A stretch of 64,000 nucleotides of DNA from the NCBI GenBank assembly GCA_016936655.1, contig JAFGXL010000015.1, forward strand, positions 186,001 to 250,000. Reading direction: 5' to 3'. A model generated the notes under the pieces. It saw only the letters and a list, made by a program, of their open reading frames with translations. It was not told where the DNA came from and did not search any database. The stretch comes from Nitrospirota bacterium (GTDB lineage: Bacteria > Nitrospirota > Thermodesulfovibrionia > Thermodesulfovibrionales > Dissulfurispiraceae). Below, in pieces: positions 1 to 64,000 of this stretch; position 1 is the stretch's first letter; every line of letters starts with the position of its first letter. Both the position numbers and the translations under genes were made by a program.

Positions 1-368
1 GCAACTGTGCCAACAATTGAACACGAAGCAATTATTATTGTTATTTTGAGATGAATAGGCAGTCCGTGCTGCACACCTTTTACAAAACCGACTTCGCGCA
101 GACGACTGAAGATTAGGGAGATTCTCATTGTCTTTGGAAGCAGGCTCACATTTCCCATAGCATGATGAGTAAATCCTGCTAAAAAACCTGTAAACAGCTC
201 TGAAAGCAGTACAGCAGGAACAATCTGCAAAGGCTCAAACCCGATCAAAAGCAACACAGGAGTGAGTGTTGTGCCATATCCCATCCCTACGGTAGAGTCA
301 ACGTACTCGCCGATAAAAGCGAGTACAACAAGAATAAGAACAACACCTGCTGCCATATCAATATTCAT
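1..368 (-). CDS. TauE/SafE family membrane permease, N-terminal part (runs off window)
   Basis: Reading the minus strand from the ATG at 368 gives an open frame of about 122 codons that leaves the window at position 1, so the C-terminal half is not visible. It opens with a hydrophobic helix and continues GMGYGTTLTPVLLLIG then PAVLLSELFTGFLAGFTHH, the glycine-rich first repeat typical of TauE/SafE (DUF81) anion exporters, inner-membrane proteins moving sulfite, sulfonates or related anions. An AAGGATG-like ribosome site precedes the ATG. The substrate cannot be told. It is divergent from the MuiA-like gene at 629. Confidence 0.75.
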   Translation of the reverse strand, partial: MNIDMAAGVVLILVVLAFIGEYVDSTVGMGYGTTLTPVLLLIGFEPLQIVPAVLLSELFTGFLAGFTHHAMGNVSLLPKTMRISLIFSRLREVGFVKGVQHGLPIHLKITIIIASCSIVGTV

Positions 369-506
369 ACCCAGCATCCTTTATGCTTATTGATCAGATC
401 TAATTACGCAATAACATTATCGGCACAATAAATTATTTGTCCAGCGCCAGCTTCTAAAGCTGCTCCTCACACTATGCCATCTGCTAAAATCTCTGGAAAT
501 AAGTTG

Positions 507-535
507 TTATTACAGCAAATGACATATGCTATAAT
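507..535 (+). promoter_or_regulatory. possible promoter of the MuiA-like gene
   Basis: A perfect TATAAT lies at 530-535 with a weak -35 (TTATTA, 507-512) 17 bp upstream. It points at the gene starting at 629 and would give a leader of about 85 nt. Only the -10 is strong. The rest of the 369-628 intergenic region shows nothing recognisable. Confidence 0.35.
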
Positions 536-628
536 TTGCTTGATTTAATTAGCTAAACAAGGCGATTCAGTGTACTAAATAAATGACCTTTCTAAAGTTT
601 ATACGCTGCTCACCATAAAGGAGAACCT

Positions 629-2251
629 ATGAGAAGAGTTCTGTTTGCAAACACATTTAGCACAATATTACTTTTTATATTAACAGCCGCCTGCCAGGCT
701 CTATCTGCATCAGCAGCTGAAATCGAACCCGCAACAAAGATACAGAATATAATCGTCTATTCAGACAGCGCCATGATCAAAAAAGAGGCTCGCTTCACCC
801 TAAAAAAAGGCGAAAACATCATAAGAATACCCGGCATCACCCCTTATCTGTCTGATCAATCACTGCAGGTAAAGCTTAGTTCAAAATCAGCAGTGAAGAT
901 ATCGGAAGTACAGATTGAAAAAACCTCTCTCAGAAAAACCTCCCAAGAAAAGATGGACAAGCTTAAGGCTAGGCTCGATGCTATTGATGAGCCAATTAAA
1001 AAATCCCTCAATGAATTATCCGTGATATCCAGCGCAGATGAGTTCATAAAAAAGCTGTCGCCTTTTGCGCAGAACCAGAAGGTTTCACAGGCAGAGGTTG
1101 AGGCATATGCAAAATTTCTCGAAAAGTCACTTACAGAAAACAACGCAAGAAAATTTAAAGCGGAATTTAAGCTCAAAAAACTTCAGGAAGAAAAGACTGC
1201 TGTAGAAAAAGAGATTAAGGCGCTTAACACCCCTGACAACAGCAAACAGATAAGCATAACAATATTTGCTAAGGATGATATTAAGGAAGCTACCCTCGAC
1301 TTGTCATACATTGTTAAGAATGCAGGCTGGACTCCGCTTTATGAAGTAAGAGCAGACTCAAGCACATCAAAGATAGAATTCAGCTCTTTTGCTACTATCA
1401 AGCAGGCAACTGGCGAAGACTGGAACGATGTTGATGTAGAGGTCTCCACAGCAAAGCCATACAACACGGCAGCGCCTGCTGATCTGACTGCATGGAATAT
1501 AGACATCTATAAGCCCAGAACCTATCCGGCTTATCGCTCAGCAAAAGAAGAGCTGATGTCCATATCAAAAAGCGCCCAAGCTCTTGAGACGGACAAACAG
1601 CCTTTTGAAGAGACGCAGATAAAAGCAGAAACAACTTCATTCAGCTTTGTGATACCCCAAAAGATATCTATCCCTGCAGACAACCAGCAGCACAGGGTAC
1701 TGCTTGCGGCAATAGAAAAGAAGACAGACTTCAGCTATTTTGCAATACCCAAGCTCTCCGGACATGCATATCTGAAGGCAGATTTCAAAAACCCTTTTGC
1801 CTTTCCACTGCTGCACGGAAGGATGAATTTATTTCTTGACAGCAGGCTTACTAGCACATCATTTACAGGCAAAACCTTTGCACCTGATGAGGATATGAGG
1901 CTTTCACTAGGAATTGACGAATCAATAACAGTAACCAGAAAGCTCCAAAGGAAGTTTACAGGCTATTCAGGCCTATTCACAAAAGGAATTAAGATAAACT
2001 ATGAATACCTAAACGAAATAAAAAACAATAAAAACAAGGCGGTAGCAATATCAGTAATAGACAATGTCCCAATATCACTAAATGAAAAGATAAAGGTATC
2101 GCTAGAAACTCCGAAAAAAGAAGAGACCTACATCACTGCTGAAGGAATAATAACCTGGAAGCTTAACTTGGCATCAGGAGAGAAAATGGCCCTGCCACTC
2201 AAATTCAGGGTGGAGCATCCAAAGGAGATAAAGGTCTCAGGACTCGAATAA
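629..2251 (+). CDS. exported MuiA-like protein (DUF4140/DUF4139)
   Basis: A 540-residue protein with an N-terminal signal peptide (about residues 1-29, ending in SASA). It then has a DUF4140-like segment (residues 35-120, beginning IQNIIVYSDSAMIKKEARF), a coiled-coil-rich middle (about 100-200), and a DUF4139 beta-rich domain to the C-terminus with the characteristic YIVKNAGWTPLYEVRAD motif. This is the layout of mucoidy-inhibitor MuiA family proteins, which are exported and of unknown biochemical function. The start is supported by AAGGAGAACCT directly upstream. It heads a run of exported proteins reading the same way to 7156. The family call is good; the role is unknown. Confidence 0.8.
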   Translation: MRRVLFANTFSTILLFILTAACQALSASAAEIEPATKIQNIIVYSDSAMIKKEARFTLKKGENIIRIPGITPYLSDQSLQVKLSSKSAVKISEVQIEKTSLRKTSQEKMDKLKARLDAIDEPIKKSLNELSVISSADEFIKKLSPFAQNQKVSQAEVEAYAKFLEKSLTENNARKFKAEFKLKKLQEEKTAVEKEIKALNTPDNSKQISITIFAKDDIKEATLDLSYIVKNAGWTPLYEVRADSSTSKIEFSSFATIKQATGEDWNDVDVEVSTAKPYNTAAPADLTAWNIDIYKPRTYPAYRSAKEELMSISKSAQALETDKQPFEETQIKAETTSFSFVIPQKISIPADNQQHRVLLAAIEKKTDFSYFAIPKLSGHAYLKADFKNPFAFPLLHGRMNLFLDSRLTSTSFTGKTFAPDEDMRLSLGIDESITVTRKLQRKFTGYSGLFTKGIKINYEYLNEIKNNKNKAVAISVIDNVPISLNEKIKVSLETPKKEETYITAEGIITWKLNLASGEKMALPLKFRVEHPKEIKVSGLE

Positions 2252-2286
2252 ATTTTCATTTAAAAAGCATATAAAAGGAGCTTTTG

Positions 2287-2664
2287 ATGAATCAAAAAGC
2301 TGTTGTAAGAGCTAGCAAGCCTGCGCTTATAGCAGGAATAATTGTGACCGCAGCATTTCTATTGATGGGCATATTCTTTTTCGGGCTTCTGGCTTATGAA
2401 GGCTCTGTCGTGGGAATGGCATTCATGGGCTTCTGGATAACCATGGTGCTTGTCATCATGGGCATCTATATCTACAATCTTAAAAACTATAAAAATATGG
2501 ATAAAAACATCGCTGGAGAGATAGTGCTGCCAGATACAATTCAGACCGGAGAGCCGGACTTTGATGAAAAGCTCCGCAGAATAGAAGACCTGCATAAAAG
2601 CGGCCTGATAACAGAAGACGAGTACAGGAAGAAGCGCTCAGAGGTTATGGATAAGAAGTGGTGA
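2287..2664 (+). CDS. small two-helix membrane protein with C-terminal SHOCT domain
   Basis: About 125 residues. Two membrane helices (about 15-37 and 44-66) are followed by a cytoplasmic tail ending in a SHOCT motif (FDEKLRRIEDLHKSGLITEDEYRKKRSEVM). SHOCT is a short helical module often placed at the end of membrane or phage proteins and thought to aid oligomerisation. The ATG at 2287 is preferred over the TTG at 2284 because AAAGGAG ends at 2280, giving 6 nt of spacing. It lies 35 nt after the MuiA-like gene, probably in one transcript. No specific function is known. Confidence 0.7.
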   Translation: MNQKAVVRASKPALIAGIIVTAAFLLMGIFFFGLLAYEGSVVGMAFMGFWITMVLVIMGIYIYNLKNYKNMDKNIAGEIVLPDTIQTGEPDFDEKLRRIEDLHKSGLITEDEYRKKRSEVMDKKW

Positions 2665-2710
2665 TGTTTTTTGTTCTGAATTTTCACGCAGCAGGGTTAC
2701 GGGAGGGATT

Positions 2711-3520
2711 GTGGCAAGCAAGTTAATTGCCTCTATTATTTCATGCATTATGGCAACAGGAATCATATTTCTTTCATCTCTTATTACATCAGCTGATGAA
2801 AATTCAGCAGTTCAGTCAATAAAAGACTCTGCATCAGAAACACTATTTATGTACCTTAATAAGGGCGGCGGTGACCCTGATATGGTCAGAATGCTGATCA
2901 AAGAAGGAGCAGACCCTAGCTATTATGACAAAAGATACCGGATTTCCCTGCTGCTTAATGCGGTTCATTACGGCAGGACAGAGGCTGTCAAGGTACTTCT
3001 AGAAAATAACGCAGATATACACTTCAGAAATGAAGAGGGCACCTCTGCCATCTATGCAGCAGCCCATCAGCAGCATCCGGAGATTGTGAGAATGCTTATT
3101 GATAAGGGAGCTGATGTCAACTCCAAAAACGTGTTCAGTTATACGCCTCTGCGTGCAGCTGCAAGAGCAGGCAATCTGGAAATAGTAAAAATGCTCATCT
3201 CCAGCGGAGCAGATATAAAAAGCAAAGACAGCAGAGGCGACACTCCTCTGCATAACGCTGTTGACAAAGGTAAGCAGCAGGTAGTTCTGCTTCTTCTTGA
3301 AAAAGGCGCTGATATAAATGCAATTGGCCGCGTTGGCGATACACCCCTGCACGCTGCAGTTTCTTATGGAGACTATGAACTTACAGCACTGCTGCTCAAG
3401 CATGGCGCTGATACAAGCATAAAAAATGCTTTTGGATATACCCCTCTGAACCTTGCTATACGCAGGGGATTCGATGAAATTGTCAAGCTCTTGAACAAAG
3501 CAAGGGGTGAAAAGCTTTGA
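2711..3520 (+). CDS. exported ankyrin-repeat protein
   Basis: 269 residues starting at GTG, with GGGAGGG just upstream. The N-terminal 28 residues are a signal peptide (hydrophobic core IISCIMATGIIFLSSLI, cleavage near TSA-DE). The rest is about six ankyrin repeats with repeated GADI/GADV..TPL..A signatures (residues 55-265), so it is very likely a periplasmic or exported protein-binding scaffold. The next gene overlaps its stop codon (TTGA), indicating translational coupling and a joint role. The partner is not known. Confidence 0.8.
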   Translation: MASKLIASIISCIMATGIIFLSSLITSADENSAVQSIKDSASETLFMYLNKGGGDPDMVRMLIKEGADPSYYDKRYRISLLLNAVHYGRTEAVKVLLENNADIHFRNEEGTSAIYAAAHQQHPEIVRMLIDKGADVNSKNVFSYTPLRAAARAGNLEIVKMLISSGADIKSKDSRGDTPLHNAVDKGKQQVVLLLLEKGADINAIGRVGDTPLHAAVSYGDYELTALLLKHGADTSIKNAFGYTPLNLAIRRGFDEIVKLLNKARGEKL

Positions 3521-4830
3521 TCAGGAAAAACAGCATAGCCGGAGCGCTCGCAATCACATCAGCCGCGATCATAATGATATGCCCTTCTGCTGCTTTCAGC
3601 GGCGCTTATGACCAGTTACGAAGCATTGCCGGAGGAGGAGCAAATGTGCCTCCTGTCGGAGCTCCGCAATGCGTGGGCAATTGCAACCGGACTTCACCTC
3701 CGCCTCCTGTGCATGACGACTCTGCACAACGTGAAGCTGAAAGGCGAGAGGCAGAGAGGCGCAAGATTGAAGAACGCCAGCGCGTGGAATCAATGGATGA
3801 CGCTAATGAAAAAGGCATAGACTGCTATGAACGCGGAGACTGGCAATGCGCAATACGCAACTTCGAGCTTGCGCTCCAATACAGCCCGCATAATCCTGCT
3901 CTCATCAGCAATCTCAACAAAGCAAAGGAAAAGGCAAAACAGCAGCAGAATATAACAAAGCCGCCTCAGTATGTGCAGCCTAAACCTGCGCCAGTCCAGC
4001 CTGCTCCAAAACCTGCGGCTACGAAAGCTCATAAACCTGTTAACCAGCCTGCACCAAAATGGCCTCCAACCAAAGAGCAGGAGATACAGACCGCCAAGAA
4101 GCGGCTCTCTGAGCTTCAACACAACATAAAAACAATACAGGGGCATCTGAGAACATTTTCAAAAGCGATGCTTAACAATAACTCACAGCTCGAATCTTGG
4201 GAAAACACAGTTGATGCTGCTGTTAAAGATACATGGGAGAAGGGAACCGACTACCTTCTAAGCCTGCCGTTTGACTATGGCACCCACAAACTTGAGGAGC
4301 TTGCTAAAGCGAGGTCATCTGAAATAAACAAGGAAGCGTTAAGAGCTCTTGAAGAACTAACAGGCACAACTGACCCTGCAAAGAAAGCCCGTTACAGGGC
4401 AGCATACCACTGGCTGAAAAAAGAACAAAAGATAGCTGACTACGAAATCACACAGCTCAATAATTTAGGCGCTCTCAAAACAACATATGACCTATACGCA
4501 TGGGATATTTCTCGCGATGAAGATTATAAAAAGACGATTGAAGGATTGAGCTGGCTTGCAGGCATCATATCAAAACCATTCAGCCATATAAAAATGTCAG
4601 TAGAAGCCTACACAAATCTGATCTCCGAGTGTGTTGCATGGAGAAACATAAGCCAGATAACAAAAAAGAACGAGGCATACTCAAAAAAAGTTAAAGAACT
4701 ATCATTTAGAATGGAGAAGCATATGAAAGAGACAGAGTGTCTCCAGAATTGTATCAGCAACTACAGCGACGGATGCGTTAACAGATGCAGAGGCGGAAGC
4801 AGGCTACATACTCCTCCGCCAATGCTATAA
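3517..4830 (+). CDS. exported TPR-containing protein with proline-rich linker
   Basis: 437 residues from a TTG that overlaps the ankyrin gene's stop by 3 nt. The signal peptide is residues 1-30 (AFSGA). Residues about 65-90 form a charged AEERR helix. Residues about 92-140 hold a TPR-like pair (GIDCYERGDWQCAIRNFELALQ). A Pro/Lys/Gln-rich linker follows (145-190), then a long helical C-terminal region with several cysteines near the end (CLQNCISNYSDGCVNRC). The layout suggests a periplasmic binding or scaffold protein working with the ankyrin protein. No family beyond TPR is recognised. Confidence 0.65.
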   Translation: MIRKNSIAGALAITSAAIIMICPSAAFSGAYDQLRSIAGGGANVPPVGAPQCVGNCNRTSPPPPVHDDSAQREAERREAERRKIEERQRVESMDDANEKGIDCYERGDWQCAIRNFELALQYSPHNPALISNLNKAKEKAKQQQNITKPPQYVQPKPAPVQPAPKPAATKAHKPVNQPAPKWPPTKEQEIQTAKKRLSELQHNIKTIQGHLRTFSKAMLNNNSQLESWENTVDAAVKDTWEKGTDYLLSLPFDYGTHKLEELAKARSSEINKEALRALEELTGTTDPAKKARYRAAYHWLKKEQKIADYEITQLNNLGALKTTYDLYAWDISRDEDYKKTIEGLSWLAGIISKPFSHIKMSVEAYTNLISECVAWRNISQITKKNEAYSKKVKELSFRMEKHMKETECLQNCISNYSDGCVNRCRGGSRLHTPPPML

Positions 4831-4861
4831 ATAGAGTTAAAGGAATTTAAGAGTTAGGGGG

Positions 4862-4879
4862 GTCAGAAAATTATCTGAC
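4862..4879. other. short inverted repeat between exported-protein genes
   Basis: GTCAGA (4862-4867) and TCTGAC (4874-4879) form a 6-bp inverted repeat with a 6-nt loop, 28 nt before the lipoprotein start. There is no T-run, so it is not a convincing terminator. It could be an mRNA processing hairpin. Confidence 0.35.
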
Positions 4880-4907
4880 GCTAATATAAATTGGAGGAAT
4901 CAGCATA

Positions 4908-5321
4908 ATGTTCAAAAAAGGTCTTAAAACACTTATCCTTTTATCTGCTGCGGTACTGCTGATCTATGGATGCGTGCCACCACAATCGGTCAATCAGACA
5001 TCAAACACAAGGCAGGCTGCTTCAACCAGTCTCAAACTATGGTATGAAGGAACTTACGGAAAGGCTGGTCACCACATGGTGGCACAACCCAAAGGCAGCT
5101 GTCCTGTTACATGGAATGCAAACAATCCAACCCTGCTAAGCACACTGCCGCCTGGATTAAAACTGAATGCATTTAATATTGAGGGAACACCTGAGCAGCC
5201 GGGAAGATGGATATCTAAAGTTCGCTTCACAGGTCTGTCATGTCAGGGGAAAAGCTACCCTGATCAGACAGTAACAATTAATTTCAACATCGAAGGCGAT
5301 GCTCCAAGGAAAATAAAATAG
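4908..5321 (+). CDS. lipoprotein with Ig-like (He_PIG-like) domain
   Basis: 137 residues. A signal peptide with lipobox LIYGC makes Cys22 the predicted lipidated residue after Lgt and LspA processing. The mature part contains LPPGLKLNAFNIEGTPEQPGRW then a beta strand, the pattern of putative Ig (He_PIG) folds. Two further cysteines (CPVTW and LSCQG) may pair. The ATG follows TTGGAGGAATCAGCATA, a good ribosome site. It is probably a small outer-membrane or periplasm-facing lipoprotein; its function is not recognised. Confidence 0.65.
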   Translation: MFKKGLKTLILLSAAVLLIYGCVPPQSVNQTSNTRQAASTSLKLWYEGTYGKAGHHMVAQPKGSCPVTWNANNPTLLSTLPPGLKLNAFNIEGTPEQPGRWISKVRFTGLSCQGKSYPDQTVTINFNIEGDAPRKIK

Positions 5322-5343
5322 CAGGTCAAATCAATAGCACTTA

Positions 5344-5823
5344 TTGAACTTACCTGCACAACAAATTGAGGAAAATGAATATGCCAGAATCAAATATATG
5401 CTGAAAATACTGAATGACAATGTTTTGGCTGCAGGCATAACAAGCCATGTCATTGCTGTTCTGGTCAGTATGGCTACTGTTGCAGGAGCTGACACCTTTT
5501 TCAGTATTGTTTATCCATTTTCATGGGCAGCAATAACACTGGGTATTTATGCAGCCTTGAAATTACAATGCAATTCACCCTTGAAAAGCTGGCGTTTCTA
5601 TCTGGCAGCTATCGCGGCTCTCATCCCGATTATCGGTGTTATAAGCGTATTGATTATATTGAGATCAAACAGAAGTACAGAGTCCTACAAGTCAAAAAAC
5701 AATCCGATTTTACTTCTTATCTTGATCCTTCTTCTGGCTATACTCTTCATATTTGTTGCCCAGCAGCAAGACTCCTACTTTAAAGATAAAAATAGATCTG
5801 CGCATTATGAAAGGAGAATCTGA
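5344..5823 (+). CDS. small multi-spanning membrane protein of unknown function
   Basis: Up to 159 residues from a TTG at 5344; an in-frame ATG at 5398 would shorten it by 18 residues, and neither start has a strong ribosome site. Four hydrophobic helices are visible (about 30-48, 53-72, 86-106 and 122-140), with short charged loops and a basic C-terminal tail. It sits 22 nt after the lipoprotein gene and 2 nt before the next exported protein, so it belongs to the same transcript. I do not recognise a family. Confidence 0.6.
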   Translation: MNLPAQQIEENEYARIKYMLKILNDNVLAAGITSHVIAVLVSMATVAGADTFFSIVYPFSWAAITLGIYAALKLQCNSPLKSWRFYLAAIAALIPIIGVISVLIILRSNRSTESYKSKNNPILLLILILLLAILFIFVAQQQDSYFKDKNRSAHYERRI

Positions 5824-5825
5824 CA

Positions 5826-6437
5826 ATGCTTAAATCAATATTCAGAATCAACAGACTGCACTTCCTGGCTGCGGCTATCACAGCAGCCCTGACGATCATG
5901 CTCTTTTCAGCCCAATCTGCATTCACTGAGGATTTTAAAAAGTATGTCATGGACAACAACTACTTCAGCTGCGACATACCATCAAGCTGGGATCTTATAC
6001 GAGAGAAAGAAAAAGATGAGGATTACAAAATATATGAAATACAGTTGATTAGCCCGCGTGCAGACAAGGCGCCAACAATGATCTTTGTTTCATACTACGC
6101 CAAAGATAATGAAGACTTTAACAACTATAAAGATTTTCTTAACAGAAACTCAAAAAATGTACTTGGAGAGACAAAAAACAAAAGAGAGAATTATGGATCT
6201 GTTACAGAAACAGGGCTTAACGGTACCATCGCATTCTCACTGCAGCGCGAACGCCTGAGATATCTCTATCCCCAGAGCAAATCTGATGAGAGTGTCAGCA
6301 TCAAAGAGCAGATCTATGTAGTGCCTGCCAAAGAAGGTTTTTATGTGCTGCACTACTCAACATCATCAGCTCTATATAATGTTTTCCTGCCGGTCTTCGA
6401 TCGGATAGTAAAAACCTTCAGAACAAAAGAGCAATAG
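5826..6437 (+). CDS. exported PsbP/DcrB-like protein (paralogue 1)
   Basis: 203 residues with a long N-terminal signal or anchor (to about residue 35, AQSAFTED). The mature part has YFSCDIPSSWDLI early and KEGFYVLHYSTSSALYN near the end, followed by FDRIVKTF. That is the start and end of the PsbP/MOG1-like fold used by DcrB-type periplasmic proteins. AAGGAGAATCTGACA precedes the ATG. The next gene is a clear paralogue. The function of such proteins is largely unknown, and the fold call is inference from short motifs. Confidence 0.6.
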   Translation: MLKSIFRINRLHFLAAAITAALTIMLFSAQSAFTEDFKKYVMDNNYFSCDIPSSWDLIREKEKDEDYKIYEIQLISPRADKAPTMIFVSYYAKDNEDFNNYKDFLNRNSKNVLGETKNKRENYGSVTETGLNGTIAFSLQRERLRYLYPQSKSDESVSIKEQIYVVPAKEGFYVLHYSTSSALYNVFLPVFDRIVKTFRTKEQ

Positions 6438-6466
6438 TTTTATACACACCTCGACAAGGAGCCTAA

Positions 6467-7156
6467 ATGTTAAAAAAAATGTCTATAGCTGCCTTAGCCT
6501 CCATCTGTATAGTTGCTTATGCTTCTGCATATGAAACAGAAAAAAACGCTCAATCAAACCTTTCAGAAGAGATCAAAAATGCAGCAGAAGGCGCTTCACC
6601 TGACCAGGAATTCGCAACATACGAATACAAAGGCATTTTTGTCTGCGACATACCAAGACAATGGAGAATAGATGATGGCACAATGCAGTTCGGCCTCTCG
6701 GCTGATGAAAAAAGAGTTTATGGCATACACATATTTGCTCCGTTCTCTGGTGACAAGCCTGTGCGAATATCAGTACACTTTTATGCTGAAGGCAATCTCA
6801 TCCATAAAAGCATCGAAAGGTATATAAAAGCACACGCACAGCCAATACTTGGCTATGTACCAGAAGGCAGCAACTACGGGGCTGTGAAAGATGCATTAAT
6901 TGCCGGCAGAAAGGCAAGAATATTTGAGCGAAAAAAGAGCGAGTTTGTCGCGGGCAGATCATTAAAAAGACTTGATGAGAATGACCCCAGAGTTTACGAA
7001 AGAATGGCAAAAAAGATTTATATGATTGAAAAGTTTATTGCCATGCCTGCGGAGAAAGGCTTCTACGCGCTCAGCTTTCATGCTCCAGAAGAAGATGCGC
7101 ATCTTTTTCAGCAGGCATTCGACAGAGTAGTAAACTCATTCAAGCCATTAAAATAG
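6467..7156 (+). CDS. exported PsbP/DcrB-like protein (paralogue 2)
   Basis: 229 residues with a signal peptide (ending ASAYE). It shares the pattern of its upstream neighbour: IFVCDIPRQWRI, then a central ISVHFYAEGN strand, AEKGFYALSFH and FDRVVNSFK, so the pair arose by tandem duplication. The ribosome site AAGGAGCCTAA precedes the ATG. It closes the run of exported proteins that starts at 629. The binding partner is unknown. Confidence 0.6.
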   Translation: MLKKMSIAALASICIVAYASAYETEKNAQSNLSEEIKNAAEGASPDQEFATYEYKGIFVCDIPRQWRIDDGTMQFGLSADEKRVYGIHIFAPFSGDKPVRISVHFYAEGNLIHKSIERYIKAHAQPILGYVPEGSNYGAVKDALIAGRKARIFERKKSEFVAGRSLKRLDENDPRVYERMAKKIYMIEKFIAMPAEKGFYALSFHAPEEDAHLFQQAFDRVVNSFKPLK

Positions 7157-7176
7157 TTTAGCCATTTGCTTATACT
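7148..7176 (+). promoter_or_regulatory. candidate leaderless promoter of malQ
   Basis: TTAAAA (7148-7153) and TATACT (7171-7176) are 17 bp apart. The malQ ATG begins at 7183, about where transcription should start, and no Shine-Dalgarno is present. The -35 overlaps the end of the preceding gene. Confidence 0.4.
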
Positions 7177-7182
7177 AATAAT

Positions 7183-9432
7183 ATGAACAACGAATACACC
7201 AGACACACTGAACTGATTGACAGGCTATCTGATCTCTGCGGTATTATCCCGGAGTACTGGGACATCTTCGGCAAAAGGCGTGTTGCAGATACTGAAGCCA
7301 AAAAATCAGCCCTAACGGCTATGGGGCTAAGTGTAGATACCGTTGAAGATACAGATGCTGAACTCAAACGCCTCACATCAGCTGCAGCGCAAAAGTTTAT
7401 GGAGCCGGTATACATAATACCTGCGGAATCTGAAAAGCTCTGCATAACCGTTCAGGTTCCGCTGCCACAGGAAGGCAGGCGCATATCTTTTGACTGGATC
7501 CTCAGCAGCGAATCTGGTGACGAGCTCACAATCAACAAGACAGATTCACCATACGAAATCTTATGGACATACGAGTTTGACAACGTTTTGTATGCAAAGG
7601 TATCTGTATGCCTTTTCAGCAGTAACGATATGCACCCTTCACCAGGATATTACCATCTTGAACTGAGCTGCTCATCAGATGAAACAGGCAGCACACTAGC
7701 ATCCTCAAGAGTGATCATAGCGCCTGATCAATGTTATATGCCTGATTCGCTAAAGAGCATTAAGCGGTGGGGGCTTATGATCAATCTTTATGCTCTGCGC
7801 ACAGAAAAGAATATCGGCATCGGCAACATAGGCCAGCTGCAGGATATAATAATGAAAGCCGCGAAGCTGGGAAGCAGTTTTGTTGGAATAAACCCGCTTA
7901 ATGCTATACCCAACAAGGCGCCTTTTGGCATAAGCCCATACTCTCCGATAAGCAGACTATATAAAAACTTCCTCTACCTCGACCTCGACAGTATTGCCGA
8001 GCTGGTCGGGCTGCCGGAACATCAGGCAATGATCAGATCTGAAGGGTTTGGCGCAGAGCTAGAAAAACTGAACAGATCTAATATGATAGATTACGAAAAG
8101 AGCGCCAGCCTGAAAGAGTCTGCGCTCAGAATGGCATTTGAGCGTTTTTATACTGAGCACTATCTGCAGTCAACTCAAAGGTCATATGAGTTCAAAAACT
8201 ATGTATCATCACAGGGCTGGATACTGAGGCAATACGCTGCATACATGGCTTTGTCAGAATATTTCGCAGACAGAAATCCTGAAGATGTATTCTCCTGGAT
8301 GAACTGGCCTGAAGAGTACAGGGATCCAAACAGCCATAAGGTGCTGGAGTTTACACAGGAAAACAGAAAAGCTATCCTCTACTGGAAATACATCCAGTGG
8401 CTGATCGACAAACAGCTTGGTGAAACCACAGCTGTAGCAGAAAGATCAGGAATGGACATAGGCATATATCACGATCTAGCTGTCGGCTCTGTATCAAATG
8501 GAAGCGACATATGGAGCTTTAGAGATATTTTTGCACTCTCCATGGATACAGGCGCACCACCTGATGACTTTAACCCTGACGGCCAGAACTGGGGATTTCC
8601 TCCAATGATGCCTGACAAAATGCGCGAGTCAGGATATGAGTATTTCATACAGACACTTAGGCAGAACATGCGCCACTGCGGAGCCATAAGAATAGACCAC
8701 GCACTCGGCATGTTCAGGCGCTACTGGATACCAAAAGGCAGACACGCCAGAGACGGGGTTTATGTAAGGTATCCTGCTGATGATCTCTTCAGGATTATAG
8801 CGCTCGAAAGCACACTGAATAATACAGTGGTCATTGCGGAAGATCTCGGTACTATAGGTGAAAATGTTACTGATACACTCCAAAAATATTCTGCGCTCTC
8901 ATATAAGCTGCTCTACTTTCAAAGAAACTATCCAGACCCTGATTTTATGATGCCTGAAAGCTATCCTAACATGGCAATATGCTCTGTAACCACACACGAT
9001 CTACCCACGCTCTTCGGCTTTTGGGCAGGGAAAGATATTAATCTGCGCAGAAGGCTGAACATCATAAAAGATGAACAAGAGCTGGAAAGGGCATTTACAG
9101 AGAGGCTGCGTGACAAGAGACTGCTTGTTGACAAGCTATCTGATGCCGGCATAGATATATCAGGGATTAATGCAGAAATAACGCCAAAGCTCTGCGCTGC
9201 TGTTTATGAGTTTCTATCAAAAACCCCATGCCTGCTTCTGGCTCTGAATCTTGACGATATTCTAGGCACAATGGAACAGCAAAATATGCCAGGCACAATT
9301 GATGAGCATCCAAACTGGAGACAGAAGACCGAACAGACTCTTAAAGAGATAATGGGTGATGCCCTGCTGAAAGAGCTGGCTGCAAGATTCGCTGCTACAG
9401 GCAGAGGACTCTCAATAAATAACACTCCGTAA
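7183..9432 (+). CDS. malQ: 4-alpha-glucanotransferase (amylomaltase, GH77)
   Basis: 749 residues, so the longer MalQ type with an N-terminal beta-rich extension (about 1-180) before the catalytic barrel. It transfers alpha-1,4-glucan segments between maltodextrins in the cytoplasm for glycogen or maltodextrin turnover. Catalytic signatures are visible: nucleophile Asp505 in RIDHALGMFRRYW, acid/base Glu553 in VIAEDLGTIG, and Asp606 in TTHDLPTLFGFW. The substrate-loop motif FGISPYSPISRLYKN is also present. There is no Shine-Dalgarno; the -10 is immediately upstream of the ATG. No other glycogen genes are in the window. Confidence 0.95.
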   Translation: MNNEYTRHTELIDRLSDLCGIIPEYWDIFGKRRVADTEAKKSALTAMGLSVDTVEDTDAELKRLTSAAAQKFMEPVYIIPAESEKLCITVQVPLPQEGRRISFDWILSSESGDELTINKTDSPYEILWTYEFDNVLYAKVSVCLFSSNDMHPSPGYYHLELSCSSDETGSTLASSRVIIAPDQCYMPDSLKSIKRWGLMINLYALRTEKNIGIGNIGQLQDIIMKAAKLGSSFVGINPLNAIPNKAPFGISPYSPISRLYKNFLYLDLDSIAELVGLPEHQAMIRSEGFGAELEKLNRSNMIDYEKSASLKESALRMAFERFYTEHYLQSTQRSYEFKNYVSSQGWILRQYAAYMALSEYFADRNPEDVFSWMNWPEEYRDPNSHKVLEFTQENRKAILYWKYIQWLIDKQLGETTAVAERSGMDIGIYHDLAVGSVSNGSDIWSFRDIFALSMDTGAPPDDFNPDGQNWGFPPMMPDKMRESGYEYFIQTLRQNMRHCGAIRIDHALGMFRRYWIPKGRHARDGVYVRYPADDLFRIIALESTLNNTVVIAEDLGTIGENVTDTLQKYSALSYKLLYFQRNYPDPDFMMPESYPNMAICSVTTHDLPTLFGFWAGKDINLRRRLNIIKDEQELERAFTERLRDKRLLVDKLSDAGIDISGINAEITPKLCAAVYEFLSKTPCLLLALNLDDILGTMEQQNMPGTIDEHPNWRQKTEQTLKEIMGDALLKELAARFAATGRGLSINNTP

Positions 9433-9530
9433 CCAAACCTTCTTTCTTCAGATAACTAACAAAAAACATGACAATTCAACAGATTTAATAATTATTACTA
9501 GCTGCCGATAACATATTTGAGGGACTCAAC

Positions 9531-9701
9531 ATGCCAAAGAAGATAACCAGATCACTGAAACTTACTTCAAGGTGTCCGCATCTTGTAAAGGGCTCCCTGT
9601 CTTACTGCAAGGCAAACAAAACACCATACAACCCCAGCCATTTTCAGCTCAAAGAGTATTGCGCTGCAAAATCACACCAGAAATGCCCTTTTTACGGATA
9701 A
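9531..9701 (+). CDS. 56-residue Cys-rich small protein
   Basis: The ORF starts at ATG 9531 after TTGAGGGACTCAAC, an acceptable ribosome site. The protein is basic, with four cysteines in the spacing CPHL-x7-YC-x17-YC-x7-CPFY, and it ends directly after the last CPFYG. The regular CP..C..C..CP layout suggests a small metal- or Fe-S-binding module. I recall similar CPxx/CPxY tails in proteins of sulfate reducers and Nitrospirota but cannot name a family. It is monocistronic between malQ and the PHO box. Confidence 0.55.
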   Translation: MPKKITRSLKLTSRCPHLVKGSLSYCKANKTPYNPSHFQLKEYCAAKSHQKCPFYG

Positions 9702-9718
9702 GCTTTTCTAGATTACTG

Positions 9719-9750
9719 CTGTTTACATTTGTAACATTCTTGTAACTTTC
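9719..9750 (+). promoter_or_regulatory. PHO box upstream of pstS
   Basis: Three near-tandem units lie at 9719-9728 (CTGTTTACAT), 9729-9739 (TTGTAACATTC) and 9740-9750 (TTGTAACTTTC). The 11-bp repeat of a 7-mer plus a 4-nt spacer is the architecture of PhoB/PhoP boxes, where adjacent monomers bind one helical turn apart. It lies 100 bp before pstS and explains phosphate-starvation control of the pst operon. No PhoB or PhoR gene is in the window. Confidence 0.65.
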
Positions 9751-9794
9751 AGTTCATTGCCCAGAAACCTCCATCTTTTATTCTATTCAAAGAA

Positions 9795-9816
9795 GCTCCA
9801 TAATTTTTTATGGGGC
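9795..9816 (+). other. hairpin in the pstS leader
   Basis: GCTCCATAA (9795-9803) pairs with TTATGGGGC (9808-9816), one G-T wobble, around a T-only loop, 35 nt before the pstS start. There is no downstream T-run, so it may stabilise the mRNA rather than terminate it. Confidence 0.35.
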
Positions 9817-9850
9817 GCTGAAAAAACAGCACAATAAATTTGGAGGTATT

Positions 9851-10864
9851 ATGACAAGATTAAAAATATTAGCAGCACTGATCAGCTGCCTGATTTTTTA
9901 CGCAGTTCCATCTGCTGCATCAGAAAATCTTAACGGCGCAGGCGCATCATTCCCTGCCCCTGTGTATCAATCATGGGCTTATGACTACAACAAGGCAACT
10001 GGCATAAGGATCAACTACCAGTCAATAGGTTCCGGCGGAGGCCAGAGACAGATAGTTAACAGGACTGTGGACTTTGGCGCATCTGATGACCCGCTCAAGC
10101 CTGAGCAGCTCAAAAAGGATAATCTGATTCAGTTTCCTGCTGTAATCGGCGGAGTTGTTGCAGTAGTAAACATAGCAGGAGTTAAAGAGGGTGAACTCAG
10201 GCTCGATGCTGACACTCTATCAAAAATATTTCTCGGTGAGATCAAGACCTGGGATGACAGCAGGATAAAAACCCTTAACCCAAAAACTGCTCTGCCGGCA
10301 AAACCTATAACAGTTGTTCACAGATCTGACGGATCAGGCACAACCGCGATATTCACAAACTACCTGACCTCTGTAAGCGCAGACTGGAAATCAAAAGTCG
10401 GAGAAGGAAAGGCTGTGAAGTGGCCTGTCGGAATCGGCGGCAAGGGCAACGAAGGTGTTGCGAATTATGTTAGACAGACACCCAACTCTATCGGATATGT
10501 AGAATTCGCCTACGCAAAGCAGAACAAACTCGCGTTTACACAGCTGAAAAACAGGGCAGGCAGCTTTGTTAACCCCGGATTCGACTCATTCGAAGATGCT
10601 GCTGACACCGGAGACTTTGACCCTAAAAAGGATTTTTACACATGGCTGAACAACACTCCCGGCAAAAACTCCTGGCCCATAGCAGGCGCAACATTCATTC
10701 TCCTTGCAAAAGACAAGACAGCTCAGAGCGCAAAGGCTGCAAAATTCTTTGAGTGGGCGTTCAAAAATGGTGATGCAAAGGCAAAAGAGCTTGTGTATGT
10801 ACCGCTGCCAAAGAGCCTTAAGGATAAGATCAGATTATACTGGAAGCTGAACAGCATTCAATAA
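9851..10864 (+). CDS. pstS: periplasmic phosphate-binding protein PstS
   Basis: 337 residues with a signal peptide (residues 1-23, VPSAASE). The mature protein starts NLNGAGASFPAPVYQSW and contains YQSIGSGGGQRQIVNRTVDFGASDDPL and VVHRSDGSGTTAIFTNYL, the conserved phosphate-cradle loops of PstS. It delivers inorganic phosphate to PstCA in the inner membrane. TTTGGAGGTATT gives a strong ribosome site. First gene of the pstSCAB-phoU operon, downstream of a PHO box. Confidence 0.95.
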   Translation: MTRLKILAALISCLIFYAVPSAASENLNGAGASFPAPVYQSWAYDYNKATGIRINYQSIGSGGGQRQIVNRTVDFGASDDPLKPEQLKKDNLIQFPAVIGGVVAVVNIAGVKEGELRLDADTLSKIFLGEIKTWDDSRIKTLNPKTALPAKPITVVHRSDGSGTTAIFTNYLTSVSADWKSKVGEGKAVKWPVGIGGKGNEGVANYVRQTPNSIGYVEFAYAKQNKLAFTQLKNRAGSFVNPGFDSFEDAADTGDFDPKKDFYTWLNNTPGKNSWPIAGATFILLAKDKTAQSAKAAKFFEWAFKNGDAKAKELVYVPLPKSLKDKIRLYWKLNSIQ

Positions 10865-10888
10865 TCATAGGGATAATCTACTGATCTT

Positions 10889-11821
10889 ATGAAAAGAAAG
10901 AACCCTTTTGATCTCTCATTCTCCCTGCTCACAGCAGCAGCATCAGCAACTGTGCTGCTGCTCATGGCAGGGATATTCATTATCCTTGTTAAAGAGTCTT
11001 CCCTCTCGATAGAAAAGTTCGGCATATACAAATTCATAACAACAGTTGACTGGGATCCTGTAAAAGAGATCTTTGGAGCTGCAACCTCGATATACGGAAC
11101 ATTTGTCACAACACTTATCGCCATGCTTATTGCCATACCAACAGCAATAGGCATCGCAATTTTTGTTACAGAAGCAGCGCCGAACTTTCTGAAAGGCCCC
11201 ATTGGTTCTGCAATCGAGCTGCTTGCAGCGATACCGAGCATTATATACGGCATGTGGGGACTCTTCACTCTGGCCCCGCTCATGTCCAGGTATATTGAAC
11301 CATCCCTCCAGAAGGCATTTGGAGATGTACCTGTGTTGAACATACTCTTTCAGGGTACACCGATGGGCATAGACATACTCACAGCCAGCCTGATACTAAG
11401 CATTATGATCATACCTTTTACAGCGAGCATATCAAGGGATTCATTTAACCTTACACCTGCTGTTGTAAAAGAGTCTGCTTATGCCATGGGCGCAACAAAG
11501 TGGGAAGTTATAAAGAACATTGTGCTGCCATACTCCAAACTCGGAGTTTTCGGCGGTATAGCCCTTTCTCTCGGTAGGGCGCTCGGCGAGACCATGGCTG
11601 TCGCATTTGTGCTCGGCAACAAGCATCACATAACAGCTTCGCTTCTTGATCCAGCATCAACCATAACAGTGACGCTCGCAAACGAGTTCACAGAGGCTGA
11701 TACAGACCTCTACCTGTCATCTCTCTTTTATCTGGCGCTTGTGCTCTTCATACTAAGTTTTGTAGTACTCGCTGTTGCAAAGTTCTTCTTATTAAGAGCT
11801 GAAAGAAGGTATTCACGATGA
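10889..11821 (+). CDS. pstC: phosphate ABC transporter permease PstC
   Basis: 310 residues with about six membrane helices and the permease EAA loop near ESAYAMGATKWEVIKNIVLPYSKLGVFGGIALSLGRALGETMAV, where the ATPase docks. AAIPSIIYGMWGLFTLAP is typical of PstC. It forms the membrane channel with PstA. It begins 24 nt after pstS and overlaps pstA by the ATGA of its stop. Confidence 0.95.
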   Translation: MKRKNPFDLSFSLLTAAASATVLLLMAGIFIILVKESSLSIEKFGIYKFITTVDWDPVKEIFGAATSIYGTFVTTLIAMLIAIPTAIGIAIFVTEAAPNFLKGPIGSAIELLAAIPSIIYGMWGLFTLAPLMSRYIEPSLQKAFGDVPVLNILFQGTPMGIDILTASLILSIMIIPFTASISRDSFNLTPAVVKESAYAMGATKWEVIKNIVLPYSKLGVFGGIALSLGRALGETMAVAFVLGNKHHITASLLDPASTITVTLANEFTEADTDLYLSSLFYLALVLFILSFVVLAVAKFFLLRAERRYSR

Positions 11822-12660
11822 ACATACAGAAAAGAAGAAAGATCGAGAGCTTTCTCGCGCTATCCTTCAGCACTGCGGCTGCTCTGTTTGGGCTTTTCTG
11901 GCTTATATTCATACTTTCTGATGTTGTAATTCATGGCGCTGCAGCCCTGAATCTAGACCTATTCACTAAAGACCCTGTGCCTCCCGGTGCCGAAGGCGGA
12001 GGATTAAGAAACGCCTTTGTCGGTCAGCTATTGATAACCTTTTTTGCAACACTGATAGGCGTGCCTGTAGGAGTGCTCGGAGGCACATTCATAGCAGAGT
12101 ACGCAAGGGGTACAAAATTTGCGCGCATCATAAGCATACTTTCGGACATCATGGTGAGCGTGCCATCAATCGTTATCGGCACATTCATATATGCAGTGCT
12201 CGTAAAGCCGACAGGACAGTTCAGTGGATGGGCCGGCGCTATTGCACTCGCTGTAATAATGATACCCGTTGTGCTGCGAACCACAGAAGATATGCTATCT
12301 CTTGTACCATGGACTTTAAGAGAGGCTGCTTTTGCGCTGGGCGCGCCTTACTACAAAGTGATAGTGCAGGTAGTCTACAGGGGAGCTGCAACAGGCATAC
12401 TAACAGGCATACTTTTATCTATGGCAAGGGTGGCGGGCGAGACAGCTCCGCTGCTCTTCACCTCATTTAACAATGCCTTCTTCTCTACGAACATGAACCA
12501 GCCTGTTGCATCGCTCACAGTAACTATTTTCAATTACGCAATGGGCCCTTACGAAACATGGCACCAGCAGGCATGGGCTGCATCATTCGTCATTACAATC
12601 TTTATTCTGATAATCACAATACTAGGGAGGCTCCTTATAAAGTGGAGGTACAAAAAGTGA
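11818..12660 (+). CDS. pstA: phosphate ABC transporter permease PstA
   Basis: 280 residues with six predicted helices. Conserved PstA segments include [20 protein letters not shown] and the EAA loop [48 protein letters not shown]. The ATG overlaps the pstC stop (ATGA). The stop codon in turn overlaps the pstB GTG, so the membrane and ATPase subunits are tightly coupled. Confidence 0.95.
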
Positions 12661-13421
12661 CAACAACCATAGAACTGGAGGTTAAGGGACTCAACTTTTA
12701 CTATTCAGGCAAAACACAGGCTCTGAAGAATATCAACCTGCCGATATACAGCAGACAGGTAACAGCTCTTATCGGGCCTTCAGGCTGCGGAAAGACAACA
12801 CTGCTAAGGTGCTTTAACAGAATGCATGACCTCTACCCGGGCAATATGTATGAAGGAGAGATACTGCATGAAGGCAGAAACATACTCTCAAATGAAAACG
12901 ACCTGATACGGCTGCGCAGCAGAATAGGCATGGTTTTTCAAAAACCGACTCCTTTCCCGATGACAATATTCGACAATATAGCTTACGGGCTTAAACTTAA
13001 AGGTATAAAAAAGAGAGCTGAACTTGCTGAGCGTGTTGAAAAAGCCCTAAAGCATGCCGCACTCTGGAACGAGGCAAAAGACAAACTCAACGCAAGCGCC
13101 TACGACCTGTCAGGCGGTCAGCAGCAGAGGCTGGTTATAGCCCGCGCACTTGCTGTAGAGCCCGATGTGCTGCTCTTTGATGAACCCACATCTGCTCTTG
13201 ATCCGATATCAACCGGAAAAATTGAAGAGCTCATAATGCATCTTAAAAACGAAGTTACTATAATTATAGTGACACACAATATGCAGCAGGCAGCAAGAAT
13301 ATCTGATATGACAGGGTTTATGATGCTTGGTGATCTTGTCGAATTCGATCATACACAAAAGATATTTACTGCACCTTCAGAAAAACTTACAGAAGACTAT
13401 ATTACAGGGAGGTTCGGATAA
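12657..13421 (+). CDS. pstB: phosphate ABC transporter ATPase PstB
   Basis: 254 residues from the GTG at 12657, chosen because GGAGG at 12644-12648 sits 8 nt upstream and the length matches PstB (about 250-260). Upstream in-frame codons read through pstA and are unlikely to be used. Walker A GPSGCGKT (residues 40-47), Q-loop [15 protein letters not shown], signature LSGGQQQR and Walker [14 protein letters not shown] are all present. It powers PstCA and, with PhoU, reports phosphate status. phoU starts on the last base of its stop codon. Confidence 0.95.
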
Positions 13422-14098
13422 TGACCGTGTTTGATGACGAGCTCTCTGAGCTCAAAGACAGAATACTAAAAATGGGGCTGCTCGTGGGCAGCAATGTAAA
13501 GGATGCAGTACAAGCACTTGTTGAGCGTGATGACGAGCTTGCGCACAAGGTTATTAAACTGGATCATACTGTCAACACATACGATGTTGAGATTGATGAA
13601 GAATCCATAAAGCTTATAGCTCTGCGCCAGCCCAAGGCTACAGACCTGCGTTTTCTAACCACAGCGATGAAAATAACAACAGATCTTGAACGCATGGGGG
13701 ACTTTGCTGTAAATATTGCTGAAAAAGCTATTGAACTTAACAAAGAGCCTCTGCTAAAGCCATACATTGACATACCACGTATGAGCCAGATAGCACAAGA
13801 AATGATTAAGGGCGCACTTGAGGCATTTGTAAAAAGGGACAAAAATCTTGCAATGAATGTGATAGAGAGAGATGATGAGGTGGACAACCTTAAGCATCAG
13901 GTACAGAGAGAGCTGCTCTTTCTGATGATGGAAAATCCTACTACAGCATCAAGGGCTATGAAGGTGAGCTTTATTGCTCAGTATCTTGAACGCATAGCTG
14001 ACCACACAACAAACATATGTGAGATGGTCATCTACCTTGTCGACGGCAGACTGATAAGGCATATGGCAAAACATGAAGAAGAGCCTGCTCAAGGTTAA
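13421..14098 (+). CDS. phoU: phosphate transport system regulator PhoU
   Basis: 225 residues forming two three-helix PhoU repeats (about 1-110 and 115-215). The E/D-rich metal-site motifs typical of the family are visible (ERMGDFAVNIAEKA and LERIADHTTNICEMVIYL). PhoU binds PstB and the phosphate sensor kinase, damping uptake and the Pho response when phosphate is plentiful. It is the last gene of the operon, followed by a strong hairpin. Confidence 0.95.
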   Translation: MTVFDDELSELKDRILKMGLLVGSNVKDAVQALVERDDELAHKVIKLDHTVNTYDVEIDEESIKLIALRQPKATDLRFLTTAMKITTDLERMGDFAVNIAEKAIELNKEPLLKPYIDIPRMSQIAQEMIKGALEAFVKRDKNLAMNVIERDDEVDNLKHQVQRELLFLMMENPTTASRAMKVSFIAQYLERIADHTTNICEMVIYLVDGRLIRHMAKHEEEPAQG

Positions 14099-14103
14099 GC
14101 CTA

Positions 14104-14133
14104 AAACATGCCTGACGACGTTCAGGCATGTTT
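14104..14133. terminator. bidirectional terminator between phoU and the hybrid kinase
   Basis: A perfect 12-bp stem (14104-14115 with 14122-14133) around a 6-nt loop, with A-rich 5' and T-rich 3' flanks. It lies between the convergent phoU and kinase genes, so it can stop transcription from both sides. Confidence 0.8.
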
Positions 14134-14136
14134 ATT

Positions 14137-17100
14137 CTAGTTAAGCACTTCGCGCACCTTAGCAGCCAGCTCTCTCACAGAAAATGGCTTCTGCACAAAG
14201 TTGACACCCTCATCAAGTATGCCATGCTGAGCTATTACATCAGCTGTATATCCTGACATGAACAGCTGTTTTAAGTTTGGATAAAGCCCGAGCATCCTTG
14301 CTGCAAGATCCTTTCCATTCATCTCGGGCATGATAACATCAGTTATCAGCAGATCAATTTTACCTGAATGCTCTGCTGCGATCTTCATGGCATCGTTGGG
14401 CCTGTTTGCTGTCAGCACCTTATATCCAAGAGTCTCAAGCATCACCTTTGCCATCACAAGTATTGAGGGTTCATCCTCAACAATCAGTACAATCTCTCCC
14501 TTGCCATGCTGGGGCTCAAGTTCTGATGATGCAACAGACTCAGCATCATCTTCAGCATTTTTCGCAAAGAATATTTTTATTGTTGTGCCGTGGTTGAGCT
14601 CACTGTATATTTTTATGAATCCTCTATTCTGCTGCACTATCCCATAAACAGTTGCAAGTCCCAGACCGGTGCCCTTACCAACATCCTTTGTTGTGAAAAA
14701 TGGCTCAAACGCGCTCTTGAGAGTCTCTTTATCCATACCGCAGCCAGTATCACTCACAACTAGCTGGACATACTCTCCAGGGATAAAATCTGCATTTAGT
14801 GAGCAGAACTCGTCATCAAATACAACATTGCCGGTCTCTATGATAACCTTCCCAACACCAGAAATAGCATCGCGTGAATTTACACATAGATTTGCAAGAA
14901 TCTGTTCCACTTGTGCTGGGTTTATTTTAACCTTATTTAAATCAACGCCAGGAAGCCATGAAAGCTCTATATCTTCACCAATCAGCCTCTGAAGCATCTT
15001 CAGCATACCCTCTATAGTCTTGTTCAGGTCAATAACCTTTGGCGATATTATCTGTTTTCTGGCAAAAGCAAGCAGCTGTTTTGTCAGATCAGCTGATCTA
15101 TTTGCTGTCTTGTGTATCTCCTGAAGAGCAGTACGCAGAGGATTATCTGGCGCCATCTTTGAAAGCGCTATCTCTGAATAACCGATTATCACACCTAGCA
15201 TATTGTTGAAGTCATGCGCAACGCCGCCTGCAAGCCTGCCCACAGACTCCATCTTCTGCGCCTGCATCAGCTGATTTTCAAGGGCCTTGCGCTGGGTAAT
15301 GTCGCGCACAAACACCAGCGCTCCTTTTTTACCTTTATATACTATCGGATGAGCTGATGTCTCCACCCATACCTCGCTGCCATCAAGACGCAGATAGATC
15401 TGTTCAATGGATTTTGTTACAGGTTTTCTGTCTTCATTAAGCATTTTTATTCTTGCTTTCACAAGCTCATGAAAGTCCGGATGGAACCTGTCAAAAACAG
15501 ATTTGCCTATAATTTGTGAAGCGTCTTCAGCTCCAAAAAGTTTGAGGGCCTCTTCATTAACATATGCAAACTTTCTGTCAGTCTGTATAAATATCGCATC
15601 AGGAGCACCAACGACTATGGCTCTGAAGCGTTCTTCGCTCTCCTTAATTGACGCATCCATTTTTTTACGTTCATTTATATCCTGATGTATACCCATAGCT
15701 AGCAAGGGGCTGCCGAATTGATCAAAATCTATAACCCTTCCTGCATCCATAAACCATTTCCAGACTCCATCCTTTGTGCGCATACGAATCTCATGCTCAA
15801 AACTTGTCAGCCTGCCTTCTCTCATTTCTTTCATTATCTCAGCCAGCTTCGGCTTGTCATCTGGATGAAGCAGTTCAGTAAATGATGTTGCCTCAGGCTT
15901 TATCTCTTTTGGATTAAACCCAAGCATGCGGATCCAAAGGTCATTATATTCAGTCCTGCCCGTACCAATATCCCAAACCCATGTGCCAAGATTTGCTGCT
16001 TCTAAAATTGTCTCTAGCTTCTTTTTCTGATCCAGAATCTCTTTCTCAGCCTTTCGCTCTGCTGTCTGATCGCGAAATACAAGCACAACCCCTGTTATCG
16101 CTCCCTCATCATTTTTTATAGGAGCTCCGCTGTCAGCTATCGGCCTCTCAACGCCATCTTTTGATATTAAAAGCGTATGGTTGGCAAGACCAACAACAGT
16201 ACCCTCACGAAGCACTCTCGCAACAGGATTTTCAACCTGATGTCTTGTATACTCATTTATGATTTTAAATACCAGCTCAAGCGGCCTGCCTTTTGCTTCT
16301 TCATTGCTCCATCCTGTCAGCTCCTCAGCTACAGGGTTAAGCAGTTCAACCCTGCCCTGGGCATCTGTAGCTATAACAGCATCTCCTATTGATTTTAGGG
16401 TTATGCTCTGCCTCTCTATGCTCTGCCTGAGAGCTGATTCTGACTTGTATCTTGCCCTGAAGTTATTCTTCTCCTCGCGCTTGATTATGAACATGCCAAG
16501 AGCAACAAGCATACCTGCCACAGATGCTATCAGTCCGAGAATCAGCATAGCGTGAAACCGCCATCCAGCAAATATCTCTGACTTATCCTGCTTTGACACT
16601 ACAAACCAGTTTGACCCCTCAACAGGCAGTATTGCTGAAATAACATTAACGCCGCGATAGTCTCTGCCCTCAAAAACCCCCTGTTTCCCCATTACAGCGA
16701 TAACAGATGGAGTGTCTGTTTTTGTAAGCGGTATCCTGAGCTTTAAGGCAGTATCATGCCTATAACGCAGATCACTTAGGTAGAGGACATGTTCTCCATC
16801 TTTTCTGACCAATACCGTTTCAAGACTTAGTTCGCCTGCAACACTTTTGTCAATTAAAGGATAGAGGTGCTGAGCAGCGCTGCTGATAAAAATAAGAGCT
16901 CCTGCTTTTTGCTTTTCTTTACCCATAGTTGAAAAAATAGGAACTATTGTTGATATATGTGGTTCCTGAAAATCTGGACATATATGCAGATCTGTGAGCA
17001 TAGCAGCATTCTTTTCAAATGCAGAAGATACCACTTTTGCATACGCCTGCGCGTTATTAACTCTACCTGTCAGACTCAGCTGAACATTGCCTTTGGCATC

Positions 17101-17433
17101 TATCAGAAGCACATCAGAATAGCCCGAATATCTCTGAAGGCTGGCAAATCTTGTTAGTATGAATCTTTTATCTTGATCGCTTCTGTTTATCAAGAAGCTG
17201 CTGAGCCCAGACATAAAAAAGGGGCTCTCCTGAATAACAAATGCCTCTGAAAGACGCTGGTCACGCCAGTATGCTATCTGATCTGCTTTGAGTTTTGCTA
17301 TAAACATGAGGCGTTCCTGCGCCTCTGTTTTGTAGTGATGTTCCTGGGATTTGTATATCCATACCCCTGCTGAAATAAAAAGCAGAGAAAGGATAATTAC
17401 AATGATTTTACTTCTGAGCGTTAACAGGCTCAT
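14137..17433 (-). CDS. hybrid sensor histidine kinase (sensor domain, 3 PAS, HisKA, HATPase, receiver)
   Basis: 1098 residues. TM1 is about 7-27, then an extracytoplasmic Cache-like sensor (30-290), TM2 (about 292-316) and three PAS domains (about 340-455, 475-590 and 600-720, each followed by an ER/QRK linker). The HisKA box has phospho-acceptor His740 (GGVAHDFNNMLGVIIGYSE). The HATPase_c N, G1 and G2 boxes follow (DTGCGMD, GKGTGLGLATVYG). A C-terminal receiver carries Asp1032 in LLITDVIMPEMNG. It is a membrane-bound phosphorelay kinase; the signal is unknown. It converges on phoU, but nothing shows it to be PhoR. It may be co-transcribed with the two small genes upstream (18282-17506). Confidence 0.9.
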   Translation of the reverse strand: MSLLTLRSKIIVIILSLLFISAGVWIYKSQEHHYKTEAQERLMFIAKLKADQIAYWRDQRLSEAFVIQESPFFMSGLSSFLINRSDQDKRFILTRFASLQRYSGYSDVLLIDAKGNVQLSLTGRVNNAQAYAKVVSSAFEKNAAMLTDLHICPDFQEPHISTIVPIFSTMGKEKQKAGALIFISSAAQHLYPLIDKSVAGELSLETVLVRKDGEHVLYLSDLRYRHDTALKLRIPLTKTDTPSVIAVMGKQGVFEGRDYRGVNVISAILPVEGSNWFVVSKQDKSEIFAGWRFHAMLILGLIASVAGMLVALGMFIIKREEKNNFRARYKSESALRQSIERQSITLKSIGDAVIATDAQGRVELLNPVAEELTGWSNEEAKGRPLELVFKIINEYTRHQVENPVARVLREGTVVGLANHTLLISKDGVERPIADSGAPIKNDEGAITGVVLVFRDQTAERKAEKEILDQKKKLETILEAANLGTWVWDIGTGRTEYNDLWIRMLGFNPKEIKPEATSFTELLHPDDKPKLAEIMKEMREGRLTSFEHEIRMRTKDGVWKWFMDAGRVIDFDQFGSPLLAMGIHQDINERKKMDASIKESEERFRAIVVGAPDAIFIQTDRKFAYVNEEALKLFGAEDASQIIGKSVFDRFHPDFHELVKARIKMLNEDRKPVTKSIEQIYLRLDGSEVWVETSAHPIVYKGKKGALVFVRDITQRKALENQLMQAQKMESVGRLAGGVAHDFNNMLGVIIGYSEIALSKMAPDNPLRTALQEIHKTANRSADLTKQLLAFARKQIISPKVIDLNKTIEGMLKMLQRLIGEDIELSWLPGVDLNKVKINPAQVEQILANLCVNSRDAISGVGKVIIETGNVVFDDEFCSLNADFIPGEYVQLVVSDTGCGMDKETLKSAFEPFFTTKDVGKGTGLGLATVYGIVQQNRGFIKIYSELNHGTTIKIFFAKNAEDDAESVASSELEPQHGKGEIVLIVEDEPSILVMAKVMLETLGYKVLTANRPNDAMKIAAEHSGKIDLLITDVIMPEMNGKDLAARMLGLYPNLKQLFMSGYTADVIAQHGILDEGVNFVQKPFSVRELAAKVREVLN

Positions 17434-17505
17434 CTGAAGCCTCCCTCAAGCTTATAAACTATAAAGCCAAAATGTTAACTATTATCCAGAAAATAATTTT
17501 ATAGA

Positions 17506-17841
17506 TTATGGCATATTAATAACTATTTCATAACTGCCGACGCTCACCTTTTCCATAATGCCCATATCCCACAAAAGCTCAGTTGCCCGAACCTTTGATG
17601 TTTTGGGCACTATTAATATAAGCCTGCTTCCTGAGCATGCAAGCGATTTCCATTCCTCTGCTTTACGCTGCGTTATGCTGTTTTCTGTCTCGACCTCAAC
17701 AAGAGCCATCGTGAGGCCATGATTGGCGAGTGAAAGATCAGGAGACCCCTCTGGATGCAGAGAAATGCTGCTGTACTCTTTTGAGAGCTTCTGCTTCATA
17801 TGCTCAACTATAAGATCATGAACCAGTTTTTCCCTTTCCAA
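17506..17841 (-). CDS. conserved small protein, PD-(D/E)XK-like motif
   Basis: 111 residues from a TTG with AGGAGAG immediately upstream. The central stretch PDLSLANHGLTMALVEVETE, followed by KAEEWKSLACSG and LILIVPK, resembles the PD...E-x-E/K core of restriction-endonuclease-like folds. The canonical (D/E)XK lysine is replaced (VEVET), so the fold may be kept without nuclease activity. It sits 9 nt downstream of the SspB-like gene and upstream of the hybrid kinase on the same strand. No firm function can be given. Confidence 0.45.
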   Translation of the reverse strand: MEREKLVHDLIVEHMKQKLSKEYSSISLHPEGSPDLSLANHGLTMALVEVETENSITQRKAEEWKSLACSGSRLILIVPKTSKVRATELLWDMGIMEKVSVGSYEIVINMP

Positions 17842-17850
17842 CTCTCCTCC

Positions 17851-18282
17851 CTATATCTTCTCTTTTTTAGAAAAATCCACTTTCACAACACTAGACTTTT
17901 CACTGTCTGGAGACTTTTTTTGCAGATCTAAAGACTTATCTTTGAGCGATTCACTTTTCTGCTCATCTGAACCAGCAGCCAAAAACTGGGCATTGATATC
18001 AGGTGAATATACAGCCACTATGTGCTCTGCTGGTATAAAACATTTTTGCGGTGCAGTTCCAAATGCCAGAGTTGCTGTTATACCAAAGTCGTCCCACTGA
18101 AAGCTCATATTTGAATTAAAAACAAGAACAAGACCCTGCTTTTTCTCCTGATCACTAAAACCACGCTTGCCGATAATAACATCAGGCGAGTATCTGACAA
18201 CAATAAATACCCTGCCTGCCATTTCCATCATCTGATAAAAATTGTGCTTTTTCAAGCTGTTTAGATCTGTTTTTGTATGCAT
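17851..18282 (-). CDS. SspB-like protein (possible ClpXP adaptor)
   Basis: 143 residues. Residues about 15-100 match the small SspB-like fold: GRVFIVVRYSP, then LVLVFNSNMSFQWDDFGITATLAFGTAPQKCFIPAEHIVAVYSP. In known SspB this core binds ssrA-tagged substrates. Here it is followed by a charged, flexible tail ending VVKVDFSKKEKI, which could play the part of the ClpX-binding tail. The role in delivering tagged proteins to ClpXP is inference from the family. It is first in a minus-strand group, divergent from the SOD gene. Confidence 0.6.
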   Translation of the reverse strand: MHTKTDLNSLKKHNFYQMMEMAGRVFIVVRYSPDVIIGKRGFSDQEKKQGLVLVFNSNMSFQWDDFGITATLAFGTAPQKCFIPAEHIVAVYSPDINAQFLAAGSDEQKSESLKDKSLDLQKKSPDSEKSSVVKVDFSKKEKI

Positions 18283-18357
18283 AACAATATAATAGCACTT
18301 TAATGCAATTCATTTAAAAAAGTGCCATTATTAAATATATGTAAAATCAAAGCCCGG

Positions 18358-18386
18358 TTGACATACAGCTTAATTGTATTCATAAT
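18358..18386 (+). promoter_or_regulatory. promoter of the Tat-SOD gene
   Basis: TTGACA (18358-18363) and CATAAT (18381-18386) are separated by 17 bp, a near-consensus sigma-70 promoter giving a leader of about 70 nt. The leader contains the hairpin at 18421-18435. No clear Fur or PerR box is seen. Confidence 0.7.
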
Positions 18387-18420
18387 TAGATAAGATTTAT
18401 TTTAGAAGCAAGGCAAGCCT

Positions 18421-18435
18421 GTGCCATTATGGCAC
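18421..18435 (+). other. hairpin in the SOD leader, sharing a 10-mer with 18322-18331
   Basis: GTGCCAT-T-ATGGCAC is a 7-bp palindrome with a single central base. The same GTGCCATTAT occurs as a direct repeat at 18322-18331, near the start of the divergent SspB-like gene. The pair could be an operator serving both genes, or chance. Confidence 0.35.
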
Positions 18436-18460
18436 TCGAAAAACATTTTTTGGAGGAGTT

Positions 18461-19159
18461 ATGAGCGAAAATGTTACATCAGGTCTCAGCAGAAGAGATT
18501 TTCTCACAGCAGCAGCAGTAACAGTTGCAGCAGGAGCCATAGGTGCGCCATCAATACTGCACGGCGCAGTAAAACATCAGCTTCCTAAGCTTCCTTTCGC
18601 TGAAAATGCACTTGAGCCCGTAATATCAGCCAAAACAATTTCATTCCACTATGGCAAACATCACAAAGCATATATTGACAATCTGAACAAGCTGATTGCA
18701 AAAACAGAATATGCTGATATGTCGCTAGAAAACATCATTAAGGCCACAGCAGGCAAATCTGACAAAGCTGGCATATTTAACAATGCCGCACAGGTATGGA
18801 ACCACACATTCTACTGGAACTGCCTCAGCCCCAAAGGCGGCGGAAGACCTACAGGAAAGCTCCAGACTGCTCTTAATGCTTCATTCGGAGATTGCGAAAA
18901 ATTTATGGCAGATTTCGCAAATGCAGCGATAACACAGTTCGGCAGCGGATGGGCATGGCTTGTTAAAGACGGCAAAAATCTTAAAATCGTCAAAACATCA
19001 AACGCAGAAACACCTCTTACACAGGGAGTTACTCCTCTGCTGACAATCGATGTATGGGAGCATGCATATTATCTTGACTATCAGAACAAGCGCGCTGATT
19101 ATGTAGCAGCTGTGATTAAAAAACTTATGAACTGGAAGTTCGCAGAAGATCATATGTAG
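18461..19159 (+). CDS. sodB: Tat-exported Fe-type superoxide dismutase
   Basis: 232 residues. The first 36 residues are a twin-arginine signal ([22 protein letters not shown]), predicting export of a folded, metal-loaded enzyme. The mature part follows E. coli SodB closely: [11 protein letters not shown] (metal ligand His63), [16 protein letters not shown] (second His ligand and the Gln typical of the Fe form), and [11 protein letters not shown] (Asp and His ligands). It dismutates superoxide, here in the periplasm. TTTTTGGAGGAGTT gives a strong ribosome site. Confidence 0.9.
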
Positions 19160-19175
19160 AAGGACTTAAAATTTT

Positions 19176-19205
19176 GAGTGCGGTTCGCAAATGAGAACCG
19201 CACTC
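19176..19205. terminator. bidirectional terminator between sodB and lgt
   Basis: An 11-bp stem (19176-19186 with 19195-19205) followed by TTTTATTT and preceded by AAAATTTT, between two convergent genes. It can act in both directions. Confidence 0.85.
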
Positions 19206-19214
19206 TTTTATTTG

Positions 19215-20018
19215 TTATCTTTGCCCTCGCCTTAGTATTATCACGCCAAGACCAACAAATATCATCAGAAAGCTGAGAATCTGCCCCATTGTGAGCACGC
19301 CCATAATGTATCCAACCTGCACATCAGGCTCACGGAACATCTCGACTATAAATCTGAACACACCATAAAGCACAAGGAAGAGCCCAGATATCATGCCCTT
19401 GCTGAATCTATCCTTCAGCATCCATAGTACAGTAAACAGCACAACACCCTCGAGCATAAATTCATAGAGCTGAGACGGATGCCTCGGCATGCTGCCAGCG
19501 CCCGGAAAAACCATTGCCCATGGCACATCTGCAGCCCTGCCATAAAGCTCTCCATTTATAAAATTACCGATCCTGCCGAGTCCCAAACCTATCGGAGCTG
19601 TTATAACGACCATGTCAGAAAGCTGCCAGAAATCTACCCTGTATTTTTTGTAGAACAATATTCCCGCAACAAAAACTCCTATCAACGCTCCATGAAAGGA
19701 CATGCCTCCCTGCCAGAGCGCAAAAATTTCGAGAGGTTTATGGATGTAGTAGCTGAAGTTATAAAAGAGCGCATAACCGAGCCGAGCGCCTATAAGCAGC
19801 CCGAGTATAAGATATGAGTATAGCGACTCCAGCGTGTCCTTTGGCAGGACAATATTTTTTCTTTTGAGCTGATACTTAACCAAAAGATATGAAGCCACAA
19901 AACCTGCAAGATACATAAGGCCGTACCATCTTACAGACAATGGGCCTATTTTGAAAATTTCAGGGTCAATATTGGGATAGTTGATCACTTGCGCCTCCGC
20001 AAAATTAATTGTGGACAT
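19215..20018 (-). CDS. lgt: prolipoprotein diacylglyceryl transferase
   Basis: About 267 residues with seven membrane helices. Lgt motifs: YPNIDPEIFKIGPLSVRWYGLMYL at the N-terminus, FHGALIGV, the family signature GRIGNFINGELYGRA, and PRHPSQLYEF with a later FRFIVEMFREPD. It moves diacylglycerol from phosphatidylglycerol to the lipobox cysteine of prolipoproteins such as the one at 4908. I prefer the ATG at 20018; an in-frame TTG at 20051 would add 11 hydrophobic residues. A GGAG lies between the two and fits neither perfectly. Confidence 0.92.
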   Translation of the reverse strand: MSTINFAEAQVINYPNIDPEIFKIGPLSVRWYGLMYLAGFVASYLLVKYQLKRKNIVLPKDTLESLYSYLILGLLIGARLGYALFYNFSYYIHKPLEIFALWQGGMSFHGALIGVFVAGILFYKKYRVDFWQLSDMVVITAPIGLGLGRIGNFINGELYGRAADVPWAMVFPGAGSMPRHPSQLYEFMLEGVVLFTVLWMLKDRFSKGMISGLFLVLYGVFRFIVEMFREPDVQVGYIMGVLTMGQILSFLMIFVGLGVIILRRGQR

Positions 20019-20094
20019 TATAACGCAGATCAGCTTTTTCTTCTCCTGCAAATAGAGTACAATTTATAATTAGTCTTTATCCCGTGGAGTCAAG

Positions 20095-20784
20095 ATGATA
20101 CCTTACAAGGACGACAATCCTACTACAATAGTCCCATTTGTTACGATCGGGCTGATAGCAATAAACTGCGCCGTCTTCATATGGCAGATGCTCTCCGCGC
20201 AAGGTATGCAGCAGGTCGTGATGTCCTATGGCGCAATACCGGCCAATATCATCAGCTTAAGCGCCAACCAGCCTATACATCCGGTTGCAACTGTCTTTAC
20301 TGCAATGTTCATGCATGGCGGCATATTCCATATAGCTGGCAACATGCTCTATTTATGGATATTTGGGAACAATATAGAAGATGCTTTGGGTCATTTCAGA
20401 TTTCTCTTTTTTTACCTTTTTTGCGGTATTATCGCCGCTTACAGCCATGCATTACCATCAGCCCAATCTACAATACCCATGATCGGCGCCAGCGGAGCTG
20501 TCTCTGGGGTTCTCGGTGCGTATCTGCTATTGTTCCCAACCGCTAGAGTATATACTGTTATTTTTCTAGGATTTATTCTACAGAGAGTGGCGTTGCCAGC
20601 TATTGTTGTACTTGGATTCTGGATAGTAATACAGGTTATTAACGGATCTGTATCTTATAATTCAGAATCTGGCGGAGTTGCTTGGTTTGCCCATATCGGA
20701 GGCTTTGCTGCTGGACTGATAACTATTAAGCTGTGGCTTGTTGGCAGAGACTTCAAAAAACTCAGAAAAAAGCAGTATTACTGA
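20095..20784 (+). CDS. rhomboid-family intramembrane serine protease
   Basis: 229 residues with six or seven helices. The catalytic dyad is visible: Ser133 in GASGAVSG and His200 in FAHIGGFAAG. The family HGGIFHIAGNMLYLWIFGNNIED loop (HxxxxHxxxN) is also present. Rhomboids cleave membrane proteins within the bilayer; substrates cannot be predicted. TGGAGTCAAG precedes the ATG, and a TATAAT at 20065-20070 is a possible -10. Divergent from lgt. Confidence 0.9.
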   Translation: MIPYKDDNPTTIVPFVTIGLIAINCAVFIWQMLSAQGMQQVVMSYGAIPANIISLSANQPIHPVATVFTAMFMHGGIFHIAGNMLYLWIFGNNIEDALGHFRFLFFYLFCGIIAAYSHALPSAQSTIPMIGASGAVSGVLGAYLLLFPTARVYTVIFLGFILQRVALPAIVVLGFWIVIQVINGSVSYNSESGGVAWFAHIGGFAAGLITIKLWLVGRDFKKLRKKQYY

Positions 20785-20835
20785 GATAAATAGCTTTATT
20801 ATCCGTTATTCCAGAATATAATCCTCTCAACGGCC

Positions 20836-20865
20836 TTGCTCAAAAAGAGACCTACGCGATATATT
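20836..20865 (+). promoter_or_regulatory. promoter of groES-groEL
   Basis: TTGCTC (20836-20841) and TATATT (20860-20865) lie 18 bp apart. The -10 abuts the CIRCE operator, the usual arrangement for HrcA repression. A TATAAT at 20817-20822 could be a second promoter. Confidence 0.55.
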
Positions 20866-20890
20866 AGCACTCATCGGCATCGAGTGCTAA
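20864..20890 (+). promoter_or_regulatory. CIRCE operator (HrcA site)
   Basis: TTAGCACTC-N9-GAGTGCTAA matches the CIRCE consensus at all 18 positions. HrcA bound here represses groESL until heat shock. The operator lies in the transcribed leader, so its inverted repeat can also form an RNA hairpin. hrcA itself is not in the window. Confidence 0.97.
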
Positions 20891-20913
20891 CAACCTGAGA
20901 AGCTACTATGCAA

Positions 20914-20935
20914 ATGCCGATTCATTTATCGGCAT
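20914..20935 (+). other. second inverted repeat in the groESL leader
   Basis: ATGCCGAT (20914-20921) and ATCGGCAT (20928-20935) form a perfect 8-bp stem with a 6-nt loop. The left arm is also complementary to the ATCGGCAT (20873-20880) that fills the CIRCE spacer, so two alternative RNA pairings are possible. Confidence 0.6.
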
Positions 20936-20974
20936 AATAATAACAAACAAATCTAAAACAGGAGGAATGCAAAG

Positions 20975-21235
20975 ATGATTAAGCCGCTCAAAGACAGGGT
21001 AGTAGTAAAGTACTCTGAAGAGGAGATGGAAAAGACAGCAGGCGGGCTCTATGTGCCTGATGTTGCAAAAGAGAAGCCACAGAAGGGTTCCGTTGAGGCC
21101 ATCGGCTCTGAAGTTAAGGAAGTTAAGAAGGGCAATGTTGTACTTTTTGACAAATACTCAGGATCAAAGATAAAGATCGATGACACTGAGTACCTCATCA
21201 TCAAAGAAGAAGACATTCTAGGAATAATCGAATAA
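20975..21235 (+). CDS. groES: co-chaperonin GroES
   Basis: 86 residues, shorter than the usual 94-97. It carries the N-terminal MIKPLKDRVVVK strand, the mobile-loop region (EKTAGGLYVPD) and the C-terminal YLIIKEEDILGIIE strand. It forms the heptameric lid for GroEL, closing the folding chamber. ACAGGAGGAATGCAAAG is a strong ribosome site. First gene of a two-gene CIRCE-controlled operon, with groEL 28 nt downstream. Confidence 0.97.
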   Translation: MIKPLKDRVVVKYSEEEMEKTAGGLYVPDVAKEKPQKGSVEAIGSEVKEVKKGNVVLFDKYSGSKIKIDDTEYLIIKEEDILGIIE

Positions 21236-21263
21236 CCACAATCACTAAAAGGAGGACTGACAG

Positions 21264-22895
21264 ATGGCAGCAAAGCAACTTTTATTTGATGAAGCAGCAA
21301 GACAGGCGATCCTCAGAGGCGTTACAGCCCTCTCTGACGCTGTTAAGGCAACACTCGGCCCCAGAGGCAGAAACGTTATTATCGACAGGAAGTTCGGTTC
21401 GCCAAATATAACAAAAGACGGCGTAACCGTAGCAAAAGAAGTGGAGCTGAAAGACCCTTACGAGAATATGGGCGCTCAGCTTGTAAGAGAGGTTGCTTCA
21501 AAGACCTCTGATATAGCTGGAGACGGAACAACAACTGCAACCGTACTAGCATACTCAATCTACAAAGAGGGTATGAAGTATGTAACAGCAGGAGCAAATG
21601 CAATAGACCTTAAAAGGGGTATAGACAAGGCTGTTGAGGCTGTTGTTGAAGAGCTCAAAAAGATGTCCAAGAGCGTTTCTGACAAAAAGGAGATCGCTCA
21701 GGTCGGCACAATATCAGCAAACAACGATCCTTCAATTGGAGAGCTTATTGCCGAGGCTATGGACAAGGTAGGAAAGGACGGAGTTATAACTGTTGAAGAG
21801 GCAAAAAGCATGGCAACAACACTTGATGTTGTTGAGGGCATGCAGTTCGACAGAGGATATATATCCCCATACTTCATAACTGATCCTGACAGAATGCAGG
21901 CTATGCTTGACGATCCTTTCATACTTATACATGACAAGAAGATCTCCAGCATGAAAGATCTGCTCCCTGTGCTCGAGCAGGTAGCAAAAATGGGCAAGCC
22001 TCTCTGCATTATCGCTGAGGACATAGAGGGCGAGGCTCTCGCTACACTCGTTGTTAACAAACTCCGCGGCACACTGCATGTATGCGCTGTAAAGGCTCCG
22101 GGATTTGGCGAGAGAAGAAAGGCTATGCTCGAAGATATAGCCATCCTCACAGGCGGCACAGTAATATCTGAGGATATCGGACTGAAGCTCGAAAATGTAA
22201 AGGTAAATGACCTAGGAAGAGCAAGAAAGGTCAATATAGACAAGGAAAACACAACAATCGTTGAAGGCGCTGGAGATGCAGCCCAGATTCAGGGCAGAGT
22301 AAAGCAGATCAAGGCACAGGTCGAAGAGACCACATCCGACTACGACAGAGAGAAGCTCCAGGAGAGGCTCGCAAAGCTCGTTGGAGGCGTAGCTGTAATC
22401 AATGTCGGTTCAGCAACAGAAGCTGAGATGAAGGAGAAGAAGGCGAGAGTTGAAGACGCACTTCACGCTACACGCGCAGCTGTTGAAGAAGGTATAGTGC
22501 CTGGCGGTGGAATAGCTCTGATAAGATGCATAAAGAGCCTCGATAAACTGAAACTCGATCAGGATCAGCAGCTCGGAGTAAAGATTGTAAAAAGAGCCCT
22601 TGAAGAGCCGATCAGACAGATCGTCGCAAACGCAGGAATGGAAGGCTCAATAGTGGTCGAAAAGGTGAAAGACGCAAAAGACTCATCATTCGGCTACGAT
22701 GCATACAAAGAAGATTACACAGACATGATAAAGGCAGGAATCATAGACCCTACAAAGGTTACGCGCACAGCGCTGCAGAATGCTGCCTCAGTATCAGGCC
22801 TGATGCTCACAACAGAAGTGATGATCGCTGAACTGCCTGAAGAGGATAAGAAGATGCCTCCGATGCCGGGCGGCGGCATGGGAGATATGTACTAG
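21264..22895 (+). CDS. groEL: chaperonin GroEL
   Basis: 543 residues, full length. Landmarks: [20 protein letters not shown]-site [11 protein letters not shown], and [16 protein letters not shown] near the end. The C-terminal tail ends GGGMGDMY, a shortened version of the usual GGM repeat. It forms the double-ring ATP-driven folding chamber in the cytoplasm. AAAGGAGGACTGACAG precedes the ATG. A strong terminator follows. Confidence 0.98.
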
Positions 22896-22911
22896 AATCA
22901 AGGACTACTTA

Positions 22912-22939
22912 CAAGAGGCCTGCTTTAGCAGGCCTCTTG
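22912..22939 (+). terminator. terminator of groESL
   Basis: A perfect 12-bp GC-rich stem (22912-22923 with 22928-22939) with a TTTA loop, followed by TTTCTCTCTTTTT. Confidence 0.9.
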
Positions 22940-22966
22940 TTTCTCTCTTTTTATCAACCATAGGTT

Positions 22967-22995
22967 TTGAAGCTTAAAGCCCCATTTGTTATCCT
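22967..22995 (+). promoter_or_regulatory. candidate promoter of mltG-ispG with near-leaderless start
   Basis: TTGAAG (22967-22972) and TATCCT (22990-22995) are 17 bp apart. The expected start of transcription (about 23002) is 2-3 nt before the mltG ATG, and no Shine-Dalgarno is seen. Confidence 0.4.
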
Positions 22996-23004
22996 AAGAG
23001 AAAT

Positions 23005-24036
23005 ATGAGATACCATTTAAACCACAACAAATTAATCCTTTTCGCGATACCGCTGCTTTTTGTCGTATACATCGCGGTACAGCTTTTTGTGTCGCTGCAT
23101 ATAAATAATCTTCGAATTGAAGTGCAGATACCAGAAGGCGCCAACTATAAACAGGCTGTAGCCATACTTGCAGAAAACGAACTGATCCGCGACAAAAACC
23201 TCTTTCTTGCTATCGGCAGACTGATGAATGCTGACAAAAAAATAAAGGCTGGTTACTACACATTTTTTCATAGAATGAGCCCATTAAAAGCATTTAGAAC
23301 GCTTCTTTCAGGAAAGATTATTGAACATACTGTAACAATCGTTGAGGGCGACTCGCTTTATGAGATCAGCAGAAAACTGTCAGATACAGGCATTATGTCA
23401 AATGAAAGCTTTAACAACTTGAAAAATGATCAATCACTGCTTCAGGATCTTGATATCGATGCCCCTAGCCTGGAAGGATACCTGGCTCCTCAGACATACA
23501 ATTTTCCTAAAGGAGCTACACCATCCGCTGTAATCAGGTTTATGGTAAATACGCAACGAAGCTCATATCCAGCTGATTTTGAGCAAAAAGCAGACAAACT
23601 CAATATGTCAGAAAATGAGATTATAACCCTTGCATCAATAATCGAAAGAGAGGCAGTAGTAAATGAAGAAAGGCCTCTTATTTCAGCAGTTTTTCATAAC
23701 AGGCTCAAAAAAGGCATGCCTCTGCAGGCTGATCCAACAGCTATCTATGGTGTAAAAAATTACAGCCAAAAGATCACCAGAGAAGACCTGAAAAGAAAAA
23801 CACTGTACAACACTTATGTAATAAAGGGACTGCCTCCCGGAGCAATTGCGTCTCCTGGAAGAAGATCGATTGAAGCAGCGCTTAACCCGGCAAAGGCAAA
23901 TCACTACTACTTTGTTTCAAATGGCGACGGCACTCACAAATTCTCTACTACACTTTCAGAGCATAATGAAGCTGTAAGATCTTACATAGACTCGCGCTCA
24001 AATTCAGCGCAGCAGACAAAAGATACAAAAGGATAA
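23005..24036 (+). CDS. mltG: endolytic murein transglycosylase MltG
   Basis: 343 residues. One N-terminal membrane helix (about 10-31) anchors a periplasmic domain. A LysM-like region precedes the YceG catalytic core with EGYLAPQTYNFPKG, the catalytic glutamate Glu214 in ASIIEREAVV, and FHNRLKKGMPLQADPTAIYG. The conserved YNTYVIKGLPPGAIASPG follows. It cleaves nascent glycan strands and helps set their length. The end is tightly coupled to ispG, 3 nt downstream. Confidence 0.93.
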   Translation: MRYHLNHNKLILFAIPLLFVVYIAVQLFVSLHINNLRIEVQIPEGANYKQAVAILAENELIRDKNLFLAIGRLMNADKKIKAGYYTFFHRMSPLKAFRTLLSGKIIEHTVTIVEGDSLYEISRKLSDTGIMSNESFNNLKNDQSLLQDLDIDAPSLEGYLAPQTYNFPKGATPSAVIRFMVNTQRSSYPADFEQKADKLNMSENEIITLASIIEREAVVNEERPLISAVFHNRLKKGMPLQADPTAIYGVKNYSQKITREDLKRKTLYNTYVIKGLPPGAIASPGRRSIEAALNPAKANHYYFVSNGDGTHKFSTTLSEHNEAVRSYIDSRSNSAQQTKDTKG

Positions 24037-24039
24037 CTC

Positions 24040-25095
24040 ATGGATCCCAGGCGAAACACAAGAGAGCTTAATGTAGGGAAAATCAGAATTGGCGCAGGAC
24101 ATCCAATCTCTGTGCAGTCTATGACAAAGACAGACACAAGAGATGCTGAAAAAACTCTGAACCAGATAACCTCTCTAGCCTGTGCAGGATGCGAAATCAT
24201 AAGGGTTGCTGTGCCTGACATGGAAGCAGCAGAATCATTATCTAACATAGTTCCAAAAAGCCCTCTGCCTGTTATAGCTGACATACACTTTGACTGGAGA
24301 CTAGCTCTAAAAGCATTAGAAAACGGAGTACACTGCCTCAGGCTTAACCCCGGGAACATAGGCGCTCGCTGGAAGGTTGAAGAGGTTGTCTCAGCAGCAA
24401 GAGAGCGCAGTGTGCCAATAAGAATAGGCGTAAATGCCGGATCACTCGAAAAAGATCTCTTGGATAAATACGGACACCCTACACCTGAAGCGATTGTGGA
24501 AAGCGCTGAAGGCCATATCAAGATACTCGAAGATCTCGGATATGACAAAATCAAGATCTCTCTTAAAGCATCTGATGTACTAAGAACAGTCGAGGCTTAC
24601 AGGATATTCTCTTCAAAATATGACTATCCTCTTCATATAGGCATTTCAGAATCTGGCCCGCCCTCAACAGGAATCATTAAAAGCTCTGTAGGACTTGGCG
24701 TATTATTGTATGAAGGGATAGGCGATACAATGAGAGTCTCTCTGACATCCGAACCTGAAGAAGAAGTTCGTGTAGCTTATGAAATACTCAAATCGCTCGA
24801 TCTGCGTGAGCGAGGCGCAAACCTCATATCATGCCCCACTTGCGGCAGATGCGAGATAGATATGCGGCCACTTGCACAGAAGGTTCAGGATGCGCTCAAA
24901 AACATATCTAAGCCATTGACTGTTGCTGTAATGGGCTGCGTTGTCAACGGCCCCGGAGAGGCGCGCGAAGCTGACTTCGGAGTTGCAGGCGGTAAAGGCA
25001 TGGGGCTAGTATTCAAAAAAGGAGAGATCATTAAAAAAGTGAAGGAAGAAGACCTGCTCTCTGCATTGATGGACGAGATCAACAGGGCTGAATAA
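24040..25095 (+). CDS. ispG: 4-hydroxy-3-methylbut-2-enyl diphosphate synthase IspG
   Basis: 351 residues of the compact two-domain bacterial type: a TIM barrel (about 1-250) and a 4Fe-4S domain. Cluster ligands are visible: Cys265 and Cys268 in SCPTCGRC, Cys300 in MGCVVNGPGEA, and the fourth ligand Glu307. It reduces methylerythritol cyclodiphosphate to HMBPP in the MEP isoprenoid pathway using ferredoxin or flavodoxin. It starts 3 nt after the mltG stop, so the two are co-translated. Confidence 0.97.
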   Translation: MDPRRNTRELNVGKIRIGAGHPISVQSMTKTDTRDAEKTLNQITSLACAGCEIIRVAVPDMEAAESLSNIVPKSPLPVIADIHFDWRLALKALENGVHCLRLNPGNIGARWKVEEVVSAARERSVPIRIGVNAGSLEKDLLDKYGHPTPEAIVESAEGHIKILEDLGYDKIKISLKASDVLRTVEAYRIFSSKYDYPLHIGISESGPPSTGIIKSSVGLGVLLYEGIGDTMRVSLTSEPEEEVRVAYEILKSLDLRERGANLISCPTCGRCEIDMRPLAQKVQDALKNISKPLTVAVMGCVVNGPGEAREADFGVAGGKGMGLVFKKGEIIKKVKEEDLLSALMDEINRAE

Positions 25096-25113
25096 AAATT
25101 ACTACCATATCAT

Positions 25114-25923
25114 TTGACAACTCTCGACTACATAAGGGATGTACAGATATACCAGCACAAAAGCGGCTATCGCTTCTCTGTGGATGCGCTTCTGCTGCAC
25201 TCATTTGCATCAGCAAACAACCCAAAGCTAATAGCTGACCTCTGCGCAGGTTCAGGCATAATAGGTCTGCTCATGGCAAAAAAGCATCCTCTGTCCCGGA
25301 TATTTCTTGTGGAACTCCAGAAAAATCTCTATAATCTTTCTATAAAAAATATTGGACTAAACAATATGTCAGGATCCTCCATAGCAGTACACTCGGACAT
25401 AAACGATATTACTACTGAGGCAAAAAAAAGGGAAAGTATTCTGAGCATTGGCGCTCACAAAAGCATACATCACAAGCAGAGCAAACAAAAAAATGACTCG
25501 CCCTTTGAACTCCTAATGGATAACGCTGGCTGTTTTGATCTGGTTGTATCAAATCCACCTTTCAGAAAGGTTAAGTCAGGCATGGTCAGCTCTGGAGACG
25601 AAAAATCGATTGCCCGACATGAGATAAAAATATCTATTCAACAGTTATCAGATGCTGCATCGCGTCTGCTGGCACACAGGGGCAGGTTCTGCATGATACA
25701 CCTTCCTGAGCGCATGACAGAGATATTCGACAGCCTGAGAAAGTACGGCATTGAGCCCAAAAGACTGCGCACAGTGCACTCAGACATCGGGTCAGAAGCA
25801 TCAATGATACTTGTTGAAGGAGTAAAGGGCGCAAAGCCGGGGATTAAGGCAGATCCGCCGCTTGTACTCTACAATATAGACGGCTCTTACACAAAAGAGC
25901 TGTACGCAATGTACAACGGTTGA
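25114..25923 (+). CDS. TrmN6-like SAM-dependent methyltransferase
   Basis: 269 residues from a TTG at 25114; no ATG lies near the N-terminus and the family's opening IRDVQIYQHKSGYRFSVDALLLHSFA is complete only from here. SAM motif I is LIADLCAGSGIIGLLMAK. The catalytic NPPF is in LVVSNPPFRKVKSG, typical of enzymes methylating exocyclic amines. Closest to tRNA1(Val) adenine-37 N6-methyltransferase (TrmN6/YfiC); the RNA target is inferred. It follows ispG by 18 nt and may share its transcript. Confidence 0.75.
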   Translation: MTTLDYIRDVQIYQHKSGYRFSVDALLLHSFASANNPKLIADLCAGSGIIGLLMAKKHPLSRIFLVELQKNLYNLSIKNIGLNNMSGSSIAVHSDINDITTEAKKRESILSIGAHKSIHHKQSKQKNDSPFELLMDNAGCFDLVVSNPPFRKVKSGMVSSGDEKSIARHEIKISIQQLSDAASRLLAHRGRFCMIHLPERMTEIFDSLRKYGIEPKRLRTVHSDIGSEASMILVEGVKGAKPGIKADPPLVLYNIDGSYTKELYAMYNG

Positions 25924-25949
25924 CCTTAAAGCTGTTCATCCATTACATT
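25920..25949 (+). promoter_or_regulatory. candidate leaderless promoter of the dipeptide-type permease genes
   Basis: TTGACC (25920-25925) and TACATT (25944-25949) are 18 bp apart. The ATG of the permease lies at 25957, where transcription should begin, and there is no Shine-Dalgarno. Confidence 0.4.
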
Positions 25950-25956
25950 TAGAACT

Positions 25957-26940
25957 ATGTATTATTATATTGTCAAGCGGCTGCTCCTGATGGTACCAAT
26001 GATATTCGGCATAACGCTGATCACATTCAGCGTAGTGCATCTGGCTCCCGGCGATCCTGTTGCAGTAGAGACAGAGATGTCACCCAAGGCATCTGCGCAG
26101 GCCAGGGAAAATCTTAAAAAACTCTACGGTCTCGACAAACCGGTTCACATACAGTATTTTGACTGGCTGAAAAGATTTGTTAAGCTCGATTTCGGCACAT
26201 CTTTTGTTGACAGCAAAAAAGTCATAGACAAGATAACAGAACGAATACCAATAACACTCGCTATAAATCTGCTGTCTCTATTTCTAATTCTGATCATAGC
26301 TGTGCCTATTGGCGTGCTGTCTGCCACAAAACAATATTCCCTTTTTGACAAACTATCCACAATATTTGTCTTTATCGGTTTTTCCACGCCATCATTTTGG
26401 CTCGCCCTGCTGCTTATGATGCTATTTGGAGTAACACTTGGGATACTGCCTATATCCGGCATACAGAGCCTAGATGTAGCAGGAATGTCCTTTTTTGAGA
26501 GGCTGCTCGACTGGGCAAAGCATCTCATACTGCCTGTCAGCATAAGCGCATTTGGCGGCATAGCAGGATTGAGCAGATACAGCAGATCGAGTATGCTCGA
26601 AGTTATAAGACAAGACTACATAAGAACAGCACGCGCAAAAGGTCTAAAGGAATCTACTGTAATATTCCGCCATGCGCTTAGAAATGCCCTTCTACCTATA
26701 GTTACTATTTTGGGACTTGCTGTGCCCGGGCTTATCGGCGGAAGCGTGATATTCGAGACCATATTCGCTATACCTGGCATGGGCCTGTTATTTTATGACT
26801 CTGCCATGGCGCGCGACTATCCAACAATAATGGGCGTGCTTGTAATAGGATCCGTCCTCACTCTTCTTGGCAATCTGCTGGCTGATATATCATATGCACT
26901 GGTTGATCCGCGCATAAGGGTTTCTGGAGGCAAAAACTGA
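25957..26940 (+). CDS. peptide/nickel-type ABC permease (DppB/OppB family)
   Basis: 327 residues, six helices. The OppB/DppB opening [35 protein letters not shown] is clear. The EAA loop is [35 protein letters not shown], and it ends [16 protein letters not shown]. With the next gene it forms the inner-membrane channel of an importer for dipeptides, oligopeptides or nickel. No binding protein or ATPase is adjacent, so the substrate is open. Confidence 0.88.
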
Positions 26941-26941
26941 T

Positions 26942-27793
26942 ATGCTCGCGATAATCTGGAGGAGATTCAGAAAAAACAGGCTCGCGCTGGCCGGGTTAAT
27001 AGTTATACTTACACTTTCCGCAGCCGCCATTTTCGCTCCAGTTATATCTCCTTATGAACCTACAAAAATAGATGTCTATAATGTACTCTCTCTTCCAAGC
27101 ATATCCCATCCCCTGGGTACTGATGAGCTAGGCAGGGATGTGCTTTCCAGGATGATATGGGGAAGCAGAGCATCCCTGAAGGTAGGTTTTATTGCAGTAG
27201 GCATTGCGATAGTAATAGGCACGCTTGTTGGAGCTATTGCCGGATTCTACGGCGGCAGGATAGACAGCCTGCTTATGCGTTTTGTAGATATAATGCTAGC
27301 GTTCCCGTCTTTTTTCCTGATACTAGCGATAATCGCCATTGTTGAACCCAGCATATCTACCATAATGATAGTTATAGGCATAACAGGGTGGATGGATGTG
27401 TCGCGCCTTGTGCGTTCTGAATTCCTCACACTCAAAGAAAGGGACTTTATTGCAGCAGCAAAAGTAGCAGGCGCAGGAGATGCACGGATTATATTTAAAC
27501 ATATTCTGCCAAATGCCATGTCCCCTGTTTTTGTTGCTGCCACATTCGGTATAGCAGGAGCCATACTCACCGAGTCCGGACTCTCATTTCTTGGGCTGGG
27601 AGTCCAGCCGCCTGAACCTAGCTGGGGAAACATCCTGACATCAGGAAAGAATAATCTCACAGTAGCATGGTGGCTCTCTGTATATCCGGGACTCGCCATA
27701 CTTATAACTGTACTCAGCTACAACCTTATAGGCGAAGGGCTGCGCGACTCCCTTGACCCAAGACTCTGGAAATCTTCAGACAGAGGGGCCTGA
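26942..27793 (+). CDS. peptide/nickel-type ABC permease (DppC/OppC family)
   Basis: 283 residues with six helices. HPLGTDELGRDVLSRMIWGSRASLKVG is the family's N-terminal signature, and REDFIAAAKVAGAGDARIIFKHILPNA (here ERDFIAAAK) is the EAA loop. It ends NLIGEGLRDSLDPRL. It starts 1 nt after the dppB-like stop. Its 3' end overlaps any upstream (TTG 27753) start of glnE, so the three genes are likely one transcript although functionally unrelated. Confidence 0.88.
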   Translation: MLAIIWRRFRKNRLALAGLIVILTLSAAAIFAPVISPYEPTKIDVYNVLSLPSISHPLGTDELGRDVLSRMIWGSRASLKVGFIAVGIAIVIGTLVGAIAGFYGGRIDSLLMRFVDIMLAFPSFFLILAIIAIVEPSISTIMIVIGITGWMDVSRLVRSEFLTLKERDFIAAAKVAGAGDARIIFKHILPNAMSPVFVAATFGIAGAILTESGLSFLGLGVQPPEPSWGNILTSGKNNLTVAWWLSVYPGLAILITVLSYNLIGEGLRDSLDPRLWKSSDRGA

Positions 27794-27809
27794 GCAGGCA
27801 GACCCTTTT

Positions 27810-30605
27810 ATGCCAACACCAACCATTCTGATACCAGATCCTGAAAAAGCAGAAAAGAATCTTGAGCACTTTATCTCTCAGAATCCATCATATACAGACC
27901 TGATCGAAACTTACATCAACGAGATCAGCATGCTCTTTGCTTGTAGCCAATTTCTGGCCAACTTCTCAGCATCTCATCCAGAAATTCTTTCTGAAGATCT
28001 CGAGTCACGCAGAAAAAGGCTTGATCAGTCAGTTCTCACAAAGGAGCTGGATAATCTTTTATCTAAATGTTCAGATGTCAACCAGGCTATGAAGGCTGTA
28101 CGCCTTTTCAGAAAAAAACATATGATGAGACTCACAATTCAGGATCTGCTAAAAATATTCAACATAGAAGAGGTGATGTCAGATCTTTCGATGCTGGCTG
28201 ATATGATAATATCCGCATCTGTCAGATTTCTCGATGAGCAGTTATCAAAAAGGTTCGGAAAGCCTCAGGATTTCTCATTCTGTGTTCTAGCGCTCGGCAA
28301 ACTCGGAGCTTATGAGCTTAATTACAGCTCTGATGTTGATCTGATATTCGCCTTCAGAGAAGACGGGGAAACGCCGGGCATAAAAGCCCCCGGAGAAAAT
28401 ATAATCAACAGGATATCATATGCTGAATACTACACAAAGCTTGCAGAATCGCTCAGCAGTTTTCTTGCATCAAACACAGAGGACGGGTTTGTCTACAGGG
28501 TAGATCTTCGCCTCAGGCCACAAGGGCAGAAGGGCAGTCTTGTGCTGCCTTTAAAGGGATATGAAGAATATTATGAATCATGGGGACAGCTCTGGGAAAA
28601 AGCTGCCCTGCTTAGAACCAGATATATAGCAGGCGACAAATCAACAGCCGAAGACTTCATCAAAATAGTTACTCCATTTATCTACAGAAAATATCTCGAT
28701 ATGGAGATGATAGATGAAATACGAAGATTAAAGTCTCAGGTGGAGCAGATAAAACCCGGAACTCTCAGCAGAGACATAAAGCGTGGATACGGCGGTATAC
28801 GCGAAATAGAGTTCTTTATACAAATATTCCAGCTTATGTACGGCGGCAGAGAAAAGATGCTGCGCGAGCGCAGCACTATAAAGGCGCTGCACAGCATAGT
28901 GCAAAAGGGGTTTATTGGGCATGAAGACTTCAGACCTCTTTCGGAAATATACCTTTACCTTAGAACAATTGAACACAGGCTACAGCAGCAAAATGACCTG
29001 CAGACCCATAGCCTGCCGTCAAGCGAACAAGATATGAATATACTAGCACTAAAGATAGGGTTTTCTGATGCTGCTTCATTCATTGATGACCTCAACGCAA
29101 AGCGGAGCAAGGTGCGCAGTTTATATGACTCTCTGCTGGAAACTCCTAAAGATGCCCAACAACCGGACGCAGAAAGCGTAATGAATGACATATACTGGGA
29201 TGGAGACTCGCCTGTTGAGGAAAGCCTTCATAATGCCCTCGCAAGCTTTTATGTAAAGGATATCAACAAAGCTACGCGCTGTTTGGTAAAGATCAGAAAC
29301 CTCAGCTATATGTTCAGCACTCTCAGAAGTAGAAGACTGCTCGAAAAAATTATGCCCATGTTTGTGGATGAGGCGCTCAAGAGTCCTGATCCGGATACAG
29401 CATTAATTCACCTTGTGGATTTTGCAAAGGTGCTCTCGCTGAAAGAGGCCTATCTTGAGGCTATAAACCTCAATCCAGAAATAGTGCCTATGCTCAGCTT
29501 TGTGCTCTCAGGCAGTAAATATCTTGCGCGAATACTGATAGGCAGACCTGAATATATAGAAACGCTGGTTGAAGAAGATTCTGGAATAAAAAGCTCTTTA
29601 TCAATGGAAAATGAGCTGGAAGCTATGTGCGACGGACAGAACGAAGGCACAGCCATACGTATATTCAAAAAAACAGAAGAGATCAGGGCAGGAATGCTCT
29701 TTCTTAAAAAAAAGATAAGCATTACAGAACTAAACCGCGAACTGAGCAGGGCAGCAGAAACAATACTGTCTCTTGTGAACAGAAATAATAAAAGGCTCCA
29801 CATAATAGGAATGGGGAAACTCGGTGCAAGAGAGATATCTTTTGGCTCAGACCTTGACATAATATTTGTCACTCCTGATGAACCAGATGCCTCAGACATA
29901 AGCTCCGCAGAAAATCTGATGCGCACAATGATGTCATATACAAAAGACGGCATAGCATACAAAATAGATACACGGCTCAGGCCAGAAGGCAACAAGGGGC
30001 CTCTGGTAAACTCAATCGAGGGGCTGAGAAAATACTATATGAAAAGCGCGCACCCATGGGAAATCCAGGCTCTGCTCAAAGCAAGATTGATCACCGGATT
30101 TGCCACAGAAAAATCAGAGCTTGCTGCTGAATTTAATGAACTCAGAAAGCAGGCGCTGCTCACAAGAGGATCAGAAATTGATCCTGCGGAGATAAGAAGA
30201 TTGCGAAGCAGAATACAAAAAGAGCTGTCAAATGCATCAGGCTATGACCTGAAATTTGGCTCTGGAGGTCTTGAAGAGCTCGAGTTCAGCATACAGTATC
30301 TGCAGCTGCGCAACTGCTCAGACAATCACCAGCTGCTCAAGCACTCTACGCTTGGCGCATTGAAATCTCTCAAGAAAGCCGGCATTCTGGACGATAATAA
30401 TGAAAAGCAGCTTGTATTAATATATAATTTTTACAGGACAGTAGAGGCTATGCTCAGGCTGCAGGAGAGCTCATCACTTCAGAAAGACCCTGCATCAATG
30501 CATGGCGTGCTTAGTCAGCTGAACATTTCTGCTGAAGAGCTTTACAGTAAGATAGATAATGCCAGAGAATATGTATCGAAATTCTGGGCAGAGATATCAA
30601 ATTAG
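27810..30605 (+). CDS. glnE: bifunctional glutamine synthetase adenylyltransferase/deadenylylase
   Basis: About 931 residues from the ATG at 27810; an in-frame TTG at 27753 inside the preceding gene would add 19. Two nucleotidyltransferase domains are present, each with the metal-binding DxD: Asp175/Asp177 (SSDVDLIFAFRE, N-terminal deadenylylating half) and Asp681/Asp683 (FGSDLDIIFVTPDE, C-terminal adenylylating half), joined by a helical regulatory region. Controlled by PII, it modifies GlnA on Tyr398. The target glnA and the PII gene glnB are encoded just downstream. Confidence 0.95.
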   Translation: MPTPTILIPDPEKAEKNLEHFISQNPSYTDLIETYINEISMLFACSQFLANFSASHPEILSEDLESRRKRLDQSVLTKELDNLLSKCSDVNQAMKAVRLFRKKHMMRLTIQDLLKIFNIEEVMSDLSMLADMIISASVRFLDEQLSKRFGKPQDFSFCVLALGKLGAYELNYSSDVDLIFAFREDGETPGIKAPGENIINRISYAEYYTKLAESLSSFLASNTEDGFVYRVDLRLRPQGQKGSLVLPLKGYEEYYESWGQLWEKAALLRTRYIAGDKSTAEDFIKIVTPFIYRKYLDMEMIDEIRRLKSQVEQIKPGTLSRDIKRGYGGIREIEFFIQIFQLMYGGREKMLRERSTIKALHSIVQKGFIGHEDFRPLSEIYLYLRTIEHRLQQQNDLQTHSLPSSEQDMNILALKIGFSDAASFIDDLNAKRSKVRSLYDSLLETPKDAQQPDAESVMNDIYWDGDSPVEESLHNALASFYVKDINKATRCLVKIRNLSYMFSTLRSRRLLEKIMPMFVDEALKSPDPDTALIHLVDFAKVLSLKEAYLEAINLNPEIVPMLSFVLSGSKYLARILIGRPEYIETLVEEDSGIKSSLSMENELEAMCDGQNEGTAIRIFKKTEEIRAGMLFLKKKISITELNRELSRAAETILSLVNRNNKRLHIIGMGKLGAREISFGSDLDIIFVTPDEPDASDISSAENLMRTMMSYTKDGIAYKIDTRLRPEGNKGPLVNSIEGLRKYYMKSAHPWEIQALLKARLITGFATEKSELAAEFNELRKQALLTRGSEIDPAEIRRLRSRIQKELSNASGYDLKFGSGGLEELEFSIQYLQLRNCSDNHQLLKHSTLGALKSLKKAGILDDNNEKQLVLIYNFYRTVEAMLRLQESSSLQKDPASMHGVLSQLNISAEELYSKIDNAREYVSKFWAEISN

Positions 30606-30638
30606 TTTAAGCACAATCATATTCAATGGAGGCCTAAA

Positions 30639-31160
30639 ATGGATGAACTAATCCCCATAGCCGGGTCCAGCGACCTTAAAAAGAGTTCTTCTGAAGAGAT
30701 TCTCCAGCTTGTCACTTTCACACTTGGAAGTGAAGAGTATGCAGTCGATATACTCAAGGTGCAGGAGATCAACAGGATGAAGGAGATCACAAGGGTGCCA
30801 AATTCTCCTGATTATGTTGAGGGGGTAGTAAACCTCAGGGGCAAGGTTATCCCTGTTGTGAGTCTAAGGATGAAGTTTGGACTACCAGAAAAAGAGAATG
30901 ACGATCAGGCCAGAATAATGATAATGGAGATTGTTGGCATAACAATGGGGCTGATTGTTGACTCTGTATCTGAGGTGCTCAGAATACCTGAGGGTATTGT
31001 CGAACCTCCGCCGCCTATGGCTACATCTATAAGCTCTGAGTTTATAAAAGGGATAGCAAAACTTGAAGACAGGCTTATAATTCTGCTCGATATGGACAGT
31101 CTGGTGGGCAAAGAGAGTGATGCGCAGCTGATAGAGAACGCAACAAAAGCATTAACCTAA
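30639..31160 (+). CDS. cheW: CheW chemotaxis coupling protein
   Basis: 173 residues, one CheW domain: LVTFTLGSEEYAVDILKVQEINRM, VPNSPDYVEGVVNLRGKVIPVVSLRMKFGL, and a C-terminal IKGIAKLEDRLIILLDMDSL. It couples methyl-accepting receptors to CheA in the cytoplasm. No other chemotaxis gene is in the window, so this is an isolated copy. GGAGGCCTAAA precedes the ATG, 33 nt after glnE. Confidence 0.93.
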   Translation: MDELIPIAGSSDLKKSSSEEILQLVTFTLGSEEYAVDILKVQEINRMKEITRVPNSPDYVEGVVNLRGKVIPVVSLRMKFGLPEKENDDQARIMIMEIVGITMGLIVDSVSEVLRIPEGIVEPPPPMATSISSEFIKGIAKLEDRLIILLDMDSLVGKESDAQLIENATKALT

Positions 31161-31179
31161 AACATAAAATAAGTATTAC

Positions 31180-31216
31180 AAAAAGAGGGGAGGCGTTTAA
31201 CGCCTCCCCTCTTTTT
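31180..31216. terminator. bidirectional terminator between cheW and glnA
   Basis: A GC-rich stem (31185-31195 with 31201-31211, extendable into the loop) has AAAAA on its 5' side and TTTTTT on its 3' side, between convergent genes. Confidence 0.92.
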
Positions 31217-31235
31217 TGTCTTTTTAAAACTTTTT

Positions 31236-32648
31236 TTAAATATCGTAGTAGAGGAAGAACTCATAAGGATGCGGCCTGAGCCTGAGCGCATCAACCTCTT
31301 TTGCCCTCTTGTAGCTTATCCATGTCTCAATTGCATCCTCTGTAAAGACATTGCCTTTGAGAAGGAACTCATGATCTTCTTCAAGATGATTCAGCGCATC
31401 CTCAAGAGTGCCGGGCATTGTTGGCACAGATGCGAGTTCCTCAGGACCGAGTTCGTAGATATCCTTGTCGAGCGGCTCGCCTGGATGTATCTTGTTCTCT
31501 ATTCCGTCGAGTCCTGCCATCAGCATAGCTGTAAATGCGAGATATGTGTTGCATGAAGGATCAGGGAATCTAACCTCAACCCTCTTTGCCTTCGGGCTTG
31601 GGGAGTATGTAGGTATTCTTATGGATGCTGAACGGTTTCTTGCAGAGTATGCAAGATTGACAGGAGCCTCAAATCCTGGAGTCAATCTCTTGTACGAATT
31701 GGTTGTGGGATTTGTGAGCGCTGCAAGGGCCTTTGCGTGCTTCAGTATTCCGCCTATGTAGTAGAGTGCCATCTCACTAAGGCCTGCATAGCAGTTTCCT
31801 GCAAAAAGCGGTTTGCCGTCCTTCCATATGCTCTGGTGAACATGCATGCCCGACCCATTGTCGCCAAATAGAGGCTTTGGCATAAATGTGGCTGTCTTGC
31901 CATGCCTTGCTGCTACATTCTTTACAATGTATTTGAAGAGCATATTTTTGTCTGCTATTCTTACCATCGAGTCGAACCTCATGTCTATCTCTGCCTGTCC
32001 TGCTGTTGCAACCTCATGGTGCTCTCTTTCAACATATATGCCGACCTTCTGCATCTCCATAACCATCTCTGTACGGAGGTTCACCTGACTATCTGTCGGA
32101 GGCACAGGGAAATAGCCCTCTTTGTGGCGCGGCTTGTACCCAAGGTTTGGGCCTTCAGCACGGCCTGAGTTCCATATGCCCTCAACAGAATCTATAAAGT
32201 AGTAGCCGCTGTTTGATGTCTGATCGAATCTTATGTCATCGAATATGAAAAACTCCGCCTCAGGACCAAAGTATGCTGTATCTCCTATGCCTGTTGACTT
32301 AAGATAGGCCTCGCCCTTCTGCGCTATGTAACGGGGATCCCTTGAATAGAACTCCTTTGTTATGGGATCAACAACATTGCAGATAAGGCTGAGTGTCGGA
32401 TACTGCATAAACGGATCCATAAACGCTGTTGTTGCATCGGGTATTATCAGCATATCAGAGGTATGTATTGCCTGCCATCCCCTGATTGATGAACCGTCAA
32501 ATCCGAGCCCCTCCTCAAACACAGCCTCGCTCAACTCTGCAACAGGCACAGCAAAGTGCTGCCATATGCCCGGGAAGTCGAGGAACTTGAAGTTAACCAT
32601 TACCACATTGTTTTCCTGAGCCATCTTGATAACATCTTTTGGTGTCAT
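31236..32648 (-). CDS. glnA: type I glutamine synthetase
   Basis: 470 residues. Signatures: [12 protein letters not shown], the glutamate/metal-site motif [11 protein letters not shown], the ATP-site [16 protein letters not shown], and [10 protein letters not shown]. Tyr398 in [12 protein letters not shown] matches the adenylylated tyrosine of GSI-beta enzymes, in line with glnE upstream. It makes glutamine from glutamate, ammonia and ATP. AAAAGGAGGATGT is a strong ribosome site. glnB lies upstream, 112 nt away on the same strand. I see no sigma-54 -24/-12 element in that gap. Confidence 0.98.
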
Positions 32649-32760
32649 ACATCCTCCTTTTTTAAAAGAAACTGATTAAACAGTTAATTCTGTCTAAATC
32701 ATTTATACTTTTTTATCCATACAAAAATTAAATACAGGCAATCAGATTTAACTGTACTTA

Positions 32761-33111
<351 letters not shown>

Positions 33112-33130
33112 TCAGCTTCTGTCTGCATAA

Positions 33131-33829
33131 TTAAATGCCAGAGAAAAAGCCTTGATAAAAATTATATGCCCTCGCTGAACATGTTTCGTGATACCTTTCT
33201 GTATCATTTCTGTAAATTTCATAATTCATATTTTCAGCAGCCACCCAGTTCTTGATCATATCTTTTGTAACCTCTATATGAAACTGCAAAGCATACGCAT
33301 TATCACCATATCTGAACGCCTGATTTGCATACATATCAGAACCAAAGAGCCTGACAGCCTGCTTTGGGATATCGAATGTATCCCCATGCCAGTGAAATAC
33401 TTTAAACCTCTTCCAGAAATCTCCTGCTGCCGGATGCACAGCCAGGCTCCTCATATGCTGATCTCTCATGCCATCATCAGTAAGCTCAACATCCTTCCAA
33501 CCAGCCTCTTTCTGCTCGCCCTTGTATACACTGCTGCCAAAAGCATTTGCCATTATCTGTGCGCCAAGACATATGCCGAGCACCTTTTTGCCGTCAGCTA
33601 CAAACTTGCGCACAAGCTTTTCTTCAAAAGCTAAAAATGGATACTGCTCCTTCTCATTCGCACACATCAAACCGCCTAGCATAACAAGCGTATTGAACTT
33701 TGATGTATCAGGAACAGCCTCGCCCGCGTAGAGATCGATAACCTTGTACGACATATCATTCTCTTTGAGAAAAGTTTCTATCGTACCCGGACCTTCTGAT
33801 GTCATGTTTTTAAGTATGAGTACTGGCAT
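33131..33829 (-). CDS. class I glutamine amidotransferase (GMP-synthase-like)
   Basis: 232 residues, a stand-alone triad GATase. Nucleophile Cys87 lies in the elbow LGICLGAQIMA, the catalytic His in LQFHIEVTKDM, and HWHGDTFDIP is the conserved strand of this subfamily. It probably releases ammonia from glutamine or hydrolyses a gamma-glutamyl bond; the acceptor is unknown. It lies between amt and glnB on the same strand, so a link to nitrogen supply is plausible. Confidence 0.8.
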   Translation of the reverse strand: MPVLILKNMTSEGPGTIETFLKENDMSYKVIDLYAGEAVPDTSKFNTLVMLGGLMCANEKEQYPFLAFEEKLVRKFVADGKKVLGICLGAQIMANAFGSSVYKGEQKEAGWKDVELTDDGMRDQHMRSLAVHPAAGDFWKRFKVFHWHGDTFDIPKQAVRLFGSDMYANQAFRYGDNAYALQFHIEVTKDMIKNWVAAENMNYEIYRNDTERYHETCSARAYNFYQGFFSGI

Positions 33830-34037
33830 ATTCCTTATATAGCAATCCTCGTACCAGATATTTTACCGTTGTAAAACAACATGGCTTTTATTTACAACAT
33901 AGCTACATGCACAAACCTTAAGCATGCTCCTGCCTGCATATTAGGCAATCTTAAAAACAATACGAAAGAAGGGATGGACTGGCTTGAGAGATTTTGGCTG
34001 GTTTTGGTAACACTACTTTGCGAAGAGCAGCGAAATA

Positions 34038-34083
34038 CAGCCGCAACTGTTTGAGCTGCCAAAGGCGGCGAGTTTTGCGGCTG
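34038..34083. repeat. long hairpin within the inverted-repeat element
   Basis: CAGCCGCAA (34038-34046) pairs with TTGCGGCTG (34075-34083). Inside, GCTGCC and GGCGGC extend the stem with one wobble. This gives a stable cruciform or RNA hairpin next to the 33-bp repeat arm. Confidence 0.6.
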
Positions 34084-34094
34084 AAGCGCAACAA

Positions 34095-34270
34095 GCCTAA
34101 GGGCAGGGGGATTGAATTCTGAAGCTTCTAAACTACCAGGGTTCAAATATTATTGCTGACAGACTTTGTTGCGCAAATCAAATTGTATCTCTCAGTCTCC
34201 CGCTTCGACTCACGACTGAGTAGCAGTTACCTGTGACAAGCTTCAGAATTCAATCCCCCTGCCCTTAGGC
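34095..34270. repeat. 33-bp perfect inverted repeat with 110-bp interior
   Basis: The left arm 34095-34127 (starts GCCTAAGGGC, ends TCTGAAGCTT) is the exact reverse complement of the right arm 34238-34270. Just outside and inside the arms a second pair, GCGCAACAA (34086-34094) and TTGTTGCGC (34166-34174), is also inverted. The interior contains CTCAGTC/GACTGAG (34191-34197/34214-34220). There is no transposase. It looks like a MITE- or REP-like dispersed element or two repeat copies in opposite orientation. Confidence 0.85.
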
Positions 34271-34274
34271 AAAT

Positions 34275-35567
34275 CTACATCGTATACCCGCTCTCGCCAT
34301 GCTGGCTGATATCCAGACCCATCATCTCTGACTCATCTTCAACCCTAATTCCGACAGTCATATCAAGCGCCTTCAGAATGATATATGACATCAGGAAAGA
34401 GTAGACCGCTGTTATCATGATTACAAGCATCTGCACAAGCAGTAGATGATAGCTGCCGCTGAATACCCCATCAGCTCCGGCAGGATTTATCAGCCTGCTC
34501 GCAAAAAGTCCTGTAGCGAATATCCCGATTATGCCGCCAACACCATGCACACCAAAGGCATCGAGAGAATCATCATATCCGAGCTTTGACTTAAAGTTCA
34601 GCGCCAGATAGCATACAGCCCCTGATGCAAGGCCTATCAGCATGGCAGGCATAGGCCCCACAAAACCTGATGCAGGAGTTATTGTCGCAAGACCCGCAAC
34701 AGCGCCGGTTGCTATGCCAAACACAGTAGGCCTGCCCCTATGCATCCATTCGATAAGAAACCATATCGTTGCTGCTGCCACCGCTGATATATGTGTCACA
34801 ACAAACGCCATTACACTGAGCGTGCCTGATGAAAGTGCGCTGCCTGCATTAAACCCAAACCATCCGAACCATAGCATGCCCGCGCCGAGCACTGTTACAG
34901 GCAGGTTATGCGGCGTAATTGCCTCATGCATATATCCCCTTCTCTTGCCGACCATAACAGCAGCAACAAGAGCTGATATTCCTGATGTTATATGCACAAC
35001 TGCACCACCGGCAAAGTCGAGCGCCCCAAGTTCCTTAAGCCATCCGCCCTTGCCCCATATCCAGTGCGCAACAGGATCATACACAAGCGTTGACCACAGA
35101 AGCGTGAAGATTATGTATGCTGAAAACTTCATTCGCTCTGCAACAGCGCCTGATATGAGTGCAGGAGTTATAACAGCAAACATCGCCTGGTAGATCATAA
35201 ACGCAAGATGCGGAACAGTTGCAGCATAATCAGGATTTGGCTCCAGCCCCACACCGCTCAGAAACGCCCAGTCAAGACTGCCGATGAGTCCGCCGAGATC
35301 AGGACCGAATGCGAGACTGTATCCGAACAATACCCACTGAATGCTGATCACAGCTATTGCAGCAAAGCTCTGCATGATAGTGCCGAGCACATTCTTTCTG
35401 CGCACCATGCCGCCGTAAAACATCGCCAGCCCTATGGTCATGAACATAACAAGAGCAGATGAGATGAGCAGAAAGCCTGTGTCTGCGGCGCTTATGCCGT
35501 CTGCCTGCGCATGCGCGTTCATCGGCAAAAGCATAAAAGTGATAAGAAATAAAATTGTCTTTTCCAT
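34275..35567 (-). CDS. amt: ammonium transporter Amt
   Basis: 430 residues with a cleavable signal peptide (to about residue 21, MNAHAQA) and eleven helices. Amt landmarks: MFYGGMVRRKNVLGTIMQS, the pore twin-His pair in GGAVVHITSG and FGVHGVGGIIGIFATG, and FGWFGFNAGSAL. It conducts ammonium across the inner membrane and is normally gated by GlnK/GlnB binding. AAAGGAGCAGAC precedes the ATG. glnB lies downstream on the same strand but is separated by a repeat element and a GATase gene. Confidence 0.95.
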   Translation of the reverse strand: MEKTILFLITFMLLPMNAHAQADGISAADTGFLLISSALVMFMTIGLAMFYGGMVRRKNVLGTIMQSFAAIAVISIQWVLFGYSLAFGPDLGGLIGSLDWAFLSGVGLEPNPDYAATVPHLAFMIYQAMFAVITPALISGAVAERMKFSAYIIFTLLWSTLVYDPVAHWIWGKGGWLKELGALDFAGGAVVHITSGISALVAAVMVGKRRGYMHEAITPHNLPVTVLGAGMLWFGWFGFNAGSALSSGTLSVMAFVVTHISAVAAATIWFLIEWMHRGRPTVFGIATGAVAGLATITPASGFVGPMPAMLIGLASGAVCYLALNFKSKLGYDDSLDAFGVHGVGGIIGIFATGLFASRLINPAGADGVFSGSYHLLLVQMLVIMITAVYSFLMSYIILKALDMTVGIRVEDESEMMGLDISQHGESGYTM

Positions 35568-35652
35568 GTCTGCTCCTTTAAGTAGAAATCATTTTCTAAA
35601 CTCATTAAAGCCAGAAGCATGCCAGACTGATTTTCCCAAATAAAACAACAAG

Positions 35653-35682
35653 AGGCAGACGGCAATATATTGCCGTCTGCCT
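35653..35682. terminator. 30-bp perfect palindrome, probable terminator upstream of amt
   Basis: AGGCAGACGGCAATA followed by its exact reverse complement. On the minus strand it is followed by TCTTGTTGTTTT, so it may end transcription from hicBA before amt; on the plus strand TAAAAATT follows. The stretch 35683-35858 beyond it shows no gene. Confidence 0.6.
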
Positions 35683-35858
35683 AAAAATTAAGCATCCCCT
35701 GAATAAAAGTTAAGCAGACAGAATGGGACAGATTAAGTCAGGATTAATTTGCAGGAATCAAAGATAATGTGGAGGGGTTAATATCAGTAAAAAAGATTTG
35801 CTGACTCAATTTAAAACAGTTGCTGACCCATTTTTTTGTGGAAAACTAGAAAGCAAAA

Positions 35859-36080
35859 TCAGAGCAGTCTGACAAACTCATCGAGACCAAGACCGGATTG
35901 CCTGATAATAGCTCTTAATGTACCTCTATCTAATTCCTTGTGATTAGGCACCACAAGCTGAGAAAAGGGATCATCTCTGCGCAAAACGATATGGCTGCCT
36001 TCCTGACGTTTGACCACAAAACCTGCCCTGGTCAGAGCCTTTATACAGTCCTGTCCTGAAACCCGTGGAAGCTTCGTCAT
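35859..36080 (-). CDS. hicA: HicA-family mRNA interferase toxin
   Basis: 73 residues, dsRBD-like fold. The catalytic His30 lies in RQEGSHIVLRR, and VVPNHKELDRGTLRAIIRQSGL is the family C-terminal motif. It cleaves mRNA when its antitoxin is lost. It overlaps the upstream hicB by 4 nt, so the order is antitoxin-toxin. Confidence 0.93.
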   Translation of the reverse strand: MTKLPRVSGQDCIKALTRAGFVVKRQEGSHIVLRRDDPFSQLVVPNHKELDRGTLRAIIRQSGLGLDEFVRLL

Positions 36081-36283
36081 ACAGCAACAACTAATGCCTC
36101 GAAGTTTTCCTCAGGCACTGGCAACGCATCATCTTTTAGCGTTTCGATGTATACCTTAATAGCTTCAGAGATATTGCTGATAGCCTCTTCCTTGCTCTTG
36201 CCTTGGCTTATGCAGCCCGGCAGACTGGGGCATTCAGCTACCCAGTACCCATCTTCACCGGGATATATAATCACCTGTCTCAT
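36077..36283 (-). CDS. hicB: HicB-family antitoxin
   Basis: 68 residues with the HicB core YPGEDGYWVAECPSLPGCISQGKSKEEAISNISEAIKVYIE, a partial RNase-H-like fold that caps HicA. It is short and lacks the C-terminal DNA-binding helix-turn-helix found in many HicB proteins, so autoregulation may be by another route. It overlaps hicA by 4 nt. Confidence 0.9.
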   Translation of the reverse strand: MRQVIIYPGEDGYWVAECPSLPGCISQGKSKEEAISNISEAIKVYIETLKDDALPVPEENFEALVVAV

Positions 36284-36449
36284 TACCGCTCACCTCCATC
36301 TCCCTGTATAACTTATTTATATCATACCTCAAAAATATGCGAAAATGCCTTACATCAACTAGAAACCTGACAAACCAGTTCATCCTCAATAATTAGGCAA
36401 CTTTTTTTGGCAAACTTCAGCGCCAAAAGTAGTCACCTCAAACAACTTA

Positions 36450-37025
36450 TTAGGCAGGATAGTTAAATTGATAATATTCTGGATTACTTAACATATCACC
36501 ATAAATGAACCAGCTATCTTGTGTTTCATCAAGTGCACCAAATATCCAGAGTTGCGCAATATTCAATTTTTGCACTTCTATTGCATTAAACTCGAGTCTT
36601 ATTTCTTTGTTCAGGTGAATAGCGACGACCAAATTACTCGACGATGAATATTTTGCCAATTTTGAAATAGTTTCATTTAAGTTTGATTTGCTATTCAACT
36701 TTTCAGAAACTACCTCTTTGAGCTGAACAGGCGTATAGTGCAGGACATCATCTCTTTTAAAATAAGTCACAAAGTCGTAATCAACATCTTCACAATTAGC
36801 AAAGTAAATTTTTTCGCCTACAACCGCCTGACTTAACCCATAACTGAATAGAGCCGCTTCTCGACCTTCCCGATATAATTTTTGCTTATTTCGCCGCAAT
36901 GTTTTTGCTGTATCATCTAAATCGCTATATCCTGCCAAGTCTTCTAATTTTCTATATTCCTTTAGAATCTCCTCAAAATCATAATATTGATATTTCCCCC
37001 ATTTATTTAGTTCTATTGTCTCCAT
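36450..37025 (-). CDS. orphan protein with nuclease-like DxD...QLK motif
   Basis: 191 residues, not recognised as a family. Residues about 80-115 read CEDVDYDFVTYFKRDDVLHYTPVQLKEVV. The acidic residues followed by a strand ending in QLK resemble the PD-(D/E)XK core (Q-x-K variant) of restriction or repair nucleases. This is inference from one motif. It is more AT-rich than its neighbours and lies alone in an islet with HicAB, which suggests acquisition by transfer. No partner methylase is present. Confidence 0.45.
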   Translation of the reverse strand: METIELNKWGKYQYYDFEEILKEYRKLEDLAGYSDLDDTAKTLRRNKQKLYREGREAALFSYGLSQAVVGEKIYFANCEDVDYDFVTYFKRDDVLHYTPVQLKEVVSEKLNSKSNLNETISKLAKYSSSSNLVVAIHLNKEIRLEFNAIEVQKLNIAQLWIFGALDETQDSWFIYGDMLSNPEYYQFNYPA

Positions 37026-37175
37026 TGTTTACCATCCAACAGTTTCATTTATATTTCTTCTGAATTTATGAGGAGTTTAGCCCTGAGCTTTTACACAAGT
37101 CAAGAGAATCCTTCCTTTTTACTTATAGTTAACAAATACGAATATCACCCTACCGCCCAAAATAAAAGAAGCAGC

Positions 37176-37205
37176 TTGCTTTGTCGTTATTCCCTATGAT
37201 ATATT
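37176..37205 (+). promoter_or_regulatory. promoter of the DUF364-ABC-porin operon
   Basis: TTGCTT (37176-37181) and TATATT (37200-37205) lie 18 bp apart and have the same internal layout as the modE promoter. The leader of about 55 nt contains GCCGG/CCGGC (37217-37221/37238-37242) before the AGGAGGAACACAA ribosome site. Confidence 0.6.
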
Positions 37206-37208
37206 ACG
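37185..37208 (+). promoter_or_regulatory. ModE-box-like operator in the DUF364 operon promoter
   Basis: CGTTATTCCC-N5-TATATTACG. The outer 8-mers CGTTATTC and ATATTACG are imperfect inverted halves of CGTTATAT/ATATAACG with an 8-bp gap, like the ModE box as I remember it. All 18 fixed bases of CGTTATTCCC-N5-TATATTAC recur in the modE promoter at 44678-44700. It covers the spacer and -10, so binding would repress. Confidence 0.65.
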
Positions 37209-37265
37209 AATCGCAAGCCGGATTCAGTAAAACAATACCGGCAACACATATTAGGAGGAACACAA

Positions 37266-37991
37266 ATGAAGATATATTCAGATCTTAAATCAAAGTTCAA
37301 CAGCATGGCGCAGCAGCATAACCTCCTCGATAAAGAGGTTACGGTTGTCTCAGCGCGCACGTTAACACCTGAAGAGGCGATCGGGAAACCTGACATAAAA
37401 GACTTCCCTCTGCTCAAGGGCAAAGAGGTGATGATAGAGGCTGCATTCAATGGCGCAAAAGGCCAGGCATATACAGATATGCCAGGCAGCTTTAGCGGAT
37501 CTATCAAGGATGTTGCAAACCTGCCACTGACAAATAGCTTTCAGAGAGCTGTATTTATATCAACACTTAATGCCGTTATGCGAAGCCTCGGACTTGCAGG
37601 CAAAACTGTCCATTGCAGAGATAAAGAGCCGGCAGAATGCGCTTCTCAGCTAACAAAATATATAAAAGAATTCATGCCGAATCCAAAGATTGCCTTCGTC
37701 GGATATCAGCCGGCAATGATATCAAGACTTGTAGAATCATTCGAAATAAGAGTCGTTGATCTGGATACTGACAATATAGGCAAGGAAAAGTTCGGCATTA
37801 TGGTTGAAGGCCCAGAAAAGACAGATGAGCTACTTAAGTGGGGAGATATCATAATGGCTACAGGCTCAACATCAGTAAACGGCACTGTTACAAAGTTCAT
37901 TACAGAAAAACCAGTAATCTTCTATGGCATAACAATATCTGGAGTAGCCAGCATTTTTGGTTACAAAAACTACTGTCCATGCGGTCACTAA
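37266..37991 (+). CDS. DUF364 putative heavy-metal-chelation-domain protein
   Basis: 241 residues. An N-terminal domain (about 1-85, enolase-N-like, with FNGAKGQAYTDMPGSFSGSI) precedes a Rossmann-like DUF364 domain (about 90-235) containing NPKIAFVGYQPAMISRLVE, DIIMATGSTSVNGTV and a C-terminal CPCGH. Members of this family are soluble and proposed to bind metals or a metal chelate; the biochemistry is unknown. It is first in an operon with a binding protein, permease, ATPase and porin. Its promoter shares an operator with modE-modABC, pointing to molybdenum or tungsten. Confidence 0.8.
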   Translation: MKIYSDLKSKFNSMAQQHNLLDKEVTVVSARTLTPEEAIGKPDIKDFPLLKGKEVMIEAAFNGAKGQAYTDMPGSFSGSIKDVANLPLTNSFQRAVFISTLNAVMRSLGLAGKTVHCRDKEPAECASQLTKYIKEFMPNPKIAFVGYQPAMISRLVESFEIRVVDLDTDNIGKEKFGIMVEGPEKTDELLKWGDIIMATGSTSVNGTVTKFITEKPVIFYGITISGVASIFGYKNYCPCGH

Positions 37992-37998
37992 AGCATAT

Positions 37999-39015
37999 AT
38001 GAATATAAGAACAATTTCACTTAATATAGTTTTATTTATCCTTACGTTTTCTATATTTGCAGATCATTGTCTGTCAGCACAAAAAGATATTAAAGACAAA
38101 AAAACACTCAATATGGCTGTTGAATACACAAACCATGCTGCAGCATTCTACTACGCAGAGGGCAAAGGACTATTCAGAAAAGCCGACATATCAATAAACG
38201 AAATAAAAGTATACACGAGCGGAGTGGGAGTTGCTGTAGCCTTCACAAAAGGAAGCTTTGATGCAGGATATATGTGCCTGGTGCCAGCGATATTTACCTA
38301 CGCAAACGGCGGTGTACCGATAAAAATATTGGCAGGTACCCATAAAGACGGATATGGACTGGTTGTAAATTCAGAAAAGATAAAAACAATAAAAGATCTC
38401 GAAAAAACCAATATCAAGATAGCAAACGGACCAAAAGGCACAACAACAGATTTTCTCCAGATGCTTATGATGAAAAAAAACAAACTCAATACCGAAGCAA
38501 TCCTATCCAGAACATTAAGGATGAGCGCATCAAAACAGCTTATGGCCCTGCAAAGCCGTAGAGTTGATGCAGTCTTTGTACCGGAGCATTTTGCGACACT
38601 GGCAGCATCATTCCCCGGAATGAAGATGCTTCTAAAGAGTACGGAGATATGGCCAGATATGCAAGGAAGCGTACTGGTTGTAACTAAAGATATGATCAGA
38701 AATCATCCGGACCTAGTAAAGAAACTCAAAAGAGTAAACAGCCAGAGCATAAAGCTGATTAACAAAAATCGTTTTGAGGCAGCTAATATTTTTGCTCGCA
38801 GTATTAACAGCAGCTCCAGCATGATTGAGAATAAGTCAAAGGATTCTCCAATAACTACCATTCTCTCAGCAGAGCTTGCGGCTGAATCTACAGGAAACAT
38901 GAGAATGACTCCTGATATAACAAGAAAAGATGTCCAGGATGTTATAGACAAGATGTATGAACTTGGCTACCTGCGCAAATCGTTCGATGCAGCCGAAATT
39001 ATGGCTGACGAATAA
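37999..39015 (+). CDS. NMT1/SsuA-like ABC substrate-binding protein
   Basis: 338 residues from the ATG at 37999; the in-frame ATG at 37957 lies inside DUF364 and would spoil the signal peptide (residues 1-26, ending CLSAQ). The mature part has the type-II periplasmic fold of the NitT/TauT group: MAVEYTNHAAAFYYAEGKGLFRKADISINE and IKIANGPKGTTTDFLQMLM. It ends with a helix pair reading DVQDVIDKMYELGYLRK. It presents a ligand to the following permease. The ligand is unknown; a small organic molecule or metal chelate would fit. Confidence 0.8.
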   Translation: MNIRTISLNIVLFILTFSIFADHCLSAQKDIKDKKTLNMAVEYTNHAAAFYYAEGKGLFRKADISINEIKVYTSGVGVAVAFTKGSFDAGYMCLVPAIFTYANGGVPIKILAGTHKDGYGLVVNSEKIKTIKDLEKTNIKIANGPKGTTTDFLQMLMMKKNKLNTEAILSRTLRMSASKQLMALQSRRVDAVFVPEHFATLAASFPGMKMLLKSTEIWPDMQGSVLVVTKDMIRNHPDLVKKLKRVNSQSIKLINKNRFEAANIFARSINSSSSMIENKSKDSPITTILSAELAAESTGNMRMTPDITRKDVQDVIDKMYELGYLRKSFDAAEIMADE

Positions 39016-39767
39016 TGAGAAACTTTACTAAAATCGAAAAGCTGACCAGCCTGACTCCTGTTGCAATTTTTCTGCTGCTATGGGAAGCTGCAGGGCATTT
39101 TGCACATACGCCGCTATTTCCACCGTTATCAAAAGTTCTTAATGAATTTTATCAGCTAACAATAGACGGAACAATTTTAAAAAACCTTGGGGCAAGTTTC
39201 TTTCGAGTACTATCAGGATATATTTTAGGGTCAGTTCTCGGAATAATTGCAGGCATCCTCATGTCTACAAACCGCATTTTTAAAAAAAGCCTGAGCCCTA
39301 TTATAAGCATGTTCCTGCCAATTCCTACACTCGGATGGCTGCCGCTGCTTATGTTGTGGATAGGCATTAACGAGGCCTTGCCCATAACACTAATATTCAT
39401 ATGTGCGTTTTTCCCCGTGGCATACAATACATATACCGGAATTGATGGAGTAAGACCAGGATATGCTAAAGTCGCAAAAACTCTGGGTGCATCGCGCTGG
39501 TTTATACTCCGTCGCGTAATGCTGCCTATGGCAGCTCCTAATATATTCACAGGACTAAGGCTAGAATCAGGCATGGTATGGCGCACTGTAATTGCAGCGG
39601 AGATGTTCGCAATACCTACAGGCGTTGGTGCAATGCTATTTAACGCAGAATCCATCATACGCGTTGACATCATAATGTGCTGCCTTATAGCGCTCTCTTT
39701 GATGTGCACATTGTTTGAGCGCACACTTATATGGGCTGAAGACATGATAACGTCAGCATGGAGGTGA
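39015..39767 (+). CDS. NitT/TauT-type ABC permease
   Basis: 250 residues, six helices. The ABC permease EAA loop reads YAKVAKTLGASRWFILRRVMLPMAAPNIFTGLRLESGMVWRTVIAAEMF, close to SsuC/TauC. It starts on the last base of the binding protein's stop (TAATG), and its own stop overlaps the ribosome site of the ATPase gene, showing tight coupling in the operon. Confidence 0.87.
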   Translation: MRNFTKIEKLTSLTPVAIFLLLWEAAGHFAHTPLFPPLSKVLNEFYQLTIDGTILKNLGASFFRVLSGYILGSVLGIIAGILMSTNRIFKKSLSPIISMFLPIPTLGWLPLLMLWIGINEALPITLIFICAFFPVAYNTYTGIDGVRPGYAKVAKTLGASRWFILRRVMLPMAAPNIFTGLRLESGMVWRTVIAAEMFAIPTGVGAMLFNAESIIRVDIIMCCLIALSLMCTLFERTLIWAEDMITSAWR

Positions 39768-39769
39768 AG

Positions 39770-40468
39770 ATGCCAAACATCAGACTACAGAATGTATCAA
39801 CCGCCTACTGTCTTAACAATATCAATCTCGATGTCAGATCAGGAGAGTTTTTGGTGATGCTCGGATCTACAGGAGCGGGCAAGAGTACGCTTCTTAATGT
39901 TATATCAGGCCTAGATCAGTATACAGGAGACATATATTTTAATAATCAGAATATAAACAGCATACCAGCCTCAAAACGCGGAGCTGGATATTTAATGCAG
40001 GAGATATTTCTATTTCCACACATGACTATTTTTGAAAATGTAACATTCGGACTCAGAGCTTTATCAATGCCCAGACAGCTGGTTGCAGAAAAAACTCAAG
40101 ACATTCTGGATATGCTCAGAATATCACATCTGAAAAACCGCTATCCGAAAAATCTCAGCGGAGGTGAAAAACAGAGAGCTGGTCTGGCGCGTTCACTCGT
40201 TACAGAACCGACCATATTACTTCTTGACGAACCTCTAAGCAGTCTGGACAGCACTACAGCTGATCAGATACATAACGAGCTCCTTAGACTTCATAAGCGC
40301 CTGAATCTGACTATCCTTTATGTGACTCATAATCTTATGGAAGCCAGAAAGCTGGCTGACAGAATTGTTGTAATAAGTGGAGGCAGAGTCACAAGATCGT
40401 TCGATCCAGAAGAGATCCTAAGCAACGATCCAGCAGCTGCCAATAACCTTATATATTCATCAATCTAA
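39770..40468 (+). CDS. NitT/TauT-type ABC ATPase
   Basis: 232 residues from the ATG at 39770, picked because GGAGGTGAAG lies directly before it; the ATG at 39758 precedes that site. Walker A GSTGAGKST, Q-loop LMQEIFLFPHMTIFENV, signature NLSGGEKQRAG and Walker B ILLLDEPLSSLD are intact, with switch His in YVTHN. No C-terminal regulatory domain. It drives the preceding permease. Confidence 0.88.
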   Translation: MPNIRLQNVSTAYCLNNINLDVRSGEFLVMLGSTGAGKSTLLNVISGLDQYTGDIYFNNQNINSIPASKRGAGYLMQEIFLFPHMTIFENVTFGLRALSMPRQLVAEKTQDILDMLRISHLKNRYPKNLSGGEKQRAGLARSLVTEPTILLLDEPLSSLDSTTADQIHNELLRLHKRLNLTILYVTHNLMEARKLADRIVVISGGRVTRSFDPEEILSNDPAAANNLIYSSI

Positions 40469-40489
40469 ACCAAGGAACGTATACTCGCC

Positions 40490-41875
40490 ATGCTAAAGAA
40501 AACATCAAAGCGCCTCTGTATTTTCGCGCTGTTTCTATGCTCAATCACTATTTATGCGCCTATGCAGTCCGAGTCAGCAACACAAGAGTTGTCAAAACCA
40601 AGACTTATATTCAGCGCTGCGCTGCGTACAAGATATGAGTCCCAGCATAATTTCAGCCAGAAATACTATGGCATCAATCAACCCGCAGGCAAATCGGATG
40701 ACAGTTTTTTGCTATATAGAATCAGAGCAGGTCTAGACTGGCATCCGTCAAAAAAAACTCATTTGGCCTTATGGATGCAGCATGCTGATGTCTTGGGATA
40801 CGAACTGCCTGACTCAGCATTTTACAACAACGCCTTCAAACATACCGACCATCCTCATAAAGACAGGTTTGAGCTATATCAAACATTTATCGAGACAAAG
40901 GATATTATGCACACGGGTATAAGCCTGAAGGCAGGCCGCCAGAAAATATCATATGCAGACAATAGGGTATTTGGACCTGGAGAGTGGGGCAACTCAGGCA
41001 GATGGGTATGGGATGCGCTAAAAACATCCTGGTCATTCAAGCATGGATTTCTTGACCTGTTTTACGGTAAAACCATGCTGCATGAAATAGATCAGTTCAG
41101 CCTTGGTCATCGTCACGGCTATGAAAGCATAGGCATGTATGGACATGTAAATGTTTTAAAAAATCCTGTTAACCTCATTGTAGAACCGATGCTATTCACT
41201 AAAAAAGATAATCACCAAAACTATACGGGAGAGCTGAACAAGACTCCCGGAAAGCTCGACTCATGGTATTTAGGCGCCAGAACCCATGCATCACTCAGAA
41301 ATTGGGAGCTTGGAGCAACATTCATACAGGAAAAAGGCAGCTTTGGCGCTGACAAGATCAATGCGTATGGATATCACATCATGGCAGCCTACACAGTTCC
41401 GCACGACTGGAAGCCTCGTTTATGCGCAGCTTACAGTTATGCATCAGGAGACAGCAATCCTGCTGACGGCAAAAATGAAACATTTCATGAAGCATTTGGA
41501 GCCAAGGATATGTTCTACGGAAGAATGAATCTTTTTTCGTGGAGCAACCTGAAAGACTACGAAATCAGCATGACCATAAATCCATACGCATGGCTCACAA
41601 TAAAAGGCGAGGCTCACAAGTTTAAACTTGCTGACAAACATGACGGATGGTCTCTAAATTCAAAAACATACCGCGACAAAACTGTCAGCAGCGGGGAGAG
41701 CGTAGGCAAAGAGCTCGATCTTGTAATATCTTGCAGATATTCTAATAACCACACATTAATGGCAGGATTTGGCCGCTTCTGGCCTGATGAATTCGCTAAA
41801 AATATGGCATCATCAAAACAGGCATCATGGGTCTTTCTGCAATGGGAATACAGATTCAGCAAGTCGCTGCTGTGA
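40490..41875 (+). CDS. alginate-export-family outer-membrane beta-barrel (AlgE-like porin)
   Basis: 461 residues with a signal peptide (about 1-30, SESATQ). The mature protein alternates polar and hydrophobic residues in many strands. It carries the family signature GRQKISYADNRVFGPGEWGNSGRWVWDALK, and ends in an aromatic strand WVFLQWEYRF, the type of C-terminus recognised by the BAM machinery. Named for alginate export, the family includes many porins for unknown solutes. As the last gene of the DUF364/ABC operon it probably supplies the outer-membrane route for that importer's ligand. Confidence 0.8.
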   Translation: MLKKTSKRLCIFALFLCSITIYAPMQSESATQELSKPRLIFSAALRTRYESQHNFSQKYYGINQPAGKSDDSFLLYRIRAGLDWHPSKKTHLALWMQHADVLGYELPDSAFYNNAFKHTDHPHKDRFELYQTFIETKDIMHTGISLKAGRQKISYADNRVFGPGEWGNSGRWVWDALKTSWSFKHGFLDLFYGKTMLHEIDQFSLGHRHGYESIGMYGHVNVLKNPVNLIVEPMLFTKKDNHQNYTGELNKTPGKLDSWYLGARTHASLRNWELGATFIQEKGSFGADKINAYGYHIMAAYTVPHDWKPRLCAAYSYASGDSNPADGKNETFHEAFGAKDMFYGRMNLFSWSNLKDYEISMTINPYAWLTIKGEAHKFKLADKHDGWSLNSKTYRDKTVSSGESVGKELDLVISCRYSNNHTLMAGFGRFWPDEFAKNMASSKQASWVFLQWEYRFSKSLL

Positions 41876-41882
41876 TAAATTC

Positions 41883-42629
41883 TTATGAATTCAAATTGAG
41901 AACTCTTGAGGAATACCCAGCGCACTGATTCAGATAAGACTGCAGAGCAACATATTCCGGATCAGCAATTATTTCTGCAGGAGCGCCTGTCTTCATAACA
42001 TTGCCGTTGGAATAAATAATTATATTGTCAGCTAGATCGCATGCCTCTGCAAAATCGTGGGTAACGAGCACAACAGGCACATTAAACTCTGATCTCATAT
42101 CTTTCAGAAATGCGCGCATCTCAACTCTGAGCGGTGTGTCGAGAGCTGAAAACGGCTCATCCAGCAGCAGCATCTCCGGTCTGCGTATGAGAGCCCGAGC
42201 AAACGCTACGCGCTGCTTCTGCCCGCCTGATATTTCCGAAGGCATTTTATCATGCAATGCAGCTATCTGGAATCTCTTCATAAGATCTTCACAGCGTCCG
42301 GCTGCTTCATCATGATTAAGCCCTTTTGCGCCAAAGAGTATGTTTTCCCGCACCTTCATATGCGGGAAAAGCGCAAGGTCCTGGAATACATAACCACAAT
42401 GGCGCATCTGTGGAGGAATATTTAAATTACTCTTACTGTCAAAATATGCATTGCCGGCAGAAAAAACATACCCTATATCTGGCCTGATTAGTCCGGCTAT
42501 CATCTTAAGAGTAAGAGATTTGCCTGCGCCTGAAGGACCAAATAGCACAGCAAACTCTTTTCCTATCTTCCATTTCACATCCAGAGTAAAGCCATTCACC
42601 TTTTTGTAGAGCGATATATCCAGACCCAT
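41883..42629 (-). CDS. modC: molybdate-type ABC ATPase ModC, short form
   Basis: 248 residues. Walker A GPSGAGKS, Q-loop VFQDLALFPHMKVREN, signature EISGGQKQRVAFARAL, Walker B MLLLDEPFSALD and switch VTHDF are complete. It stops soon after the ATPase fold, so the C-terminal TOBE (molybdate-sensing) domain of the roughly 350-residue E. coli ModC is missing. It overlaps modB (TGATG). Its 3' end lies 8 nt from that of the convergent porin gene. Confidence 0.88.
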   Translation of the reverse strand: MGLDISLYKKVNGFTLDVKWKIGKEFAVLFGPSGAGKSLTLKMIAGLIRPDIGYVFSAGNAYFDSKSNLNIPPQMRHCGYVFQDLALFPHMKVRENILFGAKGLNHDEAAGRCEDLMKRFQIAALHDKMPSEISGGQKQRVAFARALIRRPEMLLLDEPFSALDTPLRVEMRAFLKDMRSEFNVPVVLVTHDFAEACDLADNIIIYSNGNVMKTGAPAEIIADPEYVALQSYLNQCAGYSSRVLNLNS

Positions 42630-43294
42630 CAGATAATCCTCTTACTGTATTTGTTGGCAACATATAGAAAAACAACCGACATGAGCGTAAGCAGCAGCAC
42701 CATCATATTTGCGCTCTTCCAATCGCCGCTGCTTGCAGCGGAATATATCGCAAGCGGCATTGTATCTGTTACGCCCGGCAGATTGCCCGCAATCATTAGT
42801 GTGGCGCCAAATTCTCCAAGCGCACGCGCAAAAGAGAGTACAGCTCCGGCAATAATGCCTTTTCTGGCGAGCGGAAAAATAACCTTAAGCGCGGTCTCGA
42901 ATCTAGATCTGCCGAGAGTATAAGATGCATCAATAAAGTTTTTATCAACAGACTCTATCGCTGCTCTCGTTGTTTTTATCATAAGCGGAAGCGACACAAC
43001 AAATGAAGCCAGCACAGCAGCATACCATGTGAACATGATTGTCCAGCCTGTCCATTCATAAATCATGCTGCCTATAAACCCGTTTCTGCCAAATAGGATA
43101 ATAAGATAATAGCCGGTTACCGTAGGAGGCAAAACAAGCGGAAGCGTAAACAGAATATCAACAAGCTCCTTACCCCTAAAATGCTTTGCGGCAAGCAGAT
43201 ATGCAATAAATACCCCGGCGATTACCACAAAAAATGTAGTAACCGAAGCAACCTGGAGTGAAAGCTTCATAGAAAATAATACTTTGCTATCCAT
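42629..43294 (-). CDS. modB: molybdate ABC transporter permease ModB
   Basis: 221 residues, about five helices. The permease EAA loop FIDASYTLGRSRFETALKVIFPLARKGIIAGAVLSFARALGEFGATLMIAGNLPGVTDTMPLAIY is characteristic of ModB. ATG 43294 is preferred to the adjacent TTG at 43297; AGGTGGTTG precedes it. It forms the channel for ModA-delivered oxyanion. Confidence 0.92.
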   Translation of the reverse strand: MDSKVLFSMKLSLQVASVTTFFVVIAGVFIAYLLAAKHFRGKELVDILFTLPLVLPPTVTGYYLIILFGRNGFIGSMIYEWTGWTIMFTWYAAVLASFVVSLPLMIKTTRAAIESVDKNFIDASYTLGRSRFETALKVIFPLARKGIIAGAVLSFARALGEFGATLMIAGNLPGVTDTMPLAIYSAASSGDWKSANMMVLLLTLMSVVFLYVANKYSKRII

Positions 43295-43338
43295 CAACCA
43301 CCTGCCTGTTTTTATACCTGCAAATCAACAATGCTCTG

Positions 43339-44115
43339 CTACTTCATTTCTGAGGGCAGCACAAACCCGTATTTTTTCATTATCTGCCGCCCTTTTGGGC
43401 TGTTCACATAATTAGCGAACTCTATAGCCTGCTTTTTATTCTTTGTGCTTTTTATTACTGCCATAGCTTGCTCAATCGAGTTATGCAGCTCTTCTGGAAT
43501 CAGACTGAACTCTGTTTTTGATCCAATGCTGACAGACAATGCCACTATACCTGCATCTACATTGCCGGTCTCAACATAATCAAGAGCCTGCCGAACAGTT
43601 TCACCCATAACGATCTTGTGCTTGACCGCATCCCATACACCAGCTTTCTGCATAGCCTCTTTAGCAGCAAGTCCGTAAGGAGCATGGCCAGGATTTGCTA
43701 TCGCTATTCTTTTGATTCTTGGATCTAATAAATCTTTTATAAAATTTAATTTTGCGGTTCCCTTGGGAGTTGCAAGAGTTATTCTCCCTACTGCATAAAG
43801 CGTTTTAGTCTCAGGATGTATCAAACCTTTAGCTTGCAGCCCATCAATATAACTCTTGTTTGCAGCAAAAAAAAGATCCACTGGAGCCCCGGCTTCGATC
43901 TGCTTAGCCGCCATGCCTGTAGATCCAAAATTAAATATAACCTTGTTGCCGGTCTCCTTTTCGTAAAAGCCTCCAATCTCTTTAAATGCCTTAATCAGAT
44001 CAGCTGCTGCTGAAACTATAATGCCCTTTGAATCCTTTGCATGCAAATCCATCGGCACTGCAATTAGACCGAGAATAACTAAGAAAAAGCCAACTCCATA
44101 AAGTATTCTTTTCAT
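43339..44115 (-). CDS. modA: molybdate-binding periplasmic protein ModA
   Basis: 258 residues with a signal peptide (about 1-26, DLHAKD). Ligand loops follow the ModA pattern: VSAAADLIKAFKEIG, NFGSTGMAAKQIEAGAPVDLFFAANKSYIDGL and IANPGHAPYGLAAKEAM. It binds molybdate or tungstate in the periplasm. Its ATG overlaps the modE stop (ATGA), so the regulator and the transporter are translated together. Confidence 0.93.
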   Translation of the reverse strand: MKRILYGVGFFLVILGLIAVPMDLHAKDSKGIIVSAAADLIKAFKEIGGFYEKETGNKVIFNFGSTGMAAKQIEAGAPVDLFFAANKSYIDGLQAKGLIHPETKTLYAVGRITLATPKGTAKLNFIKDLLDPRIKRIAIANPGHAPYGLAAKEAMQKAGVWDAVKHKIVMGETVRQALDYVETGNVDAGIVALSVSIGSKTEFSLIPEELHNSIEQAMAVIKSTKNKKQAIEFANYVNSPKGRQIMKKYGFVLPSEMK

Positions 44116-44543
44116 TTTTTCTCCTTTTTAAATGGCAGCTTCTGCAGCTCTTTGTCTAGAAACTTGGAAAAGCTCTTGTGCAGCTGCCAAAAATATCTGA
44201 TCGCATCCTCGCCCGACCTTGTCACAACAGCTCCTCCACCGCCCTTGCCGCCTGTGGATGTTGTAACAAGAGGCTCCTGCGCCTGGCTGTTCATCGACTC
44301 TACAAGCTCCCAGGCATTTCTGTAAGACATTCCCATGGACCTTGCAGCCTCTGTTATGGAGCCATGCTCTTTAATCCTTTCAAGCAATACGACTCTACCG
44401 TAGCCTATAAATGTGCCGCCATCGCCCTCTATCCATATACGACCCCTTACAGAATATCCAGCCCCTGATGCAGCTGCCTCTTCAGTCCTCAACTCATCTG
44501 CACTGCGGCCCATCTGTATGTCTGGCGCGGTTCTCTTTTTCAT
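44112..44543 (-). CDS. modE: ModE-type winged-helix regulator lacking the molybdate-binding domain
   Basis: 143 residues. After a variable N-terminus (1-30), residues about 45-125 form the LysR-like ModE DNA-binding domain: LLERIKEHGSITEAARSMGMSYRNAWELVESMN, then LVTTSTGGKGGGGAVVTRSGE, the ModE wing signature. The C-terminal di-MOP molybdate-binding part of E. coli ModE is absent. It probably binds the shared operator in its own promoter and in that of the DUF364 operon. A hairpin ending in a T-run directly precedes its ATG. Confidence 0.88.
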   Translation of the reverse strand: MKKRTAPDIQMGRSADELRTEEAAASGAGYSVRGRIWIEGDGGTFIGYGRVVLLERIKEHGSITEAARSMGMSYRNAWELVESMNSQAQEPLVTTSTGGKGGGGAVVTRSGEDAIRYFWQLHKSFSKFLDKELQKLPFKKEKK

Positions 44544-44544
44544 T

Positions 44545-44673
44545 CTAAAAAAATTGCCCTCCCTCTCGGACAGAAAGGGAGGGTGTCAGAAGGGTATTGG
44601 CGTTAGGCCAAATCTGCATAACGCCAGGCAAAAAAAATGTAGTGCTTGTGCGAATGAACTCCTTGACCATCAT
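44545..44673 (-). CDS. possible leaderless 42-codon leader ORF of modE
   Basis: From tandem ATGs at 44673/44670 an open frame of 42 codons runs through both leader hairpins and stops (TAG) one base before the modE ATG. The first ATG is 7 nt after the -10, at the expected transcription start. Translation would unfold the attenuator hairpin. The peptide has no recognised family and the frame could be fortuitous. Confidence 0.3.
   Translation of the reverse strand: MMVKEFIRTSTTFFLPGVMQIWPNANTLLTPSLSVREGGQFF
44548..44583 (-). terminator. attenuator-like terminator in the modE leader
   Basis: On the minus strand an 8-bp stem (44576-44583 with 44557-44564) is followed by ATTTTTTT and then the modE ATG. 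The 3' arm contains GGAGGG, the only Shine-Dalgarno candidate for modE, so the fold could both end transcription and hide the ribosome site. No gene lies upstream on this strand for it to terminate. Confidence 0.65.
44598..44626 (-). other. first stem-loop of the modE leader
   Basis: TGGCGTTA (44598-44605) and TAACGCCA (44619-44626) form a perfect 8-bp stem with a 13-nt loop, upstream of the attenuator hairpin on the minus strand. Confidence 0.6.
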
Positions 44674-44677
44674 AATG

Positions 44678-44700
44678 GTAATATATACTCGGGAATAACG
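44678..44700 (-). promoter_or_regulatory. ModE-box-like operator in the modE-modABC promoter
   Basis: On the minus strand, CGTTATTCCC-N5-TATATTAC. It is identical at all 18 fixed positions to 37185-37207 and placed the same way between -35 and -10. The 14-bp ACCAT-TATG-ATGGT around the transcription start (44667-44680) is a second small inverted repeat. Confidence 0.65.
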
Positions 44701-44709
44701 GCTTGTCAA
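44680..44709 (-). promoter_or_regulatory. promoter of modE-modA-modB-modC
   Basis: On the minus strand TTGACA (44709-44704) and TATATT (44685-44680) are 18 bp apart, close to sigma-70 consensus. Transcription should start near 44673, giving a leader of about 130 nt if translation begins at modE. Confidence 0.75.
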
Positions 44710-44769
44710 GAGATTTTCTGCTGCAAAATGTTAATGTAAAACCAGCATACTTTAATCCAGGAGTCAACT

Positions 44770-45564
44770 ATGAAAAATGATACAATCTCTTTACTCCAGA
44801 GCCCGACAACAGGCCTGGAACTCAAGCTCGAATCCAGTACACTACCTGATGGGAGAATAATAGAGCAGCTCGTTTCACAGCAGGCTGAGCAGTTTGTGAT
44901 AGCTAATGACATAGCGATTTTTTACGAGATGGAAAAGCTTACAGGCCTCAATAAAAAATATCAGCTCTTTTACGACAAGATAAACTGGTACTACGATCTG
45001 GGCGGTAAAATAGTTATGTACATCCTGCATGGCGGTGAAGAGAATGTACGCAGAGAATATCTTAAAGAACTCGAGATAAAAGATGACTCCAAAGTGCTCG
45101 AGGTCTCTGTCGGCTCAGGCGCAAACCTTCAATTTATGCCAAAGGCTCCTAAATATTACGGACTGGACATAGCGATGAAGATGATGAGGAGATGCCAGAA
45201 GAATGCTGTGAAGTGGGGGCTTGACCTTGAACTCTTTTATGCTAATGCAGAAGCCCTGCCTTTTAAGAACAACTCTTTTGATGTTGTTTTCCATGTAGGT
45301 GGCATTAACTACTTCAATAACAAAAAAGCAGCTATTGATGAGATGATTCGAGTAGCAAAGCCAGGCACAAAAATGATAATCGTTGATGAGACAGAGCAGC
45401 TCGCAAAGGCTGCATCAAGGATAATCCCGGGCGCTGCAAACTACTACAGACGCGACAAGCCGATAGAGCCGCCGATTGATCTTGTGCCTGATGATATGCT
45501 CGAAAAAGATGTTAAATTGACTGCAAACGGCGATCTCTACTGCCTCAGCTTCAGAAAACCCTGA
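44770..45564 (+). CDS. class I SAM-dependent methyltransferase (type 11)
   Basis: 264 residues. SAM motif I is KVLEVSVGSGANLQFMPK, with motif II YYGLDIAMKMMRRCQKNA and a FDVVFHVGGINYFNNKKAAIDEMIRVAKPG motif III/IV, as in UbiE-like enzymes. The N-terminus (LLQSPTTGLELKL) looks like a Trm112-type domain that has lost its zinc cysteines. The substrate is unknown. CAGGAGTCAACT precedes the ATG. Divergent from modE, so the intergenic region serves both. Confidence 0.75.
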   Translation: MKNDTISLLQSPTTGLELKLESSTLPDGRIIEQLVSQQAEQFVIANDIAIFYEMEKLTGLNKKYQLFYDKINWYYDLGGKIVMYILHGGEENVRREYLKELEIKDDSKVLEVSVGSGANLQFMPKAPKYYGLDIAMKMMRRCQKNAVKWGLDLELFYANAEALPFKNNSFDVVFHVGGINYFNNKKAAIDEMIRVAKPGTKMIIVDETEQLAKAASRIIPGAANYYRRDKPIEPPIDLVPDDMLEKDVKLTANGDLYCLSFRKP

Positions 45565-45569
45565 AAAAG

Positions 45570-46535
45570 CTAAACATGGTTTCTTAGCATCAGCTCTAAT
45601 GGATGAGGGTGTAGATAGACCTGTCTCTTCAGGTAAGCGTCATCATACTTTTTCACATAGTGATTCAGCAGAGTTACAGGAACTATAAGCGGGATAAGGC
45701 CAGTATGAAAGTTACTGATCAGATCCTGAAGCTCTGCTTTTTCTCCTGCATCAAGTTCGTCCTTGAAGTATCCTGCAATATGCTGAAGCACATTCGTATT
45801 CTTTTTTATGGTCGCTATCAGCTTCAATCCTTCCATCAGGTTTGAGATATACTCTACCCTCAGCTTTGCCGGTGAATATTTTTTCTGTTCTGCAACAAGC
45901 TTGCCGAGCATGGAGTAGTGCTTTGGGCTGTGCGCCATAACAAGCAGCTTGTGCTCTGTATGAAAATCAACAAGTCCTGCCCTGCTGCCTCCAGATTTCA
46001 GATAATCGAGCCACCTGCTGTATACAAAAACACGCTCTATAAAATTCTCGCGCAGAGAAGCATCATTAAGCCTGCCTTCATCCTCAACAGGAAGCACTGG
46101 GTATGTATTCATAAATGTTCTTGCAAACAGACCTGAGCCTTTTTTGGCAGGCACCCCTGAAGAACCATACACCTTAACACCCTGCATTCCCGAGCTTGGG
46201 GATCTGCTCTTAAAAACAAATCCGCATAGTTCTTCTTCACCAAGTTGAGCTGCTCTTTTTTCTGCCCATCTGAGCATTCCTTCTGTATGGTCAATATTCG
46301 TGCGTATGGTAACCATGCGCGGAGAAGCAGGATCACCCACAAGCCTGAGCGCTTCGCGAGGGATAGGAAGACCATACTCAACCTCAGGACATACCGGCAC
46401 CCACTCAACACATCTTCCCAATACATCTTTCAGATACCTGTCGAGCTTGTGTCCACCGTCATACCTGACTTTTTCTCCGAGCAGACATGTGCTGATGCCG
46501 AGTTTAATATGCGTGTCCTGTTTATCTTCGCTCAT
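45570..46535 (-). CDS. DUF523/DUF1722 (YbgA-like) protein
   Basis: 321 residues from the ATG at 46535, chosen because AAAGGAGGATATGAA precedes it; longer in-frame starts run into the divergent gene's control region. N-terminal DUF523 (about 10-155) contains GISTCLLGEKVRYDGGHK, VPVCPEVEYGLPIPREALRLVG and SPSSG. C-terminal DUF1722 (about 180-315) has DFHTEHKLLVMAHSPKHYSMLG and HPHPLELMLRNHV. The conserved Cys residues suggest a metal or Fe-S site; the function is unknown. Often found near stress or repair genes. Confidence 0.85.
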   Translation of the reverse strand: MSEDKQDTHIKLGISTCLLGEKVRYDGGHKLDRYLKDVLGRCVEWVPVCPEVEYGLPIPREALRLVGDPASPRMVTIRTNIDHTEGMLRWAEKRAAQLGEEELCGFVFKSRSPSSGMQGVKVYGSSGVPAKKGSGLFARTFMNTYPVLPVEDEGRLNDASLRENFIERVFVYSRWLDYLKSGGSRAGLVDFHTEHKLLVMAHSPKHYSMLGKLVAEQKKYSPAKLRVEYISNLMEGLKLIATIKKNTNVLQHIAGYFKDELDAGEKAELQDLISNFHTGLIPLIVPVTLLNHYVKKYDDAYLKRQVYLHPHPLELMLRNHV

Positions 46536-46591
46536 TTCATATCCTCCTTTAATGAAGTTTAGCACAACTTTTTGATACATGCGGATGATGT

Positions 46592-46597
46592 TATAAT
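46592..46597 (+). promoter_or_regulatory. -10 element of the nitroreductase gene
   Basis: TATAAT at 46592-46597, 27 bp before the ATG; no good -35 is seen (TTTTTG at 17 bp). AAGGAGGCATAT follows as ribosome site. Confidence 0.35.
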
Positions 46598-46623
46598 TTA
46601 GAGTACATTGTAAGGAGGCATAT

Positions 46624-47244
46624 ATGAAAGAAAATTTATCCGCACTGCCAAACGAGACCATCAGAACAATACATAAACGCCACAGCGTTAGAGTATTTGC
46701 AAAAGAACCGATAACAGAACAGCAGATAACCACCCTGCTGCAGGCTGCAAATGAAGCTCCTTCCGCTCATAACAAGCAGTCATGGCGTTTTGTGATTTTG
46801 ACAGGACAAAAAACAGCCGAACTTTCACAAATCGTTTCACAGAAAGCTGATGCATTCCCCAGACCTGCCTCAGCTCTTTTGAGAATGGCGACTCGGAGCA
46901 TAGCGAGCGCTCCAGCTGTTATAGCAGTACTCAACACTGGTGAGCTTATAGAACACGGAACAGAACTTTTCAAGGTAGAAAAAGATATGGCACGCGACTT
47001 CTTCAGGGTTATGGAGATACAGAGCTCTGCAGCAGCTGTTCAGAATATGCTTTTGGCAGCCACTTCGCTCGGGCTCGGCACTGTATGGCTCAGCATACTC
47101 TATCTGATCAAGGATGAAATATCGAACTTTCTTGGCGAGCCGTCTGGCGAGTTTATGGCTGTAATACCTGTCGGCCACCCTGTGCGCGAAACAGGCGGAC
47201 CGCAGAAAGACCCCCTCGACATGAAGGTAAGATTTTTGGGATGA
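46624..47244 (+). CDS. nitroreductase-family flavoprotein
   Basis: 206 residues. IHKRHSVRVFAKEPITEQQITTLLQAANEAPSAHNKQSWRFVIL is the FMN-binding N-terminus. AVQNMLLAATSLGLGTVWLS and MAVIPVGHPVRE complete the family pattern. It is likely an FMN homodimer reducing nitro compounds, quinones or another electrophile with NAD(P)H. Substrate unknown; a stand-alone gene. Confidence 0.85.
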   Translation: MKENLSALPNETIRTIHKRHSVRVFAKEPITEQQITTLLQAANEAPSAHNKQSWRFVILTGQKTAELSQIVSQKADAFPRPASALLRMATRSIASAPAVIAVLNTGELIEHGTELFKVEKDMARDFFRVMEIQSSAAAVQNMLLAATSLGLGTVWLSILYLIKDEISNFLGEPSGEFMAVIPVGHPVRETGGPQKDPLDMKVRFLG

Positions 47245-47334
47245 GATATTCACTCTGGACATCAGGGGCTTTAACGCCTATCGCATTAATGGAAGAAAAA
47301 CTTTTAAAATCTTCCCGGAATAGTCCATCCATCT

Positions 47335-48903
47335 ATGTCAGATAACCGCGGATTTGAACTTGATCTAAATAGCCAGTTCATTCATGCCATAAACTGTATG
47401 GACAACAGCACAAAAAGCGTATTCATCACAGGCAGGGCAGGCACAGGCAAATCCACTCTTTTGCATCACCTCCGCAATACTACAAAAAAGAATATTGCTG
47501 TTCTGGCTCCTACCGGAGTTGCTGCCCTGAATGTAAAAGGCCAGACCATACACTCTTTTTTCGGCTTCAGACCGGACATCACAACAGATGCAGTGCACAG
47601 AATAAATCCAGCAAGGAGATCTCTCTACAGAAAGCTCGACGCAATAGTGATTGACGAAGTCTCGATGGTGCGGGCTGATCTGATGGACTGCATTGACACC
47701 TTTTTGAAGATGCACGGCAAAAGCATAAGCAGCCCGTTTGGCGGCATACAGATGATATTCATAGGCGATCTATACCAGCTGCCTCCTGTTATCAGGCAGA
47801 AGGAAAAGGAGGCGTTCAGCCGCCGCTACAAGAGCCACTATTTTTTTGATGCAAATGTCTTTTCGAGCGGACTGGAGATGGACTTCATCGAACTCCAGAA
47901 GGTCTACCGCCAGAAGGAGGGCCGCTTCCTCGATATTTTGAATGCTATAAGGAACAACACCGCCACTGATGAGGACATAGCCGCAATCAACACCAGATGT
48001 CTGCCTGAACATGACCATAAAAAAGATTTCGCTCTCTGCCTCACTACAACAAACGATCTTGCTGATGATACAAACCTTAAAAAACTCTCAGCGATCAGAG
48101 CAAAGGCCTCCAAATACCATGGCATTGTTGAAGGGAACTTTGATGCAAAGGATCTGCCCACCTCATCTGAACTGACAGTGAAGCAGGGCGCACAGGTGAT
48201 GCTTCTGAATAATGATCCTGAGGGCAGATGGATAAACGGCAGTATAGGCAGGATTAATAGAATTGAGAGCACAAAAAACGGATATGACATTCTTCGTGTT
48301 GAACTCTCTGACGGCGAACTCGTAGATGTTACGCCATACACATGGAATATGTACGAATTTGTTTATGACAAAAACAATAAAACGGTTGTGTCTGACATTA
48401 TCGGCACATTCACCCAGTATCCGATCCGGCTGGCATGGGCTGTGACAATACACAAAAGCCAGGGTCTCACATTCGAAAGGGTGATTATTGACCTCGGCAG
48501 AGGAACATTCTCTCACGGGCAGCTCTATGTGGCGCTCAGCAGATGCACAAGTCTTGAGGGAATTGTGCTTAAAAAACCTGTTTCAAAAAAGCATATACTC
48601 ATGGACTGGAGAGTTGTAGATTTCATTACAAAATACCAATATCAGCTCGCAAAACAGAAACAGCCTCTTGAAGATAGAATCAAAACAATAAAAGATGCTA
48701 TAAAGAATGGCCAAAAGCTTAATATCGTATACCTGAAAACAGGAGATGAAAAGTCCGAACGAATAATCAAACCAAAATACATCGGAGAGCTAGAGTATCA
48801 GGCAAGAAAGTTCATCGGCATAAAAGCATTCTGCACAAAGAGAAATTCAGAAAGGGTGTTTCATCTGGAGAGAATAGTTGAGCTGAGCGTTCTGGAGAAT
48901 TAG
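47335..48903 (+). CDS. PIF1/RecD-like helicase with C-terminal WYL-like domain
   Basis: 522 residues. SF1B helicase motifs: Walker A GRAGTGKST (33-41), VLAPTGVAALNVKGQTIHSFF, Walker B IVIDEVSMV (about 104-112), FIGDLYQLPPV and a C-terminal UvrD-type TIHKSQGLTFERVIIDLG...YVALSRCTSLEGI. The last 75 residues (INGQ-like start NGQKLNIVYLKTGDEKSERIIKPKYIGELEYQARKFIGI broken over strands) resemble a WYL domain, a nucleotide- or ssDNA-sensing fold. It unwinds DNA 5' to 3' by family analogy. No Shine-Dalgarno is evident. Confidence 0.87.
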   Translation: MSDNRGFELDLNSQFIHAINCMDNSTKSVFITGRAGTGKSTLLHHLRNTTKKNIAVLAPTGVAALNVKGQTIHSFFGFRPDITTDAVHRINPARRSLYRKLDAIVIDEVSMVRADLMDCIDTFLKMHGKSISSPFGGIQMIFIGDLYQLPPVIRQKEKEAFSRRYKSHYFFDANVFSSGLEMDFIELQKVYRQKEGRFLDILNAIRNNTATDEDIAAINTRCLPEHDHKKDFALCLTTTNDLADDTNLKKLSAIRAKASKYHGIVEGNFDAKDLPTSSELTVKQGAQVMLLNNDPEGRWINGSIGRINRIESTKNGYDILRVELSDGELVDVTPYTWNMYEFVYDKNNKTVVSDIIGTFTQYPIRLAWAVTIHKSQGLTFERVIIDLGRGTFSHGQLYVALSRCTSLEGIVLKKPVSKKHILMDWRVVDFITKYQYQLAKQKQPLEDRIKTIKDAIKNGQKLNIVYLKTGDEKSERIIKPKYIGELEYQARKFIGIKAFCTKRNSERVFHLERIVELSVLEN

Positions 48904-48907
48904 GCAA

Positions 48908-49339
48908 TCACGCTTCAGCAGCGCGCTTCAGCTCATTAAGCATCTTCTCTGTTATAGATGTAAGCCTTTTGTGCGGCAGCATAAATCCGAATATGCTCAC
49001 AAGCGGGCCATTCATACTCTCAAGGCTCGTTACAACAACACCGCCATCCTTCTCTTCAAAAAGAAACTCATGCACTATGCGCATTGTGAACTTGCTGCCG
49101 CGCCAGACCACTTTTTTATTTTCAATTACTTCAGAAATTTCAGGACTCACTCTCAGCGGGATGACAAAGGGCCTTATGGAGAAATCGAAGCTTCTGCCCT
49201 GCTGTATGGATGGGGTTATGCTGCACGAAACATCGTATATCACGCTGCACCATCCTGCCCAGCTGGTAAGATCAGTAAATGTTTGCCAGGCTCTTTCCAT
49301 AGGCGCGTTGATCTTAACAGCAGCCTCTATGCGTTTCAC
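48908..49339 (-). CDS. SRPBCC (START/polyketide-cyclase-like) family protein
   Basis: 143 residues from a GTG whose GTGA overlaps the stop of the upstream epimerase gene. The pattern IEAAVKINAPMERAWQTFTDLTSWAGW...FVIPLRVSPEISEVIENKKVVWRGSKF, with a long C-terminal helix, is the Bet v1-like SRPBCC ligand-binding fold. The ligand is unknown. It is translationally coupled to the NAD-binding epimerase-like gene, a pairing seen in SDR/SRPBCC fusion proteins such as YfcH-like types. Confidence 0.78.
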   Translation of the reverse strand: MKRIEAAVKINAPMERAWQTFTDLTSWAGWCSVIYDVSCSITPSIQQGRSFDFSIRPFVIPLRVSPEISEVIENKKVVWRGSKFTMRIVHEFLFEEKDGGVVVTSLESMNGPLVSIFGFMLPHKRLTSITEKMLNELKRAAEA

Positions 49340-50292
49340 CAGCCTGTTACTCCGGGGCCAGACTTCTCTTCAGAAAATGCCAGTTTTACAGCATCAGCAA
49401 AACGAGTCTTGTTTATCTTTACAAGCTGGTCTATGCTGTCATCCTTGCACACAACCTCATTTCTTAACCCCTCTATCAGAGGATGCGCAAGTCCTGACGG
49501 CACAGGAGTCACCATATCCACCCAGTAAGCCGAAAGATGAGGAGTAAGAAAAGGCACTGTTATTACAATGCGCTTTCTCAGGCCTCTAGCCTCTGCGTAC
49601 TTCTGCATCATCTCCTTGTATGTGAATATTTCAGGACCTCCTATGTCAAATGCCTTTCCTGCTGTCTCAGGGTTGTTAAGGCAGCCGTAAAGATACGCTA
49701 TAACATCATTTACGGCTATAGGTTGAATCCGGGTATTTATCCATCTGGGGCAGACCATAACAGGCAGACGCTCAACAAGATATCTGAGCATCTCAAAAGA
49801 AGCTCCGCCAGCACCAATGATAATTGCTGCGCGCAGAAATGTTGCAGCAGCAGTGCCTGAGCTGAGTATGGATGCTATCTCCATACGGCTCTTCAAATGT
49901 TCTGAAAGTTCATCGCGCGCCTCTCCGAGTCCACCAAGATAAATAATCCTCTTGACTCCAGCCTTGTCCGCAGCTTTAACAAAATTATCAGCAGCATTTC
50001 TGTCTTTGTCTGCATATTCTGTGTTTTTAAAAAGGTTCTTGCCGCCCATGGAGTGGACAAGATAAAAAGCTGTATGTATGCCCTCAAGCGCATCATCAAG
50101 TCCGCTGCCTGTCAAAAGATCTCCCTTTGAATACTGCATATAAGGATCTTTAGAGTCGGCAGACTCTCCTCTTATAAAAAGCCTCTGCTTTACCCCCTCT
50201 GATTTTAGTGCAGCAGCAAGTCTGCTGCCTATAAAACCTGTAGCTCCTGTTACAAGCACCCTATCTTGTTTCGTAAACTCTAATGTTTTCAT
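49336..50292 (-). CDS. NAD(P)-binding epimerase/NmrA-like SDR protein
   Basis: 318 residues. The dinucleotide site is VLVTGATGFIGSRLAAALKSEG. FYLVHSMGG and IYLGGLGEARDELSEHLKSRMEIASILSSG match the atypical SDR group in which the usual YxxxK is changed (here HLKSRMEI). AYWVDMVTPVPSGLAHPLIEGLRNEVV near the end is typical of the subgroup paired with an SRPBCC domain. It likely binds NAD(P)H without a known reaction. Divergent from endoQ. Confidence 0.83.
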   Translation of the reverse strand: MKTLEFTKQDRVLVTGATGFIGSRLAAALKSEGVKQRLFIRGESADSKDPYMQYSKGDLLTGSGLDDALEGIHTAFYLVHSMGGKNLFKNTEYADKDRNAADNFVKAADKAGVKRIIYLGGLGEARDELSEHLKSRMEIASILSSGTAAATFLRAAIIIGAGGASFEMLRYLVERLPVMVCPRWINTRIQPIAVNDVIAYLYGCLNNPETAGKAFDIGGPEIFTYKEMMQKYAEARGLRKRIVITVPFLTPHLSAYWVDMVTPVPSGLAHPLIEGLRNEVVCKDDSIDQLVKINKTRFADAVKLAFSEEKSGPGVTGW

Positions 50293-50328
50293 TACCTAAG
50301 TTTATCACAATTATTACTATGGTGCATC

Positions 50329-50358
50329 TTATACTCATTGTCTCTCAAATGTTATAAT
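50329..50358 (+). promoter_or_regulatory. candidate leaderless promoter of endoQ
   Basis: TTATAC (50329-50334) and TATAAT (50353-50358) are 18 bp apart. The ATG lies at 50365, the expected transcription start, and there is no Shine-Dalgarno. Confidence 0.5.
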
Positions 50359-50364
50359 TCATAG

Positions 50365-51639
50365 ATGCAATTCATAGCTGACCTTCATATCCATTCTAAA
50401 TATTCAATGGCCACAAGCAGAGACATGTCTCCCGATGCATTATGGAAATGGGCGCAGCTCAAGGGCATATCAGTTATAGGTACGGGAGACTCAACTCATC
50501 CTCAATGGATGAATGAACTCAGAGAAAAGCTCGAGCCTGCAGGCAATGGACTTTACGCGCTCAACAAAAAATTCCGCACAGAAGATGTGCCTCTTTTATG
50601 CAGGGCTGACGTTCAGTTCATTCTCTCTTCAGAGATAAGCTGCATATACAGCAAAAATGGAAAGACCAGAAAAGTACACTGCATAGTACTCTCAAAAGAT
50701 TTTGAGGATGCTGAAAAACTGAATGCTGCTCTCGATAAAATAGGCAACATCAGATCTGACGGCAGGCCGATACTCGGACTGGACGCCAAAAAATTACTCC
50801 AGATGGTGCTCGATGCATCACCTGATTCCATGCTGATCCCGGCTCATATATGGACTCCTCACTTCTCTGTATTCGGCGCTGCATCCGGATTCGACTCTAT
50901 GGAAGAGTGCTTTGAAGAGCTGACACCCAATATTTATGCGATAGAAACAGGTCTTTCATCAGACCCATCAATGAACTGGCAGCTCTCAGCTCTCGACAAT
51001 ATCGCGCTGCTTTCTAACTCTGATGCGCACTCTGCATCAAAGATCGGAAGGGAGGCAAACATATTCAACACAGACATATCTTACGATGCGATAATGAGCG
51101 CCATTAAGACTAGAAAAGGATTGAGCGGCACGATCGAATTCTTCCCTGAAGAGGGCAAATACCACTATGACGGACACAGAAATTGCGGGGTCAGCATGGA
51201 GCCATCAGAAACACTGATGCACAACTGTCTCTGCCCTGTATGCGGCAAGAAGATGACAATAGGGGTGATGCACAGGGTTGCAAAACTTGCTGACAGAGAA
51301 GCAGGTTACAAACCTGAAGGGTCGCCTGACTTTAAATCAATAATCCCTCTTGCAGAGATTGTTGCTGAATCAATTGGAGCTGGAGTCAACGCCAAAAAAG
51401 TGACTGCGCAATACTTCAGCCTTCTTGAACATCTGGGCAATGAGTTTAAGATACTCCTTGAGGCTTCAACTGCTGATATAGAGGCTGCATCAACTGCGCG
51501 CATTGCAGAGGCTGTTATGAAAATGCGCTCGGGCGACATAAACATAGCTCCTGGATATGATGGAGAGTTCGGGAAGATAAAGATATTTGAGAAGATCAAA
51601 AAGTCTGACAACCTGGGGCAGAAGATTTTATTTAAATAA
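50365..51639 (+). CDS. endonuclease Q-like PHP-domain DNA repair nuclease
   Basis: 424 residues. The N-terminal PHP metal-binding domain has DLHIHSKYS (residues 5-13), GTGDSTHP, SSEIS, PAHIWTP and SNSDAHSASKIGREAN. A zinc-finger-like CLCPVCGKKMTIGVMHRVAKLADRE sits around residue 285-310, followed by a helical C-terminal domain. This is the layout of EndoQ, which nicks 5' of deaminated bases (uracil, hypoxanthine); many copies are labelled 'UvrD helicase' in error. Known mainly from archaea and some bacteria. Activity is inferred from the family. Confidence 0.83.
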   Translation: MQFIADLHIHSKYSMATSRDMSPDALWKWAQLKGISVIGTGDSTHPQWMNELREKLEPAGNGLYALNKKFRTEDVPLLCRADVQFILSSEISCIYSKNGKTRKVHCIVLSKDFEDAEKLNAALDKIGNIRSDGRPILGLDAKKLLQMVLDASPDSMLIPAHIWTPHFSVFGAASGFDSMEECFEELTPNIYAIETGLSSDPSMNWQLSALDNIALLSNSDAHSASKIGREANIFNTDISYDAIMSAIKTRKGLSGTIEFFPEEGKYHYDGHRNCGVSMEPSETLMHNCLCPVCGKKMTIGVMHRVAKLADREAGYKPEGSPDFKSIIPLAEIVAESIGAGVNAKKVTAQYFSLLEHLGNEFKILLEASTADIEAASTARIAEAVMKMRSGDINIAPGYDGEFGKIKIFEKIKKSDNLGQKILFK

Positions 51640-51704
51640 TCCAGAAAAGCTCTTCAAATACTCATACTATCCACAGAATGACTTTGCTATCATATCAAGC
51701 TGTA

Positions 51705-52478
51705 TCAGAAGAGCAGATTGTTGTCGTTCAGTATCTCTTTTGCCAGGCTTATGTAGCCCTGTGCTCCAAGAGAGTTGGGAGCATACAGAACAGCAGGCTT
51801 GCCATAGCTCACAGACTCAGCAAGTATCACATTTCTGGGAATTACTGTGTCATAAACCTTTGACTTAAAAACCCTCCGCACCTCATCAGATATCTGCCTC
51901 GAGAGTGCCAGGTGTCTGTTGAACATTGTAAGAAGTATGCCCTCAAGGTCAAGCGCTTCATTGAAGCTGCCCCTTATCCTCCAGAGAAGTTTGATGAGCA
52001 AGCTCAGCCCCTCAAGAGCAAAATATTCGCACTGCACAGGAACAATAACAGACTGCGCCGCAACAAGTGCATTAAGCGTGAGCAGGCCAAATGAAGGTGG
52101 GCAGTCTATGAATATGTATCTGTAGTTGTCCTTATAGGGCTTCAAAATGTTGCTGAGTATATTTTCTCTGTCAGGCTGCTCAAGAAGTTCTAGCTCAACA
52201 GCAAAAAGATCCATTGTTGTAGGCAGTATATGCAGGTTGGGGATGATAGACTGCATCATCACATCTTTAAATTCAGCCTTGCCCAAATAAAGTTCATAAA
52301 GTCCGGCTTTTATGCTCTCGCGCTTAATGCCCAGTCCGCTTGTGAGGTTTCCCTGCGGGTCTGAATCAATAACGAGAATATTTTCATCAGCTAGCGCCAA
52401 GGATGAAGCTAGATTAAGAGCTGTAGTGGTCTTGCCAACTCCACCCTTTTGGTTGGTGATTGCTATTATCTTGCCCAC
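51705..52478 (-). CDS. parA: ParA/Soj-type ATPase
   Basis: 257 residues from a GTG (AGGCGGAAT precedes). Deviant Walker A KGGVGKTT (11-18), Walker B FIDCPPSFGLLTLNAL, and VPVQCEYFALEGLSLLI and LDLEGILLTMFNRHLALSRQI are typical of chromosomal Soj. It dimerises on DNA with ATP and positions ParB-bound origins or other cargo. No parB follows within the window; 51640-51704 is non-coding and endoQ converges from the other side. Naming it parA is a family call. Confidence 0.87.
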   Translation of the reverse strand: MGKIIAITNQKGGVGKTTTALNLASSLALADENILVIDSDPQGNLTSGLGIKRESIKAGLYELYLGKAEFKDVMMQSIIPNLHILPTTMDLFAVELELLEQPDRENILSNILKPYKDNYRYIFIDCPPSFGLLTLNALVAAQSVIVPVQCEYFALEGLSLLIKLLWRIRGSFNEALDLEGILLTMFNRHLALSRQISDEVRRVFKSKVYDTVIPRNVILAESVSYGKPAVLYAPNSLGAQGYISLAKEILNDNNLLF

Positions 52479-52629
52479 ATTCCGCCTATATTGAGCATTA
52501 TTCTGTTTTAGCAGCCTGCTGTTTAATCTTGCTCTGAACCGCTCTGCTGTTGTTTTCTATTTTTTGTTTTTTCATTTCTATCGTACTACCGAACTGCCGC
52601 TCTGTTTTTCTGTCGTTCTACTCTGAAAC

Positions 52630-52705
52630 TGGTGGACGGTAGGGGATTCGAACCCCCGGCTCCCACGTTGCGAACGTGATGCTCTCCCAGCTGAGCTAAC
52701 CGCCC
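52630..52705 (-). tRNA. tRNA-Ala (anticodon CGC)
   Basis: A complete 76-nt cloverleaf on the minus strand, 5' end at 52705. Acceptor GGGCGGT pairs with ACCGTCC and includes the G3-T70 pair that marks alanine. The D-arm is GCTC/GAGC. The anticodon stem TCACG/CGTGG carries loop TTCGCAA, giving anticodon CGC. The T-arm is GGGGG-TTCGAAT-CCCCT. The CCA end is encoded. Confidence 0.95.
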
Positions 52706-52716
52706 AGAGCAGTTAG

Positions 52717-53124
52717 TTACTGGACAGACTCAAGGAGCTCCTGAAACTCTTCCAGATGGTCTTCTTCCTCATGAAGTATATGAGTAAGTACTTTTTTAAT
52801 CTTTTCATCAGGTATCTCTGCGATATGCTCTCTATACATAGCTATGGCCTCTTTTTCTAGAGCAACAAGCCTTGAGAGATACCCCTTTAATGTATGACCG
52901 CCAAAGTTGAGCGGTCTATGCTCCATTGTAGGCACTCCGCCCAGTTCAACTATGAGTTCAGCCAGCTTTTCAGCATGCCTCATCTCATCCTTTGCTATCT
53001 CTTCCATTTCTCTGCTCGGTTTGCAGTCATCAGTCACAAAACTATCGCGCATATAAACGAGTATAGCTTCTATCTCGCCTGACAGATCGTGATTAAGCAT
53101 AGTTACAATTTCTTCATTAGTCAT
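52717..53124 (-). CDS. ferritin-like di-iron protein (bacterioferritin/DUF2202-like)
   Basis: 135 residues from ATG 53124 (GGGGGTG precedes at 7 nt; a GTG 9 nt upstream is less likely). It is an all-helical four-helix bundle with paired E...ExxH motifs: SGEIEAILVY, AKDEMRHAEKLAEL, ALEKEAIAMYREH and LHEEEDHLEEFQELL. These supply the carboxylates and histidines of a ferritin-type di-iron centre. Likely an iron-storage or peroxide-scavenging protein. Confidence 0.85.
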   Translation of the reverse strand: MTNEEIVTMLNHDLSGEIEAILVYMRDSFVTDDCKPSREMEEIAKDEMRHAEKLAELIVELGGVPTMEHRPLNFGGHTLKGYLSRLVALEKEAIAMYREHIAEIPDEKIKKVLTHILHEEEDHLEEFQELLESVQ

Positions 53125-53211
53125 AAAATGCACCCCCTATATTAATATTTATCAATTATATCATTTTTAGGCAGCAGCATAGCATCTTCCTGACGCTATT
53201 GTCCGATAATG

Positions 53212-53240
53212 TTGTATTAACCTCTCTAAATATATATAAT
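53212..53240 (+). promoter_or_regulatory. promoter of aroD
   Basis: TTGTAT (53212-53217) and TATAAT (53235-53240) are exactly 17 bp apart, 14 bp before the aroD ATG, giving a very short leader that includes CAAGGGA. Confidence 0.7.
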
Positions 53241-53253
53241 TTCAAGGGACCTA

Positions 53254-53967
53254 ATGACTACGAATATCAAGATTGGACACCAGAAACTTGGGGAGAGGCC
53301 GCTTATAGCCGGCGTACTCACAGATGCTGACGTCGAGATGCCTGATCACGAATCAATAGACTGCACAGATCTATTGGAACTGCGGGTCGATATGTTCAGC
53401 AGCCTTGAGCCCAACCATGTTGCAGAAACATTTAGGCTCGCAAAAGAGAAGTTTAATAAACCTATAATCGGGACAATCCGACACACAAGCGAGGGAGCAA
53501 AGGTTAAGGTTCCTGACAGGATTCAGCTCTATAAGGTCATTGCCCCTCTTGCTGATGCACTTGATATCGAGATACAGAAGGAAGCGGATATAGCACAAGT
53601 CAAAAAACTATGCATCGCAAACAAAACAATCCTGGTCGGATCATACCACAATTTCAACAACACTCCTCAAGAGATATTCCTCGACAGCATAGAACTAAAA
53701 GGAAGAAGACTGGGAGCAGATATTGTGAAGATTGCAACAGCAACCTTTACTCGTGAAGATCTTATACGCATAGCATCGTTCACGCTCAAGCACAGACACA
53801 AGGGTATTATAGCGATAGCCATGGGAGATGTCGGACTTTCATCAAGAATATTCTGCCCTATCTTCGGATCATTACTGACCTACGCTTATATAAATGAAAC
53901 CTCAGCTCCAGGCCAGTTTGCTGCATGTGAGCTATTTAAGATCTTTAAAAAACTCCATATCATCTAG
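53254..53967 (+). CDS. aroD: type I 3-dehydroquinate dehydratase
   Basis: 237 residues, a TIM barrel. The Schiff-base Lys159 lies in GADIVKIAT and the catalytic His132 in GSYHNF. ELRVDMF and GTIRHTSEGAK are the substrate-carboxylate loops, and APGQ near the end closes the site. It dehydrates 3-dehydroquinate in the shikimate pathway. The last 36 nt overlap the end of the convergent M16 gene, so the two share 3' sequence. No other aro gene is nearby. Confidence 0.95.
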   Translation: MTTNIKIGHQKLGERPLIAGVLTDADVEMPDHESIDCTDLLELRVDMFSSLEPNHVAETFRLAKEKFNKPIIGTIRHTSEGAKVKVPDRIQLYKVIAPLADALDIEIQKEADIAQVKKLCIANKTILVGSYHNFNNTPQEIFLDSIELKGRRLGADIVKIATATFTREDLIRIASFTLKHRHKGIIAIAMGDVGLSSRIFCPIFGSLLTYAYINETSAPGQFAACELFKIFKKLHII

Positions 53968-55290
53968 CTTAATCTTTGATCCATCTCCTGAAACCACAAT
54001 CAAATAATTTGTTCCAGAAAAATACTTCTTAGCAACACGCAGAACATCCTGCTTTGTTACAGAGTTGATATAGCTGCTGTACTTTTCTATATAGTCTTCT
54101 GGCAGTCCGTAAAATCTTGCTGCCACAAGAAAATCTGCTATCCTGCTGCTGGTCTCAAATCTGCGCGGAAAACTGCCTGTTAAAAATGCTCTTGCATCAT
54201 TCAGCTCAGAATCGCTCACCTCTTCAGTTCTAATTCTCTTGATCTCAGATTTTATGATACTGAGCACCTCAGCTGCTGACTCATTCTTTGTCTGTACCTG
54301 AACAGAAAATGCGCCGGGCTCTTTCAGCGAATTAAAACTGCTGTATATGCCGTAGGTAAGACCCCTCTGTTCACGTACAGCATACATGAGTCTCGATGCG
54401 AAACCACCGCCTCCATAAATATAGTTCATCACAGATACAGCATAGTAGTCAGGATTGCTCCTTGATATTCCATGATGTCCGAATACTATCGAAGCCTGAG
54501 TGGTTTTTCTGTCTATCATTACAGATTTTGCAGAGACTGTCTGTTGTATAGAAATATTAGATGCGATCAGTTCACCTCCTGATAAAGCCTTCCATTTGCT
54601 AAAATATTTTTCGACAAGCTGCATAAGATCTTCATTGGATATATCACCCACAACAGAAAGAATAGCCTGATCAGGCCTGTATTTAAGATTATGGTAATGC
54701 TGAATCTCAGATCTGGTTATCCTGTCTATATCTTCAGGTTCGCCAGATACAAGCCTGCCGTATGGATGGTACTGCCCAAAGAGCTCTCTCAAAAATCTCT
54801 TCTGAGCAACATAAGAATGATCCTCCTCTTTCTGCAGCAAAGAGCCCTTAAGTATACGTTTTTTCTGGCTGAGTTCTGCATTAGGAAAGACAGGATTTAC
54901 TATAATGTCAGCAAATATTTCAAAACCTTTTTGTGCATCCTTTTTAAGAACTGACAAAGATATCGAAGTATAATCACTATTTGTAGAGGCTCCAAGCGAT
55001 GCACCCATAAACTCCACCTCGCTGCTTATCTGGAGAGCTGTCCTCTTTTTTGTCCCTTCTGCAAGCATTGCTGATGTAAGGTACGCAACACCAGGCTTTT
55101 GAGCAGACTCATAAAGCGGCGATGCCTTTACCAGCATGGATGCCATAATAACCGGCAGCCCTGTCCTCTGCACATGCAGAACTGTCAACCCGTTCTTAAG
55201 TTTAAACTCTTTATGATCTAGAGCGTAACTGTATCCTGAAAATAGTGAAATTATCGCCACCAAAATAAACAATGCGAATATCTTTTTCAT
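53932..55290 (-). CDS. M16-family protein without the zinc motif (inactive partner subunit)
   Basis: 452 residues with a signal peptide (about 1-23, GYSYA). It has the M16 two-domain fold, but the HxxEH position reads VAYLTSAMLAEGT, so no zinc site is present. The C-terminal domain keeps the RxxxYxxR/Y pattern (RLMYAVREQRGLTYGIYSSF). Such inactive subunits pair with a catalytic M16 protein. Its ATG overlaps the stop of the catalytic gene (TAATG), strongly suggesting a heterodimer in the periplasm. Confidence 0.88.
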   Translation of the reverse strand: MKKIFALFILVAIISLFSGYSYALDHKEFKLKNGLTVLHVQRTGLPVIMASMLVKASPLYESAQKPGVAYLTSAMLAEGTKKRTALQISSEVEFMGASLGASTNSDYTSISLSVLKKDAQKGFEIFADIIVNPVFPNAELSQKKRILKGSLLQKEEDHSYVAQKRFLRELFGQYHPYGRLVSGEPEDIDRITRSEIQHYHNLKYRPDQAILSVVGDISNEDLMQLVEKYFSKWKALSGGELIASNISIQQTVSAKSVMIDRKTTQASIVFGHHGISRSNPDYYAVSVMNYIYGGGGFASRLMYAVREQRGLTYGIYSSFNSLKEPGAFSVQVQTKNESAAEVLSIIKSEIKRIRTEEVSDSELNDARAFLTGSFPRRFETSSRIADFLVAARFYGLPEDYIEKYSSYINSVTKQDVLRVAKKYFSGTNYLIVVSGDGSKIKLDDMEFFKDLK

Positions 55291-56609
55291 TACTTAGCCT
55301 TCCCTGCAGGCACCAGTATGCCAGTAGTGCTGTTATCTTTGATGAGATATTTTTTTGCTGCTGCCTGCAGGTCAGCAACAGTAACCTTTCTGATGCCGTC
55401 CAGATACTTTTCAGAGAGCCTCCAGCTTCCGTGCCTCTCGAATATCGCAGCATATAATGCCTTGGAGTAGTTGGAGTCTTGTGCAAATATAAATGATGCC
55501 TCTATCTGATTTTTTGCCTTCAGCACTTCTTCTTCAGAAGGAGGCTCTGACACTATACTGCTGATTTCTACCCATATAGCATCTTCAAGCGCATCAGCTG
55601 AAACGCCTTTTGATGCTGTGCCGCCTATCATAAATAAAAAAGGATCATTATAAAGAGGGTTATAGCTGACAAACTCATTAACAGCAACAGCCTTTGTGCG
55701 CACAAGATTCTGGTACAGCCGGGCGCTCTTGCCTCCGGAAAGAATTACAGAGAGCAAATCAAGAGCAAAGCTGTCCTGATGCGGAAATGACGGCGCATGG
55801 AACGTCAGAATAACATAAGGCAGCTCAGCCTCTTTGCGCAGATATATCCTCTTTGCCCCCTCCTGCAGCGGCTCCTGAGCAACAGAAAGCACGGGAGACT
55901 TCGATACAGCTGGTATAGGTTCAAACTTATCCTTTATTAGAGCTATCGTCTTTGAAGGGTCAACATCGCCTGCAACAACTATAAAAGCATTGGACGGCGA
56001 GTAGTATGTTGAATAGTGGTGAAACAGATCATCTTTTGTAATGGATGATATAGTGGAAGGCCATCCTATTATAGGATCTCTGTATGAATGGGCTTTAAAA
56101 GCAGCAGATATAACATCCTCATACAACAATGACTGCGGATCATTCTCATACCTCTGCCTCCTCTCTTCTAGCACCACATTGCGTTCTGACTCGAGCTCTT
56201 TTGGATCGAGCAGCAGGTTTTTCATACGGTCTGATTCGAGTTCAACAGAGAGATGCAGCCTGTCTGAAGACATGTTCTGATAATATGCAGTATAGTCTTT
56301 GGATGTAAAAGCATTATCCATTCCGCCGTTGCGCTGGATGATATTCGAAAACTCTTTGGGTCCATACTTTTTCGTGCCCTTGAACATCATATGCTCAAGC
56401 AGATGGCTTATGCCCTTTTTGCCCTCAGGCTCGTTCCTTGAGCCAACTTTGTACCATATCTGAAATGTGGCAAGAGGCGCCTTGTGATCTTCAATAATGA
56501 TCACCTTTAGGCCGTTTGAAAGCGTCTCTTCAGTAACAGGAAAGTTCTGCGCTGAAAGCAGAGCTGGAAAAAGAAAAAAAATGGCAAAAAGCGCAAGTAT
56601 ACGTTTCAT
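55290..56609 (-). CDS. M16-family periplasmic zinc protease (catalytic subunit)
   Basis: 439 residues from the ATG at 56609, where a clean signal peptide begins (cleaved near LLSAQ). An in-frame GTG at 56627 overlaps the upstream ferredoxin. His69 and His73 with Glu72 in HLLEHMMFKGT form the inverted zinc motif, and the distal Glu is in NVVLEERRQRYENDP. It degrades peptides inside a clamshell with its inactive partner. It follows the KorD-like gene by 10 nt and precedes the partner with a TAATG overlap. Confidence 0.92.
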   Translation of the reverse strand: MKRILALFAIFFLFPALLSAQNFPVTEETLSNGLKVIIIEDHKAPLATFQIWYKVGSRNEPEGKKGISHLLEHMMFKGTKKYGPKEFSNIIQRNGGMDNAFTSKDYTAYYQNMSSDRLHLSVELESDRMKNLLLDPKELESERNVVLEERRQRYENDPQSLLYEDVISAAFKAHSYRDPIIGWPSTISSITKDDLFHHYSTYYSPSNAFIVVAGDVDPSKTIALIKDKFEPIPAVSKSPVLSVAQEPLQEGAKRIYLRKEAELPYVILTFHAPSFPHQDSFALDLLSVILSGGKSARLYQNLVRTKAVAVNEFVSYNPLYNDPFLFMIGGTASKGVSADALEDAIWVEISSIVSEPPSEEEVLKAKNQIEASFIFAQDSNYSKALYAAIFERHGSWRLSEKYLDGIRKVTVADLQAAAKKYLIKDNSTTGILVPAGKAK

Positions 56610-56619
56610 AGACAACCTG

Positions 56620-56853
56620 TCAGTCACGCCAAACCTGTATGGCTATGTCAGGGCATACTGTAGCGCATATTGCACAGCCTGTGCATTTATCAGGGTGAGC
56701 AAATATAGCAGGGAAGTAGCCTGAAGAGTTTATGTCTTTATCCATCTCAATACAGCCTTTTGGACAAGCTGCCACGCAATAGGTGCATCCCTTGCAGACA
56801 TCTCTGTTTATTATTATTTTGCCTTTAGCTGATTTTGCAGCCTGCTCAAACAT
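56620..56853 (-). CDS. 2x[4Fe-4S] ferredoxin, KorD-like (2-oxoacid oxidoreductase delta)
   Basis: 77 residues. Two clusters are complete: Cys20, 23, 26 and 30 (CKGCTYCVAACP) and Cys57, 60, 63 and 67 (CTGCAICATVCP). The flanks GKIIINRDVC and PKGCIEMD...GYFPA...CPDIAIQVWR match the delta subunit of 2-oxoglutarate/branched-chain 2-oxoacid:ferredoxin oxidoreductases, which passes electrons from the TPP/Fe-S core. The other subunits are not here, so it may work with a complex encoded elsewhere or as a general ferredoxin. Co-directional with the M16 pair. Confidence 0.8.
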   Translation of the reverse strand: MFEQAAKSAKGKIIINRDVCKGCTYCVAACPKGCIEMDKDINSSGYFPAIFAHPDKCTGCAICATVCPDIAIQVWRD

Positions 56854-57156
56854 TTTGCCTCCTAATCTGTTTTTCTATATTAACATACACCTATACGGCA
56901 GCACAGCTTCATGTATTATTAAACTATACCCTTTCTCTTCTACCTAGTCTTTTTAATCTTCAACTATACCTCCATTTCACATCAGCCTATATTACAATTT
57001 GCTGTAAATAGTTATTTATATTTACTGATTTACTTTTTCTTAACATCTCTGTTAATATATTCACAATCAGCTAACCTGCAACAGCGACATACCAAGCTTT
57101 TGCAACCTATTAATAGCTTCCATTTTAACCAGCTTTTTCAAAGGAGACAATATATT
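56854..57156. other. AT-rich divergent intergenic region (303 bp) with an inverted repeat
   Basis: It separates the ferredoxin gene from the TupA-like gene and must hold both promoters. GTAAATA (57004-57010) and TATTTAC (57019-57025) form a 7-bp inverted repeat with 8-bp gap, a possible operator. I found no ORF with a signal peptide in any frame that could complete the TupA-like gene, and the ModE-like motif is not present here. Confidence 0.5.
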
Positions 57157-57918
57157 ATGCTAAAGCTCGCCTCAACAATAGGGGCAGTTGACGCAGGAAT
57201 TGTAGACAAGCTTAAAAACGCTTTCAACCAAAAAACAGGCGTATCGGTTGAATATGTCGCTGCAGGATCTGAAAAAGCTCTTCAGCTCGCTCAAAGCGGA
57301 CAATACGACCTTGTGCTTGTACATGCGAAGCAGCTTGAAGAAAAATTTATTGAGCAAGGTTTTGGCACAAAACGATATGATCTGATGTATAACGATTTTG
57401 TAATTCTCGGATCGCCGCATGATCCATCCGGCATCAGCATATCAAAAAATGCTGCATCCGCATTTAAACAAATTGCAAAAAAACAGGCTCCTTTTATCAC
57501 AAGAGGAGACAACTCCGGAACACATATAAAAGAACTCGAGATATGGAACAGGGCAGGCATAACTCCAGTCGGTGCATGGCATATTATTTCTGATTATGGA
57601 TCAAAAAGCACTACTGCCACACTATTAGACGCAGACAGTAAGCAGGCATACACTATAATAGACAGGTCGACATACATACCAATTAAATCAAAGATCAAGC
57701 TGCAGGTTTTAGTTGAAAAAGATGATCTGCTCCTGAACTATATAACCCTGATACCTGTCAACCCTGCTAAATTTCCGCAAGTAAACTATAACGCTGCAAT
57801 GAAGTTTATCGAATGGCTGCAGAGCAAAGAAGCCCAAATCATCATTCGCGACTTTGGCAAAAAAAAATATGGAGAGCCGCTGTTTTTCCCAAACTCTCCT
57901 GAAGGCAGAAAACTTTAA
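57157..57918 (+). CDS. TupA-like tungstate-binding protein lacking a signal peptide
   Basis: 253 residues from the ATG at 57157 (AAGGAG at 57141-57146). A TTG at 57100 would add 19 polar residues, still no signal. The sequence begins where mature TupA begins: LASTIGAVDAGIVDKLKNAFNQKTGVSVEYVAAGSEKALQLAQSGQYDLVLVHAKQLEEKF (broken here only by family numbering), then RYDLMYNDFVILG and FITRGDNSGTHIKELEIW, the oxyanion-site loops. No permease or ATPase follows. It may be a cytoplasmic molybdate/tungstate store or sensor. Confidence 0.75.
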   Translation: MLKLASTIGAVDAGIVDKLKNAFNQKTGVSVEYVAAGSEKALQLAQSGQYDLVLVHAKQLEEKFIEQGFGTKRYDLMYNDFVILGSPHDPSGISISKNAASAFKQIAKKQAPFITRGDNSGTHIKELEIWNRAGITPVGAWHIISDYGSKSTTATLLDADSKQAYTIIDRSTYIPIKSKIKLQVLVEKDDLLLNYITLIPVNPAKFPQVNYNAAMKFIEWLQSKEAQIIIRDFGKKKYGEPLFFPNSPEGRKL

Positions 57919-57927
57919 TCTACCTTA

Positions 57928-57963
57928 AAAGCAGGAGGCTCCTGATCAGGAACCTCCTGCTTT
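57928..57963. terminator. bidirectional terminator between the TupA-like gene and msrA
   Basis: AAAGCAGGAGG (57928-57938) pairs with CCTCCTGCTTT (57953-57963). The interior TCCTGATCAGGA is itself palindromic, extending the stem across one mismatch. It lies between convergent genes with A/T flanks. Confidence 0.75.
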
Positions 57964-57969
57964 GCTTCA

Positions 57970-58500
57970 TCAATCCTTAAAAAACTTATTCTCTATCTTC
58001 TTTCTGAACCTATTCACCTTTGGTTCTATCACCATGCGGCAGTATCCTGCATCAGGATTATTCTCATAGTAGTTCTGATGATACTGCTCTGCCTTGTAGA
58101 ACTTTTCAGATGGCTTTACCTCGGTAACTATAGGGCTGTTAAACTCAGGCTGCAACTCAGCAATAATCTGTTTCGCGATTTTCTCCTGCTCATCATCATG
58201 CGTGAATATAACGCTCCTGTACTGCGTACCCCTGTCAGCGCCCTGTCTATTAAGAGTTGTCGGGTCATGACTCAGAAGATGCAGCCGCACAAGATCAGCA
58301 TAGGTCACAATATCAGAATCATAAGTGAGCTGCACAACCTCTGCATGGCCAGTATCGCCGCTACATACATCCCTATAGGAAGGATCAGGAGCAGAGCCTC
58401 CGCAATAGCCGCTCTCAACACTATGCACTCCCTTCACCATCTTAAAGATCGCTTCAGTGCACCAGAAACATCCGCCGCCAAATGTAGCTGTCTCTATCAT
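57970..58500 (-). CDS. msrA: peptide-methionine (S)-S-oxide reductase
   Basis: 176 residues. Catalytic Cys11 lies in FGGGCFWCTEAIF; VESGYCGG and YCRMVIEPKVNRF are further MsrA marks. It reduces the S epimer of methionine sulfoxide with thioredoxin. No signal peptide, so cytoplasmic. Its ATG overlaps the msrB stop by 4 nt, so MsrA and MsrB are made together. Confidence 0.96.
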   Translation of the reverse strand: MIETATFGGGCFWCTEAIFKMVKGVHSVESGYCGGSAPDPSYRDVCSGDTGHAEVVQLTYDSDIVTYADLVRLHLLSHDPTTLNRQGADRGTQYRSVIFTHDDEQEKIAKQIIAELQPEFNSPIVTEVKPSEKFYKAEQYHQNYYENNPDAGYCRMVIEPKVNRFRKKIENKFFKD

Positions 58501-58943
58501 CTGATCACCTTCTTCAGCACAACAGCATTAATGCAGTATCTCAGACCGGACGGCTCAGGCCCGTCAGGAAATACATGCCCAAGGTGCGCACCGCATGCAT
58601 TGCATACAGCCTCTATGCGCTCCATACCATAGGATTTATCAGCATGATATGCTATGGCGTTGGATTTAACAGGTTGAGTAAATGAGGGCCATCCAGTGCC
58701 GGACTGAAATTTATTTGTTGAATCGAACAGCATGGTTGAGCAGCATACGCAGGCATAAATTCCTGGCTCAAACATATTGCACATATCAGAGCTGAAGGCC
58801 CGCTCAGTGCCTTTTTGGCGAGCAACGCGGTACTGTTCCGGAGTGAGCAGGGCCTTCCACTCATCATCAGACTTAAAGACCCTGATCTCCGGCTCAGGAT
58901 TTGCATGCTCAGCGTATCTGTTCACATCATCCCATAGCAACAT
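58497..58943 (-). CDS. msrB: peptide-methionine (R)-S-oxide reductase
   Basis: 148 residues from ATG 58943; a longer frame to 59009 would run into the aquaporin gene. AAGGAG lies 15 nt upstream, rather far. Zinc cysteines CVCC and CNAC, SGTGWPSF, HLGHVFPDGP and catalytic Cys137 in LRYCINA are all present. It reduces the R epimer, complementing MsrA. The frame overlaps or abuts the 3' end of aqpZ, so the three genes are probably one transcript. Confidence 0.94.
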   Translation of the reverse strand: MLLWDDVNRYAEHANPEPEIRVFKSDDEWKALLTPEQYRVARQKGTERAFSSDMCNMFEPGIYACVCCSTMLFDSTNKFQSGTGWPSFTQPVKSNAIAYHADKSYGMERIEAVCNACGAHLGHVFPDGPEPSGLRYCINAVVLKKVIR

Positions 58944-58962
58944 AAAGCTTATCAAATACTCC

Positions 58963-59655
58963 TTATTGCTTTGCTTCAGACCCGATAATGCGGTAGACAG
59001 CAGCTCCAAGCATACCCCCGATTACAGGAGCAATCCAGAAAAGCCAGAGCTGAGAAATCGCCCAGTCTCCCGCAAACAGCGCAACACCGGTACTGCGGGC
59101 AGGATTTACTGATGTGTTTGTAACAGGTATGCTGATCAGATGAATTAATGTAAGGCACAAACCGATCGCTATTGGTGCAAAGCCCTGAGGTGCGCGTTTA
59201 TCGGTCGCTCCCAAGATAACAAGGAGAAACATCATGGTCATTACAACCTCTGTTATAAAGGCAGCCATCAGACCATACCCTCCAGGCGAATGTTCACCAT
59301 ACCCATTAGAAGCAAAACCTGCGGATAGATCAAACCCACTCTTTCCGGATGCAATAAGATATAGAACCCCTCCAGCCACAATTCCGCCAATCACCTGTGC
59401 AATAATGTATGGCAGCAGATCTTTTGTCGGCATACGACCACCAGCCCAAAGACCCACAGAAACAGCCGGGTTCAGATGGCATCCTGAGATATGCCCAATA
59501 GCAAAAGCCATGGTCAGCACAGTTAATCCAAATGCGAGCGAAACACCAAGAAAGCCGATGCCCAACCCAGGAAATGCCGCAGATATAACCGCACTGCCGC
59601 AACCTCCAAGAACCAGCCAAAAGGTTCCAAAAAACTCAGCGCTGTATTTTTTCAC
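58963..59655 (-). CDS. aqpZ: aquaporin Z-type water channel
   Basis: 230 residues, six helices plus two half-helices. Both pore motifs are intact: NPA in [14 protein letters not shown] (about residue 60) and in [13 protein letters not shown] (about 181). The second loop carries the Arg of the water filter (NPARS). It is an inner-membrane water channel. First gene upstream of msrB-msrA on this strand, which suggests joint expression under osmotic or oxidative stress. Confidence 0.93.
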
Positions 59656-59716
59656 ACTGTCTCCTTTTCTTTGCTAATTTTCAATCAACAGACTGCTGGC
59701 ATATATAGACAAATGG

Positions 59717-59965
59717 TTATTTCTTGATCATTCTGTAAAGCATCAATAAAAGAATAGCGCCTCCGATGGCCAGCACTATGCTTCCAATGTTAAATCCGGT
59801 AACCGATCCGAGCCCAAGAAAAGATCCGACAAACCCGCCCACAAAAGCTCCGGCTATTCCGAGCAGAATTGTGATAAAAATACCTCCGGGGTCTTTACCG
59901 GGCATTATAAACTTTGCAACCACTCCCACAATCAGACCCATAATAATCCATGATAAAATTCCCAT
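59717..59965 (-). CDS. GlsB/YeaQ/YmgE-family stress membrane protein
   Basis: 82 residues from ATG 59965, set by GGAGGTGGTTAAG upstream; the longer frame to 60031 has no ribosome site. Three glycine-rich helices: MGILSWIIMGLIVGVVAKFIMPGKDPGGIFITILLGIAGAFVGGFVGSFLGLG in part, then a third ending YRMIKK. These small inner-membrane proteins are induced by envelope or acid stress; the mechanism is unknown. Confidence 0.88.
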   Translation of the reverse strand: MGILSWIIMGLIVGVVAKFIMPGKDPGGIFITILLGIAGAFVGGFVGSFLGLGSVTGFNIGSIVLAIGGAILLLMLYRMIKK

Positions 59966-60122
59966 CTTAACCACCTCCGTTTTAATTTGTGTTTGGAGCA
60001 CATTCGGACCAAACGCATCACCGCACTGCACATAGACAGCACGGTGAAAAAACTATTAACTTATTATTACTCCATTTTCACTAATTTGATAGTTATATGC
60101 TGCGCTTCGTTATTGACGGCCT

Positions 60123-60144
60123 TGCAAAAATATAAATTTTTGCA
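60123..60144. terminator. AT-rich hairpin after the BRO fragment
   Basis: TGCAAAAAT (60123-60131) pairs with ATTTTTGCA (60136-60144) around ATAA. It lies just beyond the end of the truncated antirepressor gene and may stop transcription from it. Confidence 0.45.
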
Positions 60145-60148
60145 GCCT

Positions 60149-60451
60149 TTAGGTCAAACTCGGGATGGACTGAATAATTCGAAACAACTCTTGCACATCA
60201 GCACAATCGGTTTCTCGCATCTTCCCGTCAGAAGCCTTCATCTTGAACTGTCGCCAAATTGTCGACAGTTCAAGGCCCTCATCGGTTTTAACGCGTACTT
60301 TCATCTTAAACCAGTAATCTCGAGGATTGACGCTGTCAGTCAGAGCACTTACAACATCAATTACAGAAAAATACCATGCCTCAGACTGCTCATTATATAA
60401 ACGGCGGATACTATATTTTTCAAAAGCTATCAGCGATCTGTCATTATCCAT
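60149..60451 (-). pseudogene. truncated BRO-family phage antirepressor-like protein
   Basis: 100 residues from ATG 60451 (AGAGGAT precedes). The Bro-N domain is clear: YSIRRLYNEQSEAWYFSVIDVVSALTDSVNPRDYWFKMKVRV, then ELSTIWRQFKMKASDGKMRETDCADVQELFRIIQSIPS. In intact relatives, as I recall them, IIQSIPS continues into a longer DNA-binding or protease-associated half; here it stops two residues later. It is therefore probably the decayed end of a longer gene, left from a phage or mobile element. Confidence 0.65.
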
Positions 60452-60494
60452 ATTAATCCTCTTTGCATAATCCTTATGACTCGAATTAATACCC

Positions 60495-62156
60495 TTACAC
60501 TCCTGCCAAAAGCTCTGCCGCGTGCTTGAGTGAGGAGTCGGTAACATTGCCGCTCAGCATACGCGCTATCTCTGCCTGCCTCTCTTTGCCGGAGATAGAC
60601 TCTGCCGTAACCTTGACTGAATCTGTTTTAACGCTCTTGTCTATCTTTATATGCCTGCCTGCCATTGCGGCTATCTGAGGCAGATGTGTTATGCAGAGTG
60701 CCTGATATCCGGCAGCTATGTTTTTGAGGCGTGCTCCAACCTGCTGAGCCGTAACTCCGCCAATGCCTGAATCCACTTCATCGAATATGAGCGTTTTATT
60801 TATGGACTTTAAATCTGTCTTTTCAGCTGCTGCAAACTCTATGCACTTTAATGCGAGCATGATGCGGGAGAGCTCTCCTCCTGATGCGACTTTTATAAGC
60901 GGCCTTGCTGCCTCTCCGGGATTTGCCGAGAAGATGAACTCAACATCATCAATGCCGTTTACGCCCGGAGCTATCTCTTTAAAGCGCAGCTCGAACACTG
61001 CCTTCTGAAAACCGACTTTGCGCAGCTCATCAACAACAGCGTTCTGCATTTTCTGACATGATGCCTTTCTCTTATCAGAGAGAGAGCGCGCTTCTTTAAG
61101 CAGCGTTTCCTCTTTGGCAGCAAGTTCTGAATCAACAGCGTCTATCTCTTCATCAATGCGTTCAAGCTGTTCAAGCTCCTGCACAGCTTTGTCATGATAA
61201 GCGAGCGCAGCTTCTATATTGCTGCCATACTTTTTTTCGATCTTCTTTATCTGCTCAAGCCGCTCTTCAACAGCATCGAGCCTTGCAGGGTCAGAGTCAT
61301 ATTTTGATCTTATGCCTCGCATAAAGAGCGCTGCGTCCTGAAGCAGCGGTTCAGATGATGTTAGTGAGGTGAGCGCATCTGTCATCTCTGCATCCACCTG
61401 AGATGCCTCGCGCATCTTTGTAATTACAGAGGAGAGCTGCGTAATGATGGAGTTGTCTGACTCATAAAGCATGGAGTACACAGCCTCTGCTGATTCCTTG
61501 AGTCTGGTAGCGTTTTGCAATATGCTGCGCTCTGATTCGAGCTCTTCCTTTTCGCCCAGCCGCAGGTTTGCTGCTGATATCTCCTGAGTCTGGAATTTGA
61601 GAAAGTCTATTCTCTGCGTGCGCTCATTCGCCTTTTCTTTCAGCGCAGCAGCCTTAGCACGCGTTGCGGAGACCTCTGTAAAGAGTTCGCGGTATTTGGC
61701 AGCAGCATCAGCAAGACCTGCGTATCTGTCCAGAAACTCGAGATGGTACTCTTTGTTGAGAAGATCCTGATGCTCATGCTGGCCATGTATATTTACAAGT
61801 GCAGAAATGGCATCAGCCATGGTCTGGATATTTACAGACACATCATTGATATAGGCCCTACCTTTGCCCTGGAGCGAAAGGGTCCGCCTGAATATGATCT
61901 CATCCTGATCAGGTATGGAGAGTTCTTTTAATAGAGGTAGCGCAGCATGATCGAAAACAGCTTCAATTGATGCCTCTTTTTCGCCGGTTTTTATAAGATC
62001 CTGGGTCGCTTTTTCACCGAGGAGGATGGCTACTGCGTCAACAATTATGGATTTGCCTGCGCCGGTCTCGCCTGTGAGCACATTGAAGCCCTGCCCAAAC
62101 TCCAGAGAGACCTCGTCAATGATTGTGAAGTTTTTTATTCTGAGTTCTTTTAGCAT
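60495..62156 (-). CDS. recN: DNA repair protein RecN
   Basis: 553 residues, an SMC-like ATPase. Walker A GETGAGKS (29-36), N-terminal LRIKNFTIIDEVSLEFGQGFNVL, a central coiled coil (about 150-370), signature VASGGELSRIMLALK, Walker B TLIFDEVDSGIGG and CITHLPQIAAMAGRH. It acts early in double-strand break repair, holding DNA ends or sisters together. No LexA-type box was identified. A 70-nt gap separates it from the M16 gene upstream on the same strand. Confidence 0.96.
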   Translation of the reverse strand: MLKELRIKNFTIIDEVSLEFGQGFNVLTGETGAGKSIIVDAVAILLGEKATQDLIKTGEKEASIEAVFDHAALPLLKELSIPDQDEIIFRRTLSLQGKGRAYINDVSVNIQTMADAISALVNIHGQHEHQDLLNKEYHLEFLDRYAGLADAAAKYRELFTEVSATRAKAAALKEKANERTQRIDFLKFQTQEISAANLRLGEKEELESERSILQNATRLKESAEAVYSMLYESDNSIITQLSSVITKMREASQVDAEMTDALTSLTSSEPLLQDAALFMRGIRSKYDSDPARLDAVEERLEQIKKIEKKYGSNIEAALAYHDKAVQELEQLERIDEEIDAVDSELAAKEETLLKEARSLSDKRKASCQKMQNAVVDELRKVGFQKAVFELRFKEIAPGVNGIDDVEFIFSANPGEAARPLIKVASGGELSRIMLALKCIEFAAAEKTDLKSINKTLIFDEVDSGIGGVTAQQVGARLKNIAAGYQALCITHLPQIAAMAGRHIKIDKSVKTDSVKVTAESISGKERQAEIARMLSGNVTDSSLKHAAELLAGV

Positions 62157-62227
62157 ATAAGCTGATTAGATGCGACCAGACAGATGTCATATTGTACTAA
62201 AAGAAGCAGGTAAGTTGCGACAGGCTG

Positions 62228-63472
62228 CTATATTATGTGCTTGAAGTCCTCTGACTTTACAGGACCCAAAATAGCGAGGCTCATTTTGCCGGAGTTTAAA
62301 AGACGGGCTGCGAGATCCTTTGCGTGCTTGAGCTGCACTGACTCTATCTCTTTGATTATCTCTTTTACTGTGTAGTTGCGCTTGTAGTATATCTCCTGCC
62401 GCGCGATGCTCTGCATTCTGCTGCTTGTTGAGTCGAGGCCGAGTATCAGGTTGCCCCTGAGCTGATCCTTTGCCCTGCGGAGTTCCTCTTCTGTTATGGT
62501 GTCAGCAAAATTCTTCATCTCTTTGATTATCATCTCTGTAACAATGACAGCCTTCTTTTTGCCTGTGCCTGCATAGACAGCCCACATGCCTGCATCACAG
62601 TATGATGATGTATAGGAGTAGATGGAGTAGGCATATCCCTTCTTCTCCCTCACCTCCTGAAAGAGTCTTGAGCTTACGCTCGATCCGAGGATTGAGTTAA
62701 GAAGAGTTAAAGCATAGCGGTCATGGCTGGAGTATGGCACGCCCTCAACGCCGAGACATATGTGCGCCTCTGACAATTCTTTTGGTTTTATGATATTCAC
62801 ATTCCTGAAAGATGGTTGTCCGAATGTTTCGGGCTCAGAGCCTCTGGTCAGTTCGCCAAGGTGGCTGTTAAGCAGAGCCATAACCTTGTCAGGATCAAAG
62901 TTGCCTGCGCATGCTATTACTGTATCAGCAGTGCCATAATATTTTTTGCAGTGGTCAATCAGATCTTCTCTTTGAAATGTCTTAACGGTGTCTCGAGTGC
63001 CGAGTACAGGCTGTCCGAGATCGCGGTCGCCCCATATAGCCTTGCTGAATATGTCGTGGATATACTCATCAGGCGTATCCTCGACCATCTTTATCTCTTC
63101 CTTGATAACGCCCTTTTCCTTCTCGATCTCTTCCGGATCAAAGGTGGAGTGCAGAAACACATCAGAAAGCAGGTCTATGCCTTTTTCAACATATTCGTCC
63201 AGCACCTTAACATAAAAGGCTGTGTTTTCTCTTGATGTGAACGCATTCAGATCACCGCCGAGCGAGTCGATGTATATTGCTATGTCTGAAGGTGTGCGGG
63301 TATTTGTGCCCTTGAAGAACATATGCTCAAGAAAGTGAGAGATGCCGTTTTTGTCAGGCATCTCATTTCTGGAACCGACCCTTACCCATATACCGACTAT
63401 GACAGAGCGGAAATTCTTAATCTGCTCCATCACAACCGGTATGCCATTGTCGAGATATTTTTTGGTAAACAT
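62228..63472 (-). CDS. M16-family zinc protease (processing-peptidase-like), cytoplasmic
   Basis: 414 residues from ATG 63472, with GAGG 9 nt upstream; an ATG at 63487 overlaps that site. No signal peptide. His46 and His50 with Glu49 in HFLEHMFFKGT, distal Glu in EKGVIKEEIKMVEDTPDEY. GYAYSIYSYTS is the R/Y region. This is the subgroup usually encoded beside pnp, of unknown substrate (YmxG-like). It follows pnp by about 90 nt on the same strand. Confidence 0.93.
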   Translation of the reverse strand: MFTKKYLDNGIPVVMEQIKNFRSVIVGIWVRVGSRNEMPDKNGISHFLEHMFFKGTNTRTPSDIAIYIDSLGGDLNAFTSRENTAFYVKVLDEYVEKGIDLLSDVFLHSTFDPEEIEKEKGVIKEEIKMVEDTPDEYIHDIFSKAIWGDRDLGQPVLGTRDTVKTFQREDLIDHCKKYYGTADTVIACAGNFDPDKVMALLNSHLGELTRGSEPETFGQPSFRNVNIIKPKELSEAHICLGVEGVPYSSHDRYALTLLNSILGSSVSSRLFQEVREKKGYAYSIYSYTSSYCDAGMWAVYAGTGKKKAVIVTEMIIKEMKNFADTITEEELRRAKDQLRGNLILGLDSTSSRMQSIARQEIYYKRNYTVKEIIKEIESVQLKHAKDLAARLLNSGKMSLAILGPVKSEDFKHII

Positions 63473-63520
63473 TGACGCAGTCCTCATTAACTACAAACAG
63501 AAGTATCGGTTGTCATGCTG

Positions 63521-63543
63521 GGCCTGCCGTGGTTCAGCAGGCC
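63521..63543. other. hairpin between pnp and the M16 gene
   Basis: GGCCTGC (63521-63527) pairs with GCAGGCC (63537-63543), 9-nt loop. No T-run follows on the minus strand, so it is more likely an RNA processing or stability element than a terminator. Confidence 0.4.
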
Positions 63544-63559
63544 TTCGGTATCAGTTGCC

Positions 63560-64000
63560 CTATGGCTTCTGCTGCTCGCGCATGGCCTCTTTTCTGCTGA
63601 GTCTAACCCTTCCCTGATTGTCGATCTCGATCACCTTGACCAGGACCTCATCGTCCATATTGATCTCGTCTGTGACCTTTGCCAGCCTCTTTTCGGATAT
63701 CTGCGAAATATGCAGCAGGCCGTCAACACCGGGCATGATCTCCACAAAAGCGCCGAAATCAGCGATTCTCACAACCTTGCCGAGGTATATCTTGTTAAGC
63801 TCGGCTTCGGCTATGATGCCGTTGATTATGTCTATGGCCTTCTGCGCGGACTGCTCGTCTGATGATGCTATGTTGATGAGCCCGGAGTCGTCAATATCAA
63901 TCTTGACGCCGGTCTGCTCAATAATGCCTCTTATTACCTTGCCGCCTGAACCAATTACATCCCTGATCTTCTCCTGTTTGATCTTCATGGTGTAGATCCT
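63560..64000 (-). CDS. pnp: polyribonucleotide nucleotidyltransferase, C-terminal 147 codons (runs off window)
   Basis: The frame is open to the window edge and reads [26 protein letters not shown], the start of the KH domain. It is followed by the S1 RNA-binding domain ([29 protein letters not shown]) and a tail [14 protein letters not shown]. The two RNase PH domains lie beyond the window. PNPase degrades mRNA 3' to 5' with phosphate. The internal ATG at 63988 is not the real start. Confidence 0.95.

What the first reader, a model, noticed from the sequence alone, without database searches (positions are those of the whole stretch)
37266..41875. DUF364 + NMT1-type ABC importer + AlgE-like porin as a possible undescribed molybdenum/tungsten (or metal-chelate) acquisition system
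Five genes with overlapping or near-overlapping junctions encode a putative metal-chelation protein, a binding protein of the group for organic ligands, a permease, an ATPase and an outer-membrane barrel. Together they form a complete path from outside to cytosol plus a cytoplasmic protein that may handle the chelate. The operon converges on modABC and shares its operator. I know of no characterised system with this make-up; the substrate is inference.
Basis: partly seen in the sequence, partly recalled or inferred. Interest (0 to 1): 0.82.

Follow-up and report, generated by a model that had tools for sequence, protein, structure and literature searches.

The report
Candidate new molybdenum or tungsten importer
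A five-gene bacterial uptake operon, switched by the same DNA control site as the classic molybdate importer, recurs across distant anaerobes beside molybdenum genes, and so is probably a further, undescribed way for cells to acquire molybdenum or tungsten; what exactly it binds is not yet known.

Summary
Five genes at 37266-41875 encode a DUF364 protein, an NMT1-type binding protein, a permease, an ATPase and an AlgE-like porin, converging on modABC. An identical operator precedes both operons. In relatives that operator sits directly upstream of modE, and its geometry is that of the E. coli ModE box.

In 80 related loci from other phyla, DUF364 stands beside either a ModABC-type importer (34, by automatic labelling) or this same NMT1-type importer (18). 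Exact ModE boxes in these loci number 11 against 0.3 expected, all serving the DUF364 cluster. In Atribacterota, 12 of 12 assessable copies of the binding protein lie next to DUF364, many with selenium/molybdenum-hydroxylase maturation genes. A deltaproteobacterium repeats the layout: modABC, porin, binding protein, permease, with ATPase tail and DUF364 on another contig, and a ModE-box-like site before each operon. The host appears to have acquired its operon horizontally.

Best reading: a ModE-controlled importer for a molybdenum (or tungsten) species, outside the three ABC families known in prokaryotes. Substrate form, DUF364's role and porin specificity remain inference. The local ModE lacks a molybdate-sensing domain, so Mo-responsiveness is not shown.

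The parts
37185..37208 (+). ModE-box operator of the DUF364 operon, CGTTATTCCCTATGATATATTACG
   Evidence: Exact copy of the operator at 44678-44700; none expected by chance; 9 of 10 specified positions of the E. coli-type box CGNTAT-N12-ATANCG; same core found directly upstream of modE in other genera of the family
37266..37991 (+). DUF364 protein (241 aa), predicted cytosolic, possibly an enzyme or metal/chelate-handling protein
   Evidence: PF04016 34.8 bits; AlphaFold model pLDDT 91 matches DUF364 crystal structures 3npg Z 16.6 and 3l5o Z 15.4; 178 relatives in one scan
37999..39015 (+). periplasmic binding protein of NMT1/SsuA/TauA type with N-terminal signal sequence
   Evidence: PF13379 64.3 bits; model pLDDT 89.6, TauA Z 30.2, SsuA 29.6, NrtA 29.2, CmpA 28.3; 17 close relatives beside permease and ATPase in other phyla
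39015..39767 (+). ABC importer permease, TauC/SsuC/NtrB-like
   Evidence: PF00528 95.3 bits; NCBIfam SaoP 143.7, TauC 134.8, all under their cutoffs
39758..40468 (+). ABC importer ATPase (236 aa, no C-terminal domain)
   Evidence: PF00005 120.5 bits; best NCBIfam match tungstate WtpC 231.7 bits, under cutoff 440
40490..41875 (+). outer-membrane beta-barrel porin, AlgE-like, with N-terminal signal sequence
   Evidence: PF13372 135.5 bits; 41% identical homologue directly before the same binding protein and permease in a deltaproteobacterium
41883..42629 (-). modC, molybdate importer ATPase (convergent neighbour under the same operator)
   Evidence: NCBIfam modC 213.2 bits, best match but under cutoff 285
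42629..43297 (-). modB, molybdate importer permease
   Evidence: NCBIfam modB 249 bits, cutoff 182.6
43339..44115 (-). modA, molybdate-binding protein
   Evidence: NCBIfam modA 219.5 bits, cutoff 62.5
44112..44543 (-). modE, DNA-binding domain only (143 aa, no molybdate-binding MOP domain)
   Evidence: TIGR00637 91.2 bits, cutoff 98.5; Pfam finds only HTH_1
44677..44700 (-). ModE-box operator of modE-modABC, CGTTATTCCCGAGTATATATTACC, lying inside a promoter-like TTGACA-18-TATATT

Best explanation
This is a ModE-controlled uptake operon for a molybdenum (or tungsten) species, working alongside ModABC. Proposed path: the porin lets the ligand cross the outer membrane; the NMT1-type binding protein captures it in the periplasm; the permease and ATPase import it; the cytosolic DUF364 protein acts on the imported species (for example releasing the metal from a ligand or passing it to cofactor synthesis). 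ModE, at an operator overlapping the promoter, represses this operon and modABC together. Shown by computation: gene content, shared operator and its identity as the ModE box of the lineage, recurrence of the gene set with ModE boxes in other phyla, and replacement of the importer by a ModABC-type one beside the same DUF364. Inferred: the substrate element, its chemical form, the role of DUF364, porin selectivity, and direct ModE binding.
For: Shared exact operator, 0 expected, only two exact sites in the genome. In 31 genomes of the family every site with 0-1 mismatch lies directly upstream of a modE orthologue, save the one before DUF364. Of 80 DUF364 loci in other phyla, 34 carry a ModABC-type and 18 the same NMT1-type importer; sampled neighbouring ModA-type binding proteins pass the NCBIfam modA cutoff. 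Exact E. coli-type ModE boxes: 11 found, 0.3 expected in shuffles, spacer 12 the clear peak, all before DUF364, its operon, or the Mod genes behind it. Neighbours include ModE (10 loci), a molybdopterin-binding-domain protein (17), XdhC (10), YqeB, YqeC, YedE, SclA-like. Searching by binding protein in Atribacterota gave 13 copies; the 12 with visible flank all adjoin DUF364. Deltaproteobacterium G737: modA-modB-modC, then porin (41%)-binding protein (38%)-permease, with ModE-box-like sites before modA and before the porin, and ATPase tail-DUF364 (58%) on a second contig.
Against: No binding or transport data. The local ModE and the related ones nearby lack the molybdate-binding domain, so Mo-responsiveness is inferred. 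The binding protein's fold relatives bind sulfonates, nitrate, bicarbonate, thiamine and PQQ, none a molybdate. Genomes with this importer can also hold ModABC (window, G737) or WtpABC (G440), so it is not the required molybdate importer there. Many Atribacterota copies also sit with selenium genes. Some copies of the importer are not next to DUF364 (G440), and 28 of 80 DUF364 loci have no recognised importer within reach.
Confidence: 0.7

Rival explanations
1. The importer brings in an organic compound used with molybdenum rather than the metal itself: a pterin or other cofactor precursor, or a chelator that DUF364 modifies. ModE controls it because the demand coincides with Mo starvation.
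For: NMT1/THI5-type binding proteins often bind organic ligands, including pyrimidines, thiamine and PQQ with or without a lanthanide. The DUF364 crystal-structure paper proposed action on flavin or pterin derivatives. A molybdopterin-binding-domain gene is a common neighbour.
Against: The same DUF364 is paired more often with ModABC-type oxyanion importers, which suggests that what enters is the metal. The ATPase resembles WtpC more than TauB or SsuB.
Confidence: 0.14
2. The importer serves selenium or sulfur supply for molybdenum hydroxylases (selenite, selenosulfate or a sulfonate), and is merely co-regulated with molybdenum uptake.
For: In Atribacterota the operon carries YedE (putative selenium transporter), an SclA-like desulfurase/lyase, YqeB, YqeC and XdhC. 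SsuA and TauA are among the closest folds.
Against: Delta and spirochaete loci (L019, L028, L029, L031, L038) and the window carry the importer without these genes nearby, and L019, L029, L038 and the window have ModE boxes there. SsuA-family and taurine models score under their cutoffs.
Confidence: 0.08
3. The association with ModE is an accident of insertion next to modABC; the operon imports an unrelated nutrient.
For: The operon is foreign to the host's phylum and sits beside modABC.
Against: The operon has its own operator copy on its far side, and the same combination with ModE genes and boxes recurs in several unrelated phyla, including a modABC-plus-importer replica with two boxes.
Confidence: 0.06

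Closest known systems
ModABC molybdate importer
   Same: ModE-box control; pairs with the same DUF364 protein in 34 loci; binding protein, permease, ATPase layout
   Different: Binding protein and permease belong to other families (NMT1_2 and TauC-like); has a porin and DUF364 in the operon
WtpABC and TupABC tungstate importers
   Same: ABC importers for group 6 metals; ATPase here is closest to WtpC among NCBIfam models
   Different: Binding protein and permease are of other families; no WtpA or TupA match
SsuABC, TauABC, NrtABCD, CmpABCD importers
   Same: Same binding-protein fold and permease family; these bind small anions
   Different: Under family cutoffs; no desulfonation or nitrate genes recognised nearby; ATPase of a different branch; ModE control
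DUF364 (PF04016) proteins Dhaf4260 and PH1506
   Same: Same fold and family; their paper already predicted ties to Mo, W, V and Fe transport
   Different: A distinct subfamily (12-21% identity to solved members) with invariant His-Cys (116-117), Cys125 and a C-terminal Cys
MorABC of Rhodobacter capsulatus
   Same: A second, Mo-repressed importer of unproven substrate beside ModABC
   Different: MorABC is ModABC-like; this one is not
AlgE-like outer-membrane porins (PF13372)
   Same: Porin falls in the family
   Different: No alginate genes seen in the window; co-located with a ModE-controlled importer instead

Membership tests
ModABC molybdate importer | ModA-family binding protein (TIGR01256 over cutoff) | tested here: not met
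   No modA match for the binding protein; NMT1_2 64.3 bits instead
ModABC molybdate importer | ModB-family permease | tested here: not met
   24.7 bits against cutoff 182.6
ModABC molybdate importer | control by ModE at a ModE box | tested here: met
   Operator identity and comparison, (site level only; binding not measured)
WtpABC or TupABC tungstate importer | WtpA or TupA binding protein | tested here: not met
   No match in NCBIfam
SsuABC/TauABC sulfonate importer | SsuA-family or taurine model over cutoff | tested here: not met
   TIGR01728 109.1 bits against 163.5; taurine 22 against 304
SsuABC/TauABC sulfonate importer | binding-protein fold | tested here: met
   TauA Z 30.2 rmsd 2.2 over 275; SsuA Z 29.6 rmsd 2.5 over 279
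SsuABC/TauABC sulfonate importer | sulfonate binding | not testable with these tools
   needs purified protein
SaoX/SaoP/SaoA importer (NCBIfam) | equivalog scores over cutoff | tested here: not met
   SaoX 71.3 against 300; SaoP 143.7 against 295; SaoA 147.2 against 360
DUF364 (PF04016) | profile over gathering score and fold | tested here: met
   34.8 against 23 bits; 3npg Z 16.6, 3l5o Z 15.4
Alginate_exp porin (PF13372) | profile over gathering score | tested here: met
   135.5 against 25.2 bits
Alginate_exp porin (PF13372) | alginate export function | not testable with these tools
   no alginate genes recognised among window ORFs, which were not all annotated
ModE regulator | ModE DNA-binding domain | tested here: inconclusive
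   TIGR00637 91.2 bits, just under cutoff 98.5; gene overlaps modA
ModE regulator | C-terminal molybdate-binding MOP domains | tested here: not met
   143 aa, only HTH_1 found; such single-domain ModE proteins are known in Desulfovibrio

The most novel reading that the evidence does not exclude
A fourth class of prokaryotic Mo/W ABC importer, built on an NMT1-type binding protein, that takes up a form of molybdenum other than plain molybdate (thiomolybdate or a Mo chelate) in sulfidic or Mo-poor anaerobic settings, with its own outer-membrane porin, and with DUF364 as the cytosolic protein that frees or transfers the metal.
Probability: 0.3. Interest if true: 0.82.

Novelty: new variant of a known kind. 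Interest (0 to 1): 0.63.

Why it matters
A survey of about 5,900 genomes lists only ModABC, WtpABC and TupABC as prokaryotic Mo/W ABC importers, and counts 278 Mo-using bacteria without any known one, concluding that further systems may exist (PMC6147048). This operon is a concrete, widely conserved candidate with defined parts and a defined control site. If the binding protein takes thiomolybdate or a chelate, it would answer how anaerobes in sulfidic water, where molybdate turns into thiomolybdate (PMC3528336), obtain the metal. It would also give DUF364, a family of known structure and unknown function, a testable role.

Tried and rejected
Rejected: the operator match as chance (0 in shuffles); the importer as a ModABC, Wtp, Tup, Ssu, Tau or Sao member; recent vertical inheritance, since DUF364, porin and the binding-protein family are otherwise absent from the relatives searched. 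The PF04016 matches in two other genomes of the phylum are under the cutoff. Led nowhere: binding-protein relatives on plasmids (about 25% identical, general NMT1 type); a loose ModE pattern in the window alone, which is no better than chance; total sites scoring 9 or more of 10 in the 80 loci, which do not exceed the reversed-sequence control (33 against 32) - only exact sites and their positions are informative; Rfam, no riboswitch; base composition, GC 0.38-0.44 across the operon with no sharp border. Tried: whether this importer is the only Mo importer in one genome; the dehalococcoid G440 was read contig by contig and has a WtpABC, no ModABC and no TupA hit, so the test was not clean. A search in the phylum of G423 found the binding protein in 1 of 251 genomes, so it is patchy. 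Literature searches found no description of this importer; the library is open-access only. Some tree forks are weak: the importer type changes at least 5 times on the best DUF364 tree but strongly supported branches force only 1.
Full report
WHAT IS THERE. The window lies in an unnamed 1.99-Mb assembly. Five genes on the plus strand, 37266-41875, encode a DUF364 protein, an NMT1-type binding protein, a TauC-like permease, an ATPase and an AlgE-like porin. Junctions are tight: gaps of 7 and 21 nt, overlaps of 1 and 10 nt. The operon converges on modC-modB-modA-modE on the minus strand. ModA and ModB pass their NCBIfam cutoffs; the ModE protein is the DNA-binding domain alone (91.2 bits against 98.5) without a molybdate-binding domain.

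THE OPERATOR. CGTTATTCCCNNNNATATATTAC occurs exactly at 37185-37207 (+) and 44678-44700 (-), with none expected in shuffles, and nowhere else exactly in the genome. In the family (31 genomes) it was found with 0-1 mismatch in six other genomes, in each directly upstream of the modE orthologue. Extended, the window sites read CGTTAT-N12-ATTAC[G/C], the arrangement of the E. coli ModE box CGNTATATA-N6-TATATANCG quoted in PMC545781; one relative (L121) has a perfect E. coli-type box beside modE. At modE the operator lies inside a promoter-like TTGACA-18-TATATT (11 of 12). The DUF364 operator shows the same geometry by eye (TTGCTT-18-TATATT), with a poor first hexamer that the scan did not report. 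Overlap with the promoter suits a repressor; this is inference.

ORIGIN. DUF364 is found in no other of 396 genomes of the phylum by protein search, the porin in no other of 31 genomes of the family, and the binding-protein family nowhere else in the phylum (446 bits here, next best about 108). The operon therefore looks horizontally acquired, yet carries the host's own type of ModE operator.

RELATIVES. A scan of GTDB genomes with a two-sequence DUF364 alignment found 178 relatives; 80 loci were kept, from Deltaproteobacteria, Atribacterota, Moorella and other Clostridia, Dehalococcoidia, spirochaetes and others. By automatic labelling, 34 have a ModABC-type importer beside DUF364 and 18 the same NMT1-type importer; sampled ModA-type proteins pass the modA cutoff. 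On a DUF364 tree the importer type changes at least five times, though only one change is forced by strongly supported branches. That one DUF364 lineage pairs with either importer suggests that both deliver the same element.

NEIGHBOURS. Clusters near DUF364 include a molybdopterin-binding-domain protein (17 loci), XdhC (10), ModE (10), a second DUF364/DUF4213 protein (9), YedE (7), YqeB, YqeC and a cysteine desulfurase/SclA-like protein (6 each). YqeB and YqeC mark selenium-dependent molybdenum hydroxylases (PMC2276186).

MODE BOXES ELSEWHERE. In the 80 loci (0.92 Mb) the exact pattern CG.TAT-N12-ATA.CG occurs 11 times, against a mean of 0.3 in 20 dinucleotide shuffles, and N12 is the clear peak among spacers 4-24. 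The sites precede DUF364 (L009, L017, L029, L032, L038), the operon holding it (L012; and L015, L016, L022, L025, where XdhC comes first) or, in L039, the Mod genes behind DUF364. L029, L038, L015, L016, L022 and L025 carry the NMT1-type importer. Weaker sites (9 of 10) are not enriched overall.

UNBIASED CHECK. Searching Atribacterota with the binding protein instead of DUF364 gave 13 of 50 genomes. In 12 DUF364 is adjacent; the thirteenth starts at a contig end. In dehalococcoid and related loci the order can be ModE, binding protein, permease, ATPase (L153, L156), with DUF364 elsewhere in at least one genome.

A REPLICA. The deltaproteobacterium G737 (Dive96_bin4.212) has modA-modB-modC, then the porin (41% identical), binding protein (38%) and start of the permease; the contig ends there. 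Another contig of the same genome begins with an ATPase tail followed by DUF364 (58%). ModE-box-like sites (9 of 10) precede modA (CGTTATTCCCTCTGGGGTATAATG) and the porin (CGTTATGCCCCAGAGGGTATAACC). That the two contigs are neighbours is inference. This argues that porin and importer belong together and that the pairing with modABC is not a local accident. A porin fragment (44%) also stands divergent to DUF364-ModABC in L007.

STRUCTURE. The binding-protein model (pLDDT 89.6) is of the TauA/SsuA/NrtA/CmpA class (Z 28-30), with PqqT, including a PQQ-gadolinium complex, at Z about 25: a precedent for small anions and for a metal-bound ligand. Across 18 members Glu42, His46, Cys93, His115, Arg174, Glu196, Trp218 and Gln222 are invariant. 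Sequence alignment with TauA puts His46 and Cys93 in the loops corresponding to the TSAEP and GSSP segments of TauA; that these line the pocket is inference. The DUF364 model (pLDDT 91) matches 3npg and 3l5o (Z 16.6 and 15.4); invariant residues include His116-Cys117, Cys125 and Cys237.

HOW IT PROBABLY WORKS. Under molybdenum shortage ModE leaves both operators and ModABC plus this system are made. Porin, binding protein, permease and ATPase bring in a Mo or W species; DUF364 acts on it in the cytosol. Since ModABC is also present, the substrate may be a form that ModABC does not take, such as thiomolybdate or a chelate; no result here decides this. The single-domain ModE leaves open how molybdenum is sensed.

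KNOWN AND NEW. DUF364's link to Mo, W, V and Fe transport was proposed in 2010 (PMC2954201). A survey names only ModABC, WtpABC and TupABC in prokaryotes (PMC6147048). No description of an NMT1-type importer under ModE was found in the open-access library. New here: the importer as a conserved, ModE-linked family across phyla, its exchange with ModABC beside DUF364, and the porin as a recurring partner.

VERDICT. The finding is real and its main idea, a Mo/W acquisition system outside the known families, is well supported by context but untested biochemically. Confidence that the substrate is a Mo or W species: about 0.7.

Noticed in passing
57100-57918: A TupA-like (tungstate-binding) ORF, 167.5 bits against a cutoff of 400, with no evident signal sequence and no TupB or TupC beside it; possibly a remnant or a cytosolic version.
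   Followed up: partly
39758-40468: The window's ATPase is 236 aa, whereas most relatives beside the same permease are about 350 aa with a C-terminal extension (a weak TOBE match in L047); the regulatory part seems lost.
   Followed up: partly
L016:8752-9495 and eight other loci: A second, divergent DUF364/DUF4213 protein often follows the first DUF364 gene in Atribacterota and Dehalococcoidia.
   Followed up: no
L007:2200-3303: TupA-like sequence runs into a truncated porin on the minus strand, next to DUF364-ModABC; looks like a broken or misassembled join.
   Followed up: no
L005:8593-12038 (Dongshaea marina plasmid): DUF364 in a cluster with DUF134, a NifB/NifX-family protein, a thioesterase, a TauE/SafE permease and TrmO; another possible metal context on a mobilizable plasmid.
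   Followed up: no
G000:C32:15761-16075: A second ModE-like DNA-binding protein (32% identical) in the same genome, also present in many relatives.
   Followed up: no
36450-37025: A 191-aa ORF on the minus strand just upstream of the operon with no Pfam match, in a stretch of lower GC (about 0.38).
   Followed up: no
L173-L246 (genome G440): A dehalococcoid genome with WtpABC and the ModE-linked NMT1 importer but no ModABC or TupA hit.
   Followed up: partly
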